Source: Acidimicrobiia bacterium
GTDB taxonomy: Bacteria; Actinomycetota; Acidimicrobiia; IMCC26256; PALSA-610
NCBI GenBank assembly: GCA_036271555.1
Contig: DATBAK010000049.1
Location: forward strand, 1 to 64,000
Direction: 5' to 3'
DNA length: 64,000 nt
Below are positions 1 through 64,000 of the stretch, in pieces (position 1 is the first letter of the stretch; each line of letters opens with the position of its first letter). Below the pieces are notes generated by a model. It was not told the origin of the DNA, did no database searches, and saw only the letters and a program-made list of their open reading frames with translations. The position numbers were made by a program, and so were the translations under genes.

Positions 1-1035
1 GACCAGGCACGCGAGCGGCTCACGACGCTCGAGGTCGAAGCGTCGAAGCCCGACCTCTGGGACGACCCCGATCGCGCGCGCAAAGTAAGTGGTGAGCTGT
101 CTGTCGTGCGCGACGACGTAGACCTCGTCGACGCGCTCGAACGGCGCGTCGCCGACGCGCAGACGTTGTTCGACCTCGCGCGCGAAGAGAGTGACGAGTC
201 GCTCGAAGCCGAGATCGACTCCGAGCTCGCCGACCTGCGCGTCGCGCTCGACAAGCTCGAGCTGCGCGCGCTGTTCAGCGGCGAGCACGACGAGCGCGAC
301 GCGATCTGCGAAGTGCACTCCGGCGCGGGCGGAACCGACGCGCAGGACTGGGCCGACATGCTGCTGCGCATGTTCACGCGCTGGGCGCAGCAGAAGGGCT
401 TCGAGGTCGAGCTCGACGACCGCAGTGAGGGAACCGAGGCCGGCATCTCCGCGGCGACGTTCATCGTGAAGGGTCGCTACGCGTACGGCCTGTTGAGTGG
501 CGAGAAGGGTGTACACCGGCTCATCCGCATCTCGCCGTTCGACGCGAACGCGCGCCGGCAGACCGCGTTCGCGTCGCTCGACGCGGTGCCGGCGATCGAA
601 GAAGAAGAAGAACCCGAGATCGACCCGAAGGACCTGCGCATCGACTACTACCGGTCGTCGGGAGCGGGTGGTCAGCACGTGAACGTCACCGACAGCGCGG
701 TGCGGATCACGCATCTCCCGACCGGTGTCGTCGTGTCGTGCCAGAACGAACGCTCGCAGCTGCAGAACCGCGCGAAGGCGATGCAGATCCTCGCCGCACG
801 TCTGGCTGCGCGTCAGCGCGACGAACGGCGCAAGGAGTTGGAGGAGTTGTCGGGAGAGAAGCGCGACGTCGCGTTCGGGAGTCAGATCCGCACGTACACG
901 CTCGCGCCGTATCAGCTGGTGAAGGACGAGCGCACGCGCTACGAGACCGGCAACGTGCAGTCCGTGCTCGACGGCGATCTCGACGCGTTCATGACCGAGT
1001 TCCTGCAGTGGCGACGCCAGCACGACGGCGCATGA
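1..1035 (+). CDS. prfB: Peptide chain release factor 2 (5' end cut by window)
   Basis: Class I release factor that recognises UGA/UAA stop codons and triggers peptide release on the ribosome. The reading frame is open from base 1, so about 25-30 N-terminal residues are outside the window, including the position where many prfB genes carry a programmed +1 frameshift. Visible are the SPF codon-recognition motif (in ISPFDANARRQTAF) that marks RF2 rather than RF1, and the catalytic GGQ motif in SSGAGGQHVNVTDSA. 344 residues are present, about the expected remainder of a 365-370 residue protein. It is followed at 62 nt by ftsE, the usual actinobacterial order. Confidence 0.97.
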   Translation, partial: DQARERLTTLEVEASKPDLWDDPDRARKVSGELSVVRDDVDLVDALERRVADAQTLFDLAREESDESLEAEIDSELADLRVALDKLELRALFSGEHDERDAICEVHSGAGGTDAQDWADMLLRMFTRWAQQKGFEVELDDRSEGTEAGISAATFIVKGRYAYGLLSGEKGVHRLIRISPFDANARRQTAFASLDAVPAIEEEEEPEIDPKDLRIDYYRSSGAGGQHVNVTDSAVRITHLPTGVVVSCQNERSQLQNRAKAMQILAARLAARQRDERRKELEELSGEKRDVAFGSQIRTYTLAPYQLVKDERTRYETGNVQSVLDGDLDAFMTEFLQWRRQHDGA

Positions 1036-1097
1036 GCGACGCCTGAGAGCGCGGCAACTCGATTGAGGGGGTCGCGGTTGCTACCGTTGGCCAGCCC

Positions 1098-1784
1098 ATG
1101 ATCCGGTTCGAGAACGTTTCCAAGGTCTACAAAGCCGACGTCGTCGCCGTCCGAGACATCTCCGTCGAGGTGAACAAGGGCGAGTTCGTCTTCCTCGTCG
1201 GTCCGTCCGGATCGGGAAAGTCGACGCTGCTGAAGCTGCTGCTGCGCGACGAGTTCGCCAGCACCGGTCGGATCCTCGTCGCAGGACGCGACATCAGCCG
1301 GCTCGGTTCGTGGCGCATGCCGCAGTTGCGCCGCAACATCGGCTGTGTGTTCCAGGACTTCAAGCTGCTCCCGAACAAGACGGTGTACGAGAACGTCGCG
1401 TTCGCGCTCGAGGTCATCGGCCGTCCGCGCTCGGTCGTGCGCACGCAGGTGCCGCAGATCCTCGATCTCGTCGGCCTCGCGAAGAAGTCGCACAGCTTCC
1501 CGGGCGAGCTGTCCGGTGGTGAGCAGCAGCGCGTGTCGATCGCGCGCGCCTTCGTCAACCGCCCGCTCATCCTCCTCGCCGACGAGCCCACGGGGAACCT
1601 CGACCCTGCGACCACCGTCGGCATCATGCGTTTGCTCGATCGCATCAACCGCACCGGCACGACCGTCGTGATGGCGACGCACGATCAGCGCATCGTCGAC
1701 GCGATGCGCCGGCGCGTCATCGAGCTCGATCACGGCATGCTCGTGCGCGACCAGGCGCGTGGCGTCTACGGAGTCGGAACCTGA
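1098..1784 (+). CDS. ftsE: Cell division ATP-binding protein FtsE
   Basis: ATPase partner of FtsX in the divisome complex that activates peptidoglycan hydrolases. The 228 residues match the family length. Walker A is GPSGSGKST (about residues 35-43), the ABC signature is LSGGEQQR (about 138-145), and Walker B is LLADEP followed by a D-loop GNLDP. The ATG at 1098 is preceded by a TACCGT box at 1082-1087, a likely -10 element giving a very short leader. The stop codon at 1782-1784 is one base before the ftsX GTG, so the two are translationally coupled. Confidence 0.96.
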
Positions 1785-1785
1785 C

Positions 1786-2667
1786 GTGAGTCGCCTGAAG
1801 TACTTCGTGCGCGAGACGCTCGTCTCGTTGCGTCGCAACGTCATGATGACGATCGCCGGCATCATGACCGTGTTCATCTCGCTGATGCTGTTCGGCGGCA
1901 TCCTCGTCGTCGTGCGCGCCGTCGATCACGGCACGTCGACCTGGCGCCACAACGTCGAGCTCGAAGTGTGGATGAACGTGAAGTCGACGCAACCCGAGAT
2001 CGACGCGATCCAGGCCGATCTCAAGGCCGACCCGCAGGTGAAGTCGACCCACTTCGTGAGCCACGAAGAAGCGTGGAAGATCTTCAAGCAGATCGAGCAC
2101 GACAACAAGACGCTGCTCGAGAGCGTCGGCCCGAACGACCTTCCGGTCTCGTTCCTCGTGGTGCCGACGGACGCGAAGTTCACGGCGCAGGTGGCGAGCC
2201 GCTTCATCGGCCGCAACGGCGTGCACGACGTCACGACGGCCGACAAGCAGGTGAAGGCGCTCCTCAACGGCATCCGCATCGTGCGCGACCTGTTCTTCGC
2301 GATGGCCGCGGTGTTGCTCGCGGCGTCGGTGTTCCTGATCGTGAACACGATCCGGCTCGCGACCTACGCGCGCAGACGCGAGATCGAGGTGATGAAGCTC
2401 GTCGGAGCTTCGAACTGGTTCGTGCGCGTGCCGTTCCTCGCGGAGGGCTTCGTGCAGGGCGCGATCGGCGCGGGCCTCGCGTTCGGCGGGGTGTACCTGC
2501 TCGAGTCGTGGCTCGGTGGCGTGCTGTCGCGCAGCCGCAACCTCTTCTCGACCTTCTACCTCACCTCGACCGACGCGCTCTCGATCGGCATCATCGTGCT
2601 GGTGATCGGCATCGCGATCGGAACCATCGGCTCGATGATCGGGATCCGCCGTTTCCTCGAGGCCTAA
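1786..2667 (+). CDS. ftsX: Cell division membrane protein FtsX
   Basis: Membrane partner of FtsE, 293 residues. A short cytoplasmic N-terminus with FVRETLVSLRRN leads into TM1 (MMTIAGIMTVFISLMLFGGI). An extracellular domain of about 120 residues follows, then three further hydrophobic segments in the FtsX permease domain. I chose the GTG at 1786 (MSRLKYFVRE...) over an in-frame ATG at 1759, because the latter overlaps ftsE and adds an atypical extension. In many actinobacteria smpB follows ftsX; here a hairpin region and a convergent peroxiredoxin follow instead. Confidence 0.95.
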   Translation: MSRLKYFVRETLVSLRRNVMMTIAGIMTVFISLMLFGGILVVVRAVDHGTSTWRHNVELEVWMNVKSTQPEIDAIQADLKADPQVKSTHFVSHEEAWKIFKQIEHDNKTLLESVGPNDLPVSFLVVPTDAKFTAQVASRFIGRNGVHDVTTADKQVKALLNGIRIVRDLFFAMAAVLLAASVFLIVNTIRLATYARRREIEVMKLVGASNWFVRVPFLAEGFVQGAIGAGLAFGGVYLLESWLGGVLSRSRNLFSTFYLTSTDALSIGIIVLVIGIAIGTIGSMIGIRRFLEA

Positions 2668-2674
2668 CTCTCTG

Positions 2675-2737
2675 GTCGCGCTCGCTGCGAGGCGGGATAC
2701 CCGCCTCGTGGGCGCTCGCCGCTCCTGACGCCTCAGC
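2675..2737 (-). repeat. Degraded copy of the 72-nt dispersed element
   Basis: The 3' flank of ftsX contains the block GGTCGCGCTCGCT, a perfect 9-bp hairpin (CGAGGCGGG at 2688-2696, CCCGCCTCG at 2700-2708), and then a GGGCGCTCGCCGCTCCTG block. Read on the minus strand this resembles the intergenic elements at 13609, 41020 and 54395. The string CCGCTCCTGACGCCTCAGCC at 2719-2738 recurs in reverse orientation at the 3' end of the P450 gene near 12234-12253. Homology is a judgement by eye. Confidence 0.45.
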
Positions 2738-2771
2738 CGACAGGCGCGTTCCGGTGGGAACGCGCCTGTCG
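2738..2771. terminator. Strong bidirectional hairpin between ftsX and peroxiredoxin
   Basis: A perfect 15-bp inverted repeat (CGACAGGCGCGTTCC at 2738-2752, GGAACGCGCCTGTCG at 2757-2771) with a GGTG loop. It lies between the convergent ends of ftsX (2667) and the peroxiredoxin gene (2788). There is no T tract on either side, so it would be a structured, non-canonical terminator or an mRNA 3'-end stabiliser serving both genes. Confidence 0.7.
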
Positions 2772-2787
2772 AACGCCGAGCGGGTGC

Positions 2788-3423
2788 TTACTTGTTGGGC
2801 TGCGGGGTGACGCGGAGGTAGGGCTTGAGCGCCTTCCAGCCCTTCGGGAACTTCGTCTTCGCGTCTTCGTCGGAGACGGTTCCGGCGATGATGACGTCGT
2901 CGCCGTCCTTCCAGTTCACCGGCGTCGACACGCTGTAGCCGGCGGTGAGCTGGAGCGAGTCGATGACCCGCAGGATCTCGTCGAAGTTCCGACCGGTGCT
3001 CGCCGGGTAGGTGATGATGAGCTTCACCTTCTTGTCGGGCCCGACGATGAACACGGAACGCACGGTGAGCGTGTCGTTCGCGTTCGGGTGGATCATGTCG
3101 TAGAGGTCGGCGACCTTGTGCTCGGGGTCGGCGATCAGCGGGAAGTTGAGCTTCGCGCCCTGCGTCTCTTCGATGTCGCCGGCCCAGCTCTTGTGCGAGT
3201 CGAGCGGGTCCACGCTCAGGCCGACGACCTTCGTGTTCCGCTTCTCGAACTCCGGCTTGAGCTTCGCCACCATGCCGAGCTCGGTCGTGCAGACCGGCGT
3301 GAAGTCCTTCGGGTGCGAGAACAGCACGCCCCAGCCGCTGCCGAGGTACTCGTGGAACTTGATCGTGCCTTCGGTGGTCTCGGCCGTGAAGTCCGGGGCC
3401 TCGTCGCCCAGTTGCAATGCCAT
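2788..3423 (-). CDS. 1-Cys peroxiredoxin (Prx6 type)
   Basis: Thiol peroxidase that reduces hydrogen peroxide and organic hydroperoxides. The peroxidatic site PxxxTxxC is visible as HPKDFTPVC with Cys45 in a PVCTTE motif. No other cysteine is present in the 211 residues, so this is a 1-Cys enzyme. Length and the C-terminal extension (from about residue 160, YSVSTPVNW...) fit the Prx6 family rather than 2-Cys AhpC. It is transcribed toward ftsX, from which it is separated by a long hairpin. No redox-regulator site was recognised upstream (3424-3559). Confidence 0.93.
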   Translation of the reverse strand: MALQLGDEAPDFTAETTEGTIKFHEYLGSGWGVLFSHPKDFTPVCTTELGMVAKLKPEFEKRNTKVVGLSVDPLDSHKSWAGDIEETQGAKLNFPLIADPEHKVADLYDMIHPNANDTLTVRSVFIVGPDKKVKLIITYPASTGRNFDEILRVIDSLQLTAGYSVSTPVNWKDGDDVIIAGTVSDEDAKTKFPKGWKALKPYLRVTPQPNK

Positions 3424-3559
3424 GAGACAGACCTCTTTCGCTGTGAGTTCGGGTCCGTTCCGGACGTGGCGCGCACATTAGACGGGCGCATCACGAAAAG
3501 CGACCCGGGGAGTCGGGATTACGACCGGCAACCGCGAGGCCGTCGATACGATTCCCGCG

Positions 3560-4858
3560 GTGCCGAGTCGACTGCGTCGTCTGACCGTCGACATCGAGCC
3601 GCTCCGCATCTCGCGCGACTTCCGGTTGCTCTGGTTCGGCGAGCTCATCTCGCAGACCGGCAGTCAGGTGACGACGGTCGCGCTCTTCGTGCAGGTCGAC
3701 CGGATCACGCATTCCGCCGCCGCGGTCGGGCTCATCGGGCTCGCGCAACTCCTGCCGATGATCGTCGCGTCGGTGCTCATCGGACCCGTGATCGACCGGC
3801 GCGATCGAAAACGGGTGCTCGTGGTCGCGCAGTTCGGCCTCGCGCTCTCGTCGGTGATCCTGCTCGTCGCCGCGTTCGGGCACGATCCCGCGCTGTGGGT
3901 GCTCTACAGCGCGGCGGCGCTCAATGGCGGTCTCGTCGCGGTCGCGATGCCGACGCGCTCCGCGATGACACCCGCGCTCGTGCCCTTCGACATGCTCGCG
4001 ACCGCGGCCGCGGTGAACCAGGTGATGTGGAACGTCGCCGCGATCGCGGGGCCCGCGCTCGGTGGTCTGATCGTCGCGCAGTTCGGCCTGACCTGGGCCT
4101 ACGGCTTCGACGTCGCGACCTACGGCTTCGCGATCGGCTTCGCGCTGTGCCTGCGACCCGCGCCACCGGAGCGGGCCGCGGCCGGCGAGCCCGAGGGTTG
4201 GGCCGCGATCAAGGAGGGTTTCGCGTACCTCAAGGGTCGCCGCGTCCTGCAGTCGATGTTCACGGTCGACCTCGTCGCGATGATCTTCGGCATGCCGCGG
4301 GCGCTGTTTCCACGGCTCGCGGTCGTGCAGTTCCACCGCGGCCCCGAGGTTGTCGGCCTGTTGTTCTCGGCGCTGTCGTTCGGGGCGCTGCTCGGCGCGC
4401 TCACCTCGGGCTGGGTCGGAACCGTGCGCCGGCCGGGCCGGGCGATCCTCGTCGCGGTGACGATCTGGGGACTCGCAGTGCTCGGATTCGGGCTCGCGGG
4501 TCGCAATCTCGCGCTCGCGTTCGGCTTCCTCGCGATCGCGGGTGCCGCCGACGTGATCTCCGCGGTGTTCCGCGGCTCGTCGCAACAGATCATCATTCCG
4601 GACTCGCTGCGCGGTCGCTTGAGCGCGCTCAACATCCTCGTGGTCGCGGGCGGCGCGCGACTCGGCGACTTCGAAGCGGGCATGGCGGGCTCGTTGCTCA
4701 CGCCGTTCGCCGCGGTCGTGAGTGGTGGGCTCCTGTGTCTCTTCGGCGTCGGCGTGATCGCCGCGGCCGTACCGGAGTTCGCGCGCTGGGACAAGCGCGA
4801 GCCCGCGCCCGCGCGTGCAACTGCAGTCCAATTGACGGGTCGTCGCGAGCGCGATTGA
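3560..4858 (+). CDS. MFS transporter, EntS/MFS_3-like exporter
   Basis: 432-residue membrane protein with about 12 hydrophobic segments. The cytoplasmic loop between TM2 and TM3 has DRRDRKR, the MFS motif A region, and the N-terminus (ISRDFRLLWFGELISQTGSQV) is typical of the EntS-like branch. The substrate cannot be told from the sequence. The GTG at 3560 is preceded by TACGAT (3547-3552) with a 7-nt gap, a leaderless promoter arrangement, and no Shine-Dalgarno is seen. A small DUF3052 gene follows at 9 nt and may be co-transcribed. Confidence 0.85.
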   Translation: MPSRLRRLTVDIEPLRISRDFRLLWFGELISQTGSQVTTVALFVQVDRITHSAAAVGLIGLAQLLPMIVASVLIGPVIDRRDRKRVLVVAQFGLALSSVILLVAAFGHDPALWVLYSAAALNGGLVAVAMPTRSAMTPALVPFDMLATAAAVNQVMWNVAAIAGPALGGLIVAQFGLTWAYGFDVATYGFAIGFALCLRPAPPERAAAGEPEGWAAIKEGFAYLKGRRVLQSMFTVDLVAMIFGMPRALFPRLAVVQFHRGPEVVGLLFSALSFGALLGALTSGWVGTVRRPGRAILVAVTIWGLAVLGFGLAGRNLALAFGFLAIAGAADVISAVFRGSSQQIIIPDSLRGRLSALNILVVAGGARLGDFEAGMAGSLLTPFAAVVSGGLLCLFGVGVIAAAVPEFARWDKREPAPARATAVQLTGRRERD

Positions 4859-4867
4859 CTCCGACCC

Positions 4868-5305
4868 GTGGCGGGGTACTCGGGGACAGTGCTGCCCAAG
4901 AAGCTTGGGATCACGGAAGGCGCGCGCGTCGCGCTCGTGAGCGCGCCGGACGGTTTCGAGCGCGAGCTCACGCCGTTGCCCGACGGCGTGCGACTCATGC
5001 GGGCGCCGCGCGCGAACCTCGACGTCGTTGTGTTCTTCGTGACACGACGCGCGGAGTTGACGCGCCGCTTCCCGCGTCTCGCGAAGACGTTGCACTGCGA
5101 CGGCGGCCTGTGGATCGCGTGGCCGAAGCGCACCGCGGGTGTCGTCACCGACCTGTGCGAGCGCGACGTACGCGAGGTCGGTCTCGCGGGTGGGCTCGTC
5201 GACAACAAGGTGTGCGCGGTCGACGACATGTGGTCGAGCCTGCGCTTCGTGTACCGGTTGTCGGACCGTCCGAAGTCGCGCACGCGACCACCGACGCGTC
5301 GATAG
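4868..5305 (+). CDS. DUF3052 family protein
   Basis: 145-residue soluble protein of an actinobacterial family of unknown function. The family pattern is recognisable: an N-terminal GYSGTVLPKKLGI segment, a central DVVVFFVTRRAEL strand-helix, a WIAWPK motif, and a C-terminal DNKVCAVDDMWSSLRFVYR block. No catalytic motif is evident. The GTG start lies 9 nt after the MFS stop codon, so it probably shares that transcript. Function unknown. Confidence 0.85.
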   Translation: MAGYSGTVLPKKLGITEGARVALVSAPDGFERELTPLPDGVRLMRAPRANLDVVVFFVTRRAELTRRFPRLAKTLHCDGGLWIAWPKRTAGVVTDLCERDVREVGLAGGLVDNKVCAVDDMWSSLRFVYRLSDRPKSRTRPPTRR

Positions 5306-5332
5306 CGCCGGCGCGCCGCTACCGTCGCGCGC

Positions 5333-6067
5333 ATGTGCGGACGGTACGTGTCGGTGTCGTCGCCGGCGCGGCTCGCCGAGGTGCTGCACGTCGACGAGGT
5401 CCGGGCCGACGACGCCGAGCCCGACTACAACGTCACGCCCCGGGCCGAGGTCCCGGTGGTCGCCGAGACCAAGGACCACCGGCGGGTGCTGGACCGGGTC
5501 CGCTGGGGGCTCGTGCCCAGCTGGGCCAAGGACGTCTCGGTCGGCGACCGCCTGATCAACGCCCGGGCCGACACCGTCGCCACCAAGCCGGCCTACCGCC
5601 GGGCCTTCGAGCGCCGGCGCTGCCTCATGCCGGCCGACGGCTTCTACGAGTGGCGCGCGGTTCCCGGCCAGAAGGTGAAGCAGCCGTACTTCATCGCGCG
5701 CGCCGATCGTGAGCCGATGGTGTTCGCGGGGCTGTACGAGGTGTGGCGCGATCGGTCGGACCCGGACGCGGAGTGGATGCGCACGTGCGCGCTCATCACC
5801 ACGGACGCGAACGAGAAGCTCGCGCCGATCCACGACCGCATGCCCGTCGTGTTGCCCGAGGACGCGTGGGGGGAGTGGCTCGATCCCGAGAACCGCGACA
5901 CCGAGTCGCTGCACGACCTGCTCGTGCCCGCGCCGAGCGACGAGTTCATCGCGTATCCGATCTCGCGTCTCGTCAACAAACCCGAGAACCAGGGACCCGA
6001 GTTGCTCGAGCCCGTCGACGAATCGGAGTCGAGCGAAGCCGACGACGCGCAACCGAGACTGTTGTGA
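5333..6067 (+). CDS. SOS response-associated peptidase, SRAP (YedK/HMCES family)
   Basis: Protein of the family that covalently shields abasic sites in single-stranded DNA through a thiazolidine link formed by Cys2. Visible residues are the invariant Cys2 (MCGRY), NVTPR, the WGLVPSWAK block, INARADT, the GFYEWR glutamate, and the HDRMPV histidine. Length is 244 residues, with a usual C-terminal tail. The ATG at 5333 is fixed by the Cys2 requirement and has TACCGT (5320-5325) 7 nt upstream, so it is probably leaderless. No LexA-type operator was recognised. Confidence 0.94.
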   Translation: MCGRYVSVSSPARLAEVLHVDEVRADDAEPDYNVTPRAEVPVVAETKDHRRVLDRVRWGLVPSWAKDVSVGDRLINARADTVATKPAYRRAFERRRCLMPADGFYEWRAVPGQKVKQPYFIARADREPMVFAGLYEVWRDRSDPDAEWMRTCALITTDANEKLAPIHDRMPVVLPEDAWGEWLDPENRDTESLHDLLVPAPSDEFIAYPISRLVNKPENQGPELLEPVDESESSEADDAQPRLL

Positions 6068-6164
6068 TTGGTTCCCGCGAGAGCGCGCGCGGAGCGAGCA
6101 GCGCGACCTCGGTCGGGGGCCGAGGCGTCGGCGAGGGCGATGCTTGCGAGCCCGACCAGAAGAC

Positions 6165-6779
6165 TCAAACGTCGAGCGCGCTACGCAAGACGTCGATGAC
6201 GTGCTCGCGGCGCGCCGCGAGCGCGTCGGGCGACATCGCGTCGTCGTCGAGCAGACCGCCGATCAGCGGCGCGTCGGAGACGTACGACAGCACCGCGCCG
6301 TAGCCGGTGAGCAGCAACTGGCGCGCGTCGTAGCGACGCAGCCGGCCCGCGTCCATCTCGCGCTCGAGGAAGCGCGCACCGCGATCGAACAACGGCTTCA
6401 GCAGGTCGGTGAGCTCGCGGTCGAGCACGGGTCCACCCTCGAGCGCCTCACGGCGCGCGAGCCGCACGAAGTCCGGGTGCTCCTCGAAGAACGTGAACGC
6501 GGCGCGCAGCACCTGCTCGACCTGCGGCCAGCCCTCACGCGGACCCGACGTCGCGTCCTCGACGAGCGCGGCCCAGTCGGCGAAGGCGTCGACGAGCACC
6601 TCGCGATACAGCGCCTTCTTCGACGGGAAGTGGTGCAGGAGGCTCGGCCGGCGGATGCCGACCTCGTCGGCGATGTCGGTGAGGCTGGTGCCGCTGTAGC
6701 CGTGCCCGGCGAAGCGGGCGCGCGCCACGAGAAGGATCTGCTCGCGAGTGCTCGGACCCCCCTGTGCCAGCGCGGCCAT
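6165..6779 (-). CDS. TetR-family regulator, divergent from a desaturase
   Basis: 204-residue TetR-type repressor. The N-terminal helix-turn-helix is clear ([47 protein letters not shown]), and the C-terminal domain is ligand-binding. It is transcribed away from the fatty-acid desaturase at 6877, the classic arrangement for a repressor controlling that gene. Its own promoter seems leaderless: TAGCCT (reverse complement of 6787-6792) ends 7 nt before the ATG. The natural ligand may be an acyl-CoA, by analogy with other desaturase-linked TetR proteins; that is inference. Confidence 0.9.
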
Positions 6780-6842
6780 GGCGGGCAGGCTACGCCCTCC
6801 GGCGGGGCCCTCCGGCGCGAAATCCCTGGTGGCGGACTGCTA

Positions 6843-6858
6843 CCTACTGGTCCGTAGG
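6843..6858. promoter_or_regulatory. Candidate TetR operator in the desaturase promoter
   Basis: Inverted repeat CCTAC-TGGTCC-GTAGG between the divergent tetR and desaturase genes. It falls in the spacer upstream of TACAGT (6862-6867), a likely -10 box for the desaturase, so bound repressor would block that promoter. Confidence 0.5.
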
Positions 6859-6876
6859 CTGTACAGTCGGCGGGCG

Positions 6877-7635
6877 ATGCACCTGCTGACCAGCCTCATT
6901 CTGCCTGCGCTCGTCTTCGCCTTCCTCGTCACGGAGCTCACGATCCTGGCGACCACGGTGTACCTCCATCGGGGCCTGAGCCACCGTGCGCTCTCGATCA
7001 AGCCCGCCGCCGCGCTGCCGTTCCGGTTCCTGCTCTGGATCAGCACCGGCATGCGACCGCGCGAGTGGGTCGCGGTGCACCGCAAGCACCACGCCGCGAC
7101 CGACACGGTCGACGATCCGCACAGCCCGATCGTCCACGGTTTCTGGCGCGTGCAACTCGGCAACGTCGGGCTCTACAAGAAGGTCGCCGGCGACGAGGTC
7201 GCGGTGAAGCGATACGCGCGCGACCTTCCCGCCGACGGTCTCGACCGCGCGCTGTTCGACCACTCGCTGCTCGGCCTCGGGATCGGCATCGTGATCGCGA
7301 TGCTCATCACGAGCGCGCTCGGCTTCGGTTGGCAGGTCGGGCTGCTCGGTGCGGGTCTGCACGCGTTGATGTACGTGATGCTGTCGGGCGCCATCAACGC
7401 CGTCGGGCACACCTACGGTCGACGTCCGCAGGAGAACTCCGCGACGAACGGCCAGATGCTCGCGCTCGTCACTGCGGGCGAGGGTCTGCACAACAACCAC
7501 CACGCGGCGCCCACGTCGGCGACGTTCGCGCTGCATGGTGAGTTCGATCCCGCGTGGATCGTGATCCGCGTGATGCGTCGCCTCGGTCTCGCGTCGGTGC
7601 GACTCGAAGAGCCGAAGCTCAAGCAGGTCGCGTAG
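6877..7635 (+). CDS. Membrane fatty-acid (acyl-CoA) desaturase
   Basis: Di-iron membrane desaturase that introduces a double bond into acyl chains. All three histidine boxes are present: HRGLSH (31-36), HRKHH (68-72) and HNNHH (205-209). Two hydrophobic hairpins lie between them. The 252 residues are short for the family but complete. I chose the ATG at 6877 (MHLLTSLILPAL...); an in-frame ATG at 6748 would run through the divergent promoter. The adjacent TetR gene and palindrome suggest control of membrane fluidity. Confidence 0.9.
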   Translation: MHLLTSLILPALVFAFLVTELTILATTVYLHRGLSHRALSIKPAAALPFRFLLWISTGMRPREWVAVHRKHHAATDTVDDPHSPIVHGFWRVQLGNVGLYKKVAGDEVAVKRYARDLPADGLDRALFDHSLLGLGIGIVIAMLITSALGFGWQVGLLGAGLHALMYVMLSGAINAVGHTYGRRPQENSATNGQMLALVTAGEGLHNNHHAAPTSATFALHGEFDPAWIVIRVMRRLGLASVRLEEPKLKQVA

Positions 7636-7645
7636 TCCGCGCCTC

Positions 7646-8605
7646 TCAGCGGTTCGCGGGTGCGAGCGCGCGCATCGTCGCGCGTGCCTGATCGGGTGGC
7701 GCGAGGATCGCGGGCGCGGGTGTCGTCACGCCCGCCGCGACGTAGCGATCGACGTGGTCGCGGATCTGCTCGGGTGAGCCCCAGATGATGAGGTCGTCGA
7801 CGAGCTCGTCGGGAATCGCGGCGGTCGCCTTGTCGCGCTCGCCCTTCTGCCAGAAGTCCCACATGTCGCGCAGCATCTCGCCGCGCCCGAGCCAGTCGTG
7901 GAAGGCCGCATAGACGGGCACGTTCAGGTACTGCGCGATCGCGCGGCGACCGACGAGGCGCACGAGGTCGCGGTCCTCCGTCGGCAGCACGAACAGGCGG
8001 GCGACGATCTCCTTGCCCGCGCCGACGTGGGGGACGACCGTCTTCACGTCGTTCGCGGAGAGCCAGTTGATGATCGCACCGTCGCCTTCACGGCCGGCGA
8101 GCCGCAACATCTGCGGGCGGAGCGCGGCCACGAGGATCGGGGGCTGCTCGTCGAGCTTGATGAGCAGCCGGAAGCCGCGTACGCGGAAGGTCTCGTACTC
8201 CTCGTCGACCTTCTCGCCCTTCAGCGCGCGGCGCAGGAAGCGGATCGTGTCGCGCACGCGCTGATACGGCTTCTCGAACGCGATGTCGTTCCAGCGCTCG
8301 ACGATGACGTTCGACGACGCGCCGATGCCGACCGCGAAACGTCCGGGCGCGGCCTGGCACAGCGACGCGATCTGCGACGCGAGCGTGTGCGGGCCGCGCG
8401 TGTAGACGGGGATGATCGCGGTCCCGAGTCGCAGCGTCGGTGTCCACGCAGCCGCGAGCGCGAGCGGCGTGAACGCGTCGGCGCCGCCCGACTCGGCCGA
8501 CCAGAGATCCGTGTAGCCGAGGTCGGCCGCTTCCTCGTACCACTCTCGATGTTCCGACAGCGGCACGCCGTCGAACGGAACCGTGATTCCCCAACGTGAA
8601 GCCAT
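7646..8605 (-). CDS. LLM-class (F420-dependent type) oxidoreductase
   Basis: Luciferase-like TIM-barrel flavin oxidoreductase of 319 residues. Visible family blocks are EEAADLGYTDLWSAE, LRLGTAIIPVYTRGPHTLA, GRFAVGIGASS and a C-terminal GSPEQIRDHVDRYVAAGV. Such proteins in actinobacteria mostly use coenzyme F420, but cofactor choice cannot be proven here. The start is either 8605 (MASRWGITVP, chosen) or 8614 (MAAMASRW). It lies 22 nt behind the thioesterase gene and is probably in one operon with it and the sulfatase. Confidence 0.85.
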   Translation of the reverse strand: MASRWGITVPFDGVPLSEHREWYEEAADLGYTDLWSAESGGADAFTPLALAAAWTPTLRLGTAIIPVYTRGPHTLASQIASLCQAAPGRFAVGIGASSNVIVERWNDIAFEKPYQRVRDTIRFLRRALKGEKVDEEYETFRVRGFRLLIKLDEQPPILVAALRPQMLRLAGREGDGAIINWLSANDVKTVVPHVGAGKEIVARLFVLPTEDRDLVRLVGRRAIAQYLNVPVYAAFHDWLGRGEMLRDMWDFWQKGERDKATAAIPDELVDDLIIWGSPEQIRDHVDRYVAAGVTTPAPAILAPPDQARATMRALAPANR

Positions 8606-8627
8606 GGCCGCCATTCTGCTCGCGTCG

Positions 8628-9440
8628 TCAGCGTGGTGGGTCGTCGTCGTCTCGCCAGGCGCGCACGATCGTCGACTGGCTCGCGGTGCCGAGCAACGCG
8701 CCGTCCTCCCCCCAGAGGTGCACCAGCCCGTGACCGAAGCCGTCGGCGATCGCGTGCACGCGTATGTCGGCGAGGACCCAGTCGGTCGGCGCGCGGTGCG
8801 CGACCCGCAGCGTGTTGTCGAGGCTGTTCCCACCCGCGCGCACGCCGAGCGCCTGCGAGATGCCGAACGGCACGTAGTCGCCGATGATCGCGAGGCCCGC
8901 GGCCGACATCTCCGCGAGCCCGGGCATGCGCACCCACAGCGCGGAGTTGCCGTCGCCGGGCGGGCCGGGGAACTCGTCGGGGGAGCGCCCGCGCGCGACG
9001 CGCATGTCGAGCCGCTCGGCGACCGTGCCGTGATGGCGGTGCATCAGCACGCGCGGCGGGCACTCGTCGGGTGGTGGGACGTCGGGACGGTGCGACCATT
9101 GTCCCGACAGCGGGTGCGGGCGCTTGCCGAGCGCGGCGAGCACGGTGAGGATCTCCTGCCCGTCGACGTGCGCGAGCACGCGCACCTGCGAGATCTGATG
9201 CCCGCGCACGATCTCGAGCGCGTCGAGCTCGAGCACCGACGGCGGCCGCGCGTAGGTCAGGTACTGCGCGGTCGCCCACACGAGCGGACGGCCCGTGAGC
9301 TGCTCGGCGGCTTCGATGCACGCGCCGAGCCCGCAGCCACCGAACAGCGCGCCGGTGCCGGAGATCAACCCGTCGACGATCGGCATGCGCCATTTGCCCG
9401 GCGCGCGGGCCTCGAGCCCGAAGAACGTGATCGGATCCAC
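8628..9440 (-). CDS. Acyl-CoA thioesterase, TesB-like double hotdog
   Basis: 270-residue thioesterase-superfamily protein with two hotdog halves. The N-terminal half has LFGGCGLGACIEAAEQ and the VWATAQYLTYARP strand. The C-terminal half has the family motif GNSLDNTLRVAHRA and a GHGLVHLWGEDGALLGTASQS strand. The GTG start is supported by a GGAAGGAT Shine-Dalgarno 6 nt upstream. It lies 13 nt downstream of the sulfatase gene. Substrate unknown; probable hydrolysis of acyl-CoA in the cytoplasm. Confidence 0.8.
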   Translation of the reverse strand: MDPITFFGLEARAPGKWRMPIVDGLISGTGALFGGCGLGACIEAAEQLTGRPLVWATAQYLTYARPPSVLELDALEIVRGHQISQVRVLAHVDGQEILTVLAALGKRPHPLSGQWSHRPDVPPPDECPPRVLMHRHHGTVAERLDMRVARGRSPDEFPGPPGDGNSALWVRMPGLAEMSAAGLAIIGDYVPFGISQALGVRAGGNSLDNTLRVAHRAPTDWVLADIRVHAIADGFGHGLVHLWGEDGALLGTASQSTIVRAWRDDDDPPR

Positions 9441-9453
9441 CGCGATCCTTCCG

Positions 9454-10995
9454 TCAGCGGCGCGGCGCGCGCCGCTCGACGAGTCCCGCGTGGCCGGTGA
9501 GCTTCATCCCGGTGAGCGTGCGTTCCTGGTGGCGCATCCGCCACGTGAGCATGCGCTGCGCGTACGCGAGCACGGTCGACGCGTACGCGGGATCGCTCGC
9601 GCGGTTCAGGATCTGCGCGGGGTCGTCGTCGAGGTCGAAGAAGATCGGTGGCATCCCCGCGAAGTGCACGTACTTGCCGTGGTCGTCGCGCAGCACCGTG
9701 ATCGAGCACTCCTCGAGCGTGAGATCGAACGCGCGCTCGAGGAGGTCGCTGCCGGCGTCGCGGAAGTCGAACTCGAAGTGCACCTCTTCGCGCCACGGCG
9801 CGTCGTCACGCGTGTCGGCATGGAGGAAGTTGGTGAGGGGCCGGCCGTCGCACTGCAAGGGAACGTCGGCGTCGAACAGGTCGAGCAGCGTCGGCAGCAC
9901 GTCGACGTGCTCGGTGTACGCGTTGACCGTCTGACCGCGGCGCGCGTCGGCCTCCGTTCGCGGGTCCCGCACGATCAGCGGCACGTGGTACGACGAGTCG
10001 AACCAGCCGAGCTTGTGCAGGAGATAGTGGTCGCCGAGCATCTCGCCGTGGTCGGACGTCACGACGACGATGGTGCGCTCCGCCTCCCCGGTCGCGTCGA
10101 GATGATCGAGGATGCGACCGATCTGGTCGTCGACCTCGGCCTGCATGCCGTAGTAGGTCGCGCGCAGCTGCCGCAGATGACGCTCGTCGTCGGGACTCGT
10201 GAGGAACGGGTGGTTCACGAGCGCGGCGACGAGCGGGTGCTGCGCGCCCTCGGCCTCGCGGTTCGCCGCGCGCACCGGCATCGGCACGGTCATCGGATCG
10301 AACATCGTGTTGTACGGCTCGGGTGCGTAGAACGGCGGGTGCGGACGCAGAAAGCTCACGTGCGCGAACCAGCCGTCGTGCGGTGCCCGCGCGCGCTCGC
10401 CGTCGACGAACTCGAGCAGCCGGTCGGTGAGGAACGCGGTCTGGCTGTGCTTCGCCGCGTACTTCGTCGGCGCGCGGTGCGGTCCCCACTCGTCGGTTCC
10501 CGTGTACGCGTCGACCGGATGATCGACGAACGCGCGCCAGTCGTCGCCGATGTCGTAACCGTGCTCGACGAGGTACGCGAGCCACAGCTGCGGATCACCT
10601 TCGGGCAGATGGCACACCGCGTCGAAACCCGGCAACACGCCCTCGTAGTGCCGCAATCGCTCGTCGCCCGGCGGCACCGTGCGCGGGTCGACGCTCGTGT
10701 CCGTGTAGCCGAACAATGCCGGTCGGTAACCGAGCTTGCGGAACTCGAGTGCCACGTTCGTGTGGCGGGCGTCGAGTGGCGTGCCGTTGCTCGCGGATCG
10801 ATGATTCATCAGGTACATGCCGGTATACAGCGACGCGCGGCTCGGACCGCACGGCGCGGTCTGCGCGAAGTGACGTGCGAACCGCACTCCGGATGCGGCG
10901 AGCCGATCGAGGTTCGGCGTGCGCACGACCGGGTGACCCGCGCACGAGAGCGAGTCGCCGCGCCACTGGTCCGCGGTCACGAACAGCACGTTCAT
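9454..10995 (-). CDS. Type I sulfatase (CGPSR)
   Basis: Alkaline-phosphatase-superfamily sulfatase, 513 residues. The Cys-type formylglycine motif is C49-GPSR in TAPCGPSRASLYTG, and the first metal aspartate is in FVTADQWRGDSL. The second metal site lies in VVVTSDHGEMLGDH. No signal peptide is seen, so it appears cytoplasmic. Starts at 10995 (MNVLF) and 11001 (GTG, MSMNVLF) are equally possible; the long upstream open frame runs through a hairpin-rich region and is not used. The substrate may be a sulfated or phosphonylated small molecule; unknown. Confidence 0.88.
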   Translation of the reverse strand: MNVLFVTADQWRGDSLSCAGHPVVRTPNLDRLAASGVRFARHFAQTAPCGPSRASLYTGMYLMNHRSASNGTPLDARHTNVALEFRKLGYRPALFGYTDTSVDPRTVPPGDERLRHYEGVLPGFDAVCHLPEGDPQLWLAYLVEHGYDIGDDWRAFVDHPVDAYTGTDEWGPHRAPTKYAAKHSQTAFLTDRLLEFVDGERARAPHDGWFAHVSFLRPHPPFYAPEPYNTMFDPMTVPMPVRAANREAEGAQHPLVAALVNHPFLTSPDDERHLRQLRATYYGMQAEVDDQIGRILDHLDATGEAERTIVVVTSDHGEMLGDHYLLHKLGWFDSSYHVPLIVRDPRTEADARRGQTVNAYTEHVDVLPTLLDLFDADVPLQCDGRPLTNFLHADTRDDAPWREEVHFEFDFRDAGSDLLERAFDLTLEECSITVLRDDHGKYVHFAGMPPIFFDLDDDPAQILNRASDPAYASTVLAYAQRMLTWRMRHQERTLTGMKLTGHAGLVERRAPRR

Positions 10996-11156
10996 CGACA
11001 CGGCCGCAGCTTCGCACGGCGCGGCGCGCGCCGTCCGGTTGGCTCGCCGTACGTGACGGCCGCGACCGTGCGTGCGGTATCCATCGCACGCGCCCGCGGG
11101 CCGCGGTACTGTGCGCGGCGTTACGGCCGCCTTCATCGGGGATTGGTGTCCGTCAC

Positions 11157-11345
11157 TCAACCGTCTGCTGGGCCCCAGTCGGCGGTTGATCGGCGGCTGG
11201 GTTTTACAGCCGCACGCTCGGTGGGCTCCCTGGATCGAACCGCCCGTCGGTCCGGGGAGCCCCCGACCAAACCGGAGGTCACCTCGGTGACCTCCGGAAC
11301 GGAATCGGGCAGGGCGCGTGCTCACAGTTCCGACGCGCCCTGCCC
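11157..11345. other. Array of five hairpins in a divergent intergenic region
   Basis: The roughly 380-nt gap between the sulfatase (start 10995, minus) and the SDR (start 11378, plus) holds no convincing gene. It does contain five consecutive inverted repeats. They are TCAACCG/CGGTTGA (11157-11189) enclosing CTGGG/CCCAG; GCGGCTG/CAGCCGC (11193-11213); a 16-bp stem at 11223-11262 with two G-T pairs and an 8-nt loop; CCGGAGGTCACC/GGTGACCTCCGG (11272-11297); and GGGCAGGGCGCGT/ACGCGCCCTGCCC (11307-11345). CGGAAC near 11295 could alternatively pair with GTTCCG at 11327-11332. None is followed by a T tract. Confidence 0.75.
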
Positions 11346-11377
11346 ATATTCCTGGTCGTGCTCGCTAGCGTGCGCGC

Positions 11378-12199
11378 ATGGCGGCACTGCTGGCGGATCG
11401 GGTCGCGGTCGTGACCGGGGGTGGGGGCGGCATCGGTCGCGGAGTCGCGACGAAGTTCGCCGCGGAGGGCGCGCGCGTCGTCGTCGCGGAGATCGACGAG
11501 ACGCGCGCCCACGAGACCGTCGCGGCGATCGCGGGTGATGGCGGCATCGCGATCGCGGCGGTGCTCGACGTCACGACATCGGACGGCGCGACGCGCGCCG
11601 TCGACGCGGCAGTCGACGAGTACGGGCACATCGACGTGCTCGTGAACAACGTCGGGCACTTCGGCGGCGCGCGCAGGGCGTTCCACGAGAACACCGACGA
11701 AGAGTGGGACGACCTCTACCGCGTCAATCTCGCGCACGTGCTCGGCGCGTCACGCGCCGCGATCACGAAGATGCTCGAACAAGGCGGCGGCGGCAGCATC
11801 GTGAACGTCTCGACGATCGAGGCGTTTCGCGCGATCCCGACGCGCGCGGTGTACTCCGCATTCAAGGCCGCGATCACGGGCTTCACGCGCAGCGTGGCGG
11901 TGGAGTACGCACGCGACGGCATCCGCGTGAACGCGATCGCACCCGATGTCGTCGAGACGTTGCAGGTGCCGTACTCGCGCTGGGTCAAGCCCGAGCAGGA
12001 GCACATGGTGCCGACGTGGGTGCCGCTCGGTCGGTTCGGTCAGCCCGCCGACGTTGCCGACGTCGCGCTGTTCCTCGCGTCGGATCTCTCGCGCTTCGTC
12101 ACGGGCACGACCGTGCCCGTCGACGGCGGCACGTTCGCGGCCGGCGGTTGGTTCCCGACCGAGGAAGGCGGCTGGACCAACCGCCCCCGCCGACCCTGA
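11378..12199 (+). CDS. Short-chain dehydrogenase/reductase
   Basis: NAD(P)-dependent SDR oxidoreductase of 273 residues. The nucleotide-binding motif is TGGGGGIG (13-20), the structural motif NNVG (90-93), and the catalytic residues are Ser145, Tyr159 and Lys163 (YSAFK). The C-terminus ends with the usual VTGTTVPVDGG cofactor-loop segment. A D40 after the second strand (VVAEID) suggests NAD rather than NADP preference. TAGCGT (11366-11371) lies 6 nt before the ATG, so the message is probably leaderless. Substrate unknown. Confidence 0.9.
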   Translation: MAALLADRVAVVTGGGGGIGRGVATKFAAEGARVVVAEIDETRAHETVAAIAGDGGIAIAAVLDVTTSDGATRAVDAAVDEYGHIDVLVNNVGHFGGARRAFHENTDEEWDDLYRVNLAHVLGASRAAITKMLEQGGGGSIVNVSTIEAFRAIPTRAVYSAFKAAITGFTRSVAVEYARDGIRVNAIAPDVVETLQVPYSRWVKPEQEHMVPTWVPLGRFGQPADVADVALFLASDLSRFVTGTTVPVDGGTFAAGGWFPTEEGGWTNRPRRP

Positions 12200-12244
12200 A
12201 ACGCGCGGCCCGCCCGACCCGGCGCTGACCCGCGGGCTGAGGCG

Positions 12245-13489
12245 TCAGGAGCGGTGAGCGTGAGCGAGCGCGACCGGTAGACGCGTGAGGCCGCGCAGCA
12301 CGACGCGGCCGTTGTAGACGAGCGGCTCGCCGGTGAGCTCGATGTCGGGGAAGCGGCGCACGAGGCTGCCGATCGCGACCTGACCCTCGAGCCGCGCGAG
12401 CGCGGCGCCGAGGCAATGGTGGAAGCCGCCGCCGAACGCGACGTGCTCACCCGCGTTCGGACGGCCGAGGTCGAGCGTGCCGGCGGTCGGGCCGAAGTGC
12501 TCGACATCGCGGTTCGCGGATGCGAGCGAGGTGAGCACGAACGAGCGCGCCGGGATCGTGCGCCCACCGATCTCGACGTCGACGAGCGTGATCCGCCGTG
12601 ACGCGGTCACCGGCCCGTCGTAGCGCAGCAGCTCGTCGATCGCGTTCACGTCGAGCGTGGGGTCGTCGGCGAGGCGTTCGAGCTCGGCGCGGTTGCGCAT
12701 CAGCGCGAGCATGCCGTTGCCGATCAGGTTCACGGTCGTCTCGTGACCGGCGACGAACAGCAACAGCACCTGGTCGATGAGCTCTTGCTCGGTGAGCCGG
12801 TCGCCTTCGTCCTCGGCGGCGAGCAGCGCGCTCAGTAGATCGTCGGCCGGGTGCGCGCGCTTCCACACGAGCACCTCGCGCACGTACGCCGTCATCGCGT
12901 CGCCCGCCGCGAGCGCGGTCACGAACTCCTCGTCGGTGAGGACCGGGTCCAGCGTCTTCACGAGGTCGCCCGACCACGTGCGCAGCTGCACGCGGTCCTG
13001 GCCCTCGGGCATGCCGAGCAGGTCGGAGATGACGGCGAAGGGGAGTGGGAACGCGACGTCGCCGATGATGTCGAGCACGTGCGCGTCGCGCGCGAGCGCG
13101 TCGTGCAAGAGGTCGTCGACGAGCTGTTGCGCGACCGGCCGCAGGTTCTCGACGACACGCGGCGTGAACACCTTCGCGACGAGCCGCCGCAATCGATGGT
13201 GATCGGGTGGGTCGAGGTTGAGCATCGCCCGGCTGCCGCTGCTGCGATTGCCGGTCAGCTCCTCGCGCTCGGCGTTCTGGAGCGCGGGCGGGATGTCGGC
13301 CTTCGCGTCCTCGACCGAGAGGGTCGGGTCCCGCAGCACGCGCAGCACGTCGTCGTAGCGGAACAGGATCCAGGTGCCGATCGGCGAGAAGTGCACCGGC
13401 TCCTGCTCGCGGAAGTCGGCGAGCGTGGGGTACGGGTCGGCGGCGAAAGCGGGGTCGAACGGGTTGAAGACCGGCTGCTCGACGACCAT
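12245..13489 (-). CDS. Cytochrome P450
   Basis: Bacterial class I P450 of 414 residues. The heme-binding loop is FGGGFHHCLG (352-361) with Cys359 as thiolate ligand, the I-helix oxygen-binding motif is AGHETT (247-252), and the ExxR motif is in the K-helix (DELLRYD). The start at 13489 (MVVEQPVFNPF) is supported by TACCGT (reverse of 13496-13501) 6 nt upstream. It is divergent from a TetR regulator. No ferredoxin or reductase gene is adjacent, so electrons must come from elsewhere. Its last codons overlap a 20-nt string shared with 2719-2738. Confidence 0.94.
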   Translation of the reverse strand: MVVEQPVFNPFDPAFAADPYPTLADFREQEPVHFSPIGTWILFRYDDVLRVLRDPTLSVEDAKADIPPALQNAEREELTGNRSSGSRAMLNLDPPDHHRLRRLVAKVFTPRVVENLRPVAQQLVDDLLHDALARDAHVLDIIGDVAFPLPFAVISDLLGMPEGQDRVQLRTWSGDLVKTLDPVLTDEEFVTALAAGDAMTAYVREVLVWKRAHPADDLLSALLAAEDEGDRLTEQELIDQVLLLFVAGHETTVNLIGNGMLALMRNRAELERLADDPTLDVNAIDELLRYDGPVTASRRITLVDVEIGGRTIPARSFVLTSLASANRDVEHFGPTAGTLDLGRPNAGEHVAFGGGFHHCLGAALARLEGQVAIGSLVRRFPDIELTGEPLVYNGRVVLRGLTRLPVALAHAHRS

Positions 13490-13521
13490 GCGGGCACGGT
13501 AACCACCGCCCGCCGGAGCGT

Positions 13522-13539
13522 CGACGTGACGTCGGTCAC
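13522..13539. promoter_or_regulatory. Candidate operator between P450 and tetR
   Basis: Two interleaved palindromes, CGACGT-G-ACGTCG (13522-13534) and GTGAC-GTCG-GTCAC (13526-13539), sit at the expected -35 position of the leaderless P450 promoter (-10 at 13496-13501). Confidence 0.45.
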
Positions 13540-13577
13540 TCGAATTCCTCAACCTCTGCCCACGACGTGCCGAAGAT

Positions 13578-13598
13578 AGTTGCACTATGGCTGCAAGT
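13578..13598. promoter_or_regulatory. Second inverted repeat between P450 and tetR
   Basis: TTGCA (13580-13584) and TGCAA (13592-13596), extended to AGTTGCA/TGCAAGT with one mismatch, in an AT-richer stretch. It could be another binding site for the adjacent TetR protein. Confidence 0.35.
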
Positions 13599-13608
13599 AA
13601 TGTTGGAT

Positions 13609-13681
13609 GGAGCAGGTGAGCGGTCAGCGCCCGCCGAGGCGAAGCCCCGTGCCGCGAAGAGCGAGCATGCGACCGTGTGAC
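13609..13681 (+). repeat. 72-nt dispersed element, copy A
   Basis: Begins GGAGCAGGTGAGCGGTCAG and ends AGCGAGCATGCGACCGTG. These ends are shared with copies at 41020 and 54395, while the core differs. GCGGTCA near the left end and TGACCGC at the right end can pair. It lies just upstream of the tetR start at 13690. Confidence 0.75.
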
Positions 13682-13689
13682 CGCCCGTC

Positions 13690-14295
13690 GTGAGTGCCGA
13701 AGCCACTGCCAGGGTCGACGGGCGGGTCCAGCGGGGGGCGGCCAACCGGGCCGCGCTGGTCGAAGCGCTCGTCACGTTCTGGGAAGAGGGGCAGCTCGAG
13801 CCGACGGCCGCGCAGATCGCGGAGCGCGCCGGTGTCGCGGTGCGATCGGTGTACACGCACTTCGGTGACATCGAGTCGCTCGCGGTCGAGGTCGTGCACC
13901 GCCAGTACCTCGTGCACGGACCGAATCAGGACACGACCCCGATCGCCGGGCCGCTGTCGAAGCGCATCACCGAGCTCGTGCGCCGGCGCGCGTTGCTCTA
14001 CGAAGCGATCGCGCCGGTGCGCCGCGCGGGGATGCTGTTCGTGCATCGGAGCGAGACGATCGCGGCCAACCTGAAGATGCTCGCGCGCCACTTGCGCGCG
14101 CAGGTCGGCGACACCTTCGCGCCCGAGCTCGGTCGCAGCGGCGCCGACGTGTCGGCGGTGCTCGACGCGATCGACGTGCTCCTCTCGTGGGAGTCGTGGG
14201 ATCGGCTGCGCACGCAACAGGGCTGCTCGGTCGCGCGCGCGCGGCGGGTGCTCGAGACCGCGTTGATCCGACTGCTCGAACCGACCAGGGAGTAA
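13690..14295 (+). CDS. TetR-family regulator, divergent from P450
   Basis: 201-residue TetR protein. Its helix-turn-helix is in LEPTAAQIAERAGVAVRSVYTHFGDIESL (about 37-65), followed by a helical ligand domain. The GTG at 13690 is the only start giving a full N-terminal helix; no Shine-Dalgarno is obvious. The adjacent 72-nt element separates it from the candidate operators. It probably controls itself and the P450. The following DUF1330 gene begins 2 nt after the stop and is likely in the same operon. Confidence 0.88.
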   Translation: MSAEATARVDGRVQRGAANRAALVEALVTFWEEGQLEPTAAQIAERAGVAVRSVYTHFGDIESLAVEVVHRQYLVHGPNQDTTPIAGPLSKRITELVRRRALLYEAIAPVRRAGMLFVHRSETIAANLKMLARHLRAQVGDTFAPELGRSGADVSAVLDAIDVLLSWESWDRLRTQQGCSVARARRVLETALIRLLEPTRE

Positions 14296-14297
14296 CC

Positions 14298-14699
14298 ATG
14301 TCCGCCATCCGTCCCAACCGCGACCAGTTCACCGAGCTGGCCGCCAGCACCGAGACCGGTCCGGTCGTGATGCTGAACCTGCTGAAGTTCAAGGCGCAGG
14401 CGACGGGCGAGGACGGCAGCGGCGCGGACGCCTACAAGCGTTACGGCGACGAGGCCGTGAAGCTGGTCGAGGAGCAGGGCGGCCGCATCCTCTGGCAAGG
14501 GCGCGCCGACCAGATCCTCATCGGCGACCCCGCGCGCGACTGGGACTCGGTCGTGCTCGTCGAGTACCCGAGCCGCAAGGCGTTCCTCGACATGGTGTCG
14601 AAGCCGAAGTACGAAGCGGCGCACGAGCACCGCGAGGCCGGGCTCGAGCGCACGGAGCTCGTCGCGATGACCGAGCAGTTCCGTTCGTTCGGCATCTGA
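14298..14699 (+). CDS. DUF1330 family protein
   Basis: 133-residue small protein of the ferredoxin-like dimeric alpha-beta barrel type. Recognisable blocks are GPVVMLNLLKFK, AYKRYGDEAVKLVEEQGGRILWQG and WDSVVLVEYPSRKAFLDMV. The function of DUF1330 proteins is not established. The ATG at 14298 has a GGGAG Shine-Dalgarno in the end of tetR, so translation is coupled. It is followed at 16 nt by a sulfatase, suggesting a tetR-DUF1330-sulfatase operon. Confidence 0.85.
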   Translation: MSAIRPNRDQFTELAASTETGPVVMLNLLKFKAQATGEDGSGADAYKRYGDEAVKLVEEQGGRILWQGRADQILIGDPARDWDSVVLVEYPSRKAFLDMVSKPKYEAAHEHREAGLERTELVAMTEQFRSFGI

Positions 14700-14715
14700 G
14701 ATCGAGGTTCCGACG

Positions 14716-16305
14716 ATGGGCCGCAAGATCCTCTTCATCACGACGGACCAGCAGCGCTACGACTCGCTCGGCTGTAACGGCGGCACGATCGCGCGCACGC
14801 CGGTGGTCGACGGGCTCGCGGCCACGGGCGTCAACTTCCGGCGCGCCTACAACCAGAACACCGTGTGCATGCCCGCGCGCTCGACGATGCTCACGGGTCA
14901 GTACGTGCGCACGCACGGCGTGTTCGCGAACGGCATCCCGTTGCCGGCCGACGCGCCGAGCGTCGCCGCGCACTTGAAGGAACGTGCCGGTTATTGCACC
15001 GCGCTCCTCGGCAAGGCGCACTTCGATCCGGGCTTCGACCTCGACGGCACGTGGGCGGAGAGCCGACTCGCGCGCGAAGGCAGCACCGGACCAATGCGCG
15101 GGTTCGAGCACGTCGAGCTCGCGATGCACACGCCGAACGTCGGCCGGCATCCGATTCAGCACTACGGCAAGTGGCTCATCGACGAGCACGGGCTCGAAGC
15201 GTGCGCAGGCTTCTCGCCGCTGCTCGCAGCCGAGCCCGGCGGCGACACCGGCGCACCCGAGACGAGCATCAACCCGATCCCGCGCGAGTGGTACCACACC
15301 GACTGGGTCGCCGATCGCACCATCGCGTACCTCGACTCGCTGCCCGCGGACGCGAACTGGTTCGTGTGGATGTCGTTCCCCGACCCGCACCACCCGTGGG
15401 ACCCGCCGGCGGCGGAACGCGCGCGCGTGAACTGGCGCGACCTCGACTTGCCGCCTGGTCATCCCGGCTCGTCCGACCAGATCGCCGAGGTGCTCGCGCA
15501 GAAGCCCGCGCACTGGCTCGCGTGCTACGAGGGCTCGTGGGTGAATCGCGAAGGCGGACCCGGCACCTACCGACCGCAGTTGCTGAGCGACGACAACATC
15601 CGTGAGATCAACGCGATGACGCACATCGAGAACGAGCTCATCGACGAAGCGTGTGGTCGTGTGCTGCGCCGTATCGCGGCGCGGGGTTGGGACGCCGACA
15701 CCGACGTCTTCTTCACGACCGATCACGGCGAGCTGCAGGGCGACTTCGGCTTCGTGTTCAAGGGCCCGTTCCACACCGATGCGCTCATGCGCCTCCCGAT
15801 GGTGTGGCGACCGGCGCCGTCGGCGCGCGTCGACCCCGCCGAAGTCGACGAGCCCGTCGGTCAGGTCGACCTCGCGCCGACGTTCTGCGCGATCGCAGGG
15901 GTCGACGTACCGGACTGGATGCAAGGGAGCGCGCTCCCGACCGCGGCGGGCGGCGGCCGGGAGCGCGTGCTGTGCGAATGGGACAGCCAGTTCCCCGGCT
16001 ACGGCATGCATCTGCGTTCGATCCAACGCGACGAATGGCTCTGTACCGCGTACGAGCCGTCGACGCGCGGCGAGCCCAACGGGCTCGAGCCGTTCCTCGA
16101 GCTCATGCACATGGATCCGCAGTCGACCGTGGAGTACGACGGCACCGAGGGCGAGCTCTACAACGTCGTCGACGACCCGTACCAGTTCCGCAACCTCTGG
16201 GACGATCCCGACTACCGCCGGTTGCGCGACGACCTCGTCGCCGATCTGTACGACAACCTGCCGGCCGCGCGCGAGCCGCGACTGCTCGTCGAGCGGCCCG
16301 CGTAG
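14716..16305 (+). CDS. Type I sulfatase (CMPAR)
   Basis: Cytoplasmic-looking sulfatase of 529 residues without signal peptide. The formylglycine motif is C51-MPAR in NTVCMPARSTMLTG, the first metal-site aspartate is in ITTDQQRYDSLG, and the second metal site is FFTTDHGELQGD. An insertion including a FPDPHHPWDPP segment is typical of choline-sulfatase or phosphonate-monoester-hydrolase-like branches. A Shine-Dalgarno (GATCGAGG) precedes the ATG. It is likely in an operon with the preceding TetR and DUF1330 genes. Substrate unknown. Confidence 0.88.
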   Translation: MGRKILFITTDQQRYDSLGCNGGTIARTPVVDGLAATGVNFRRAYNQNTVCMPARSTMLTGQYVRTHGVFANGIPLPADAPSVAAHLKERAGYCTALLGKAHFDPGFDLDGTWAESRLAREGSTGPMRGFEHVELAMHTPNVGRHPIQHYGKWLIDEHGLEACAGFSPLLAAEPGGDTGAPETSINPIPREWYHTDWVADRTIAYLDSLPADANWFVWMSFPDPHHPWDPPAAERARVNWRDLDLPPGHPGSSDQIAEVLAQKPAHWLACYEGSWVNREGGPGTYRPQLLSDDNIREINAMTHIENELIDEACGRVLRRIAARGWDADTDVFFTTDHGELQGDFGFVFKGPFHTDALMRLPMVWRPAPSARVDPAEVDEPVGQVDLAPTFCAIAGVDVPDWMQGSALPTAAGGGRERVLCEWDSQFPGYGMHLRSIQRDEWLCTAYEPSTRGEPNGLEPFLELMHMDPQSTVEYDGTEGELYNVVDDPYQFRNLWDDPDYRRLRDDLVADLYDNLPAAREPRLLVERPA

Positions 16306-16312
16306 CGCGCCG

Positions 16313-17119
16313 TTACGACGACACCGGCACGGTCGTCGTCGAGGTCGATGTCGTGGTCGAGTCGGGACTCGCCACGACCGTGATCGTGAGGGACGGGATC
16401 GCGGTGATCGCGCTCCAGCCCGGCGGGAAGAGCGGCTCCGGGTGATCCAAATCGATGACGCCGGCGGTGCAGTGGTCGTCGCCGATCATCGCCTCCGTCG
16501 GCACCAGCTCGGCGACGAGCTCGCGCGTCTCGCCGGGCGCGATCGTGCCGCCCAGCGTCCAGTCGGTGCCCTGGTTTCCCCAGTATTCGCCCCCGCGGTA
16601 CGGGTACACGTCGGGGATCGCGCAATCGAGCAGCAGATACTGCTCGTCGCCCGCGTCGGGCCGCGTGAGCGTGATGACATGGTCGGTCACGTTGCGAATC
16701 GTCAGGTGCAATGTCGTCGTGTCACCGACGGCCACGGTGGTCGTGCTCGCGGTGAGGGTTCCCGCGAAGTCGCCGACCTGCGGGATCGCGGGCGGCGGCA
16801 GCGTGGTCGTGGTCGGCGCGAGGGTCGCGCCGATCGTCGTTGCCTCGGTGGTCGTCGTCGTGTCGCCGGTCGGCGTGGTCACGCTCGTGCTCGTCATGAA
16901 AGTGGTCGTCGACGTGCCGTGCGTCTTCACCGCGAGCCCGCGGTCGTCGCCGGGGCGCGCGACGGCGACCGTGAGCGCGATGGCGGTCGCCGCCGTGCCC
17001 GCGACCGCGCCGAGCTGGCGCTGTCGCCGCCGGCGCAGGCGCGCTGCGAGCGCGTTGGGCGAGAAGGGTGGGACATCGCCGATCGCGTCGGCGAGCACGT
17101 CGTGCAGATCCTCCAGCAT
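16313..17119 (-). CDS. Single-pass membrane protein with Thr/Pro linker (possible ECF anti-sigma, copy 2)
   Basis: 268-residue protein. A cytoplasmic N-terminus of about 35 residues (LHDVLADAIGDVPPF..., RRRRQRQ) is followed by one TM segment (about 36-53). A Thr-rich linker (TTTTTEATT..., APTTTTLPPP) follows, then an extracellular beta-rich domain with TTTLHLTIRNVTDHVITL. It is clearly paralogous to the gene just upstream (17156-18007). A Shine-Dalgarno GGAGCG precedes the ATG. No zinc anti-sigma motif (HxxxCxxC) is present. A role as partner of the sigma factor is inferred only from operon context. Confidence 0.7.
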   Translation of the reverse strand: MLEDLHDVLADAIGDVPPFSPNALAARLRRRRQRQLGAVAGTAATAIALTVAVARPGDDRGLAVKTHGTSTTTFMTSTSVTTPTGDTTTTTEATTIGATLAPTTTTLPPPAIPQVGDFAGTLTASTTTVAVGDTTTLHLTIRNVTDHVITLTRPDAGDEQYLLLDCAIPDVYPYRGGEYWGNQGTDWTLGGTIAPGETRELVAELVPTEAMIGDDHCTAGVIDLDHPEPLFPPGWSAITAIPSLTITVVASPDSTTTSTSTTTVPVSS

Positions 17120-17155
17120 TGCGCTCCATTCCTGAACGTCGGGGGCCGTCAGGCA

Positions 17156-18007
17156 CTACGGGGAAGTGGTCGTCGTCGGGGCGACCGTGGTGGTGGGCGT
17201 GGCGGCCGCGCCGACCGTGATCGTGACCGGCGCGATCGCGTCCACGCGACCGGCGATCGCGAGGTTCGACAGTCCGTCGGAACGGTCGAGGATCACGACC
17301 TCACACGTCACCGTGCCGATGTCGTCGGCCGTGGGCGTGAACGTCTCGGATTCGCCGATGCCCGAACCGCTCGCGAGCGGCGCGCTCCAACTGGGCACGA
17401 ACAGGTGGTCGGATCCGAGCGGAACCAGTGGCCGCCCGCCGGCGTCGAGCGGCGCGCACACGAGAGCGACGACGTCGGGATTGGGGACGTCGACCTCCTG
17501 CCCCAACGTCGGGTTGTCGTCGGGCACGATGTCGTGAGCGCTGCGGTTGCGGATCGCCCACCCGACCGTCACGGGTCGGCCGACGGTCGCGGTCGTCGGC
17601 GCGGCGACGAGGATGCCGTCGAGGTCCGCGGCACTCGGATTGGTGCTCGGCTGCGCGGCCGAGGTCGGCTGGGTCGGTGCCGACGTCGTCGGCGACCCGA
17701 CCGGTGGGGGAGATGGCGACGTGCCGAGTGTCGGGGCGGTCGTCGTGAACGCCGGGCCGACCGCGGTCGTGGACGGCGTGGTCGTCGTCGTCTCGTCGGG
17801 GCGCGCGCCGGCCGCGGCCGGGTGTCGGTCGGAGCTCGCGCGTCCGAGCGCGAACGCGCCGCTCACCGCGGCGAGCACGGCGACGACGGCCGCGAGCGCG
17901 ACGACCTGGCGCTGGCGATGCCGGCGGCGGCGGCGGGCGAGGTCGCCGAGGTCGAACGGTGGAGTCGCGCCGACGGAGTCGTCGAGAAGGTCGTGGAGGT
18001 CAGGCAT
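17156..18007 (-). CDS. Single-pass membrane protein with Thr/Pro linker (possible ECF anti-sigma, copy 1)
   Basis: 283-residue paralogue of the 16313-17119 product. It has the same N-terminus (LHDLLDDSVGATPPF, RRRRRHRQRQ), one TM segment (about 36-55), a long Thr/Ser/Pro linker, an extracellular domain with TVGRPVTVGWAIRNRSAHDI and cysteines at two sites, and a Thr-rich tail. It overlaps the end of the sigma gene by 8 nt, implying co-translation and a physical partnership. It resembles neither ZAS nor RskA anti-sigma factors in detail. Confidence 0.72.
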   Translation of the reverse strand: MPDLHDLLDDSVGATPPFDLGDLARRRRRHRQRQVVALAAVVAVLAAVSGAFALGRASSDRHPAAAGARPDETTTTTPSTTAVGPAFTTTAPTLGTSPSPPPVGSPTTSAPTQPTSAAQPSTNPSAADLDGILVAAPTTATVGRPVTVGWAIRNRSAHDIVPDDNPTLGQEVDVPNPDVVALVCAPLDAGGRPLVPLGSDHLFVPSWSAPLASGSGIGESETFTPTADDIGTVTCEVVILDRSDGLSNLAIAGRVDAIAPVTITVGAAATPTTTVAPTTTTSP

Positions 18008-18524
18008 GATCGAGCTCGGGGTTCGGGATCGTGAGATCGAGGTCGGCGGTGAGCCGGGCGCGGAGGTTGGCGACGGCCTGGCTCGTGAGCGCCTTCACCG
18101 TGCCTTCGGCGCAGCCCATGACGGCCGCGGTGTCGGCGACGGAGAAGTCGTTGAAGTAGCGGAGCACGATCGCGGCGCGCTGGCGCGGGGGCAGGGTCGC
18201 GACCGCAGCGCGTACCGCGAGGGCGTCGGTGGGATCGTGGTCGGGCGGGGGGTCGACGTCGGCGAGCTCGGCGATGCGACGCGCGACGCGCAGGCGCCGG
18301 AAGCCGGACTTCGCGAGGTTGAACGCGACGCGCAGGGCCCAGCGGTCGGGCCGCTCCATCGTCGACACCGAAGCCCAGTTGCGCCAGACCCGCAGCAGTG
18401 TCTCTTGGGTCAGGTCCTCCGCGGTCTCGCGGCTGCCGCAGTAGAGGAAGAGGGCGCCGTAGAGCGCGCGGTGGTGCGCCTCGCAGAACCCGGCGACGTC
18501 GTCGCTGTCCCACATGGCGGGCAC
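18000..18524 (-). CDS. ECF RNA polymerase sigma factor
   Basis: 174-residue sigma-70 family protein with only regions 2 and 4. Region 2 contains SRETAEDLTQETLLRVWRNW, and region 4 contains LPPRQRAAIVLRYFNDFSVADTAAVMGCAEGTVKALTSQA with a recognisable helix-turn-helix. The start is GTG 18524 or ATG 18515. The gene heads an operon with two paralogous single-pass membrane proteins, the usual sigma/anti-sigma layout but with the partner duplicated. No autoregulatory promoter was recognised upstream. Confidence 0.92.
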   Translation of the reverse strand: MPAMWDSDDVAGFCEAHHRALYGALFLYCGSRETAEDLTQETLLRVWRNWASVSTMERPDRWALRVAFNLAKSGFRRLRVARRIAELADVDPPPDHDPTDALAVRAAVATLPPRQRAAIVLRYFNDFSVADTAAVMGCAEGTVKALTSQAVANLRARLTADLDLTIPNPELDHA

Positions 18525-18555
18525 AGTGACAGAACGCCCCTCCTGGGGAAAGGGT

Positions 18556-19440
18556 TTAGGTCGACGCGGCCATCGTGTCGAAGTTCGGGCGCCGCAGGTG
18601 GGCGGTCTGCTGGGCGATCGCGAGGAGGTTGCCGGCCTCGTCCCAGAGCTCGGTCGGGCCGGTCGCGTAGCCGTCGCCGCAGTGCCAGCACCGCATGTGC
18701 TGCAGCACCCAGCGCCCGACCGGCGGGCGGATGAAGCGGATGCCGATCTCGAGGCTGAGGCTCATGAAGTGCCGGGCCTGGCCGCCGAGGCCCTGACCGA
18801 TCGCGGGGCCGATCGAGTCCGAAGGCACCGCGAGGGCGAGCATGTCGTACGAGCCGTTTGCCGTGCGCGGCTCGACCTTGAGCCGCGTCCACGCCGCGAA
18901 GCGCGCGGCCCCGGCCGGCGTCGACGCGTCGCGCAGGCCGAAGGGAAGCGCGGGCAGCCAGTCGGTCTGCTGGTGGAAGTTGATCTCCGGCCACGGGTCG
19001 TCGGCGGGACGCGGCGGAGCCTCGGCGCACGCGTCGGGCATCGCGACGTCGCGCGGGAACTCGACGTCGCGGAACGCGAGGTCGGTGTCGTGCGGACGCC
19101 CGAACACACCGTGCGTGCGCAGCGCGACTCCCTCGGTGCCGGGCACGAACAGATTGCTGCCCACTTGCGCGGCGCCGCGCCCGTTGCGCAGGACTTCGAC
19201 GTCGACCTCGATCGGTCCGCACGGCACCGGCGCGCAGAAGATCGCGTTCGCGGTGACGAGCGGCAGCTCCGGTCGCGCGAGGTGCGCTTCCATCGTGCGC
19301 AGCGCCGCGGTCATCGTGACGCCGCCGAACGCGTAGACGACACGCCACGCTTCGGGAATCGCCCCGCAGTAGCGACCGGGTCGATCCGGATCGGCTTCGA
19401 GGGTCGTGTCGCGGAGCAGGTCGCCGGGCGCGACGGTCAT
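18556..19440 (-). CDS. Thioesterase-superfamily acyl-CoA thioesterase (TesB-like)
   Basis: 294-residue double-hotdog protein. The N-terminal half has RVVYAFGGVTMTAALRTMEAHLA and ANAIFCAPVPCGPIEVDVEVLR. The C-terminal half has RHFMSLSLEIGIRFIRPP and an HMRCWHCGDGYATGPTELWDEAGNLLAIAQQT strand pair. The start at 19440 has AAGGACC 3 nt upstream as Shine-Dalgarno; the in-frame codon at 19509 is less likely. It is divergent from pirin. The substrate is an acyl-CoA by family, identity unknown. Confidence 0.8.
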   Translation of the reverse strand: MTVAPGDLLRDTTLEADPDRPGRYCGAIPEAWRVVYAFGGVTMTAALRTMEAHLARPELPLVTANAIFCAPVPCGPIEVDVEVLRNGRGAAQVGSNLFVPGTEGVALRTHGVFGRPHDTDLAFRDVEFPRDVAMPDACAEAPPRPADDPWPEINFHQQTDWLPALPFGLRDASTPAGAARFAAWTRLKVEPRTANGSYDMLALAVPSDSIGPAIGQGLGGQARHFMSLSLEIGIRFIRPPVGRWVLQHMRCWHCGDGYATGPTELWDEAGNLLAIAQQTAHLRRPNFDTMAAST

Positions 19441-19558
19441 GAGGGTCCTTCGGTCGGGGGTGCGCCAGTCTGGGCCGTGAGCTCTCGGTGCCGCACACCG
19501 ATCACTCATAGTCGTTCAAATCTGAAATATCTTCTGCGCCGTAGCGTTGGAAACTGCC

Positions 19559-20440
19559 ATGACCGAGACCTTGACCGCAGTCCGTCCCGTTGCCGCCGTC
19601 GTCGATGCCGTCGAGACTCTCGAAGGGGGCGGCTTCCTGGTCCACCGGCCGTTCCCGACCGCGGCCCTCGACCTGCTCGACCCGTTCCTCCTCCTCGACG
19701 AGATGGGGCCGGCCGACGTCGCGCCGGGTGAGGCGGTCGGCGCGCCCGATCACCCGCATCGCGGCTTCGAGACGGTGACCTACATGCTCGAGGGCGAGTT
19801 CGAGCACCGCGACTCCGCGGGTCATCACGGCGTCATCCACGCGGGCGACGTGCAGTGGATGACCGCGGGTTCCGGTGTCGTGCACTCCGAGATGCCGGGC
19901 GCGCAGCTGCAGCGTGAAGGCGGCCGCACGCACGGCCTGCAGCTGTGGGTCAATCTCCCGCGCGCCGACAAGATGACCGTGCCGCGCTACCAAGATCTGC
20001 GCGCCGTCGACATCCCGACCGTCGAGCGCGACGGCTTCTCGGCGAAGGTGATCGCGGGCGACGCGCTCGGCGTGTCGGGTCCCGCGAGCACGCATGTGCC
20101 GATCCTCTACGTGCACGTGCGTGTCGACGCGGGCGCCGTGCTCGAGCTTCCGATCGCGCACGACGCCAACGCGTTCGCGTACGTGCTGGAAGGCAGTGGC
20201 GACTTCGACGGCACCGCGGCCGGGCGCGCGCAGATGGTCGTGCTCGGCGCGGGCGGCGACGGCGTGCGCATCGCCGGCGGCCCCGACGGTGTCGAGCTCG
20301 TGGTGCTCGCGGGGCGCCCGCTGCACGAGCCGGTTGCCCGTTACGGCCCCTTCGTGATGAACACCAAGGCCGAGCTCATCGAGGCGTTCGAGGACTACCA
20401 AGCTGGCCGGATGGGAGAGATCGGGTCGACCGGGAGGTAA
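19559..20440 (+). CDS. Pirin family protein
   Basis: Bicupin metalloprotein of 293 residues. The N-terminal cupin carries the pirin signature with its metal ligands: [15 protein letters not shown] (two His), [18 protein letters not shown] and VVHSEMP. The second half is the pirin C-terminal domain. Pirins bind iron, and some have quercetinase or regulatory roles; the role here is unknown. I chose the ATG at 19559, since the upstream TTG at 19547 has no support. It is followed by typA after a promoter at 20438. Confidence 0.9.
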
Positions 20441-20443
20441 AAT
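20438..20443 (+). promoter_or_regulatory. Probable -10 box of typA
   Basis: TAAAAT spans the end of the pirin gene and the short pirin-typA gap. Transcription would start near 20450, leaving a leader of about 23 nt that contains the GGAAAGG Shine-Dalgarno of typA. Confidence 0.5.
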
Positions 20444-20472
20444 CCTCGGTCCCCCCGGAAAGGTTTGTCCTT

Positions 20473-22308
<1,836 letters not shown>

Positions 22309-22314
22309 CGCGCG

Positions 22315-22770
22315 TCAACCGGTCGCACCCACCGCGGACGCGCGCGACGGACACACGGGATCGGCGGCGCGGGCGAACCAGACGCCGGTGTTGCCCTCGG
22401 TGTTCGACATCGTGCCCTTGCGGTGCCGCAGGTCGAACCCGTCGTGGCCGTTGCGGAAGCCGACGTACGCGCCGTGCTGGTCGTCGGCGTAGTCGAACGC
22501 CATCGTGAACGTGTTGTTCTTCTTCGTCCACGTCACCTGGAGGCCGCCGCACGCGAAGTTGCCCGTGTGGTCCGCGTACAGATCGAGCGGGTAGACGATC
22601 CAGCGCTGCGAGTCCGCCCACTTGAAGTGGATCGAGTAGTGACCGGCGATGCACGACGCCGGGCAGCCGCCGTCGGCCGCGCCCGCGGGCGCCGCCGACG
22701 CGATCGTCGGCCCTGCGAGCGTGAGTAGCGCGATGCCGATGACCAACCCGCGCGAGAACGTCCGCCGCAT
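22315..22770 (-). CDS. Small secreted protein of unknown function
   Basis: 151 residues with a clear signal peptide (MRRTFSRGLVIGIALLTLAGPTIASA, cleavage near AAP). The mature part is about 120 residues and contains four cysteines (GGCPASC, NFACGG, DPVCPS), which may form two disulfides. Aromatic-rich strands (HYSIHFKWADSQRWIVYP, KNNTFTMAFDYADD) suggest a small beta barrel. I do not recognise the family. A strong GAGGGGAT Shine-Dalgarno precedes the ATG. Confidence 0.75.
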   Translation of the reverse strand: MRRTFSRGLVIGIALLTLAGPTIASAAPAGAADGGCPASCIAGHYSIHFKWADSQRWIVYPLDLYADHTGNFACGGLQVTWTKKNNTFTMAFDYADDQHGAYVGFRNGHDGFDLRHRKGTMSNTEGNTGVWFARAADPVCPSRASAVGATG

Positions 22771-22803
22771 CCTTCGATCCCCTCCGTCGACGAGCGCGGA
22801 ACG

Positions 22804-23307
22804 CTAGCGGTGGCGGGCGTCGCGGGCGAGATAGGCCTCGAGCGCGGCCGCTTCGAGGTCGAGGCGGCGCATGATCCCCGGCGCGAGCGAGCGCTCGGCA
22901 CGGCCGCCGATGACGGGAACCTTGACGCGCAGCTCGCCGTCGAGGATGCGTAGGCACTGGCCACCGTCGGCGTCGTGCATCCGGAACGTGCCCGTGCAGC
23001 TGACCGGGACGACCCCGATCTCGGGTGCGACGGTCAACGCGCACGAGCGCGCGCCGGCGTCGACGACGAGCCGTTGCACCCAGGTGACGCGGTCGTGGCC
23101 GACGATGCGGCGCGCGATCGGATCGAGCCGGCCCGTGTACGTGAAGCGGAGGTGGACGTCGGTCGTCGCGCCCGTCTCGGTGCGCACGAGCAGCTCGGGG
23201 CGTTCGAGGTCCGGGAGGTCGAGCGTCGCGTAGAACTCGGTGTCGGCCATGCCCACGCAGACGGCTGCCGCGGACGCCGAGAAGATGTGGCTCGCGTGGA
23301 GCTTCAC
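22804..23307 (-). CDS. DUF2505 family protein
   Basis: 167-residue actinobacterial protein of the START/SRPBCC-like DUF2505 family. The visible pattern is an N-terminal HASHIFSASAAAV, FYATLDLPDLERPELLVRTE and a C-terminal PVIGGRAERSLAPGIMRRLDLEAAALEAYL helix. Such proteins may bind hydrophobic ligands; function unknown. The GTG start at 23307 overlaps the stop of the DUF3817 gene (GTGA), so the two are translationally coupled. The longer in-frame upstream extension lies inside that gene and is rejected. Confidence 0.85.
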   Translation of the reverse strand: MKLHASHIFSASAAAVCVGMADTEFYATLDLPDLERPELLVRTETGATTDVHLRFTYTGRLDPIARRIVGHDRVTWVQRLVVDAGARSCALTVAPEIGVVPVSCTGTFRMHDADGGQCLRILDGELRVKVPVIGGRAERSLAPGIMRRLDLEAAALEAYLARDARHR

Positions 23308-23651
23308 CGCGACATGTGCGCCGGCGCCGGCGTAGACGCCGGGTGCGGCGCACCGTCGCGCCGGATGCGCTCGTAGACGAGCACCGCGCCGATCGGGCCC
23401 GTCAGCAGCGCGACGAGCACGAATTTCCACGTCCAGTGCATCGGCCGCGCGATGAACACGACCATCGTCGCGAAGGCGAGGAAGATCCAGCCGTGGAAGA
23501 AGCCCATGACCTTCGTGCCGATCATGTTGTGCAGGATCCCCCAGAAGAGGAAGAGCAGCACGTAGGAGATCGTCTCGACGAACGCGCACCACTTCAGCTG
23601 CTCGGCCTTGCGGTCCAGCTCGGTCTGCGGGTCGTCGGCGTACTCGACCAT
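23304..23651 (-). CDS. DUF3817 family integral membrane protein
   Basis: 115-residue protein with three predicted TM segments (ETISYVLLFLFWGIL, GFFHGWIFLAFATMVVFIA, WTWKFVLVALLTGPIGAVLVYE). The ISYVLLF and HGWIF blocks are typical of the actinobacterial DUF3817 family; function unknown. The ATG at 23651 is 7 nt downstream of TATCCT (reverse of 23659-23664), a leaderless arrangement. It is co-translated with the DUF2505 gene. Confidence 0.87.
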   Translation of the reverse strand: MVEYADDPQTELDRKAEQLKWCAFVETISYVLLFLFWGILHNMIGTKVMGFFHGWIFLAFATMVVFIARPMHWTWKFVLVALLTGPIGAVLVYERIRRDGAPHPASTPAPAHMSR

Positions 23652-23733
23652 CACGGTCAGGATACGAGGACGTGACTCGCCAACGCTGCTCGGGACATCA
23701 TGCGGCCGACCGCAGCGCGAATGGGAGCCCACA

Positions 23734-24588
23734 ATGACGAATGCCGACCTCACCGACGTCGAGCAGGAAGAGCTGGCGAAGGCGAACGAGTCGGGCCGGC
23801 GGCCGGTCGTCTTCGTCCACGGGCTCTGGCTGTTGCCGAACAGCTGGGAGCGGTGGCGCGCCGTCTTCGAGGACGCGGGCTTCGCGACCGTCGTGCCCGG
23901 TTGGCCCGACGACCCGAACACCGTCGACGAGGCGAAGGCGCATCCCGAGGTCTTCGCGCACAAGAGCGTCGGACAGATCGCCGACCACTTCGAATACGCG
24001 ATCTCGAAGCTGACGCGCCGCCCGGCGGTGATCGGCCACTCGTTCGGCGGGTTGCTCACGCAGATCCTCGCGGGCCGTGGCGTCTCGGACGCGTCGGTCG
24101 CGATCGACCCGGCGCCGTTCCGCGGCGTGCTGCCGCTGCCGATCTCGGCGCTGAAGTCGGCTTCGCCGGTGCTCGGCAATCCGCGCAACCGCAGCCGTGC
24201 CGTGCCGCTCACGTACGACCAGTTCCGCTTTGCGTTCGCGAACGCCCTGAGCGAGGCCGAGGCGCACGAGCTCTACAACACGTTCGCGGTGCCGGGCTCG
24301 GGCGTGCCGCTGTTCCAGGCCGCGGCCGCGAACCTGAACCCGTGGACCGAGGTGAAGGTGCAGACCAAGAACGCCGACCGCGGTCCGCTCCTCGTCATCG
24401 AAGGCGAGGTCGACCACACCGTGCCGTGGGCGGTCGCGAACGCGTCGTACAAGAAGCAACGGCGCAACGAGGGCGTGACCGAGATCGTGAAGATGGCCGG
24501 CCGCGGGCACTCGTTGACGATCGACCACGGCTGGCGTGAGGTCGCGCAGACCGCGCTCGACTTCGTGCAGCGATTCGTTCAGCCGTGA
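23734..24588 (+). CDS. Alpha/beta hydrolase
   Basis: 284-residue alpha/beta-fold hydrolase. The oxyanion-side motif VVFVHGLW (25-32), nucleophile elbow G101-HSFGG with Ser103, acid-loop IEGEVDHTVP, and histidine GRGHS are all visible, so the catalytic triad is complete. No signal peptide. The ATG at 23734 follows a GGGAG Shine-Dalgarno. The substrate is unknown; in this setting an ester or lactone is plausible. Confidence 0.87.
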   Translation: MTNADLTDVEQEELAKANESGRRPVVFVHGLWLLPNSWERWRAVFEDAGFATVVPGWPDDPNTVDEAKAHPEVFAHKSVGQIADHFEYAISKLTRRPAVIGHSFGGLLTQILAGRGVSDASVAIDPAPFRGVLPLPISALKSASPVLGNPRNRSRAVPLTYDQFRFAFANALSEAEAHELYNTFAVPGSGVPLFQAAAANLNPWTEVKVQTKNADRGPLLVIEGEVDHTVPWAVANASYKKQRRNEGVTEIVKMAGRGHSLTIDHGWREVAQTALDFVQRFVQP

Positions 24589-24654
24589 CGCGCCTGCTCG
24601 CGCCGCGCGCCCCGGATCTGACGACCCGTCAGATCGGATGGGAGACTCGGCGTC

Positions 24655-25854
24655 GTGAGCACCCCTGCTGACTTCCCGAAGATCGTCAGCGTCGACGACC
24701 ACGTCGTCGAGCCTGCGCACCTGTTCGAGCAGTGGTTGCCGAAGCGGTTCGTCGAACGCGGCCCACACATCGAGCGGCACGGGCTCGGCGGGCTGAAGTT
24801 CGTCGGCGGGACGCGCTACGAGTACTCGCTGAGCGCCGACGGGCCGCCCTGCGACATCTGGTTCTACGAAGGCCTGATGTACCCGCACAAGCGTCACGTC
24901 GCCGCGGTCGGGTTCGAGCGCGACGACATGCAGCTCGTGCCGATCACGTACGACGAGATGCGGCCCGGCTGCTACGAGCCCCAGGCGCGCATGGACGACA
25001 ACGACCTCAACTGGGTCGACGTGTCGCTCTGCTTCCCGACGTTCCCGCGCTTCTGCGGACAGACCTTCCTCGAAGCGCAGGACAAGGAGCTCGCGCTCGC
25101 GTGCGTGCACGCGTACAACGACTGGATGGTCGAGGAGTGGTGCGGCGACAGCGGCGGCAAGCTCGTGCCGCTGTGTCTCATCCCGCTGTGGGACGTCGAG
25201 CTCGCGGCCGCAGAGATCCGGCGCAACGCGGCGCGCGGCGTGCGCGCGGTGTGCTTCAGCGAGATCCCGCCGAACCTCGGGCTGCCGAGCATCCACTCGG
25301 GCCAGTGGGATCCGTTCTTCGCAGCGTGTGAGCAGACGCAGACCGTCGTGTGCATGCACATCGGCTCGTCGTCGAAGATGCCGGCGACGTCGCCGGACGC
25401 GCCGGCCGCGGTGCAGGCGACGCTGAGCTTCGGCAACGCGATGGCGTCGCTCACCGACTTCCTGTTCTCGGGTGTGCTCGTGCGCTTTCCCGAGTTGAAG
25501 CTCGCGTACTCCGAAGGCCAGATCGGGTGGATCCCGTACATCCTCGAGCGCGCCGACGACGTGTGGGTCGAGCACCGCGCGTGGGGTGGCGTGCGCGACA
25601 TCGTGCCCGAGAAGCCGTCGAGCTATTACTACCGGCAGGTGTTCGGCTGCTTCTTCCGTGACCGGCACGGCATCGACTCGCTCGACAAGGTCGGCGTCGA
25701 CAACACCACGTTCGAGACCGACTATCCCCACACCGACTCGACGTGGCCGAACACGAAGCAGATCGCGATGGAGCTGTTCGGAGATCAGCCGGCCAATGTC
25801 GTGTACAAGCTCGCGCGCGGCAACGCGATCCGCATGCTCGGCCTCTCGCTCTAG
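24655..25854 (+). CDS. Amidohydrolase-superfamily protein (Amidohydro_2)
   Basis: 399-residue TIM-barrel metal enzyme related to ACMSD-type decarboxylases and hydrolases. The N-terminal motif SVDDHVVEP supplies part of the metal site; CMHIGSSS gives a histidine, and FETDYPHTDSTWP carries the terminal acidic residue of the barrel. The GTG start has GGGAG upstream. Two tandem thioesterase genes follow almost immediately, suggesting a small catabolic operon. Substrate unknown. Confidence 0.85.
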   Translation: MSTPADFPKIVSVDDHVVEPAHLFEQWLPKRFVERGPHIERHGLGGLKFVGGTRYEYSLSADGPPCDIWFYEGLMYPHKRHVAAVGFERDDMQLVPITYDEMRPGCYEPQARMDDNDLNWVDVSLCFPTFPRFCGQTFLEAQDKELALACVHAYNDWMVEEWCGDSGGKLVPLCLIPLWDVELAAAEIRRNAARGVRAVCFSEIPPNLGLPSIHSGQWDPFFAACEQTQTVVCMHIGSSSKMPATSPDAPAAVQATLSFGNAMASLTDFLFSGVLVRFPELKLAYSEGQIGWIPYILERADDVWVEHRAWGGVRDIVPEKPSSYYYRQVFGCFFRDRHGIDSLDKVGVDNTTFETDYPHTDSTWPNTKQIAMELFGDQPANVVYKLARGNAIRMLGLSL

Positions 25855-25863
25855 CTCCACGAG

Positions 25864-26688
25864 ATGGTCGTCGATTCCACCTATCCACCCGCGCAGCACA
25901 TGCTGCGCGACCTCGCGTTGAGCGTCGAGCACCACGAGGACGGGTCGAGCGTCGGCCGGCTGCCCGTCGTCGATGCCGTGCTCGACGACCATGGGCGCGT
26001 GCGCGCGGGTGTCGTGGCGACGTTGGTCGACGCGATCGGCGGCGGGTTGGCCGCGTACGCGGCGGCGCCGGGTTGGATCGCGACCGCCGATCTCGATCTG
26101 CAGCTCACCGGTACGCCGACCGACGCGTCGACGATCGACGCGCGCGGACGCGTGCTGCGCGCCGGTCGCTCGACGGTCGTGATCGCGGTCGACCTGCGCG
26201 TCGGCTCCGCCGAGCTCGGCCTCGCGACGATGACGTTCGCGGTGCTCCCGCGACGCGACTCGAATCCGGTGATGCCGGTCGATCGCGTGCGCGGCCCGCA
26301 GTCGTTCCTCGGCGGCGGCGACGGGTCCGGTTTCACGACTGGCGTGCTCGACGCGCTCGGCATCCGCACGGTCGACGGGGCGTGCGGTCACGTCGAGCTC
26401 GTCCCGAGCGGCTACGTCGAGAACTCGCTCGGCGCGGTTCAGGGCGGTGTCGTCGCGACGATCGCCGAGCGCGCGGCCGAGCTCGCGCTGTCGTCCGCGG
26501 CCGGCGTTGCGCTCGCGCCCGTCGGCCTGCAGATCACGTACTTGGCACTGGCGCGCGAAGGGCCGATCCGCGCGTCCGCCGAGGTGCTCGGTGTCGCGCC
26601 CGAGTGGGGGAGCGCGCGGGTCGAGCTGTTCGACGCCGGCGCCTCACGCCGGACCACCGTGGCGCGCGTCGCGGCGACGAGGATCTGA
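25864..26688 (+). CDS. Double-hotdog thioesterase, PaaI-like (first of tandem pair)
   Basis: 274-residue protein with two PaaI-type hotdog halves. Visible are RVRAGVVATLVDAIGGGLAAYAAAPGWIATADLDLQL in the first half and GAVQGGVVATIAERAAELAL with PVGLQITYLA in the second. The second half keeps the pattern in which an acidic residue follows the GGV helix start. It is paralogous to the next gene, whose ATG overlaps its TGA (TGATG). Probably a cytoplasmic acyl-CoA thioesterase. Confidence 0.8.
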   Translation: MVVDSTYPPAQHMLRDLALSVEHHEDGSSVGRLPVVDAVLDDHGRVRAGVVATLVDAIGGGLAAYAAAPGWIATADLDLQLTGTPTDASTIDARGRVLRAGRSTVVIAVDLRVGSAELGLATMTFAVLPRRDSNPVMPVDRVRGPQSFLGGGDGSGFTTGVLDALGIRTVDGACGHVELVPSGYVENSLGAVQGGVVATIAERAAELALSSAAGVALAPVGLQITYLALAREGPIRASAEVLGVAPEWGSARVELFDAGASRRTTVARVAATRI

Positions 26689-27530
26689 TGGAGATCACGG
26701 ACGAAGGGCGGAGCGTCGCGCGGTTCGTCGGTGTCGACCTGCACGAGGTCGGCGACTGGGAGCAGGGCGAGGTCATCGGCGAGGCGAGCTCACCGCTGCA
26801 CGATCACCTGCGTGCGCCGGGCGGCGGTATCCGTTCCGGTGCGCTGCTCACGCTGTGCGACAACGTCGGCGGGTTCTGCGCCGGGCTCGCGGCGCTGCCC
26901 GACGGTTGGGTCGTGTCGACGAACCTCACGCTCACGATCGCGCCACCGGTCGTCGTCGGCCCGCTGCGGCTGCGTTCGACGGTGTTGCGCGCGGGCAAGG
27001 CCGCGATCGTCACCGACATCCGGGTCACGGACGCCGGCCGCGAGGGCGCGATCGTCGGCGATGCGGTGCTCACGTCGGCGGTGCTCATCCCCGAGGGCGG
27101 TCCGCCGCGCTGGCCGCGGCCCGCGCACATGCAGGCGCCGCCACCCGACGGCACGCTGCCCTCGTTCGTCGACTGGCTCGGGATCCGCGATGTCGAGGGC
27201 GAGCCGGCCGGCGTGGTCGAGCTCGACGCGGTCGACGGCGTGCGCAACCCGTGGGGGATCGTGCACGGCGGTGTCACGGCCGCGTTGGTCGACTTCGCGT
27301 CGGAGCGCGCGGCCGCGGCCGTGCTCGGTACGGCTCCCGACGCGCTCGTGACCTCCGACGTCGCGCTGCACTTTCTCTCGCCGTCGCGCGTCGGTCCGGT
27401 GCGCGCGTCCGCCATGGTCGTCGGCGAGCGCGCCGACGGCGTCGTGCTGCGCGTCGAGGTGCGCGACACGGGCCTCGACCGCGTCGCGGCGCACGCGGTC
27501 GTGAGCGTGCGCCCGCGTTCGACTTCCTGA
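26688..27530 (+). CDS. Double-hotdog thioesterase, PaaI-like (second of tandem pair)
   Basis: 280-residue paralogue of the previous product. The first half has GGIRSGALLTLCDNVGGFCAG and WVVSTNLTLTIAPP. The second half has WGIVHGGVTAALVDFASERAA and VTSDVALHFLSPSRVGPVRA, a good PaaI pattern. The start overlaps the previous stop by one base, so expression is coupled and the two products may act together as a hetero-oligomer. Ends 64 nt before a convergent alternative-pairing hairpin. Confidence 0.8.
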   Translation: MEITDEGRSVARFVGVDLHEVGDWEQGEVIGEASSPLHDHLRAPGGGIRSGALLTLCDNVGGFCAGLAALPDGWVVSTNLTLTIAPPVVVGPLRLRSTVLRAGKAAIVTDIRVTDAGREGAIVGDAVLTSAVLIPEGGPPRWPRPAHMQAPPPDGTLPSFVDWLGIRDVEGEPAGVVELDAVDGVRNPWGIVHGGVTAALVDFASERAAAAVLGTAPDALVTSDVALHFLSPSRVGPVRASAMVVGERADGVVLRVEVRDTGLDRVAAHAVVSVRPRSTS

Positions 27531-27593
27531 CTCGGACTGTCGCCGGCCCGTCGGGCGGCTCCGCGGAACCGCGCGCCCGTGGCTCCGGAAAGT

Positions 27594-27635
27594 CCATTTG
27601 CGCGATGTGTCCAAATGGAAGCAACGCGCAAATGG
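27594..27635. terminator. Convergent-gene hairpin with alternative pairing
   Basis: CCATTTGCGCG (27594-27604) pairs perfectly with CGCGCAAATGG (27625-27635). A central CCAAATGG (27611-27618) can instead pair with CCATTTG of the left arm. It lies between the ends of the thioesterase (plus) and the MFS gene (minus) and probably ends both transcripts. No T tract. Confidence 0.6.
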
Positions 27636-27668
27636 GCGTTTCGGCGCGCGAGATGGCGCGGCCCGGTG

Positions 27669-28859
27669 CTAGGTCGTCAGCTCATCGAAGTCGAAGGTTC
27701 GCGCGCGGACGAGTGGCGGGACGGCAGCCGCGATGAACACGGCGGTCATCAGCGCGAGAAGAACGCGGTAGTCGATCACGTCGATGAGCACGGCGCCGAC
27801 GGCGATCGAGAGCGTCTGGGCGATCGTCGTCATGTTCGTCGCCGCCGCCACTCGCCCTTGGAGGTGGCGGGGTGAGTATCGCTGCCGCGCGTTGGCGATC
27901 GCGATGTTCGACCACGTGAGGCCCGCGCCGGCGGCGAAGCTTCCGACCACGACCAGTGCGAGGCTGTGCGGAATCTGCGCCGCGGCCGACACCGCGAACA
28001 GCAGGACCGCGATCGCATAGGTGCGCGGCTCGGCGAGGCGGCGCAACACGGCCGCGGCGACGAGCCCGGCCGCGACCGCGCCGACGCCGCTCACCGAGAC
28101 CAGGACGCCGACGAAGGTCGGACGGCGGTGGAGACCCTGATCGACGACGGCGAAGGTCAGGGGCTCGAAGAAGCCCAGAACTGAGCACACGGCGAGCTCG
28201 CAGAGCACGAGTTGGCGCAGGATCGGTGTGCGGCGCACGTAGGCGATGCCGGCGGAGAGCTCTCGGGCGAGGGTTTCCGGTTCGTGGCGCGCGCGCGTCT
28301 CGGCCCCGTCGACCCTCGAGAGCAGCGCGGCCGCGACGACGAACGTTGCCGCGTCGATCACGGCCACGGCCCGCCCACCGACGGCGGCGAACAGACCCGC
28401 TCCGACGAGCGGCGCTGCGAGCTGCATGCTCTGCGCCATCGTCTGCAACGAAGCGTTTCCCGGCCCGAGCAGCGCGTCGGGAAGCAGGTCCCGTACCAGA
28501 CCGCTGCGCGCCGCATTGAGGATCGTCAGCGACAGGCCGTAGAGGACCGCGACCGTGTAGACGATCCAGACGCCTTCGCGATTGCGCACACCCAGGAGCG
28601 CGAGGACGAGTCCGCTCGTCGTGAGATCGACGACGATCGTCAAGCGGAGCCTCGGGACGCGATCGGCGACGAACCCCGCGAGCGGTGCGAACAGGGCGCC
28701 CGCAGTGATCGCGAAGATGACCGCGGCGGCGGCCGCGTTGCTGTGCGTCAGCTCCTTCACCCAGATCGCCATCGCGAGGTACATCGCGGTGTCGCCGAAG
28801 GTTGAGAGCGTCTGGGCGAGGAAGAAGCGGCGGAACGGCCGGTCGGCCAGCGCGCCCAT
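27669..28859 (-). CDS. MFS transporter (MFS_3 type efflux protein)
   Basis: 396 residues with about 12 TM segments. The N-terminus FRRFFLAQTLSTFGDTAMYLAMAIWV and VADRVPRLRLTIVVDL (motif A region) are typical of bacterial macrolide or enterobactin-type exporters. It begins 3 nt after an ArsR-type regulator gene and is almost certainly in its operon. The substrate is unknown; the pairing suggests a regulated drug or metabolite pump. Confidence 0.87.
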   Translation of the reverse strand: MGALADRPFRRFFLAQTLSTFGDTAMYLAMAIWVKELTHSNAAAAAVIFAITAGALFAPLAGFVADRVPRLRLTIVVDLTTSGLVLALLGVRNREGVWIVYTVAVLYGLSLTILNAARSGLVRDLLPDALLGPGNASLQTMAQSMQLAAPLVGAGLFAAVGGRAVAVIDAATFVVAAALLSRVDGAETRARHEPETLARELSAGIAYVRRTPILRQLVLCELAVCSVLGFFEPLTFAVVDQGLHRRPTFVGVLVSVSGVGAVAAGLVAAAVLRRLAEPRTYAIAVLLFAVSAAAQIPHSLALVVVGSFAAGAGLTWSNIAIANARQRYSPRHLQGRVAAATNMTTIAQTLSIAVGAVLIDVIDYRVLLALMTAVFIAAAVPPLVRARTFDFDELTT

Positions 28860-28862
28860 GAC

Positions 28863-29474
28863 TCAATGCCGCGGCGATTCGTATGTCATCGGGACGGTGA
28901 CACCGAGCAGACGCACGGGTCGAGACCCACGAGGCCGCGTCGCCGGGTCGCGCAGTCGGTCTTCGTAGCGCTCGAGCAGCACTCGCAAGTCGGAGTGGAA
29001 CTCGTCGAGCTCGGCGCGGGTCAGGTACGCGATCGAACCGAACATCACGCTCGCGTTTCGCTGCCACGCCTTCGGGTAGCGCTCGCGTGCCTGCGGCCAG
29101 GCGAGGAAGCGAGCCATCTCGCGGTGCACGAACGCGCGACCGGCCGTGCGCGCCGCCTCGACGCCTTCCGGCTCACGCGGAGCCGTATCGGAGAACGCGA
29201 AGTCCTCGTCGGTCAGACACCAGGGCCGTTCCGGACCGATTCCGCCGGGTGCCTCCTCGATGAAGCCGTGGCGGGCGAGCACGCGGAGATGGAACGAGCA
29301 GGCGGAAGGGCTCGGGCCGAGCAGCTCGGAGCATCGGGTCGCGGTGGCGCGGCGCTCGGTCGCCAGAACCTCCAGCAACGAGAGCCGCAAGGGATGTGCG
29401 AGTGCGCGGAGCGCGCCGTCGTCGGTGACGAAGTGGTCAGGGCGGGGCGTGCTCGATGGGCGCTTCGAAGCCAT
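28863..29474 (-). CDS. ArsR-type winged-helix regulator of the adjacent MFS pump
   Basis: 203-residue regulator. The N-terminal winged helix has ALAHPLRLSLLEVLATERRATATRCSELLGPSPSACSFHLRVLARHGFIEE, the ArsR/HTH_20 pattern. The C-terminal helical region contains aromatic residues. I chose the ATG at 29474 rather than 29510: TACTTT (reverse of 29482-29487) lies 7 nt upstream, and three TTCGAA palindromes cover this promoter, so the longer start would place all of them inside the gene. Likely autorepressor of itself and the pump. Confidence 0.85.
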   Translation of the reverse strand: MASKRPSSTPRPDHFVTDDGALRALAHPLRLSLLEVLATERRATATRCSELLGPSPSACSFHLRVLARHGFIEEAPGGIGPERPWCLTDEDFAFSDTAPREPEGVEAARTAGRAFVHREMARFLAWPQARERYPKAWQRNASVMFGSIAYLTRAELDEFHSDLRVLLERYEDRLRDPATRPRGSRPVRLLGVTVPMTYESPRH

Positions 29475-29498
29475 TCTTTCGAAAGTAATGCTTCGAAG
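29463..29498. promoter_or_regulatory. Triple TTCGAA operator at the regulator start
   Basis: Three palindromes, CTTCGAAG (29463-29470), CTTTCGAAAG (29476-29485) and CTTCGAAG (29491-29498), are spaced exactly 14 bp centre to centre. The middle one overlaps the -10 box and the first covers codons 2-4 of the regulator gene. Confidence 0.75.
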
Positions 29499-29561
29499 AG
29501 TCCGCGCCAAGGGCCAATGAGGCGCCTCGAGCGGGTCGGGGCGCTGTCGGGCGGAGCGGAA

Positions 29562-30512
29562 CTAGAGCTCGGGCGGGAGCAGTGCCAGCGCGTTGGCGCA
29601 GGCCTCGCCGCGCAGGCAGGCGACGAGGTTGTCGACCGCGCAGTCGAGCATGGCGAGGCGCGTCTCGACGGTCGCCGAGCCGATGTGCGGGAGGACGACG
29701 ACGTTCGGGAGATGCAGGATCGGGTCGTCGGCATCGGGTGGCTCGGTCTCGAGCACGTCGAGCCCGGCGCCGGCGATGTCGCCGTTCGACAGCGCGCGCC
29801 GCAGCGCGTCCTGATCGACGACGCCACCGCGCGCGGTGTTGATCAGGATCGCCGTGGGCTTCATGCGCGCGAGCGCGTCGGCATCGATCAGATGATGCGT
29901 CGAGGGGTTGAGGTCGACGTGCAGCGACACGATGTCGGCCGCCGCGAGCCCTTCGGCAAGCGTCGCCACCCGATCGACGCCGGCCATCGGCGCGATTTCG
30001 GTGCGGACGTCGTACGTGCACACGGTCATCTTGGCGGCGAGCGCCCGCGCCGCGACCTCGCGTGCGATGCGACCGAACCCGATGAGCAACAGCCGCTGGC
30101 CGCGCACGTCGTGGCCGAGGATCTCGTTGCGCCACACGCCGCGGCTGAGGTCGTCGATGGTCTCGCGCAGCCGGCGCAGTGTCATCGTGATGAGCGCGAG
30201 CGTGAGGTCGGCGACCGCGTCGCTCAGCACCGGCGTCGTCGTCACGGTGATCGACCGCTGCGCGGCGGTGCGCACGTCGATGTGGTCGAAGCCGACGCTC
30301 ACCGTGCTGATCGCGCGCAGCCGGGGCGCAAACCCGAGCACGCGCGCGTCGACGGGGAAATGGGAGTTGACGAGCAGCGCCTCGGTCTCGCGGAGCGCAG
30401 CTTCGAGCTCCGCGTCGCCGGCGCGCAGGAGATCGACGACCTCGAGCTCCCAACCCGCGAGCAGCTCCGTGTGGGGCGCGCCGAGCGCGACCGCCGACAC
30501 GACGGCCGACAT
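29562..30512 (-). CDS. D-2-hydroxyacid dehydrogenase
   Basis: 316-residue NAD(P)-dependent dehydrogenase of the D-isomer family. The Rossmann motif is LLIGFGRIAREVAARAL, and the catalytic Arg is in INTARGGVVDQDAL. The Glu is near LDVLETEPP, and the His is in VVLPHIGSATVETR. A TGATG overlap couples it to the upstream aldolase gene. The pair could interconvert a 2-keto acid formed by the aldolase and its hydroxy acid; this is inferred from adjacency. Confidence 0.9.
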   Translation of the reverse strand: MSAVVSAVALGAPHTELLAGWELEVVDLLRAGDAELEAALRETEALLVNSHFPVDARVLGFAPRLRAISTVSVGFDHIDVRTAAQRSITVTTTPVLSDAVADLTLALITMTLRRLRETIDDLSRGVWRNEILGHDVRGQRLLLIGFGRIAREVAARALAAKMTVCTYDVRTEIAPMAGVDRVATLAEGLAAADIVSLHVDLNPSTHHLIDADALARMKPTAILINTARGGVVDQDALRRALSNGDIAGAGLDVLETEPPDADDPILHLPNVVVLPHIGSATVETRLAMLDCAVDNLVACLRGEACANALALLPPEL

Positions 30513-31294
30513 CAGAGGTACGCCGAGCGCGCGGTTCCCGAGCCGGAGACGGCCTGCAGCGCTTCGCCCGCAGCCATGCCGAGCAGGCGGGCGTCCGACG
30601 CGACCTCGACGAGCCGGAAGCCCTGCTCGACCCGCTTGGGCGCCGTGCCCTGGTGCCCCGCGATCCCGGGCACCACGCCGTGCGCGAGGCACGACTCGAC
30701 GATGCGGGTGATCGCGTCGCTGAAGATCGCCGCGTCGTGATCGGGTGCGGGCGCCAGGCCGAGCGTGATGCTGAGGTCGGCGGGCCCGACGTACACGGCG
30801 TCGATGCCGGGCACCGAGAGGATCGCGTCGACGTCGGCGACCGCTTCGCGCGTCTCGATCATCACGATGCAGAGAACATCGGCGTTGGCGTGCTCGAAGT
30901 AGTCGAAGCCGACCGAGAGGTTGGCGCGCAGCGGTCCGTAGCTGCGGGCGCCGATCGGCGCATAGCGGCACGCGCGCACGGCGCGCTCCGCATCGGCAAC
31001 CGAGTTCACCATCGGGACGATGACACCGCGCGCGCCGGCGTCGAGGGACTTGCCGATGATGCCGGGCTCGTTCCACGGCACGCGCACGAGCGGCGTCACG
31101 TCGGTCTCCGACATCGCCTGCAGCATGACGACCATCTGCGCGTAGTCGATGACGCCGTGCTGCATGTCGACACACGCCCAGTCGAAGCCGGCGTGCGCCA
31201 CGATCTCCGCGGAGAAGCCGCTGGGAATCGTGAGCCAGGCGCCGAGCGCCGCGCGATCGGCATCCCACGCCGCGCGCACACCGTTCGCTCGCAT
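30512..31294 (-). CDS. HpcH/HpaI family aldolase
   Basis: Class II pyruvate-type aldolase, 260 residues. The divalent-metal and base residues are in the family blocks DWACVDMQHGVIDY, GARGVIVPMVNS, MIETREAVADVDAIL and GIDAVYVGPADLS. The ATG at 31294 is 7 nt downstream of TAGGGT (reverse of 31302-31307), so it is likely leaderless. It is co-translated with the hydroxyacid dehydrogenase and divergent from znuA. Confidence 0.9.
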   Translation of the reverse strand: MRANGVRAAWDADRAALGAWLTIPSGFSAEIVAHAGFDWACVDMQHGVIDYAQMVVMLQAMSETDVTPLVRVPWNEPGIIGKSLDAGARGVIVPMVNSVADAERAVRACRYAPIGARSYGPLRANLSVGFDYFEHANADVLCIVMIETREAVADVDAILSVPGIDAVYVGPADLSITLGLAPAPDHDAAIFSDAITRIVESCLAHGVVPGIAGHQGTAPKRVEQGFRLVEVASDARLLGMAAGEALQAVSGSGTARSAYL

Positions 31295-31437
31295 CGGCGA
31301 CACCCTACGCGCGCACGGCGAATGGGATCCCGGGTGGCGAGCAACCCCCGGGACCCCACTCGCGACGGTTCGCATCACATTTCGAGAGGGTGAACGTTGG
31401 CGGGGGCTCGGAGGATACGGTCGGGTCGCGCTTGCAA

Positions 31438-31452
31438 TGGGAATGATTCTCA
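31438..31452. promoter_or_regulatory. Zur-like box over the znuA promoter
   Basis: TGGGAATGATTCTCA is a near-perfect palindrome (one mismatch) with the AAT-n-ATT core of Zur/Fur-type boxes. It sits between TTGCAA (31432-31437, possible -35) and TAGGTT (31456-31461, -10 of a leaderless znuA transcript), so a bound repressor would exclude RNA polymerase. Confidence 0.75.
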
Positions 31453-31468
31453 CTCTAGGTTCGGGGGC

Positions 31469-32383
31469 ATGCGGACGGCCGCCGCCCTCCTTGCCGTGGC
31501 GTTGCTCACGGGCTGCGCGACCAGCCCTTCCGCGCTCGAACGGAGCGGCGGTCGGATCCAGGTCGTCGCGGCCGAGAACTTCTGGGGCAGCCTCGCCCGG
31601 CAGGTCGCGGGCGACCGGGCCGACGTCAGCACGATCATCGAGGACCCCGCCACCGACCCGCACGACTACGAGGCGACGCCCTCGGACGCGCGTGCGATCG
31701 CGACCGCGCAGTACGTGATCCTCAACGGCGTCGGTTACGACTCGTGGGCGCGCAAGCTGCTCGACGCGGATCCCGAATCGGGTCGGGTCGTGCTCGACGT
31801 CGGCCGGGCGGTCGACGTGAACGTCGGCGGCAACCCGCACCAGTGGTACTCGCCGAGCGTCGTCGACCGCGTCATCGAGCGCATCGCGGCGGACCTCGCG
31901 CGCCTCGATCCGCGTGACGCCGACTATTTCGCACGCCGGCGCGCGGACCTGGAGACGACGGGTCTCGCCGAGTACCACTCGCTGATCGCGCAGATCCGGC
32001 GCGCCGACGCCGACGTGCCGGTCGGCGCGTCCGAGAGCATCGTCGTGCCGCTCTTCCACGCGCTCGGCGTGCGGCTCGAGACGCCGAGCGCGTTCCTCGA
32101 TGCCGTCGCCGAGGGCAACGAGCCGACCGCGCGCGACACCGCGGTCGTCACCCGTCAGATCGACGAGCACGCGATCGAAGTCTTCGTGTTCAACCGGCAG
32201 AACGCGACGCCCGACGTGCAGCGACTCGTCGACGCGGCGGAGCACAACGGCATCCCGATCGTCACCGTCACGGAGACGCTGACGCCGAAGGGTGCGACGT
32301 TCCAGACCTGGCAGGTTGCGCAGCTGCGCGCGTTGCGGGACGCGCTCGCACGCGTGCACGCGCGTGAAGGGAGCGGATCATGA
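31469..32383 (+). CDS. znuA: Zinc ABC transporter substrate-binding lipoprotein
   Basis: Cluster 9 (ZnuA/TroA-like) metal-binding lipoprotein, 304 residues. The lipobox is LLTGC with Cys16. Expected metal ligands are visible as the His in DPHDYEATP, the His in GGNPHQWYSP and an acidic or His residue further on. No long His-rich loop is present, so Mn2+ cannot be excluded by sequence alone. The ATG at 31469 lies 7 nt after a TAGGTT box, with a Zur-like palindrome just upstream. The stop overlaps the znuC start (ATGA). Confidence 0.88.
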   Translation: MRTAAALLAVALLTGCATSPSALERSGGRIQVVAAENFWGSLARQVAGDRADVSTIIEDPATDPHDYEATPSDARAIATAQYVILNGVGYDSWARKLLDADPESGRVVLDVGRAVDVNVGGNPHQWYSPSVVDRVIERIAADLARLDPRDADYFARRRADLETTGLAEYHSLIAQIRRADADVPVGASESIVVPLFHALGVRLETPSAFLDAVAEGNEPTARDTAVVTRQIDEHAIEVFVFNRQNATPDVQRLVDAAEHNGIPIVTVTETLTPKGATFQTWQVAQLRALRDALARVHAREGSGS

Positions 32384-33207
32384 GCGATGTCGCGGTGCAG
32401 CTGCGGGACGCGGCCGTCGCGGTCGGCGGGCGAACGGTGTGGCACGGCGTCGACCTCGACGTCGAGGCCGGGCAGTTCGCCGCGATCCTCGGGCCGAACG
32501 GCGCCGGCAAGTCGACGCTCCTCAAGGCCCTGCTCGGGCTGGTTCCGACGCGCGCGGGCACGGTGCGCGTGCTCGGCCACGAGCCGGGCGCGCGCGCCGC
32601 CGACGTCGGCTACCTGCCGCAGCGCCGCAGCTTCGATCCGGCGCTCCGCATTCGCGGTGTCGACATCGTGCGCCTCGGGCTCGACGGCGATCGGTGGGGC
32701 GTGCCGTTGCCGTGGCGCACGACTGCTCGACACGAGCGTGAACAGCGGATCGACGAGCTCGTCGACCTCGTCGGCGCGTCGGCGTACGCGCGCCGGCCGA
32801 TCGGCGAGTGCTCGGGCGGCGAGCAGCAGCGGCTGCTCATCGCCCAGGCGCTCGCGCGCCGGCCCAAGCTGTTGCTGCTCGACGAACCGCTCGACAGTCT
32901 CGACCTGCCGAGTCAGGCCGGTGTCGCCGCGCTCATCGAGCAGATCTGCGAGCAGGGCGTGACCGTGCTGATCGTCGCGCACGACGTGAACCCGATCATC
33001 GGCTTCCTCGATCTCGTCGTGTACCTCGCGGGAGGCAGCGCGGCGTGCGGCGAGCCGCGCGACGTCATCACCAGCGCGCGCTTGAGCGAGTTGTACGGCA
33101 CACCGATCGAGGTGCTGCAGACGTCGGATGGCCAGCTCGTCGTCGTCGGGCACTCGGACGCCACGACGTATCACCCCGAGATGCACCACCACAGCCATGC
33201 CCATTGA
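32380..33207 (+). CDS. znuC: Zinc ABC transporter ATP-binding protein
   Basis: 275-residue ABC ATPase. Walker A is GPNGAGKST, the signature CSGGEQQR, Walker B LLLLDEP, and the switch His lies in VLIVAHDVN. The C-terminus is His-rich (HPEMHHHSHAH), an unusual metal-binding tail that may sense cytoplasmic zinc. The ATG overlaps the znuA stop, and the end overlaps the first permease gene by 11 nt. Confidence 0.9.
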   Translation: MSDVAVQLRDAAVAVGGRTVWHGVDLDVEAGQFAAILGPNGAGKSTLLKALLGLVPTRAGTVRVLGHEPGARAADVGYLPQRRSFDPALRIRGVDIVRLGLDGDRWGVPLPWRTTARHEREQRIDELVDLVGASAYARRPIGECSGGEQQRLLIAQALARRPKLLLLDEPLDSLDLPSQAGVAALIEQICEQGVTVLIVAHDVNPIIGFLDLVVYLAGGSAACGEPRDVITSARLSELYGTPIEVLQTSDGQLVVVGHSDATTYHPEMHHHSHAH

Positions 33208-34066
33208 GGCCGCGGTGCGCATCACGCCGAACGTCGTCGACGACGTTCGCAACGCGCTCGCATTCCACTTCATGCTCAACGCCTTGCGCGCCGGCACGGT
33301 CGTCGCGATCGTCGCCGCGGTCGTCGGATGGTTCATGGTGCTGCGACGCGACACGTTCGCGGGCCACACGCTCGCAGTCGTCGGGTTCCCGGGCGCGGCC
33401 GGCGCGATCTGGATCGGGATGTCGGCCATCGCGGGCTACTTCGCGTTCTGCATCGCGGCGGCACTCGTGATCGGTGGCGTCCAGCCCGCAACGCGGCGCG
33501 GCTTCGACTCCGAGTCCGCGGCCATCGGCACGCTCCAGGCGTTCGCGCTCGCGTGCGGGTTCCTGTTCGCGAGCCTCTACGGCGGACTCGTGAACGGGTT
33601 CAGCGCGCTGCTGTTCGGGAGCTTTCTCGGGGTCACCGACGCGCAGGTGATCACGCTGCTCGTCGTGGCCGTGCTCCTGCTCGCGGTGTTCGCATGCATC
33701 GCGCGGCCGCTGCTGTTCGCATCGATCGACCCCGACGTCGCGAGCGCGCGCGGGGTTCCGGTGCGGCTGCTGTCGTTCGTCTTCCTCATCTCGCTCGGCG
33801 TCGCGGTCGCGGCCGCGAGTCAGATCACCGGCTCACTGCTCGTGTTCGCGCTGCTCGTCGTGCCGGCCGCGACCGCGCAGACGATCACCGCGCGACCCGT
33901 CGCGGGCCTCTGCCTCGCAGTTGTCGTCGCACTGCTCGTCACCTGGCTCGGTCTCGGGATCGGCTTCTACTCGAGCTATCCGCTCGGCTTCTGGATCACG
34001 ACGATCGCGTTCGCCGCGTACGCGCTCGCGCACGCCGGTCGCGCGATCGTGCGGGCGGTGCGATGA
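33197..34066 (+). CDS. znuB: Metal ABC transporter permease 1
   Basis: 289-residue ABC-3 family permease with about 8-9 TM segments. Family landmarks are FMVLRRDTFAGHTLAVVGFPGAAGAIWIG and LLFASIDPDVASARGVPVRLL, the coupling region that contacts the ATPase. The start at 33197 (MPIEAAV) lies inside the end of znuC. A second permease follows through an ATGA overlap, so the transporter is probably a heterodimeric channel. Confidence 0.87.
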   Translation: MPIEAAVRITPNVVDDVRNALAFHFMLNALRAGTVVAIVAAVVGWFMVLRRDTFAGHTLAVVGFPGAAGAIWIGMSAIAGYFAFCIAAALVIGGVQPATRRGFDSESAAIGTLQAFALACGFLFASLYGGLVNGFSALLFGSFLGVTDAQVITLLVVAVLLLAVFACIARPLLFASIDPDVASARGVPVRLLSFVFLISLGVAVAAASQITGSLLVFALLVVPAATAQTITARPVAGLCLAVVVALLVTWLGLGIGFYSSYPLGFWITTIAFAAYALAHAGRAIVRAVR

Positions 34067-34917
34067 ACGCGTTGCTCGCGACCGCGCCGGGCACGGGGCT
34101 CACGGAGATCCTCTCGCACCCGTTCATGCGCCACGCCTTCGTCGCGGGGACGGCGATCGCGCTCGCCTCCGGTGTCGTCGGGTACTTCGTCGTGTTGCGG
34201 AGCCAGGTCTTCAGCGGCGACGCGTTGAGCCACGCCGCGTTCACGGGCGCGCTCGGCGCGCTCGCGCTCGGTGTCGACCTGCGACTCGGGTTGTTCGTCG
34301 TGACGATCGCGGTCGCGCTCGGCATGGGCGTGCTCGGGCCGCGCGGTCGCGCCGACGACGTCGTGATCGGCACGGTGTTCACGTGGGTCCTCGGCCTCGG
34401 CGTGCTGTTCCAGACCCTGTTCACGTCGGGGTCGCGCAGTGCGGGGAACGGCGCCGCGAGCGTCAACGTGCTGTTCGGCTCGATCCTCGGGCTCAGCGCG
34501 AGCGAGGCGCGGCTCGCCGCGATCGTCGGACTCGGCGCCTGCGCGGTGATCCTGCTCGTCGCGCGACCGCTCCTCTTCGCCAGCATCGACGAGGCGGTCG
34601 CCGCGGCGCGGGGCGTGCCGGTGCGCGCGCTCGGTATCGGCTTCCTCGTGCTCGTCGGCGTCGCGGCGGCGGAGGCGAGTCAAGCGGTCGGCGCGCTGCT
34701 GCTCGTGGGACTGGTCGCGGCACCCGCGGGCGCGGCGCAGCGCCTCACGAACCGGCCGTGGCGCGGCCTCGCGCTCGCCGCCGCGCTCGCCGTCACGGCC
34801 GTCTGGATCGGCCTCGTGGTCACGTACCTCGACGGATCGGTGCCGCCGAGCTTCGCGATCATGGCGGTCGCGACGCTCGAGTACGTCGGCGCGTGGGGCT
34901 GGTCGGCGATCCCGTAG
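34063..34917 (+). CDS. znuB: Metal ABC transporter permease 2
   Basis: 284-residue paralogue of permease 1 with the same ABC-3 landmarks: YFVVLRSQVFSGDALSHAAFTGALGA and LLFASIDEAVAAARGVPVRALG. ABC-3 systems with two different permeases are known in Mn/Zn transporters of the MntABCD and TroABCD type. It is translationally coupled to permease 1 and completes a four-gene Zur-type operon. Confidence 0.87.
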   Translation: MNALLATAPGTGLTEILSHPFMRHAFVAGTAIALASGVVGYFVVLRSQVFSGDALSHAAFTGALGALALGVDLRLGLFVVTIAVALGMGVLGPRGRADDVVIGTVFTWVLGLGVLFQTLFTSGSRSAGNGAASVNVLFGSILGLSASEARLAAIVGLGACAVILLVARPLLFASIDEAVAAARGVPVRALGIGFLVLVGVAAAEASQAVGALLLVGLVAAPAGAAQRLTNRPWRGLALAAALAVTAVWIGLVVTYLDGSVPPSFAIMAVATLEYVGAWGWSAIP

Positions 34918-34926
34918 GTTCGGACG

Positions 34927-35508
34927 GTGCATCCGTCGATCGTGCTCGCCGTCTTCCCGGTGATCTTCCTCGGCGAGCTCCCCGACAAGACGATGTTCGC
35001 GTCGCTCGTGCTCGGCACGCGCGGGCATCCGCGCGCGGTGTGGCTCGGCGCGGCGAGCGCGTTCCTCGTGCACGTGGTGATCGCGACGACGATCGGTGTC
35101 GGCCTCTTCCATCTCGTGCCGCACCGCGCGCTCGAAGCCGTCGTCGCCGCGCTGTTCCTCGGCGGCGCGATCTGGGCGCTGCTCGAGAGCAGCGACGACG
35201 AGATCGACCTCATCGAGCGCGAGAGCATGACGCACCGTCAGGTGGCGACGACCGCGTTCGCGGTGATCTTCGTCGCCGAGTGGGGTGACCTGACGCAGAT
35301 CCTGACCGCCAACCTCGCCGCGCACTACCACTCGGCGCTCTCGGTCGGGCTCGGCGCGACGCTCGCGCTCTGGAGCGTCGCGCTGATCGCAGTCGTCGGC
35401 GGTCAGGGCCTCATGCGCTGGGTGAACGTCAGGATGCTGCGCCGAGGCATGGCCGCGATCCTCATGGTCCTCGCGATCATCACCGCGGTCTCCGCGATCC
35501 GGGGATAG
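34927..35508 (+). CDS. GDT1/TMEM165-type (UPF0016) cation transporter
   Basis: 193-residue membrane protein with six TM segments in two repeats. Each repeat carries a variant of the ExGD(K/R)(S/T) ion-binding motif: GELPDKT in the first and AEWGDLTQ in the second. Family members move Mn2+ or Ca2+ outward in exchange for protons. The GTG at 34927 has its own TAGGTT box (34915-34920) with a 6-nt gap, so it may be transcribed independently of the znu operon. Confidence 0.88.
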   Translation: MHPSIVLAVFPVIFLGELPDKTMFASLVLGTRGHPRAVWLGAASAFLVHVVIATTIGVGLFHLVPHRALEAVVAALFLGGAIWALLESSDDEIDLIERESMTHRQVATTAFAVIFVAEWGDLTQILTANLAAHYHSALSVGLGATLALWSVALIAVVGGQGLMRWVNVRMLRRGMAAILMVLAIITAVSAIRG

Positions 35509-35509
35509 T

Positions 35510-35555
35510 GCGGCAGGCTCCGTCGAGCGGCGAGCCCAGCGAGCACGCGACGTCG
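35510..35555 (+). repeat. Degraded copy of the 72-nt dispersed element
   Basis: GAGCGGCGAGCCCAGCGAGC followed by ACGCGACG in the convergent gap after the GDT1-type gene resembles the conserved right end (GAGCGAGCATGCGACC) of the elements at 13609, 41020 and 54395. Confidence 0.35.
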
Positions 35556-35571
35556 GCTGCTCCCACCCGCG

Positions 35572-36483
35572 TCACGTCGGGTGAGCGTGCGAGCCCGACC
35601 AGAAGGACGGTGCGCAGGGCTCGTCGGCGCCGGGACCGCACACCTCGGCTTCCGGTTCGAGCGTCGCGTGCGCGATGCCGAAGTCGTCGGCGAGCATCTG
35701 CTTCACCGCATCGGACCGCTGCTGCGCGTCGGCGAGTGACGGCTGTCCGTCGAGCACGATGTGCGCCGACAGCGCTCGGTATTCCGACGACAGGCTCCAC
35801 ACGTGCAGGTCGTGCACGGCCTCGACGCCGGGCATGGCCGCGATCGCGGTGCTCACGGCCGCCGGGTCGACGTCCGACGGCGTCGACTCCAGCAACACGC
35901 TCGTCGTCGCGCCGAGGAGTTGTACCGCGCGCACGGCGATCACGATTGCGATGACGAGCGACACGGCCGCGTCGAGCCAGTCGTGACCGCCGGTCGCGAC
36001 GATCACCACCGCGGCGACCGCCACGCCGGCCGACGACAGCGCGTCGGCCACCATGTGCAGCCACGCGCCGCGCAGGTTGAGGTCGTGCGAGTGGTCGTCG
36101 AGCACGCGCGCGGCAATGAGATTGCAGACGGTTGCACCCGCGGCGATCGCGATCACGGGCCCCGCGTGGATGCTGTGCGGATGGACGAGGCGGCGGATCG
36201 CTTCGAGCCCGACGATCACGGTGACGACGATCAGCGCCGCGGCGTTCGCCTGGGCGGCGAGGATCGTGCTGCGGTGGTAGCCGAAGCTGCGGCGCTCGTT
36301 GCTCGGACGCTCGACGAGGTGCACGGCGAGCAGCGCGAGCCCGAGCGCGGCGACGTCGGTGAGGTTGTGGCCGGCGTCGGCGACGAGGCCGATCGAGTGC
36401 GTGAACAGGCCGCCGATCACCTGCGCGACCACGAGCGCGAGGTTCAGACCCAACGCCACTCGGAGTCGCGCAGCCTGCTCCAT
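35572..36483 (-). CDS. Cation diffusion facilitator (CzcD/ZitB-like zinc exporter)
   Basis: 303-residue CDF exporter. Both intramembrane zinc-site motifs are present: HNLTD in TM2 (VADAGHNLTDVAAL) and HMVAD in TM5 (WLHMVADALSS). The cytoplasmic C-terminal domain has VHDLHVWSLSSEYRALSAHI. This is the ZitB/CzcD (Zn) branch. Its promoter region carries a hairpin and, further upstream, a degenerate Zur-like sequence. It is encoded beside the uptake operon, so import and export of the same metal are probably coordinated. Confidence 0.92.
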   Translation of the reverse strand: MEQAARLRVALGLNLALVVAQVIGGLFTHSIGLVADAGHNLTDVAALGLALLAVHLVERPSNERRSFGYHRSTILAAQANAAALIVVTVIVGLEAIRRLVHPHSIHAGPVIAIAAGATVCNLIAARVLDDHSHDLNLRGAWLHMVADALSSAGVAVAAVVIVATGGHDWLDAAVSLVIAIVIAVRAVQLLGATTSVLLESTPSDVDPAAVSTAIAAMPGVEAVHDLHVWSLSSEYRALSAHIVLDGQPSLADAQQRSDAVKQMLADDFGIAHATLEPEAEVCGPGADEPCAPSFWSGSHAHPT

Positions 36484-36494
36484 CGCACGCCCAT

Positions 36495-36522
36495 GGTAGG
36501 GAGTCGGGGGACGCTCCCTACC
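36495..36522 (-). terminator. Hairpin between glnB and the CDF gene
   Basis: GGTAGGGAG (36495-36503) pairs perfectly with CTCCCTACC (36514-36522) around a 10-nt loop. On the minus strand it would terminate the amt-glnB transcript. Its left arm also contributes to a TACCAT box close to the CDF start. Confidence 0.55.
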
Positions 36523-36536
36523 GATGGACGTGCGAA

Positions 36537-36551
36537 TGGGAATTGCTCTCG
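36537..36551. promoter_or_regulatory. Degenerate Zur-like sequence upstream of the CDF exporter
   Basis: AATGGGAAT followed by CTCTCGCTC aligns with AATGGGAATGATTCTCACTC at the znuA promoter. The left half is identical and the right half is decayed. It lies about 55-70 nt upstream of the CDF start on the minus strand. Confidence 0.35.
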
Positions 36552-36558
36552 CTCGCGG

Positions 36559-38500
<1,942 letters not shown>

Positions 38501-38614
38501 GGCCGTGAAGGTAAGAAGCCGGGATTTCGCATCCGTGTTGGGACTGTGAACGGATCGCTGCGGCTTTCTGACCTCTTTCTGTCGCGCGCTCCTGACGCCG
38601 GATGGGATCGACTC

Positions 38615-38643
38615 GGACGGGCCGCGAAGCGACCCGCCCGTCC
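38615..38643. other. Hairpin in the amt-glnD promoter region
   Basis: GGACGGGC (38615-38622) pairs with GCCCGTCC (38636-38643). It is upstream of the proposed glnD start of transcription, so it would be a DNA cruciform or protein site rather than a leader structure. The rest of the 200-nt divergent gap shows no clear GlnR or NtrC box. Confidence 0.35.
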
Positions 38644-38700
38644 TTGCGGGTACGAGTCTTGCGAGCGCGGTTCGCGTCCCAATCTCGTACCGTTGGCGCG

Positions 38701-41013
38701 GTGCAGCTCGAGCGGGGTCCGCTGCTGGCCGACGACACGCTGACCGGATCCCGGTGGTGCGCGCGTCACAGCGCGCTCATCGATCAGTGGCTGACGTCGT
38801 TGTTCGAGCGCGCGGTCGCCGAGACCGGCGTCGGCGACGGCTGCGCGCTCGTCGCGATCGGCGGGTACGGGCGTTCCGAGCTCTGCCCGCAGAGCGATCT
38901 CGACGTCATGCTCGTGCACGCGGGCCGGCGCGACATCGCGGCCATCGCCGAACGGGTCTGGTACCCGATCTGGGACACAGGACTGAAGCTCGGGCACAGC
39001 GTGAGCACGGTGCGCGAAGCGCTGACGCTCGCCGAGAGCGACATGGACTCCGCGACCGCGTTGCTCAGCACGCGCCACCTCGCCGGCGACTCCACGCTCA
39101 CCGACGACCTCGCGTCGAAGGCGAAGCGGCAATGGGAGCAGAAGTCGCGCAAGTGGCTGACCGAGCTCGCCGACCGCGTCGATTCGCGTCACGCGCAAGC
39201 GGGTGAAGTCGCGTTCATGCTCGAGCCCGACCTCAAGGAAGGGCGCGGTGGCCTGCGCGACGTGCACGCGTTGCAGTGGGCCGAGATGGCGCGTGAGGTG
39301 CTGTTCGAGCACGACGCGGTCGCGATGCACGCGGCCTACGAGGTGCTCCTCGACGCGCGCGTGGAGCTGCACCGTCGTACCGGCCGACCGAGCAACGTCC
39401 TCGCGCTGCAGGAGCAGGATGCGGTCGCGGCGGCTCTCGGCTTCGACGACGCCGACGTCTTCATGGCGCACATCGCGTCGGCCGCCCGCTCGATCGCCTG
39501 GACGAGCGACGACGCGTGGCGGCGCGTGAGGTCGTGGCTCCGCACGCCCCGCGGCCCGCTCGGACGGGTGGGCCGCCGCAACCGGCCGCTCAGCGACGGC
39601 CTCGTGATGCGCGACGGCGACGTGCACCTCGATCCGTCGGCGCGTCCGGCCGAGGACCCGGTGCTCCTCGTGCGCGCGGCGGCGACCGCGGCGCGTTCGG
39701 GAGCGGTGATCGACCGCATGTCGCTCGATCGCTTCGTCGCGGAAGCGCACACATTGCCCGATCCGTGGCCGCGGTCGGCGCGCGATCAGTTCGTCGGCCT
39801 GCTGCTCGCGGGCGCGTCCGCGATCCCGGTGATCGAGGCCTTCGACCACCGCGACCTGTGGGTGCGGATCCTTCCCGAGTGGGCGCCGGTGCGGTCGCGT
39901 CCGCAGCGCAACGCGTATCACCGCTACACGGTCGACCGGCACCTGCTCGAGACCGTGGCGCGCGCGGCGTCGTTCGCGGGTCGCGTCGAACGTCCCGACC
40001 TCCTGGTGGTCGCCGCGCTCCTGCACGACCTCGGCAAGGTCGACACGCGCGATCACACCGAAGTCGGCGTCGAGCTCGCGCACACCGTCGGTGTGCGCCT
40101 CGGCTTCGAGCCAACCGATGTCGACGTGCTCGCCGAGCTCGTGCACAACCATCTCCTGCTGTCGGAGGTCGCGCTGCGACGCGACCTCGACGACCCCGCG
40201 ACCTCGGCGCGGGTCGCCGAGCAGGTCTCGTCGGTGGGCGCGCTCCAGCTGTTGGCTGCGCTCACCGAAGCCGACTCGCTCGCGACCGGTCCGGCGGCGT
40301 GGGGTCCGGCCAAGGCGCAGCTCGTCGCGCTGCTCGTCGAGCGGGTGACGCACGTGCTCGAGGGCGGCGAGCCCGCGGGCATCATCGTGCCCGTTTTTCC
40401 GAGCGAATTGCACCTCGCGCAGCTCGCGCGAGCGGGCACCGTGATCGAAGCCGCGGGCGACGTGCTCACGGTGATGACCGACGACCGCGCGGGCGTCTTC
40501 AGCAAGGTGTCGGGAGTCCTCGCGCTGCACGGCCTCGACGTCGTCTCCGCGTCCGCGCACTCGACCGACGACGGGCGCGCGCTCGCCGAGTTCCACGTGA
40601 ACGATCCGGTGCGCGACGCGGCGCCGTGGGACCGCGTCGAACGCGACCTGCTGCGCGCCTTCGATGGCCGCCTCGCGCTGCAAGCGCGCGTCGCCGATCG
40701 GGCGCGCGCGTACGCGGGCCGTCAGCGCGCAACCGCGTGGCGGCCGCGCACCGCCACGGTGAAGTTCGACAACGACGCGTCGCTCGCCGCGACCGTCATC
40801 GACGTGCACGCGAGCGACGGCATCGGCGTGCTGTATCGCATCACGCGCGCGCTCGCCGAGCTCGACGTCGACATCCGATCGGCGCGCGTGCAGACGCTCG
40901 GCGCACAGGTCGTCGACGCGTTCTACGTCGTCGACCGCCACGGCCGGAAGGTCACCGACGCCGACACGAGCGCGGAGATCGAGCGCGCGATCGTGCACAA
41001 CCTGAGTGTTTGA
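38701..41013 (+). CDS. glnD: [Protein-PII] uridylyltransferase/uridylyl-removing enzyme
   Basis: 770-residue glutamine sensor that modifies PII. The nucleotidyltransferase motif is GGYGRSELCPQSDLD (54-68) with the two catalytic Asp. A PII-uridylyltransferase domain with LKEGRGGLRDVHALQW follows, then an HD domain with VVAALLHDLGKVDTRDHTEVG, and finally two ACT domains starting near VMTDDRAGVFSKVSGVLA and VIDVHASDGIGVLYRITRAL. In some actinobacteria GlnD adenylylates PII. The GTG at 38701 follows TACCGT (38688-38693) by 7 nt, which fixes the start. Confidence 0.95.
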   Translation: MQLERGPLLADDTLTGSRWCARHSALIDQWLTSLFERAVAETGVGDGCALVAIGGYGRSELCPQSDLDVMLVHAGRRDIAAIAERVWYPIWDTGLKLGHSVSTVREALTLAESDMDSATALLSTRHLAGDSTLTDDLASKAKRQWEQKSRKWLTELADRVDSRHAQAGEVAFMLEPDLKEGRGGLRDVHALQWAEMAREVLFEHDAVAMHAAYEVLLDARVELHRRTGRPSNVLALQEQDAVAAALGFDDADVFMAHIASAARSIAWTSDDAWRRVRSWLRTPRGPLGRVGRRNRPLSDGLVMRDGDVHLDPSARPAEDPVLLVRAAATAARSGAVIDRMSLDRFVAEAHTLPDPWPRSARDQFVGLLLAGASAIPVIEAFDHRDLWVRILPEWAPVRSRPQRNAYHRYTVDRHLLETVARAASFAGRVERPDLLVVAALLHDLGKVDTRDHTEVGVELAHTVGVRLGFEPTDVDVLAELVHNHLLLSEVALRRDLDDPATSARVAEQVSSVGALQLLAALTEADSLATGPAAWGPAKAQLVALLVERVTHVLEGGEPAGIIVPVFPSELHLAQLARAGTVIEAAGDVLTVMTDDRAGVFSKVSGVLALHGLDVVSASAHSTDDGRALAEFHVNDPVRDAAPWDRVERDLLRAFDGRLALQARVADRARAYAGRQRATAWRPRTATVKFDNDASLAATVIDVHASDGIGVLYRITRALAELDVDIRSARVQTLGAQVVDAFYVVDRHGRKVTDADTSAEIERAIVHNLSV

Positions 41014-41019
41014 GGGCCC

Positions 41020-41091
41020 GGAGCAGGTGCGCGGTCAGAGCGGCTCGTCGCTCGCGCCGTGACGAGCCGAGCAAGCATGCGACCGTGTGAC
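41020..41091 (+). repeat. 72-nt dispersed element, copy B
   Basis: Begins GGAGCAGGTGCGCGGTCAG and ends AGCAAGCATGCGACCGTG, matching copies A and C. The core forms its own perfect hairpin, CGGCTCGTC (41041-41049) with GACGAGCCG (41061-41069). It lies between glnD and the quinone oxidoreductase gene. Confidence 0.78.
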
Positions 41092-41110
41092 GGCTCCTAG
41101 AGTGCCGGCC

Positions 41111-42082
41111 ATGCGTCGAGTCGTGTGCCGTGAGCTCGGACCTCCTGACCGGGTGGAGATCGAGGAGGTCGACGCGCCCGAGGCGCGCGGCGGGAAGGTC
41201 GTCGTCGCGGTGCGCGCCGCGGGTGTGAATTTCGTCGACGCGCTCCTCGTGCAGGGCAAGTACCAGATCAAGCTCCCGCCACCGTTCACGCCCGGTACCG
41301 AGCTGGCGGGCGAGATCACCGCGATCGGAGAAGGGGTGACCGGCTGGTCGGTCGGCGACCGCGTCACCGCGACGACCGGCATGAACGCGTTCGCGGAGCT
41401 CGCCGAGGTCGACGCGCGTGCGTTGCGCGCGGTGCCCGATTCGATGACGTTCGGTCAGGCCGCGACATTCGTGCAGAGCTACGAGACGATGTTGTTCGCG
41501 TTCCGGCGCCGCACGACGCTGCGCGAAGGCGAGACCATGCTCGTGCTCGGCGCGGGTGGCGGCATCGGTCTCGCGACCATCGACCTCGGGCGCGCGTTCG
41601 GCCTGCGCGCGATCGCGGCGGCGTCGACGCAGGAGAAGCTTGCGGGCGCGCAGGCGCAGGGCGCGTTCGCGACCATCGCGTACGAGGAAGAAGACCTGAA
41701 GACGCGCGCGCGGGAGCTCTCCGACGGTGGCGTCGATCTCGTCGTCGACATCGTCGGTGGCACGCACGCGGAGCCCGCGCTGCGCGCGCTGAAACCCGGC
41801 GGTCGTTACCTCGTCGTCGGATTCGCGTCGGGAACGATCCCGACGCTGCCCTTGAACCAGGTGCTGCTGAACAACCGCACGGTGGTCGGTGTCGATTGGG
41901 GCGGTTGGGCGATGCGCAACCGCGAGGAGCAGGAGGAGCTCGAAGCCGAGCTCTTCGCGCTCGCCGCGCACGGCGACCTCCATCCGGTCGAGCCCGCGTC
42001 GGCGCCGCTCGCGGACACGGGTCGCGTGCTCACCGATCTCGCCGAGCGACGCATTGTCGGGAAGATGGTGATCACGCCGTAG
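41111..42082 (+). CDS. Zinc-free medium-chain oxidoreductase (NADPH:quinone reductase type)
   Basis: 323-residue MDR-superfamily enzyme without structural or catalytic zinc cysteines. Blocks are AAGVNFVDALLVQGKY, PFTPGTELAGEI, the Rossmann motif MLVLGAGGGIGLATIDL, and GGRYLVVGFASGTIP. It probably reduces quinones or enones with NADPH. The ATG at 41111 is chosen because TAGAGT (41098-41103) lies 7 nt upstream; the GTG at 41087 lies inside repeat copy B. Confidence 0.88.
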   Translation: MRRVVCRELGPPDRVEIEEVDAPEARGGKVVVAVRAAGVNFVDALLVQGKYQIKLPPPFTPGTELAGEITAIGEGVTGWSVGDRVTATTGMNAFAELAEVDARALRAVPDSMTFGQAATFVQSYETMLFAFRRRTTLREGETMLVLGAGGGIGLATIDLGRAFGLRAIAAASTQEKLAGAQAQGAFATIAYEEEDLKTRARELSDGGVDLVVDIVGGTHAEPALRALKPGGRYLVVGFASGTIPTLPLNQVLLNNRTVVGVDWGGWAMRNREEQEELEAELFALAAHGDLHPVEPASAPLADTGRVLTDLAERRIVGKMVITP

Positions 42083-42141
42083 CCTCGGGAATGGCGCGCG
42101 GTGCCGGCCCGTTGGAGGCCGGACTCGAAGGGAGCGGCCCG

Positions 42142-42603
42142 ATGGAAGTCAAAGAGCTCGGTCACCTCGTCCTCTACGTGCGCAACCTCGATCGGTCGGC
42201 GACCTTCTACCGCGACGTGCTCGGGTGGCGGCAGATCCTCCCCGAGGGCGGCCGCTCGGTCGGCTTCCCGGCGGCCGCGTTCTCGTCGGGCCGCACGCAC
42301 CACGAGCTGCTCCTGATCGAGGTCGGCGAGGACGCGCAGGCGTTGCCGCAGGGGCGCCACGTCGGCCTGTATCACTTCGGTCTCAAGGTCGGCGACACCG
42401 ACGACGACCTGCGCGCCGCAGTCGCGCGTCTGCGCGAGACCGGCACCACGATCGTCGGCGCGACCGATCACACGGTGACGCACAGCCTGTACATCCTCGA
42501 TCCCGACGGCAACGAGATCGAGCTCTACATCGACGTGGCCGGTGTCGACTGGGTGAACGAGCCCGCGCTGATCGGCGCGCCGGGCCGCGAGCTGCGCCTG
42601 TAG
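42142..42603 (+). CDS. VOC (glyoxalase/dioxygenase-fold) protein
   Basis: 153-residue vicinal-oxygen-chelate protein with paired beta-alpha-beta-beta-beta modules. Likely metal ligands are His in KELGHLVLYV, His in LYHFGLKVG and Glu in NEIELYIDV, so the metal site appears intact. The substrate is unknown (glyoxalase, extradiol dioxygenase or resistance type). The ATG at 42142 has an AAGGGAG Shine-Dalgarno and follows the oxidoreductase gene at about 60 nt. Confidence 0.85.
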   Translation: MEVKELGHLVLYVRNLDRSATFYRDVLGWRQILPEGGRSVGFPAAAFSSGRTHHELLLIEVGEDAQALPQGRHVGLYHFGLKVGDTDDDLRAAVARLRETGTTIVGATDHTVTHSLYILDPDGNEIELYIDVAGVDWVNEPALIGAPGRELRL

Positions 42604-42623
42604 CGGTTCGGCGACTCCGCCGT

Positions 42624-43256
42624 TCAGCTCTGCAGGTGCTGCGCGAAGTGTCCGAGCAGGCGCGCCCACGCGTCGGTCGCCGCGGCCTCGTCGTAGCTCT
42701 CGGATCCGTCGCGCATGAAGCCGTGCGTCGCCTCGGGGTACACGACGGTCTCCGGATGGTGCGCGACGACGGCCGCGATGTCGGCCTCGGGGATGTACGG
42801 ATCGCGCCCGCCGAACAGGAGCAGCGTCGGGCAGCGCGGGGTGCCGAGCTCCTGCGCGATGCGCGCACCGTAGAAGCCGACCGCCGCCGCGAACGTGTCG
42901 CCCTCGAGCGCGCTGCGGTAGGTGAGCAGCCCGCCCATGCAGAAGCCGGTCACGCCCACGCAGTCCGCGCCGAGCGCGCGCAAGGTCGCGGCCGCGCCGT
43001 CGAGGTCGGCGCGCACCTGCTCGGGTCGCATCGAGCCCATCAGCGTCGCGAAGTCGCCCGCCTCGCTCCCGCCGGCGCGGAAGAACAGGTCCGGCGCGAT
43101 CGCGGCGTAGCCCGCGGTCGCCAGCCGCTGACAGACGCGCAACAGCTGCGCGCTGATGCCGTTGCCCTCGTGGATGACGACGACGCCCGGCCACGGTGGA
43201 TCCACCGCGGGGCGGGCGAGGAAGTACGGGAGTGCGAGGTCGGTCACGGTGCCCAT
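42624..43256 (-). CDS. Dienelactone hydrolase family protein
   Basis: 210-residue alpha/beta hydrolase of the DLH family. The nucleophile is Cys106 in VTGFCMGG, the acid is Asp in LFGGRDPYIP, and the histidine is in EATHGFM; this is the Cys-Asp-His triad of dienelactone hydrolases. Glu in VVIHEGNG also matches the family. Convergent with the VOC gene and divergent from the Calx-beta sulfatase. The start at 43256 gives the normal family N-terminus. Confidence 0.9.
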   Translation of the reverse strand: MGTVTDLALPYFLARPAVDPPWPGVVVIHEGNGISAQLLRVCQRLATAGYAAIAPDLFFRAGGSEAGDFATLMGSMRPEQVRADLDGAAATLRALGADCVGVTGFCMGGLLTYRSALEGDTFAAAVGFYGARIAQELGTPRCPTLLLFGGRDPYIPEADIAAVVAHHPETVVYPEATHGFMRDGSESYDEAAATDAWARLLGHFAQHLQS

Positions 43257-43351
43257 GCTGCCAGGGGCGGCCCTCACCGACATTGTGACGATTTGTGGCC
43301 GCGGTGCTACGGTCCGTCGTATTCGGGCGGAGCGTTGTGGGGGCGGGGACG

Positions 43352-46300
43352 ATGCACAACTCACAGCGCGGGTCGGTGCGGCGGGCGCTCGCGGTCGGCT
43401 TGGCGGTCGCATCGGTCTGCGTGATCGCGACCGGGCGCATGCCGTCGACGTCGGCGTCGCCGGCGCGGGTCGCGGCGCCCAACAGTCATCCGAACGTCCT
43501 GTTGCTGGTCGCCGACGACCAGACCGGTTCGACGTTCGACCGCACGGTGATGCCGCACGTGTTCTCGCAGTTGGTCGACCAAGGAGTGCTGTTCGACCGC
43601 ACCTACGTCGACACGTCGTTGTGCTGCCCGTCGCGCGCCCAGATGTTCACCGGCCTGAACGCGACCGACAGCGGCGTCGCGAAGAACCTCGATGTGCTGA
43701 CGCGTCCGAACATCGTGCAGGCGTTCCACGATCAGGGCTACCGCACCTTGCTCGCGGGCAAGTACCTGAACAGCCAGCCGTGCCGGTACGAAGACCTGTC
43801 GCAGTTCGACGAGGCGTATTGCTACGGGCGCGGCCACTCGGCCGAGAAGAACCCGTACATCGACGTCAACGGGCGCGAGACGAAGTTCACCGGATACGCG
43901 CCCGACATTCTCGGCAACTACGTCCAGCACTTCATCGACACGACGCCCGCCGACGAACCGTTCTTCGCGATCTACTCGCCGAAGGACCCGCATCTCCCGG
44001 CCGACGACGACCGCTTCGACAACCTCCCGGTTCCGAAATACCGACCGCCGAGCTTCGACGAAGACACCGAGCACGACGGCAAGCCGCAGTACATGCAGCG
44101 CGGTCCGCTACGAAAGGCGGAGATCGCGCACCTCGACTCGAACTACGCGGACATGTACCGCAGCAGCCGTGGTCTCGACGATGCCGTCGGGAACATCCTC
44201 ACGGCGCTCGGTCCCCGCGCCGACAACACGATCGTCGTCTACATCTCCGACAACGGCTTCATGTACGGAGAGCACCGCCGGGTCGCCGAGAAGATCGTTC
44301 CGTACGAGGAGTCGGTGCGCGTGCCGATGGTCGTGCGCGACCCGATGGTGCACTCGACTTCGAATCCGGCCGTGAGTCAAGCGCTCGTGGAGAACATCGA
44401 CATCGCGCCGACGATCGCGGCGCAGGCCGGGATCGACTGGCACGCCGACGGGCAGTCGCTCCTGCCGCTGCTCTCGGGCACTGCGCAGCAGGTGCGCGAC
44501 AGCGTGCTCCTCGAGTACTGCCAGGCGCGCGCGGGCACCGCGTGCTGGACGAAGGGGCACGGCTCGAGCGCCGCCCCGGACATCAACGGCGGAGGCGTGC
44601 CGGCGTTCGTCGGCGTGGTGACGAGCGACGCGAAGTACGTCGAGTACGCGACCGGTGAGAAGGAGCTCTACGACCTCGCCGACGATCCCTACGAGCTCGT
44701 GAACCACGCAGGCGATCGAAGGTGGGCGGCGCGCGAGCAATCGCTCTCGAAGCAGCTCCGCGCCCTTCGCGACGGCACGCCGCTCGACACCACCATCGTG
44801 ACCGGGCCGTCGGGCATCGTCGCGCCCGGATCGCAGACGTTCACGTACTTCGCACCGGCCCGGACCGCGCGGTACCGCTGTCGCCTCTCGAGCGATGCGG
44901 GAAGCGGCAAGTGGACCGGGTGCGACGGGCAGGCGACGACGGTCGGACCCTTGTCGCCCGGCCACTACGTGTTCAGCGTCGCGGCGACCGTCGGCAAACG
45001 CGACAAGAGTCCGGCGCGGCGCGCGTTCACCGTGAGCGCGTCGGTTCCGGCGGTGAGCGTGAACGACGTGCGCGTGAAGGAATCGGCGCCCGCGGCGAAA
45101 CGCGCCGCGCGCTTCAAGATCACGCTCGATCGTCCGGCCGCGGGTCCGGTCTCGGTCGACTACCGAACCGACGACGGGACCGCGCAGTCGCCGGACGACT
45201 TCGCGGCCACTTCGGGAACCGTGAAGTTCGCGGCGGGCGCGACGACGGCGATCGTGAGCGTGCCGGTCGTCGACGACTCGGTCCACGAGAGCCCGGAGAC
45301 ATTCGAGCTACGCGTGTATCAACCCGACGGCGTGACCATCGGGGACGGCAGCGGAACCGGCACGATCCTCGACGACGACCGCGCGCCCGCGGTGTCGGTC
45401 GGCGGTGCGAGCGTCGTGGAGGGCGACGGTCCCGGCACCGAGCTGCGTTTCCCGGTGCGATTGAGCGCGCCGAGCGGGACGCCGATCGTCGTGCGGTTCC
45501 GTACCGTCGCAGGAACCGCGGCGGAAGGTCAGGACTACACCACGACCGGCGGGACGGTGACGTTCGCGGCGGGTCAGACCGAAGCCGACGCCGACGTCGC
45601 GGTCGTCGGTGACGCGCAGCCGGAACCGAACCAGACGATGTCGCTGCGCCTCGAGTCGGCGGGCGACGCCCGGCTCGCATCAACCTCGGCGGTCGGCACA
45701 ATTCGCGACGACGACCCCGCGCCGCCGGCGGCGCCGCTCATCGCCGGCCCGTTGCTCGCGGGCACCCGGCCGACCGTGAGCCTCGAACGCGGACCCGTGG
45801 TGACCGAAGGCAACTCCGGCGTTCGCGACGCAACCTTCACGGTGCGCGTGTCGAGACGCGTCAACCGCGAGATCGCGATCGCGTACGCGACGCACGACGG
45901 AAGCGCGATCGCGAACACCGACTATCGACCGACGTCGGGAACCGTTGTCGTCCCTGCCGGCGCGACGCGCGCACTCGTGCGCGTCCCCGTGTTCGGTGAC
46001 GCGCTCGACGAGCCCGACGAGCACTTCACGCTGACGCTCTCGAACCCCGTCGACGCCACGCTGGCGCCGAGCACTTCGAGCGCGACCGCGACGATCGCCA
46101 ACGACGACTGGGCGCCGACGGTCGCGCTGCTCGACGATGCGATCGTCTCGGGACGCGACGGTCGCGCCGTTTTCCAAGTGGGACTGACCGCGCCGAGCGG
46201 ACGACCGGTCACCGTCGACTACGCAACGAGCGACGTGGAGCAGGACCGCACCGCGGCGCGCGGATCGTTCGTGATCCCCGCCGGCACGACGACGAGCACC

Positions 46301-46519
46301 TTCGCGGTTCCCGTCGTCGGTGGTCCGCAAGTCGCACGCGACGGGCGCTTCCTCGTGCAGTTCACCGGCGCAACGAACGCCGAGCTTGCCGCCGACGACT
46401 ACGGCGCGTACGGACTGATCCGGCATGTCGACGAGACGGTCGCGATCGCGGCTTCGAGCGCGCGCATCGTCGACGCGGCCCGCCCGTCCACCGGAGCCGG
46501 CGGAGTACGCCACTTCTGA
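43352..46519 (+). CDS. Secreted sulfatase fused to Calx-beta domains
   Basis: 1055-residue exported protein. Residues 1-30 form a signal peptide or anchor (RRALAVGLAVASVCVIATG). A sulfatase domain (about 46-480) has metal-site VADDQTGSTFD, formylglycine motif C91-CPSR95 and the second metal site VYISDNGFMYGE. A linker of about 100 residues contains RYRCRLSSDAGSGKWTGC, and then come four Calx-beta repeats (about 565-1040) with repeated VSVPVVDDSVHESPETF and DYxxTSGTVxFAAG patterns; the last is degenerate. A GGGGCGGGG stretch precedes the ATG. Probably acts on sulfated polysaccharide or glycoprotein outside the cell. Confidence 0.88.
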   Translation: MHNSQRGSVRRALAVGLAVASVCVIATGRMPSTSASPARVAAPNSHPNVLLLVADDQTGSTFDRTVMPHVFSQLVDQGVLFDRTYVDTSLCCPSRAQMFTGLNATDSGVAKNLDVLTRPNIVQAFHDQGYRTLLAGKYLNSQPCRYEDLSQFDEAYCYGRGHSAEKNPYIDVNGRETKFTGYAPDILGNYVQHFIDTTPADEPFFAIYSPKDPHLPADDDRFDNLPVPKYRPPSFDEDTEHDGKPQYMQRGPLRKAEIAHLDSNYADMYRSSRGLDDAVGNILTALGPRADNTIVVYISDNGFMYGEHRRVAEKIVPYEESVRVPMVVRDPMVHSTSNPAVSQALVENIDIAPTIAAQAGIDWHADGQSLLPLLSGTAQQVRDSVLLEYCQARAGTACWTKGHGSSAAPDINGGGVPAFVGVVTSDAKYVEYATGEKELYDLADDPYELVNHAGDRRWAAREQSLSKQLRALRDGTPLDTTIVTGPSGIVAPGSQTFTYFAPARTARYRCRLSSDAGSGKWTGCDGQATTVGPLSPGHYVFSVAATVGKRDKSPARRAFTVSASVPAVSVNDVRVKESAPAAKRAARFKITLDRPAAGPVSVDYRTDDGTAQSPDDFAATSGTVKFAAGATTAIVSVPVVDDSVHESPETFELRVYQPDGVTIGDGSGTGTILDDDRAPAVSVGGASVVEGDGPGTELRFPVRLSAPSGTPIVVRFRTVAGTAAEGQDYTTTGGTVTFAAGQTEADADVAVVGDAQPEPNQTMSLRLESAGDARLASTSAVGTIRDDDPAPPAAPLIAGPLLAGTRPTVSLERGPVVTEGNSGVRDATFTVRVSRRVNREIAIAYATHDGSAIANTDYRPTSGTVVVPAGATRALVRVPVFGDALDEPDEHFTLTLSNPVDATLAPSTSSATATIANDDWAPTVALLDDAIVSGRDGRAVFQVGLTAPSGRPVTVDYATSDVEQDRTAARGSFVIPAGTTTSTFAVPVVGGPQVARDGRFLVQFTGATNAELAADDYGAYGLIRHVDETVAIAASSARIVDAARPSTGAGGVRHF

Positions 46520-46529
46520 CCCGCCCATC

Positions 46530-46558
46530 GGGAGCGCGTCGCGTCGGCGCGCGCTCCC
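46530..46558 (+). terminator. Hairpin after the Calx-beta sulfatase gene
   Basis: GGGAGCGCG (46530-46538) pairs with CGCGCTCCC (46550-46558), 11-nt loop, starting 10 nt after the stop codon. No T tract follows. Confidence 0.55.
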
Positions 46559-46601
46559 TCGAAGCATCGGCTTGGTGTGTGCGCCGGGGTAGGTTCGAAC
46601 C

Positions 46602-47861
46602 ATGAGCGACGTCGGCAGCCGGATTCGGCGCCTCGTCGCGCGCTCGCGCGAGCAGGTGGTGGTCGCCGCCCTGGTCGGAGTCGTCACCGGTCTCGCGGTC
46701 GCCGGCTTCGAACGGCTGACGGTGAACGTCGTCTTCGACCGCGGGGTCGCACACTTCCCACTCTGGCTCCTCGCGGTCACGCCCGGTCTCGGCCTCGCGG
46801 TCGCGACGCTGTGGCTGCGACGCGTGGGCCACGGCGTCACGCCGGCGACGGCCGACGAGTACATCGGCTCGTTCCACGACGGCCGGCCGCTCCGTCTCGC
46901 TGATCTCGTGCATCGCGTCGTCGGTGCGGTCGCGACGCTCGGAAGTGGTGGCGCGATGGGGCTCGAGGGCCCGTCGATCTACATCGGCGCGACCTTCGGC
47001 TCGCTCGTGCAACAGCGTTTCGGCACGCGCCTGCGATCGATGGACCGCAATGTGCTCCTCGTCGCGGGCGCGGCCGCGGGCATCGCCGCGATCTTCAAGG
47101 CGCCGGCGACCGGCGCGATCTTCGCGATCGAGGTCCCCTATCAAGAGGACCTCGCGCGGCGAACGCTGCTGCCCGCGCTCGTCGGTGGCGCCACCGGCTA
47201 CCTCGGCCTCGTGGCGATCAACGGCACGGTGCCCCTCTTTCCGATCCACGGTGCGCCGCCGTTCTCGTTCGTCGATCTCACGGGTGCGGCCGCGCTCGGG
47301 CTTGCCGCCGCGCTCTGCGCCCGCGCGTTCGCCTGGTTGCTGCATCGCGCGAAGGACTTCGCGGCCGGCGCGAATCCCGTGGTCGGGGTCGTCGGCGCGG
47401 GCGCGTCGATTGCGGTGCTCTTCGCGATCGGCCGCGGGTTGACCGGACAGTCGCTCGTGCTCACGCCGGGCTATTCGGTCGTCACCTGGGCGCTCGATCC
47501 GAAACACGGGATCGCGTTACTCCTCGCGGTGCTCGTGCTGCGATGTCTCGCGACCGGCGCGACGGTCGCGGGCGGCGGCGTCGGCGGGCTGTTCGTGCCG
47601 CTCGTCGTCGCGGGCGCCTTGCTCGGGCGCGCGTTCGCGGGCGCGCTCGGCCAGGCCGACACGTCGCTGTTCCTCGTCGTCGGGATCGCCGCGTTCCTCG
47701 GCGCCGGCTACCGCGTCCCGCTCGCGGCGGTGATGTTCGTCGCCGAGGCGACCGGCCGGCCCGGTTTCGTCGTGCCCGGTCTCATCGCGGCCGTGGTCGC
47801 CGAGCTCGTGATGGGCGATGTGTCGGTCACGACCTATCAGGTGCGACCGAAAGCGACATGA
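46602..47861 (+). CDS. ClC-family chloride channel/antiporter
   Basis: 419-residue ClC protein with about 10 hydrophobic helices. The selectivity motif GSGGAMGLEGPSIYIGA (114-130) contains the gating glutamate (Glu122 in LEGP). A second signature, GGGVGGLFVPLVVAGALLG, and the GYRVPLAAVMFVAEATG helix are present. There are no C-terminal CBS domains. The ATG at 46602 is 6 nt after TAGGTT (46590-46595), a leaderless promoter. Channel and H+/Cl- exchange modes cannot be told apart here. Confidence 0.9.
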   Translation: MSDVGSRIRRLVARSREQVVVAALVGVVTGLAVAGFERLTVNVVFDRGVAHFPLWLLAVTPGLGLAVATLWLRRVGHGVTPATADEYIGSFHDGRPLRLADLVHRVVGAVATLGSGGAMGLEGPSIYIGATFGSLVQQRFGTRLRSMDRNVLLVAGAAAGIAAIFKAPATGAIFAIEVPYQEDLARRTLLPALVGGATGYLGLVAINGTVPLFPIHGAPPFSFVDLTGAAALGLAAALCARAFAWLLHRAKDFAAGANPVVGVVGAGASIAVLFAIGRGLTGQSLVLTPGYSVVTWALDPKHGIALLLAVLVLRCLATGATVAGGGVGGLFVPLVVAGALLGRAFAGALGQADTSLFLVVGIAAFLGAGYRVPLAAVMFVAEATGRPGFVVPGLIAAVVAELVMGDVSVTTYQVRPKAT

Positions 47862-47924
47862 ATGCCATCGAAGCGCTCACCCTTCTAGTCTGGTAAATCC
47901 AGCCAGGGCGACGAAGGGATTCCC

Positions 47925-48335
47925 GTGCCACCTGCGAGGAAGATGTCGGTCGCGCACAAAGCCGCGCTTGCGAAGGGTCGCGAGCAGGCGAATGCGGTGC
48001 GCGCCTATTTGGAGGCGTTGGAGGCGAACCGGCCCAAGCGGGGTCGCAAACGGACGCCCGAGTCGATCGCGAAACGAATCGCGACGATCGACGCGCAGTA
48101 CGAGACCGCCGGCTCGCTCACCGCGCTGCAGTTGTTGCAAGAACGCAAGAATCTCGAGACCGAGTTGCGCGTCATGGAGCGCGACTCCGCGCCCGATCTC
48201 GATCGGTTGCAGCGCGCGTTCGTGAAGCATGCGCGCGCGTACGGCGAGGCGAAGGGCATCGAGCACGCGACGTGGCGCGAGATCGGTGTCTCCGCCGACC
48301 TGCTGCGCGAGGCGGGAATCACGCGCGGGCGCTGA
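47925..48335 (+). CDS. Small basic conserved protein of unknown function
   Basis: 136 residues, strongly basic at the N-terminus (RPKRGRKRTPESIAKRIATID), then a coiled-coil-like helix (LQLLQERKNLETELRVMERD) and a C-terminal domain with FVKHARAYGEAKGIEHATWREIGVSADLLREAGI. I have a general impression that similar proteins occur across actinobacteria without assigned function. The basic patch and helical tail would fit a nucleic-acid-binding protein; that is inference. The GTG at 47925 has a GAAGGGAT Shine-Dalgarno. Confidence 0.75.
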   Translation: MPPARKMSVAHKAALAKGREQANAVRAYLEALEANRPKRGRKRTPESIAKRIATIDAQYETAGSLTALQLLQERKNLETELRVMERDSAPDLDRLQRAFVKHARAYGEAKGIEHATWREIGVSADLLREAGITRGR

Positions 48336-48358
48336 ACCCGACGCGCGTCAGTCGCGCG

Positions 48359-49110
48359 TCAGTCGCGCGCCATCCCGACGACGGGCTCGGCGAGCTTCGT
48401 CGCGCCCGTGGAGCCGCGGAACGTCGCGTCGCCGAAGGAGAAGATGCCGCCGTCCGAGGCGGCGAGCCAGTAGCCGTGGCCGCTCGGTGTGCGGGCCATG
48501 CCGACGATCGGCGCCGCGAGCTTGATCGCGCCGGTCGAGCCGCGGAACGTCGCGTCGCCGAAGGAGAAGATGCCGCCGTCGGATGCGACGAGCCAGTAGC
48601 CGTGGCCACTTGGCGTCCGTTCCATGCCGACGATCGGTGCGTGCAGGTGCAGCGCGCCCGTTGATCCGTGGAAGGCGGCGTCGCCGAAGCTGAAGATGCC
48701 GCCGTCGGATGCGACGAGCCAGTAGCCGTGGCCGCTCGGTGTGCGGGCCATGCCGACGATCGGCGCCGCGAGCCTCATCGCGCCGGTCGAGCCTCGGAAG
48801 ACCGCATCACCGAACGAGAAGATGCCGCCGTCCGAAGCGACGAGCCAATAGCCCGCATTGCTCGGCGTCGATGCCATTCCGACGATCGGCGCCGCGAGAC
48901 GCAGGTCGCCCGTCGAGCCCTCGAACGGCCGGTTGAACGCGAAGATCCCGCCGTCCGACGCGACCAGCCAGTAGCCGGGGCCACCCGTGCCCGCCATGCC
49001 CACGATCGGACGGTTGAGCGGGAGGTTGCCGGTCGAGCCGCAGAACGGCGCGCCGCCGAACGAGAAGATCCCGCCGTCCCGCGCGACGAGCCAATAGCCG
49101 GTGTGACTCG
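48359..49110 (-). repeat. Tandem 126-bp coding repeats
   Basis: Six in-frame units encode the YWLVASDGG repeats. The string gagccagtag recurs at 48464 and 48590, exactly 126 bp apart. Units 3 to 6 (the four nearest the gene 3' end) are the most alike. Confidence 0.85.
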
Positions 49111-50509
49111 ACTGCTGCTTGCACGTCGACGGCAACGGCGCAGGCGGCGCCGGCGGGGGAACGCCCTGCGGTCCCGCGTATGCGGTCACGCCCGCGTCGG
49201 TTCCGATGAGGAGGAGGCCGAGCGCGCTCGACGGTGACGCGAAGTGCGGCACCGCGCCGAGCGCGTATGTCGCGAGCGTTCCGCCGGTCGCGGGGTTCAG
49301 CGCGTACATCGTGCCGCCCGGCCACGCGACCGACCACAGCGCGCCGCCCGCGAGGATCGGCGGGCCCGCGGTGCTCACTGCCGGCCCGGCCCATCCGAGC
49401 GCCGCCGAGTGGTGCCCGGCATCGATGTTCACCTCGCGCACGCGCTCCTGACACGGGACGAAGAGATGACTGCCGTCGAACGCGGTGCCGCCGAGCGCGT
49501 TGCCCGTGCAGACCGTCAGCGAGTCGAGCTCCGCGAGGTTGGTCGTCGACAGCAGGTAGCCGACGTGCTGCTTGCCGACCTCGAAGATCATGTTGTTGCC
49601 GACGAGCGATGGACCCGACGAGCCGAGGTCCTCGTCGTCGACTGCGTTCGTGCCCGAGAAGTTGGCGATCCGGTGCAGCGTGGGATCGAGCTTGAGGACG
49701 CTCTCGCCGTAGTCGCCCGTGCCCGTGACCGCGTTCGGGTTGCCGGTCGCGACATAGACATTGCCGGACCCGTCGATCGACGGTCCGTTCGTCGCCCAGA
49801 TCGCGCCGAGACCCGTGTGCGGCGTCGGGTCGAACGACACCTTGCCCGCGCCGGACTCGGTGACCGACACGACCCAACCGTGATACGGACCGCAGTCACC
49901 GGCGTAGCCGCCGAAGCCGACGTACACGCGCCCGTTGCCGAGTACGAGTCCCGCGCGCTGCTGGATGTAGAGCGGGTTCTGTGCGGTGCTCGGCGGGTCG
50001 ACGTTCACCGACAGCACGACGTTGCCCGTGTAGACGTCGAGCGCGACGAGCTGATGGTGAATGACGCGGTTCGCGTCCTGGTTCGCGGCGACGACGAACA
50101 CCTCGTGACGCGCGGTGTCGACCACCGGCGTCGATGTGATGCCGAGCGGATCGATGTCACCGCAGCCGACCTGCGCGACGACGCCGGTCACCGGGGTGCC
50201 GACGTGATTGCGCCAGAGGATGTGTCCGTCGTGCGCGTCGAGCGCGTACACGGTGTCGTTCTCGGTCGCCGTGATGACGCGACCCGCGAAGACGACCGGT
50301 TGGGCGTAGACGTTCTGGTCGAGTCCCGTCGTCCACGCGTGGTGCGCGGGAAGCAGCGCGGGCGCGGTCGTGTCGACGCCGGTGTGCTGCGCGTTGCCGT
50401 GGTACTGCGGCCACGTGCTCGCGGCCTGCGCGACGCTCGCGTTCGCGAACACGGTCAAGAGCGCAGCTGCGAGCACGACGGCACGCGTGAGCCCCGGGCG
50501 GCGGGTCAT
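48359..50509 (-). CDS. Secreted PQQ-type propeller protein with six YWLVASDGG repeats
   Basis: 716-residue secreted protein. A signal peptide (AVVLAAALLTVFANASVAQA) is followed by a PQQ/pyrrolo-quinoline-type beta-propeller (about 35-460) with repeated strands such as VYALDAHDGHILWRN and VYVATGNPNAV. A Pro-rich linker (GVPPPAPPAPLPS) leads to six repeats of about 42 residues with consensus GYWLVASDGGIFSFGDA.F.GSTG...L..PIVGMA.TPSG. The repeats are nearly identical at DNA level (126-bp units at 48359-49110). Likely surface-exposed; function unknown. Confidence 0.88.
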   Translation of the reverse strand: MTRRPGLTRAVVLAAALLTVFANASVAQAASTWPQYHGNAQHTGVDTTAPALLPAHHAWTTGLDQNVYAQPVVFAGRVITATENDTVYALDAHDGHILWRNHVGTPVTGVVAQVGCGDIDPLGITSTPVVDTARHEVFVVAANQDANRVIHHQLVALDVYTGNVVLSVNVDPPSTAQNPLYIQQRAGLVLGNGRVYVGFGGYAGDCGPYHGWVVSVTESGAGKVSFDPTPHTGLGAIWATNGPSIDGSGNVYVATGNPNAVTGTGDYGESVLKLDPTLHRIANFSGTNAVDDEDLGSSGPSLVGNNMIFEVGKQHVGYLLSTTNLAELDSLTVCTGNALGGTAFDGSHLFVPCQERVREVNIDAGHHSAALGWAGPAVSTAGPPILAGGALWSVAWPGGTMYALNPATGGTLATYALGAVPHFASPSSALGLLLIGTDAGVTAYAGPQGVPPPAPPAPLPSTCKQQSSHTGYWLVARDGGIFSFGGAPFCGSTGNLPLNRPIVGMAGTGGPGYWLVASDGGIFAFNRPFEGSTGDLRLAAPIVGMASTPSNAGYWLVASDGGIFSFGDAVFRGSTGAMRLAAPIVGMARTPSGHGYWLVASDGGIFSFGDAAFHGSTGALHLHAPIVGMERTPSGHGYWLVASDGGIFSFGDATFRGSTGAIKLAAPIVGMARTPSGHGYWLAASDGGIFSFGDATFRGSTGATKLAEPVVGMARD

Positions 50510-50560
50510 CGGAGTTCAGTGTGCCCGGGCGTGATCGGGCCGCAAACGGGCTCGGTCGGA

Positions 50561-51319
50561 TCAGACCCGGGTGAGCGTGGTGCGGGGGTGGCGGCCGTCG
50601 ACGTAGCCGATGAACGGCGGTGAGATGTTGTAGCCGAGCAGCTCCTGCAGCCGTTCCGGCAGCGTCGCGACGACGGCCGGCGGCACCGCGAGGACGTGGT
50701 TCTCGACCGGCCGCAGCCACGACACGGCGTAGTGCAACACGACACCCGTTCGCGATTGCGGAGTGTGATTCGCGCCGCCGCCGTGCCACAGGCTGCCGAG
50801 GTAGAGCAGCGCGGCACCCGCGGGCAGCGTGACGGCCGTGACCGCGTCGTCCGGAGTGGGAAAGCGGTCGGTCCAACGATGGCTGCCGTCGACGATGCGC
50901 GTCGCGCCGTTGTCGACAGTGAAGTCGTCGAGCGGCCACATGACGTTGACGACCAGCTCCGCGTGCGGCCGCGGGATCGGATAGATCGCGTCGTCGGGGT
51001 GCAGCGGTTGGTCGACCTCGCCGGGACCGATCTCGATGCCTGTCGGCGCGCTCAGCTGGTAGTGGTGGAGTACGCGGTCGAGCACCGACAGCACGAGCGG
51101 ATGCGTCGCCGCGCCGTCGAACGCGCGCGTCTTGGCGAACAGGGCGTAGACGCGCCGGGTGCGGTGGCCTTCGAAGTCGTCCCGGCCGAACGGGGTCGAC
51201 GCGATGATGTCGGCGAGCTCGGCGCGGGCCCGTGCGAGCGCGTCGGGCTCGAGCGCGTCGTCCACGACCGCCCAGCCGATGTCGGCGAGGCGCTCGGAGA
51301 TCTCGTCCGCGGTGTCCAT
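50561..51319 (-). CDS. Phytanoyl-CoA dioxygenase family protein (PhyH)
   Basis: 252-residue Fe(II)/2-oxoglutarate-type oxygenase. The facial triad is visible as H107-PD109 (QPLHPDDAIYP) plus a distal His in SLWHGGGANHTPQSRTGV, where the Arg would bind 2-oxoglutarate. The start at 51319 has a GGGGAAGG Shine-Dalgarno. It is divergent from a PadR-type regulator, and both promoters lie around two palindromes. Substrate unknown. Confidence 0.88.
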   Translation of the reverse strand: MDTADEISERLADIGWAVVDDALEPDALARARAELADIIASTPFGRDDFEGHRTRRVYALFAKTRAFDGAATHPLVLSVLDRVLHHYQLSAPTGIEIGPGEVDQPLHPDDAIYPIPRPHAELVVNVMWPLDDFTVDNGATRIVDGSHRWTDRFPTPDDAVTAVTLPAGAALLYLGSLWHGGGANHTPQSRTGVVLHYAVSWLRPVENHVLAVPPAVVATLPERLQELLGYNISPPFIGYVDGRHPRTTLTRV

Positions 51320-51326
51320 CGCAACC

Positions 51327-51372
51327 TTCCCCAAGGGAATATGCTGGTGGAGCCTAACCCTCCCTAGGGGAA
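51327..51372. promoter_or_regulatory. Two palindromic sites between phyH and padR
   Basis: TTCCCCAAGGGAA (51327-51339) and TCCCTAGGGGAA (51361-51372) are related palindromes about 32 bp (three helical turns) apart. The second contains the AGGGG Shine-Dalgarno of padR, so binding would couple control of both divergent genes. Confidence 0.6.
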
Positions 51373-51377
51373 TGTCA

Positions 51378-51932
51378 ATGACGCGACCGTCGACCCCGGA
51401 TCTGAACGCGACCCAAGGCGCGCTGCTCGGGTTCCTGCACCGTGGCCAGAAGACGGGCTGGGACCTGCTCCAGGAGGCGGCCGCGGGCCTGGCCCGGTTC
51501 TGGAACGTCACGTCGAGCCACGTGTACCGGGAGCTCAAGACGCTCGAGGACCGCGGCCTCATCCGCGCGCGCGAGCGGGGCACCCGCGCTCGGCGTCCGT
51601 ACGAGATCACCGCGCGCGGACGAACCGCCTTCGCGACCTGGATCGCACAGGACCCGGGTCCGGAGCAGATCCGCATCCCGTTGCTCGTGTCGCTCTGGTT
51701 CGCGGAGCACCTCGATGACGCGACCGTCGCCGGTTTCGTCGCGAGCCATCGGGAGATGCACGAGTCCCGCCTCGCGGAGTACCGCGCGGTCGAGGGGCAA
51801 CTCGTCCACGGCGACCCTCACGTGCGCGCGGTGGTGCAGTTCGGCATCGCGTACGAGGAGGCGTCCCTCGAATGGCTCGCGTCGCTGCCGGCGGAGCTTT
51901 CCGGGCGCGCGCGCTCCGCTCGCCGCGACTGA
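51378..51932 (+). CDS. PadR-family transcriptional regulator
   Basis: 184-residue PadR protein. The winged helix has ATQGALLGFLHRGQKTGWDLLQEA and FWNVTSSHVYRELKTLEDRGLIRARERG, with wing RRPYEITARGRTAF, and a C-terminal helical dimerisation domain follows. The ATG at 51378 is preferred to 51372 because AGGGG lies 7 nt upstream. It is probably a repressor of the divergent PhyH gene and of itself. Confidence 0.87.
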   Translation: MTRPSTPDLNATQGALLGFLHRGQKTGWDLLQEAAAGLARFWNVTSSHVYRELKTLEDRGLIRARERGTRARRPYEITARGRTAFATWIAQDPGPEQIRIPLLVSLWFAEHLDDATVAGFVASHREMHESRLAEYRAVEGQLVHGDPHVRAVVQFGIAYEEASLEWLASLPAELSGRARSARRD

Positions 51933-51995
51933 CGCCTCGAGGCGGCCGACGACTCGGATCAGCCGGCTCGCGGTCGAAGCGATACGTTCACGCGC

Positions 51996-52529
51996 GTGGT
52001 GTCGCGAGCCCATCGGGCCGAGCTCTCGCTGACCGAGTGGACCGTGCTCGGTGTCGTCGCCGAGCGCCCGACGCACGGTTGGCCGGTCGTGCAGGAGCTC
52101 GCGCCCGAGGGCGCGATCGGTCGCATCTGGACCGTGTCGCGCCCGCTCGTCTACCGCGCGCTCGCGACGCTGACCGTCGGGGGTCTCATCGAGGAGTGCG
52201 GCGAGGTCGAGGGCGCGCGCGGGCCGCGCCGCACGATCGTGCGGGCGACGCGCGCGGGGCGCGCCGCGCTGCGGTGGTGGCTCGACGAGCCCGTCGACCA
52301 CGTGCGGGAGGTGCGGAGCACGCTGCTCGTGAAGCTCGCGCTGCGGGAGCGCGCGGGGCGCGATTCGTCCGCCCTCATCGACCGTCAGCTCGACCGCCTC
52401 GAGCCCGTGTTGGCGGCCGTCACGCGCCGGGGGTCGCACGGTGGCTTCGACGCGGTGCTCGGCAGCTGGCGCCGCGAGCAGGCGCTCGCGGTCCGGCGCT
52501 TCCTCCGGGCCCAAGCGGACACGTCCTGA
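51996..52529 (+). CDS. PadR-like winged-helix regulator
   Basis: 177-residue second PadR-like protein. The winged helix is LSLTEWTVLGVVAERPTHGWPVVQEL with SRPLVYRALATLTVGGLIEE and wing RRTIVRATRAGRAALRWWLDEP; the C-terminal helices are shorter. The GTG at 51996 follows TACGTT (51983-51988) by 7 nt, a leaderless promoter. It is not an obvious duplicate of the neighbouring PadR gene. Its target is unknown; the SDR-cyclase genes downstream are candidates. Confidence 0.82.
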   Translation: MVSRAHRAELSLTEWTVLGVVAERPTHGWPVVQELAPEGAIGRIWTVSRPLVYRALATLTVGGLIEECGEVEGARGPRRTIVRATRAGRAALRWWLDEPVDHVREVRSTLLVKLALRERAGRDSSALIDRQLDRLEPVLAAVTRRGSHGGFDAVLGSWRREQALAVRRFLRAQADTS

Positions 52530-52580
52530 CCGCTCGCGCGTACGCTCCGCCCGCATCGAGATGACGGAAGCGGGGGCTGC

Positions 52581-53393
52581 GTGAGCAGGTTCGCGGGCAA
52601 GGTCGCCATCGTCACCGGCGGCGGATCGGGGATCGGGCGCGCCACGGCGCGGCGGCTGGCGTCGGAAGGCGCGGCGGTGACCGTCGCCGACCTGCGGTTC
52701 GAGGCCGCGGAACAGGTCGTCACGGAGATCGCCGAGGCGGGCGGCAGTGCGCGCGCGCAGGCCGTCGACGTCGCCGATGTCGACGCGGTCGCGGCGATGG
52801 TGCACGACACGGTCACCGCGTTCGGCGGGCTCGACGTGCTGCACAACAACGCGGCCGCCCTCGACCAGAACGCGCGCGACCAGGACGTCGTGACCATGGA
52901 CCTCGACACGTGGCACCGCGTGCTCGACGTCAACCTCACCGGCGCGTTGCTCGGCTGCCGGTTCGCGATCCCCGCGATGCTCGAACGCGGCCGCGGCGCG
53001 ATCGTGAACACCGCGTCCGCGGCCGCGTACTACGGCGGCACGTCGTTGCTCGCGTACAGCACCTCGAAGGCCGGCCTCGTCGCGCTCACGCGGAACGTCG
53101 CGACCGCATACGGCGAGCGCGGGATCCGCTGCAATGCGGTCGCACCCGGCGTCGTCGTCGCGCGCGAAGCGCAGGACGCGCTCGGCGGCCCGATGAGCGA
53201 CCGCCTGCGCCGCTACACGACGAGTCATCTCATCGGCCGGCTCGGCTATCCCGAGGAGGTCGCGGCTGCGGTCGTCTTCCTCGCGTCCGAGGACGCGGCG
53301 TTCATCACCGGCGAGACTCTGCGCGTCGACGGCGGCTTCACCGCGCACACGCCGACCTACGCGACCGACCGCGAGCTCGAGCGGAAGGGCTGA
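52581..53393 (+). CDS. Short-chain dehydrogenase/reductase
   Basis: 270-residue SDR. TGGGSGIG (12-19) binds the cofactor, NNAA (89-92) is the structural motif, and the catalytic set is Ser146, Tyr159 and Lys163 (YSTSK). ADLRF after strand 2 suggests NAD preference. The C-terminus is ITGETLRVDGGFTAHTP. The stop is one base before the cyclase GTG, so the two enzymes probably act in one pathway. Confidence 0.9.
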   Translation: MSRFAGKVAIVTGGGSGIGRATARRLASEGAAVTVADLRFEAAEQVVTEIAEAGGSARAQAVDVADVDAVAAMVHDTVTAFGGLDVLHNNAAALDQNARDQDVVTMDLDTWHRVLDVNLTGALLGCRFAIPAMLERGRGAIVNTASAAAYYGGTSLLAYSTSKAGLVALTRNVATAYGERGIRCNAVAPGVVVAREAQDALGGPMSDRLRRYTTSHLIGRLGYPEEVAAAVVFLASEDAAFITGETLRVDGGFTAHTPTYATDRELERKG

Positions 53394-53394
53394 C

Positions 53395-54393
53395 GTGCGC
53401 GACATCCCCGACGGCGCGTTCGCAGGTTGGGAGCCGCCCGACTATCGCGTCGACACCGAAGGCAAGGTCGTCGGCGCGACGCCCGGCGAGCCCAACAACT
53501 GGAGACGTTGGGGCGACAACGACCAGATCGGCACGGCCAACCTCCTCTCCGCCGAGCGCGTCGCGGCCGCGGCCGCGCTCGTGAAGACCGGCAAGCGGTT
53601 CTCGCTCGCGCTGCCGATCGGATTGCCGACTCCGGGCGGCTACCGCTCCGAGCCGCTGCACTTCTACGGGATGGCCGCGGGAGACGCGGTGCTCGGCGGC
53701 GGGCGCGGGGGAGCGGCGTTCCCGACGTCGGACGACTACATCGTGATGGCGTTGCAGGCATCGACGCAGATCGACGGCTTCGGTCACGTCGGCGGCGACG
53801 GCACCCTCTACAACGGCTACTGGGCCGGGCTCGTCACCGCGTCGAGCCGCGCGCAGCGGCTCGGCATCCACAAGCTCGCGTCGGGGATCGTGGGCCGCGC
53901 CGTCGTGCTCGACGTCGCCCGCCATCTCGGTGTCGAGCACGTGGAGGTCGGATTCGGGATCGGACCCGACGAGCTCGACGGCGCGGCCGCGGCGCACGGT
54001 GTCGACGTGCGCGCCGGCGACATCGTGCTCGTGCACACCGGGCATCTCGAGTGGAAGCGCAACCTGCGCGCGAGCGATCCCGACGCGCGGACGCGCCACG
54101 AGCCCGGCATCTCGATGCGCGCGATCCCGTGGCTGCACGATCACGACGTCGCGATGATCGCGACCGACACCGCCGCGTGCCAGGTCGTGCCGGCCGAGAA
54201 CGGCGCGCCGTTCCTCACGTGGCACGTCGCCGCGCTGCGCGACCTCGGTCTGCTCGTCGGCGAGCTGTTCGACCTGCGCGAGCTGGCGCAGGACTGCGCG
54301 ACCGACGGCGTGCACGAAGGGTTCTTCGTCGCGGCGCCGCTGCCCGTCGTCGGCGGCAGCGGATCGCCGCTCAATCCGATCGTCATGAAATAA
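53395..54393 (+). CDS. Cyclase-family (kynurenine formamidase-like) hydrolase
   Basis: 332-residue member of the cyclase family of metal-dependent hydrolases. The usual HxGTHxDxPxH motif is replaced by the STQIDGFGHVG variant seen in a subgroup. WRRWGDNDQIGTANLLS near residue 40, DIVLVHTGHLEWK and IATDTAACQVVPAENGAPF are further family blocks. It likely hydrolyses an amide or lactone. Coupled to the upstream SDR; followed by dispersed repeat copy C. Confidence 0.85.
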   Translation: MRDIPDGAFAGWEPPDYRVDTEGKVVGATPGEPNNWRRWGDNDQIGTANLLSAERVAAAAALVKTGKRFSLALPIGLPTPGGYRSEPLHFYGMAAGDAVLGGGRGGAAFPTSDDYIVMALQASTQIDGFGHVGGDGTLYNGYWAGLVTASSRAQRLGIHKLASGIVGRAVVLDVARHLGVEHVEVGFGIGPDELDGAAAAHGVDVRAGDIVLVHTGHLEWKRNLRASDPDARTRHEPGISMRAIPWLHDHDVAMIATDTAACQVVPAENGAPFLTWHVAALRDLGLLVGELFDLRELAQDCATDGVHEGFFVAAPLPVVGGSGSPLNPIVMK

Positions 54394-54394
54394 C

Positions 54395-54466
54395 GGAGCC
54401 GGTGAGCGTTCGGCTCGAGGACGGAACGCGAGCTTCCGTGCCGAATCGAGCGAGCATGCGACCATG
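54395..54466 (+). repeat. 72-nt dispersed element, copy C
   Basis: Begins GGAGCCGGTGAGCG and ends GAGCGAGCATGCGACCATG. The core has nested arms: TTCGGC (54409-54414) with GCCGAA (54440-54445), and ACGGAA (54421-54426) with TTCCGT (54434-54439). It starts 2 nt after the cyclase stop codon. Confidence 0.75.
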
Positions 54467-54483
54467 AAAATAAGGGAGACGCG

Positions 54484-55593
54484 TTGAGAACACCCATCTG
54501 CGACCGGCTCGGGATCGAGTTCCCACTGTTCGCCTTCTCACACTGCCGCGATGTCGTCGCCGCGGTCACGAACGCGGGCGGCTACGGCGTGCTCGGTGCG
54601 CTCGCCTTCAGTCCCGACCAGCTCGAGATCGAGCTGACGTGGATCGACGAGCACGTGAAGGGCAAGCCGTACGGCGTCGACTTCGCGATGCCGGAGAAGT
54701 TCGTCGGCAAGGGCGAGGACTTCGATTTCGCCTCGCTCGAGTCGATGGTCCCCGTCGCGCACCGGGAGTACGTCGAGCAGGTGCTCGCCGAGTTCGACGT
54801 GCCGCCGTTGCCGGAGGGCGTCGACGGCGTGATGAAGGCCGCGGGTCTCGGTGTCGAGCTGGAAGGCCCGGGCCAGGTCGAGATCGCGCTGCGGCACCCG
54901 GTGTCGATGCTCGTGAACGCGCTCGGTCCGCCGCCGGAGTACGCGGTCGAGGCCGCGCACGCGAAGGGTGTGCTCGTCGGCGCGCTCTCGGGAGCGACTC
55001 GGCACGCGCAACGCAACCTCGAGCGCGGCGTCGACGTGATCATCGCCCAGGGCACCGAAGCCGGCGGGCACACCGGCGAGATCTCGACGATGGTGCTCGT
55101 CCCCGAGATCGTCGACACGGTCGGACCCGACGTTCCCGTGCTCGCCGCCGGCGGCATCGGCCGCGGCCGGCAGATGGCCGCGGCGATCGCGCTCGGCGCG
55201 CAGGGCGCGTGGACCGGCTCGATCTGGCTCACGGTTGCGGAGTCCGACACCGAGCCGTGGGTCATCGAGAATCTGCTCGCGGCAGGCTTCGGCGACACCG
55301 TGCGCTCGCGCTCGATGACGGGCAAGCCCGCGCGCCAGCTGAAGACCGAGTGGACCGCAGCGTGGGAACGAGCGGACGCGCCCGACCCGCTCCCGATGCC
55401 GTTGCAGGGGATTCTCTATGCGCCCGCGGCGCACCGCTTCATGCGCGCGCAGTCGCGACCGCTGTCGGGGTCGCCGGTCGGGCAGATCGTCGGGCGCATG
55501 AACCAGGTGCGCGCCGCGAAGGACGTCGTCTACGACATCGTCGAGGAGTGGATCGAGACGACCCAGAAGATGTGTGACGACTCGGGCGACTGA
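54484..55593 (+). CDS. Nitronate monooxygenase-family flavoprotein
   Basis: 369-residue FMN TIM-barrel protein of the NMO/2-nitropropane dioxygenase family. Family blocks are PICDRLGIEFPLF, VTNAGGYGVLG, DVIIAQGTEAGGHTGE (His near FMN) and PVLAAGGIGRGRQMAAAIALGAQG. The TTG start is supported by an AAGGGAG Shine-Dalgarno. It could oxidise nitronates or act as another FMN-linked oxidoreductase. Convergent with the DinB-like gene. Confidence 0.88.
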   Translation: MRTPICDRLGIEFPLFAFSHCRDVVAAVTNAGGYGVLGALAFSPDQLEIELTWIDEHVKGKPYGVDFAMPEKFVGKGEDFDFASLESMVPVAHREYVEQVLAEFDVPPLPEGVDGVMKAAGLGVELEGPGQVEIALRHPVSMLVNALGPPPEYAVEAAHAKGVLVGALSGATRHAQRNLERGVDVIIAQGTEAGGHTGEISTMVLVPEIVDTVGPDVPVLAAGGIGRGRQMAAAIALGAQGAWTGSIWLTVAESDTEPWVIENLLAAGFGDTVRSRSMTGKPARQLKTEWTAAWERADAPDPLPMPLQGILYAPAAHRFMRAQSRPLSGSPVGQIVGRMNQVRAAKDVVYDIVEEWIETTQKMCDDSGD

Positions 55594-55624
55594 GCTTTCG
55601 GTCGCGCTCGCTGGTCGTGCTGCA

Positions 55625-56155
55625 CTACGCGTGACCGACGTCGTGCAGGTGGTGGATCGGGTCGTGGATGAAGTAGCGCGCGAACGACTCGACGGTGAAG
55701 TGCGCGCCGTCGCTGCGCGTTCCCGTGCGCGTCCACTGCTCGCCGCGCACGCCGTCGAAGTGCTCCGCGAGCTGCGCCGCGGCGGCGACGAGCTCGTCGG
55801 CGACGATGTCGGGGTCCTGCTCCCCGTAGCGCTCGGCCACCGCGGTTGCGTCCTGGTCCCAGTTCGCGTACTGCGGCGCGTCCTCGGCGAGCATGCGGGC
55901 GAGACGCTCGTCGTAGATGCGAAATACGTCCCGCACGTGGCACGCGTACTCGAGCGGTGACCACACGTCGGGACGCGGGCGCCGCGCTCTTCCTGCGCCG
56001 CGGAGCACCTGCTGCCACGACGCCGCGTTGGTGAGGATCGTCGAGCCGACGAGCTCACGGTCGAACGCGCGCGCGTCGAAACCGCAGTCGTCGCAGCGCC
56101 GCTCGAGCACCCACGTCCAGTCTTTGGAGTCGGGAACGATGTCCGGCGCGGTCAC
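55625..56155 (-). CDS. DinB-like (DinB/MDMPI fold) protein with N-terminal CxxC
   Basis: 176 residues. The N-terminus DWTWVLERRCDDCGFDA has a CxxC pair, and a four-helix DinB-like bundle follows with metal-type histidines (LEYACHVRDVF, FIHDPIHHLHDVGHA). The GTG at 56155 overlaps the MFS stop (GTGA), so it is expressed with that pump. It could be a metal-dependent thiol-handling enzyme (mycothiol-, glutathione- or bacillithiol-type); unproven. The long in-frame upstream extension is antisense to other genes and rejected. Confidence 0.82.
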   Translation of the reverse strand: MTAPDIVPDSKDWTWVLERRCDDCGFDARAFDRELVGSTILTNAASWQQVLRGAGRARRPRPDVWSPLEYACHVRDVFRIYDERLARMLAEDAPQYANWDQDATAVAERYGEQDPDIVADELVAAAAQLAEHFDGVRGEQWTRTGTRSDGAHFTVESFARYFIHDPIHHLHDVGHA

Positions 56156-57804
56156 GCCGAGCGTTCTGCGGACGTCGTCGCGCCCACTCCGTCGGAGAAC
56201 GCCGGTGGCACCCCCGCGAGACCGAGCTCGGCCGCCTCCTCGAACGCCTCGAGCGGGCCGTGCATCGCACCCTCGGGTGCGAGCGACGGCGGCAGGTTCC
56301 GGTAGACGAAGCCCGCCGCGACCAGCGACAGCGCGGCGCCGATCAGCACCGCGAAGTGCAGGCCGGCCACGAACGCGGAGTGCGCGCCGCTCGTCAGTGC
56401 CGTACTCGCGGAGCCGTGCAGCTTGCCCGCGACCTGGAGCGCACCCGCGATCGACGTGCGCGCGTCGGAGCGGTTGTGCCCGGACAGACCCGCGAGCAGA
56501 TGTCCGACCTTCGACGCGTACTTCGAAGCGGCGATGCTTCCGATGATGGCGACACCGAGTGCCGCGCCGAGCTCGCGCGTCGCGTCGTTCATCGCGGAAC
56601 CCGCGCCCGCGCGCCGGGCGGGCACCGCGCTCATGATCGACGCGGTCATCGGCGACATCGAGAGCGCGATCCCGGCGGTGAGCGGGATGACGCACACCAC
56701 GACGTACGCGTACGGAGTGTGTGTCGTCAACGCGGTGAAGAGCAGGAGGCCGGCCGCGATCGAGAGCATGCCGAACGTGACGACGCGATGCGCGCCGAAG
56801 CGCTCGCACAACTTCGGTGTCAACGGCGCGACGACGAGCATGATCATCGCGATCGGCATCAGGCGCAGCGCGGCCGAGAGCGCGCTGTAGTTCAGTACGA
56901 GCTGGAAATACTGCGTGATCAAGAACATCACGCCGTACATCGCGGCGAACACGAGGATCATGCCGCCGGTGCCCGTGCTGAACGCCTTGTTGCGGAAGTA
57001 GTGCATGTCGACCATCGGCTCTTCGGAGCGCAGCTCCCACGCGACGAATGCGCCGAGCACGACGAGCGCCACCGCGAACGAGATCAGCGTGCTCGGGCTC
57101 AACCAGCCCTTGTCCGGCGCCTCGATGAGGCCGTAGACGAGGGCGACGATCCCGACGATCGAGAGGACCGATCCGCCCGGGTCGAAGCTCGCTTCGTGCG
57201 GGTCGCGCGACTTCGGCACGAGGAAGCGGCCCGCGACGAGCGCGAGCACGATGATCGGCACGTTGATGAGGAAGACGGATCCGAACCAGAAGTGACCGAG
57301 CAGGTAGCCGCTCGCCACTGGGCCGAACGCGCCCGACGCGCCTGTGAAGCTCGCCCAGATCGCGATCGCCTTCGGCCGTTCGTCGGGCGGGAAGACGTTG
57401 ATGAGGATCGACAACGTCGACGGCATGATGAACGCACCGGCGGCGCCCATGATCGCCCGGCACGCGATCAGCTCCCACATCGCGGTCGACGCCGCCGCGA
57501 GGCTCGCGCCGACGAGGAACAAGAAGAGACCGAACTGCAGCGCGCCCTTGCGACCGAAGCGATCGCCGATCGCGCCGGTCGAGAACAACAGACCCGCGAA
57601 GACGAGCGAGTAGATCGCGACGACCCACTGCAATTGCGACTCCGTCGCGTGGAGGTCGCGTGAGAGCGTCGGGATCGTGACGTTGAGGCTCGAGTTCCCG
57701 ACGAAGACGATCAGGAGGCTGAGGCACAGCACCGCGAGCGTCCACCAGCGCATGCGGTGCATGCGGTCGGCGCCGAGGTCGGTCGCGGGGGGAGCAGCGG
57801 GCAT
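56152..57804 (-). CDS. MFS multidrug transporter, DHA2 (14-TMS) family
   Basis: 550 residues with 14 predicted TM segments. The N-terminus has LIVFVGNSSLNVTIPTLSRDLHATESQLQWVVAIYSLVFAGLL, then GAIGDRFGRKGAL (motif A) and GAAGAFIMPSTLSIL (motif C region), all typical of DHA2 pumps. A GGAG Shine-Dalgarno lies close to the ATG. It is divergent from the TetR gene at 57894 and co-translated with the DinB-like gene. Confidence 0.9.
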   Translation of the reverse strand: MPAAPPATDLGADRMHRMRWWTLAVLCLSLLIVFVGNSSLNVTIPTLSRDLHATESQLQWVVAIYSLVFAGLLFSTGAIGDRFGRKGALQFGLFLFLVGASLAAASTAMWELIACRAIMGAAGAFIMPSTLSILINVFPPDERPKAIAIWASFTGASGAFGPVASGYLLGHFWFGSVFLINVPIIVLALVAGRFLVPKSRDPHEASFDPGGSVLSIVGIVALVYGLIEAPDKGWLSPSTLISFAVALVVLGAFVAWELRSEEPMVDMHYFRNKAFSTGTGGMILVFAAMYGVMFLITQYFQLVLNYSALSAALRLMPIAMIMLVVAPLTPKLCERFGAHRVVTFGMLSIAAGLLLFTALTTHTPYAYVVVCVIPLTAGIALSMSPMTASIMSAVPARRAGAGSAMNDATRELGAALGVAIIGSIAASKYASKVGHLLAGLSGHNRSDARTSIAGALQVAGKLHGSASTALTSGAHSAFVAGLHFAVLIGAALSLVAAGFVYRNLPPSLAPEGAMHGPLEAFEEAAELGLAGVPPAFSDGVGATTSAERSA

Positions 57805-57856
57805 CGGGTCTCCGGCAGGGGGCGTCGGGGTTCGGCCGTTGGGCCGCAGGGTAAGT

Positions 57857-57886
57857 GGAAGCGAGCTTCCGCCTAAGGAGTATAAT
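57857..57886 (+). promoter_or_regulatory. TetR operator and consensus -10 box
   Basis: Perfect palindrome GGAAGC-GA-GCTTCC (57857-57870) covers the -35 position of TATAAT (57881-57886), which ends 7 nt before the tetR ATG. A second inverted pair, AATCGGA (57884-57890) and TCCGATT (57909-57915), flanks the start codon. Confidence 0.7.
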
Positions 57887-57893
57887 CGGAATC

Positions 57894-58550
57894 ATGGTTC
57901 CGGTTGAATCCGATTCGCCCATCCGTCCGCGTCGCGCCGACGCGCTCCGCAATCGCGAGCTCGTCCTGGCCGCGGCCGAGGCGGTCTTCGCCGAGTCGGG
58001 GCTCAAGGGCCAGGTGGAGGAAGTCGCGCGCCGGGCCGGGGTCGGTGTCGGCACGGTGTGCCGCAACTTCCCGACCAAGCAGGACCTCGTCGACGCGGTC
58101 CTCACGTCGATGTACGAGTCGCTGCTCGAGCGCGCGCTCGCCGCACTCGAGCACCCCGATCCGGCCGAGGCGTTCGAGCAGTTCTTCGTCGCACTGCCCG
58201 ACTTCAACACGCGCCATCGCGCGCTCTCGGAGCAGATGGCGAAGGAGCTCGAGCTGCCGTCGAGCGCGCAGCCGCTGCGCGACCGGTTGACGAAAGCGCT
58301 CACGGCGCTCGTCACGCGCGCGCAGGCCGTCGGTGCGGTGCGCGCCGACATCGGCCCCGCCGACGTCTCGCTCCTCTTCTCCGGCATCGCGCACGCAACC
58401 GCGCTCGCGGGCGACCTCCAGCCGGTCCTGCACGAGCGCTACGTGCGGATCATCCTCGACGGCATGCGTCCGCGCGTCGAGTCGAAGCTCCCCGGCAAAC
58501 CGCTCGACTTCGCGCAGCTGCGCCGGATGAAGCAACGGCTCGCGAAGTGA
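57894..58550 (+). CDS. TetR-family regulator of two flanking DHA2 pumps
   Basis: 218-residue TetR protein. The helix-turn-helix is RELVLAAAEAVFAESGLKGQVEEVARRAGVGVGTVCRNFPTKQDLVDAV. The ATG at 57894 is chosen over 57855 because a TATAAT box ends 7 nt upstream, giving a leaderless message with a palindrome at -35. It is divergent from one DHA2 pump and overlaps the start of another (GTGA), so it probably represses both in response to a pump substrate. Confidence 0.9.
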   Translation: MVPVESDSPIRPRRADALRNRELVLAAAEAVFAESGLKGQVEEVARRAGVGVGTVCRNFPTKQDLVDAVLTSMYESLLERALAALEHPDPAEAFEQFFVALPDFNTRHRALSEQMAKELELPSSAQPLRDRLTKALTALVTRAQAVGAVRADIGPADVSLLFSGIAHATALAGDLQPVLHERYVRIILDGMRPRVESKLPGKPLDFAQLRRMKQRLAK

Positions 58551-60235
58551 CGGCGGGCGTCACCGTCGCCGACAACCCCGAGCTCGATCCCGCGCGCTGG
58601 GTCACGCTCGTCATCGTCCTGCTCGCGGCGTTCATCGTCGTGCTCGACAACACGGTGCTGAACGTCTCGATCCCGACGATCCTCCGCGACTTCCACACGA
58701 CGTTGCCCGCGCTCGAGTGGGTCGTCACCGGCTACGCGCTGATGTTCGCGACGCTGCTGATCATCGGTGGCCGGCTCGGCGACATCTACGGGCATCGGCG
58801 CATCTTCATCATCGGTACCGCGCTCTTCGGTGTCGGATCCTTCATCGCGTCGGTGTCGACCGGTGTGCCCGAGCTCGTGCTCGGTGAGGCCGTCATCGAG
58901 GGCATCGGCGCGTCGCTCATGCTGCCCGCGACGCTCGCGCTCCTCTCGGGCACGTTCCAAGGACGCGAACGCGCGACGGCCTTCGCGGCGTGGGGCGCGA
59001 GCGCCGGTGTCGCGGCCGCGTGCGGGCCCGTCGTCGGCGGTTTCCTGACGACGAACTACTCGTGGCGCTGGTCGTTTCGTATCAACGTGATCATCGCTCC
59101 GCTCGCGATCATCGGCGCGATCGTCTTCATGCGCGACAACGTGAGCTCGCGCAAGCGCGTGAAGCTCGACTTCCTCGGCGCCGCGCTCGTCGCGGTCGGC
59201 ATGTTCCTGTTCGTCTTCGCGCTCAGTGAAGGCGGCACGTACGGCTGGTTGAAACCGGTCGAGTCGTTCTCGATCGGCGGAACCGATCTGTGGCCCGGTA
59301 CTTGGTCGATCTCGATGATCCCGGTCGTGCTGGCCGTGGCCGTGGCCGTGCTCGCGGTCTTCTACGTCGTCGAGCGCAGCAAGGAACGGCGCAAGGCCGC
59401 GCCGCTCTTCGAGTTCGCGCACCTGCGGCTCGCGACCTACCGCTACGGCCTGCTCACCGGGCTGGTCGTCGCGATGGGGCAGCTCGGCCTCAGCTTCGTG
59501 CTGCCCGTGTTCCTGCAGGAGGGCCGCCACCTCTCGGCCGCGCAGAACGGTCTGTGGCAGTTGCCGACCGGCATCTTCGTGATCCTCGGCGCGCAGCTCG
59601 GTGGCCGGCTCATCCGCTCGGTCGGGACGACGGTCGTCGTGCGCGCGGGATTCGTGCTGTACGCGGGCGGCATCGTCTATCTGCTGCACGCGGTGAACCT
59701 GAACCTCACCGCGCTCGGCCTGCTGCCCGGACTCGCGCTCTACGGCACCGGCATCGGCTTCGCGGGCGCGCAGCTCACGAACGTCGTCTTGTCGGAGATC
59801 CCGAACGAGAGCTCGGGCGTCGCGAGCGGCGCGAACACGACGGTGCGTCAGGTCGGCGCCGCGCTCGGCGTTGCCGTGATCGGCTCCTTGCTGACCGCGC
59901 AGACGGTGAGTCAGACGGTCGGCGCGTTCAAGCGCGCGCCGTTGCCGGCGAACGTGAAGGCGCAGGCCATCGCGGGCGTGCACGCGCTCGGACCGAATTA
60001 CGCCCCGCCGGCGTCGGTCAGCGGTCGCAACGCCGCCTTGCTGCAATCCGCGCTCGAGCACGGAGTGACGACGGGAACGCGCTGGGCGCTCGCGTTCGCC
60101 GTCGTCGTCATCGCGATCGGAACCGCGCTGTCGTTCCTCATCCCGCGCGACGCCGTGCCTGCAGGCATCACCGCACACACCGCCGACAGCCTCGAGCCGT
60201 TGGAGCCCTTGGATCCCGACCCCGCGCTCTTGTGA
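58547..60235 (+). CDS. MFS multidrug transporter, DHA2 (EmrB/QacA) family
   Basis: 562 residues, 14 TM segments. VLLAAFIVVLDNTVLNVSIPTILRDFHTTLPALEWVVTGYALMFA carries the DHA2 TM1 signature with the membrane-embedded Asp. GGRLGDIYGHRRIF is motif A, and GIGASLMLPATLALLSGTF is the motif C region. The GTG overlaps the tetR stop. The second pump is not a close copy of the one at 56152, so substrates may differ. Confidence 0.9.
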   Translation: MTAGVTVADNPELDPARWVTLVIVLLAAFIVVLDNTVLNVSIPTILRDFHTTLPALEWVVTGYALMFATLLIIGGRLGDIYGHRRIFIIGTALFGVGSFIASVSTGVPELVLGEAVIEGIGASLMLPATLALLSGTFQGRERATAFAAWGASAGVAAACGPVVGGFLTTNYSWRWSFRINVIIAPLAIIGAIVFMRDNVSSRKRVKLDFLGAALVAVGMFLFVFALSEGGTYGWLKPVESFSIGGTDLWPGTWSISMIPVVLAVAVAVLAVFYVVERSKERRKAAPLFEFAHLRLATYRYGLLTGLVVAMGQLGLSFVLPVFLQEGRHLSAAQNGLWQLPTGIFVILGAQLGGRLIRSVGTTVVVRAGFVLYAGGIVYLLHAVNLNLTALGLLPGLALYGTGIGFAGAQLTNVVLSEIPNESSGVASGANTTVRQVGAALGVAVIGSLLTAQTVSQTVGAFKRAPLPANVKAQAIAGVHALGPNYAPPASVSGRNAALLQSALEHGVTTGTRWALAFAVVVIAIGTALSFLIPRDAVPAGITAHTADSLEPLEPLDPDPALL

Positions 60236-60269
60236 GCGACCACTCGCCGATCCGGGGCATGCTCTAACG

Positions 60270-61157
60270 GTGTCGGGACGAGTCGCGCTCACGATCGTCC
60301 TTGCCGTGATCGCCGCGTTCCTCGACGCGTTGAGCAACGTGCTCGAGATCGCGGAGGCCGAGCAGATCTCCGAAGACCTCTCGCTCACTCCGCGGTTGGT
60401 GACCACCCTTGCGCGGCGACGCAAGTGGATCATCGGCTTCTTCTGCGACGCGGGCGGCTTCTTCGCGATGGCCGGCGCGCTCGCGCTCGGCTCGGTCGCG
60501 TTCGTGCAGCCGATCCTCGCGCTCGCGTTGCTGATGTCGATGTTCCTCGGCTCGCTGCTCCAGAAGCGCATGGTGCGACGAGTGGAGTGGGTCTCAGCCG
60601 CAGTGTTGTGCGGCAGTCTCGCCGCCTTCCTCTACGAGGTGCCGCCGCGCGGTGGGCGTGACCTCGTGCCGTTCGCGCGTTGGGTCGTCGCCGGACCCGC
60701 GATCGCAGGTGCGATCGTGCTCTGCGTCGCGTTCTCGAAGATCGTGCGGGGTCCGGCGCAGAGCCTGCTGCTCGGCGTCGGCGCGTCGATCGCGTTCGCG
60801 ACGTCGGCCGTGCTCGTGAAGGCGTTCATGCACTACCTCGCCGACGGCATCCTCGCGTGGGCCCCGCATTGGGAGCCGTACGCGATGGGTGCCGTGATCA
60901 TCGCCGGCTTCGTGATCATGCAGAGCTCGTTCCAGACCGGACACCTCGCGGCATCGGTCGCAGGCCTACAGGCCCCGGGTCCCGTCGTGGCCGTGATCCT
61001 CGGCGCGAAGTTGCTCGACGAGACGGTCACGGTCGACACCGCGTTCCAGTCGTTCGTCGTCGTCGTCTCGCTGGTCGCGATCGTGCTGTCGATCCTGCTG
61101 CTCGCGCGCGCGGAGACACTGAGCTCGAAGCAACGACCCCCCGAGGTCGCGACCTAA
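60270..61157 (+). CDS. DMT-superfamily transporter (EamA/NIPA-like)
   Basis: 295-residue membrane protein with about 9-10 TM segments arranged as two related halves. Blocks GGFFAMAGALALGSVAFVQPILALALLMSMFLGSLLQ and LAASVAGLQAPGPVVAVILGAKLLDE are characteristic of actinobacterial DMT/NIPA-like proteins. NIPA relatives transport Mg2+, EamA relatives metabolites; the substrate here is unknown. The GTG at 60270 starts 34 nt after the DHA2 pump stop. Confidence 0.8.
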   Translation: MSGRVALTIVLAVIAAFLDALSNVLEIAEAEQISEDLSLTPRLVTTLARRRKWIIGFFCDAGGFFAMAGALALGSVAFVQPILALALLMSMFLGSLLQKRMVRRVEWVSAAVLCGSLAAFLYEVPPRGGRDLVPFARWVVAGPAIAGAIVLCVAFSKIVRGPAQSLLLGVGASIAFATSAVLVKAFMHYLADGILAWAPHWEPYAMGAVIIAGFVIMQSSFQTGHLAASVAGLQAPGPVVAVILGAKLLDETVTVDTAFQSFVVVVSLVAIVLSILLLARAETLSSKQRPPEVAT

Positions 61158-61171
61158 TCGTCCGAGCGGTC

Positions 61172-62404
61172 CTAGCCGAGCGCGCCCTGCTGGCGCAGCT
61201 CCGCGATGCGCTCGTCGTCGTAGCCGAGCACTTCGGCGAGTACCGCGTCGGTGTGCTCGCCCAGCTCGGGTGCCTTGCCCGGCCATGCGAGCTCGCCGTC
61301 GACGAGCCGGACCGGGATCGGCAGCTGGTCGGCGCCGAGCCGTTCCTTGGGAATCCAGCCGAGGCGCTCGACGAACTGCGGATCCTGCGCGACCGTTCCC
61401 GAATCGTTCACGGGCGCAAGCGGGAAGTTCGCCTCGCCCGAGAGGTCGAGCCATTCCTTGCTCGTGCGGGTCTTGAAGATGTCGCGCAGCTCGGTGCGCA
61501 GCTCGGTGTTGCCGCGCGCGTGGTCGGCGTACTTCGAGCCCGGCCACTTCTCGAACAGGTCGAGACGGCCGACCGACTCGCAGAAGTTCTTCCAGAACGC
61601 CTGCTCCGAGCACATGAGCATCACGTAACCGTCGGAGCTCTCGTAGATCTGGTAGCGCACGCCTTCGGCCATGCCCGCGGTGCCGGCCGCGCGCCGTTCG
61701 TAGTTGTCGGACTTGTTGCCGGTGACCTCGCTCTGCGGCCGCTCGTACGCGCGCACCGTCTCGATGCGGTACCAGTCGAAGCCGGCCGCCGCGTCCGACT
61801 GCGCGATCTCGAGGAACGCGCCCTCGCCCGTCGCGCGCGCCTTCACGATGCCGGCGAGGATCGCGATCGCTCCGTACATCGGTCCCGCGTTGATGCCGAT
61901 CGACACGTGCTCGGGGATGTACGGGAAGCCGTCCTCGGTGACCGCCGGCTTGAAGACGCCGGCCCACGAGTCGTACGCGATGCCGTGGCTCGGCAGATCG
62001 CGGTACGGACCGGTCATGCCGTAGCCCGAGATCGTGCACATCACGATGCGCGGGTTGATCTCCCGCAACCGCTCGAAGCCGAGCCCGCGCCGCGCGAGCC
62101 CGCCCGGCCGCATCGCCTCGACGACGGCGTCGGCCCGCTCGACCAGCGCGAGGAAGGTCTCGACACCGCCTTCGGTCTTCAGGTCGAGCGTGAGGCTGCG
62201 CTTCCCGCGATTGAGGTGCAGGTGCATGAGCGAGACGCCCTCGACGATCGGCCACGTCATCTCGCGCACGTAGTCGCCGCTCGGCGGCTCGATCTTGATG
62301 ACGTCGGCGCCGAGGTCGGCGAGGCACGTGCTGATGCCGGCCGGCCCGAGCATCGAGCACTCGACGATGCGTACGTCCTCCAGCAGCTTCTGCGGCCCTG
62401 CCAT
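61172..62404 (-). CDS. CaiB/BaiF family CoA-transferase (class III)
   Basis: 410-residue type III CoA-transferase. N-terminal LLEDVRIVECSMLGPAGISTCLADLGADVIKIEPPSGDYVR, then LNRGKRSLTLDLK, EAMRPGGLARRGLGFERLREINPRIVMCTISGYGMTGPYRD and ARATGEGAFLEIAQSDAA are the usual blocks. The catalytic aspartate position was not assigned with certainty. It transfers CoA between acyl groups or enables racemisation of 2-methyl acyl-CoA. The ATG at 62404 has GGGAGAGGGAG about 10 nt upstream. Confidence 0.88.
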   Translation of the reverse strand: MAGPQKLLEDVRIVECSMLGPAGISTCLADLGADVIKIEPPSGDYVREMTWPIVEGVSLMHLHLNRGKRSLTLDLKTEGGVETFLALVERADAVVEAMRPGGLARRGLGFERLREINPRIVMCTISGYGMTGPYRDLPSHGIAYDSWAGVFKPAVTEDGFPYIPEHVSIGINAGPMYGAIAILAGIVKARATGEGAFLEIAQSDAAAGFDWYRIETVRAYERPQSEVTGNKSDNYERRAAGTAGMAEGVRYQIYESSDGYVMLMCSEQAFWKNFCESVGRLDLFEKWPGSKYADHARGNTELRTELRDIFKTRTSKEWLDLSGEANFPLAPVNDSGTVAQDPQFVERLGWIPKERLGADQLPIPVRLVDGELAWPGKAPELGEHTDAVLAEVLGYDDERIAELRQQGALG

Positions 62405-62445
62405 CACCGGTGTGCTCCCTCTCCCCGTCGGATCGGCGGCGAACG

Positions 62446-63234
62446 CTACCCGCGAGCCGGAAACGCCATCGTGAGCAGCTCGGCGAAGAGGGCTTCGACG
62501 TCGAGGGTCGTGCCGTGCCGGCCGAACCACTCGCCGACATTGGCGAGATCGCGGTGCAGCAGATCGAGCGCGCTCGGGTTGATCGCGAGGTCGACGGCCT
62601 GCGGGAAGTCGATGAACCGCAGCTCGCCTTCCCACCACAGGAGGTTGAATGCCGACAGGTCGGCGTGGACGATGCCGACCTCCATCAGCACTCGCAAACC
62701 TTCGACGAGTTGGGTCGCGGCCTCGTTCTGCTCGGCACGCGTGAGTCGGGCCTGCGCGAGCGTCGGCGCGGCCCGCTCGTCGTCGCCGACGTACTCGAGC
62801 AGCATCGCGTCGTCGGCGAACTCGACCGGATACGGCACGGGTCCGCCGGCGTCCCACACGCGGGTCATGACGTCGAGCTCGAAGCCCATCCAGCGGTCGT
62901 TCAGCAACTTCTTCCCGTAGTCGGTCATGTGCGCGACGGCGCGCCGTTCACGAGTGCGACGGAAGCGCCGGCCCTCGCGGTAGATGTGGTCGTTCACGAA
63001 GGTCGACGCGCGGGTGAAGCCTGCGGCTTCGAGCTGACCTTTGGTCGTGACCGATCGCGGTCGGTAGCGCTTGTGCGCGAGCAGACAGCGTCGGGTCTCG
63101 TCGAGCGACATGCGTTCGACGATGAAGATCTCGGCTTCCTTCCCACTCTTCAGAACGCCGAGCGGAGTGTCGGTGTACGGGTCGGGAACGACCCAGTCCG
63201 GAATGGCGCGCAACGCGAGCTCCTCGGATTGCAA
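62446..63234 (-). CDS. RIO-family atypical serine protein kinase
   Basis: 262-residue RIO1-like kinase. The ATP-site segment is PLGVLKSGKEAEIFIVE (24-40). The catalytic loop is H190-ADLSAFN197 with Asp192, and the metal loop is FIDFPQAVD with Asp209. The middle LAHKRYRPRSVTTKG contains the conserved lysines. Archaeal and eukaryotic RIO proteins act in small-subunit ribosome maturation; the bacterial role is unclear. The start is a TTG (MQSEEL) with GGAG 6 nt upstream, the only good site. Confidence 0.87.
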   Translation of the reverse strand: MQSEELALRAIPDWVVPDPYTDTPLGVLKSGKEAEIFIVERMSLDETRRCLLAHKRYRPRSVTTKGQLEAAGFTRASTFVNDHIYREGRRFRRTRERRAVAHMTDYGKKLLNDRWMGFELDVMTRVWDAGGPVPYPVEFADDAMLLEYVGDDERAAPTLAQARLTRAEQNEAATQLVEGLRVLMEVGIVHADLSAFNLLWWEGELRFIDFPQAVDLAINPSALDLLHRDLANVGEWFGRHGTTLDVEALFAELLTMAFPARG

Positions 63235-63288
63235 GCGGAGCTCCGCCGCTCGCGATCGCGGGCGCGCAATCAGCGCGTCAGGCGGCGG

Positions 63289-63354
63289 TCAGGCCGGCGC
63301 GAGCACCGACCGGCGGCGGAGCAGGATCGGACGGAAGTGCACAGTGGCAGGCAT
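63289..63354 (-). CDS. Possible 21-residue small protein or leader peptide
   Basis: A short frame, MPATVHFRPILLRRRSVLAP and one more Ala, is preceded by an unusually strong AGGGGAGGGA Shine-Dalgarno 6-7 nt upstream. It lies 55 nt upstream of the RIO kinase start on the same strand and is otherwise alone in a 200-nt gap (63235-63435). Basic and hydrophobic, it might be a leader or small membrane-active peptide. Too short to verify by sequence alone. Confidence 0.3.
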   Translation of the reverse strand: MPATVHFRPILLRRRSVLAPA

Positions 63355-63435
63355 CGTCAATCCCTCCCCTCGCATCGGTCGATGACGGCGGGCAGTCTGG
63401 CAGACCTCCGCCGCTCCGAGGCGCGATTTTCGCCG

Positions 63436-64000
63436 TCAGGCGCCCGGAGTCAGCAAGGGCACCAGCACGCGCCGCCAATCGATCGCGGAGACGCCCTCGG
63501 TGACGAGGTCGAGGAACGCCAGGCCGAGCGGGAGCGCCTGCGCGGAGGCTGCGATCTCGTCGAGCGCGGCGCGCTCTTCGTCGTTGCCCGCACCGAGCAC
63601 GTCGAGGTACTCGCGGATCGCCTCCTGCTGGATGCGGTCGAGCGCGTCCGACAGGTCGGGTCGGTGGATCGCGGCGATCTGCGCCTCGATGCGCAGGAGT
63701 CGCCACTCGCGACGCTCCGCGCTCAGGTAACCGCCGACGATCTGCGCGGTCGTCGTGCCCACCTCCTTCCCGACGAACGTGTCGCGGTTCGCCGCGAGAT
63801 CGTCGCGAAAACGGCGCGCGAGGAGCGTCTCGACCGCATGCCGCAGGAGGTCGTCCTTCGTGCGGTAGCGCGAGTAGATCGATCCCGGAGTCACGCCGGC
63901 CCGACGCGCGATGCGCGTCGCGCTCGAGCGCTCGAAGCCGACGCGTCCGACGCTCATCGCGACCGAGTCGATGAGCGCGTTCTGTGCGGCGTCGCCGGTG
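63436..64000 (-). CDS. TetR-family regulator (5' end cut by window)
   Basis: 188 codons are present. The frame stays open upstream of the internal Met (63957) to the window edge, adding TGDAAQNALIDSVA, which completes the first helix of a TetR domain. The helix-turn-helix is FERSSATRIARRAGVTPGSIYSRYRTKDDLLRHAV, and the C-terminal domain has a typical TetR helical ligand-binding appearance. The true start lies outside the window. No target can be assigned. Confidence 0.88.
   Translation of the reverse strand, partial: TGDAAQNALIDSVAMSVGRVGFERSSATRIARRAGVTPGSIYSRYRTKDDLLRHAVETLLARRFRDDLAANRDTFVGKEVGTTTAQIVGGYLSAERREWRLLRIEAQIAAIHRPDLSDALDRIQQEAIREYLDVLGAGNDEERAALDEIAASAQALPLGLAFLDLVTEGVSAIDWRRVLVPLLTPGA

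Follow-up and report, generated by a model that had tools for sequence, protein, structure and literature searches.

The analysed DNA, here called the window, is a stretch of 64,000 nucleotides from a member of the Acidimicrobiia. The gap described below is bounded by the start of a sulfatase gene at 10995 on the minus strand and by the start of a short-chain dehydrogenase (SDR) gene at 11378 on the plus strand. The surrounding block at 8628-13585, with thioesterase, sulfatase, SDR, (CPBP protease) and P450 genes, recurs across family members; in genomes G001, G003 and G008 the sulfatase faces a Lon-like gene instead, as judged by reading. The genome of the window is referred to as G000. The features of the locus are as follows.

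9454..10995, minus strand: sulfatase, divergent gene (Pfam PF00884, E 8.2e-51)
11107..11112, plus strand: TACTGT, candidate -10 box of an RNA gene, with a predicted 5' end at ~11119-11121
11157..11189, plus strand: H1, 5' hairpin seen in the window but in none of the relatives
11191..11216, plus strand: H2, 5' hairpin, window only
11218..11266, plus strand: H3, conserved hairpin with CCGCCCGTCG (11240-11249) in the loop region
11272..11297, plus strand: H4, hairpin with its shape kept and its sequence free
11307..11345, plus strand: H5, G+C-rich hairpin of 13-14 bp, probable 3' end or terminator without a U-run
11366..11371, plus strand: TAGCGT, putative -10 box for the SDR gene, its first T lying 12 nt upstream of the ATG, predicted to give a leaderless mRNA
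11378..12199, plus strand: SDR, downstream gene (Pfam PF13561, E 1.5e-62)

The five consecutive hairpins that a sequence-only reading had reported in the gap were confirmed at 11157-11345. That reading gave stems of 12, 13 and 16 bp; the longest (H3, 16 bp including two G-U pairs, plus an outer stem of 4 bp) and the 13-bp stem (H5, perfect in the window) were borne out, and H4 was counted as a perfect stem of 11 bp rather than 12. Both strands of 11130-11370 were folded and compared with dinucleotide shuffles, as had been proposed. The minimum free energy of the plus strand was -148 kcal/mol against -105 +/- 5 in 200 shuffles (z -8.37), none of which was as low, and the minus strand gave z -5.75. 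The plus-strand value lies far beyond chance, which answers the worry that the repeats arise by chance at this G+C content. When the 64-kb window was scanned in a simple way for hairpins of 10 or more net pairs, with up to one mismatch, two of the 18 hits fell in the gap, side by side. Elsewhere the scan listed a perfect 15-bp hairpin with a 4-nt loop at 2738-2771, which contains GTTCC and is its longest perfect one, and a 13-pair hairpin with one mismatch at 27594-27635, whose arms (CCATTTGCGC...) are A+T-richer than those of the other window hairpins.

A blastn search of the gap against 100 related genomes returned short matches only, mostly noise, though two of them (in G005 and G002) pointed to the element. 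In G005, which is of the same family, it stands just upstream of an SDR gene, with a like order of hairpins and largely different stem sequences; an unrelated short hairpin stands at the place of H2. Further loci were found through orthologues of the SDR (58 genomes of the order) and of the sulfatase. The H3-H4-H5 arrangement lies between sulfatase and SDR in G004 and G009, and G002 has H3 only, between the sulfatase and a CPBP-type protease. The element is absent upstream of the SDR orthologues that are closer to that of the window (G001, G003, G007, G008, G011, G013). In genome_contigs, a pattern scan picked out 19 stretches, 16 of which were assigned to chance by reading fold and sequence. 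The three that were genuine in structure and sequence (L099, L104 and L108) carry element sequences identical to those of G009, G004 and G005, and come from records of Actinomycetota bacterium F1-120-MAGs023, Acidimicrobiia bacterium Chersky_683 and Actinomycetes bacterium 336R_metabinner_10. A plasmid search gave no meaningful match to the region.

A covariance model (R1) was built from a structure-blind MAFFT alignment of G004, G005 and G009, with the window left out. It found the window at 11218-11345 as the sole match in the whole genome (68.8 bits, E 5.4e-8, E-values being rough, from a short calibration), and among 58 genomes of the order it also found G012 and G006. In the first four-sequence MAFFT alignments the window's 3' arm of H3 was wrongly placed, and the model was therefore used to align this sequence. 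A match in G013 (L004) was rejected, as it lies inside open frames and is without H5; weak matches in G010 (L117) and on contig C65 of G000 (L119) did not show the structure. The search of related genomes and the test of covariation that the sequence-only reading had suggested thus yielded a conserved, covarying element. Its unit is H3-H4-H5, the last three of the five hairpins; H1 and H2 have no counterpart among the relatives seen.

A second model (R2) detected the element in six of the 14 family genomes at E < 1e-9, and G002 at E 0.94. With stricter filters, the same six were recovered among 395 genomes of the class, and the window's own was the one match among 396 genomes of the phylum; no carrier outside the family was found in these two samples. 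A model of H3 only (R3) gave one strong match (58-69 bits) in each of seven of the 14 family genomes, adding G002 as a clear seventh (58 bits); its next best matches, of ~33 bits and lower, fell on the opposite strand of those sites. By these computations the element is single-copy, with one site per genome. The full element is missing from eight of the 14 family genomes, some of which are incomplete, and it would therefore be dispensable or often lost.

The three helices comprise 50 base pairs. In the R1 alignment 13 of these are changed on both sides, a count reached by 0 of 500 shuffles, and 94.6% of cells are paired against 36-45% when partners are slid by 1-3 columns. In a six-sequence alignment (A6), which was fitted to the model structure and so favours it, and in which two of the six sequences are of one genus, 27 of the 50 pairs show double-sided changes, where shuffles average 12.4. 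Of the cells, 92.1% are paired, a share that falls to 34.5-48.4% once partners are shifted by 1-3 columns, and none of 500 shuffles reaches that pair count or any of five measures. The three-sequence result and the de novo model matches are free of this fitting bias. Doubly compensated pairs in A6 number 8/20 in H3, 14/16 in H4 and 5/14 in H5, and H4 has no invariant pair. Judged from these sequences, compensating mutations have preserved the fold although most of the sequence has changed; structure and conservation are in this respect results of computation. Across the six sequences, G-U cells (23) exceed A-C cells (6; p 0.0023), so the pairs are kept as RNA of the plus strand. The same bias, by which computation also settles the strand, speaks against both a cruciform site in DNA and a sulfatase leader.

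Both the compensatory changes and the preference for one strand strongly support a structured noncoding RNA. Among the candidates that had been put forward for the hairpins, an unannotated structured RNA is favoured by the covariation, the strand bias and the independent detection in relatives; the G-U excess relative to A-C makes a DNA cruciform less likely, and the single copy and the fixed neighbourhood do the same for a remnant of an element.

Little of the sequence is fixed. The first loop of the element, CCGCCCGUCG in H3, and CCGCCCGTCG in the same loop region are invariant in 7/7 genomes. The loop sequences are CCGCCCG in H3 and GUUCCCC or AUCCCCC in H5; the arms of H5 are nearly fixed, and GUUCC occurs in its loop in 5/6. 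A fixed loop, a free spacer and a fixed 3' hairpin would suit a small RNA. An exchange of partners between the last two hairpins had been proposed, and the two motifs are present in the window (CGGAAC at 11295-11300, GTTCCG at 11327-11332). The match is exact in the window alone: G004 and G012 have GGGAC at this site (one G-U pair), the linker of G005 and G009 contains no such motif, and G006 is without the GUUCC loop. Partner exchange is therefore not a conserved feature. Between element and gene, G004 (L040:1340-1480) holds two near-identical hairpin copies with the CAGTTCC loop of H5, and other duplicated G+C-rich units occur there in G009 and G012 (L042, L114).

The gene that follows is the SDR gene in G000, G004, G005 and G009 and a CPBP protease gene in G002, G006 and G012, so that no single downstream gene accompanies every copy. 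Four CPBP-type proteins are Rce1-like by Pfam. The sole CPBP match in G000 (43%) lies on another contig, and this genome has no close CPBP orthologue; CPBP orthologues are present in G001, G007, G008, G010, G011 and G013, genomes where the search did not recover the full element.

Each of the seven downstream genes has a TANNNT box whose first T is 12-15 nt before the start codon, taking for G006 and G012 a start downstream of the first one in the ORF, picked with the -10 box in view, and for G004 and G005 a start chosen by homology. In the window, 22 of 3563 ATG/GTG positions have TANNNT in that place, all positions being counted rather than curated starts. TANNNT is given as the mycobacterial -10 motif in a passage of PMC3898074, and part of PMC3160421 places such boxes ~12 bp before the start in leaderless bacterial genes. 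From the boxes in 7/7 copies, the downstream genes appear to be leaderless and the hairpins appear to lie upstream of their putative promoters. A scan of the region for sigma-70 consensus promoters found none, and a scan of 10900-11450 found no terminator of stem and U-run.

For the RNA itself, TACTGT is the only TANNNT in the 260 nt before H3 in the window and may be its promoter. In the five relatives CATGATG, a post hoc motif that does not fit TANNNT, stands instead 50-148 nt before H3, hence in 5/6 copies (L112 of G004, L111 of G005, L110 of G009, L115 of G006, L114 of G012) and is absent from the window, and 2 of 2000 shuffles give any 7-mer common to 5/6. As a control, RNase P RNA genes were matched in five of six genomes (one being without a match) and had [TC]ANNNT 15-19 nt before the RNA, with C as the first letter in 3/5; CATGAT can thus be a -10 box. 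Because its distance varies, species would differ in the length of the RNA's 5' part. A leader peptide starting at ATGATG was rejected, as the peptides differ and the window has none.

The most likely reading of the hairpins is a small RNA gene, not described before, that belongs to a single family of uncultured actinobacteria, and 11218-11345 on the plus strand is probably the conserved core of an independent single-copy gene of this kind. Independence is suggested by the TANNNT box of each of the seven downstream genes and by the lack of a common downstream gene. Counting against this reading are the missing U-run after H5, the negative scan for a sigma-70 consensus promoter, the eight family genomes that lack the full element and the small set of six sequences. 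In the window the RNA would be ~225 nt long, from ~11120 to 11345, with its own promoter upstream of the hairpins and its 3' end at H5, just before the separate promoter of the leaderless SDR mRNA. H3 would present a fixed pyrimidine-rich loop (the CCGCCCGUCG region), H4 would be a spacer of which only the shape counts, and H5, with its fixed G+C-rich stem and UUCC(CC) loop, would serve as terminator and stabiliser. Such an RNA would most likely act in trans, the exposed C-rich loop or loops, the CCGCCCGUCG loop in the first place, pairing with G-rich stretches of target mRNAs.

A cis-acting leader or attenuator, riboswitch-like, of an SDR/CPBP operon, with H3-H4 as the sensing part and H5 as a switchable terminator, is an unlikely but serious alternative. 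It would explain why the element is co-oriented with and directly upstream of SDR(-CPBP) or CPBP in 7/7 copies, an arrangement that counts against an independent small RNA, and why only 32 nt separate its end from the SDR start in the window. However, the boxes at -12 to -15 in every downstream gene make a hairpin-bearing 5' UTR unnecessary, and this finding moved the idea of an SDR 5' UTR to second place. The distance from element to start also varies from 23 to 201 nt and the adjoining gene differs, the sole alternative pairing proposed is not conserved, and no riboswitch of Rfam matches.

A stack of terminators, or a transcription barrier insulating the divergent genes, is improbable. H5 is very stable, G+C-rich and near-fixed in sequence, and Actinobacteria can terminate at hairpins that lack a U-run; against this, no plus-strand gene that would end here is seen in the window, the terminator scan was negative, and an invariant H3 loop and a covarying H4 would be superfluous for termination. 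Still less credit is due to an element acting as DNA, be it a cruciform, protein-binding palindromes or a mobile-element remnant: perfect inverted repeats and the nearly fixed arms of H5 would fit, but the surplus of G-U over A-C marks one RNA strand as the one under selection, scores of the H3 model are 58-69 bits for the plus strand and no more than 33 for the minus strand, and the element is single-copy. Hardly credible are chance at a G+C content of 70% and a small conserved protein. Long open frames do run across the region, as they do throughout DNA of such G+C, but the fold (z -8.4) and the covariation speak against chance, and no frame is open in all seven loci, the stops falling at differing places.

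The independent small RNA gene, if it is real, represents an RNA family that is new and unmatched in Rfam 15, from a class of actinobacteria that has received little study. The covariation is notably clean for so few genomes. With so small a fixed core, on a scaffold that covaries freely, the loop stands out as the part to examine for targets or a protein partner, and such a gene would show that divergent gaps in these genomes can hide RNA genes. A cmscan with Rfam 15 gave no match to the element in the window region or in six loci, where one chance match fell elsewhere in L114. The model of 6C RNA (RF01066) gave no match at E up to 5 in the region and up to 2 in the six loci; a search for 6C in 58 genomes of the order found none, a weak result, as the control gave 1/14 genomes and none over the cut-off. 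A limited literature search found no paper linking Acidimicrobi with RNA topics. The element is a new candidate structured family, well supported as RNA.

With riboswitches and other cis-regulatory leaders the element shares a structured region upstream of metabolic genes; it differs in lying upstream of the genes' own putative leaderless promoters and in having no fixed downstream gene. A study of 104 motifs reportedly derived candidate structured RNAs from comparative genomics, and the element resembles those candidates in the kind of evidence: it is intergenic, with a covarying structure and no known ligand or target. Nearest in style is 6C RNA, which has two hairpins with loops of six or more C. 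Like the element, 6C RNA is actinobacterial, with G+C-rich hairpins and exposed pyrimidine-rich loops, and part of PMC9569102 describes it as a small RNA said to bind mRNAs via its C-rich loops. By analogy, the element may tentatively be read as a lineage-specific class of small RNA whose invariant CCGCCCGUCG loop, on a covarying stem, acts like the C-rich loop of 6C. The same reading would, with equal reserve, place this class in a part of the Acidimicrobiia where 6C was undetected and in a neighbourhood of lipid or steroid-like metabolism (sulfatase, SDR, P450, thioesterase, CPBP protease). Unlike 6C RNA, the element is longer and has three hairpins, and its loops are CCGCCCG and GUUCC(CC) rather than runs of C.
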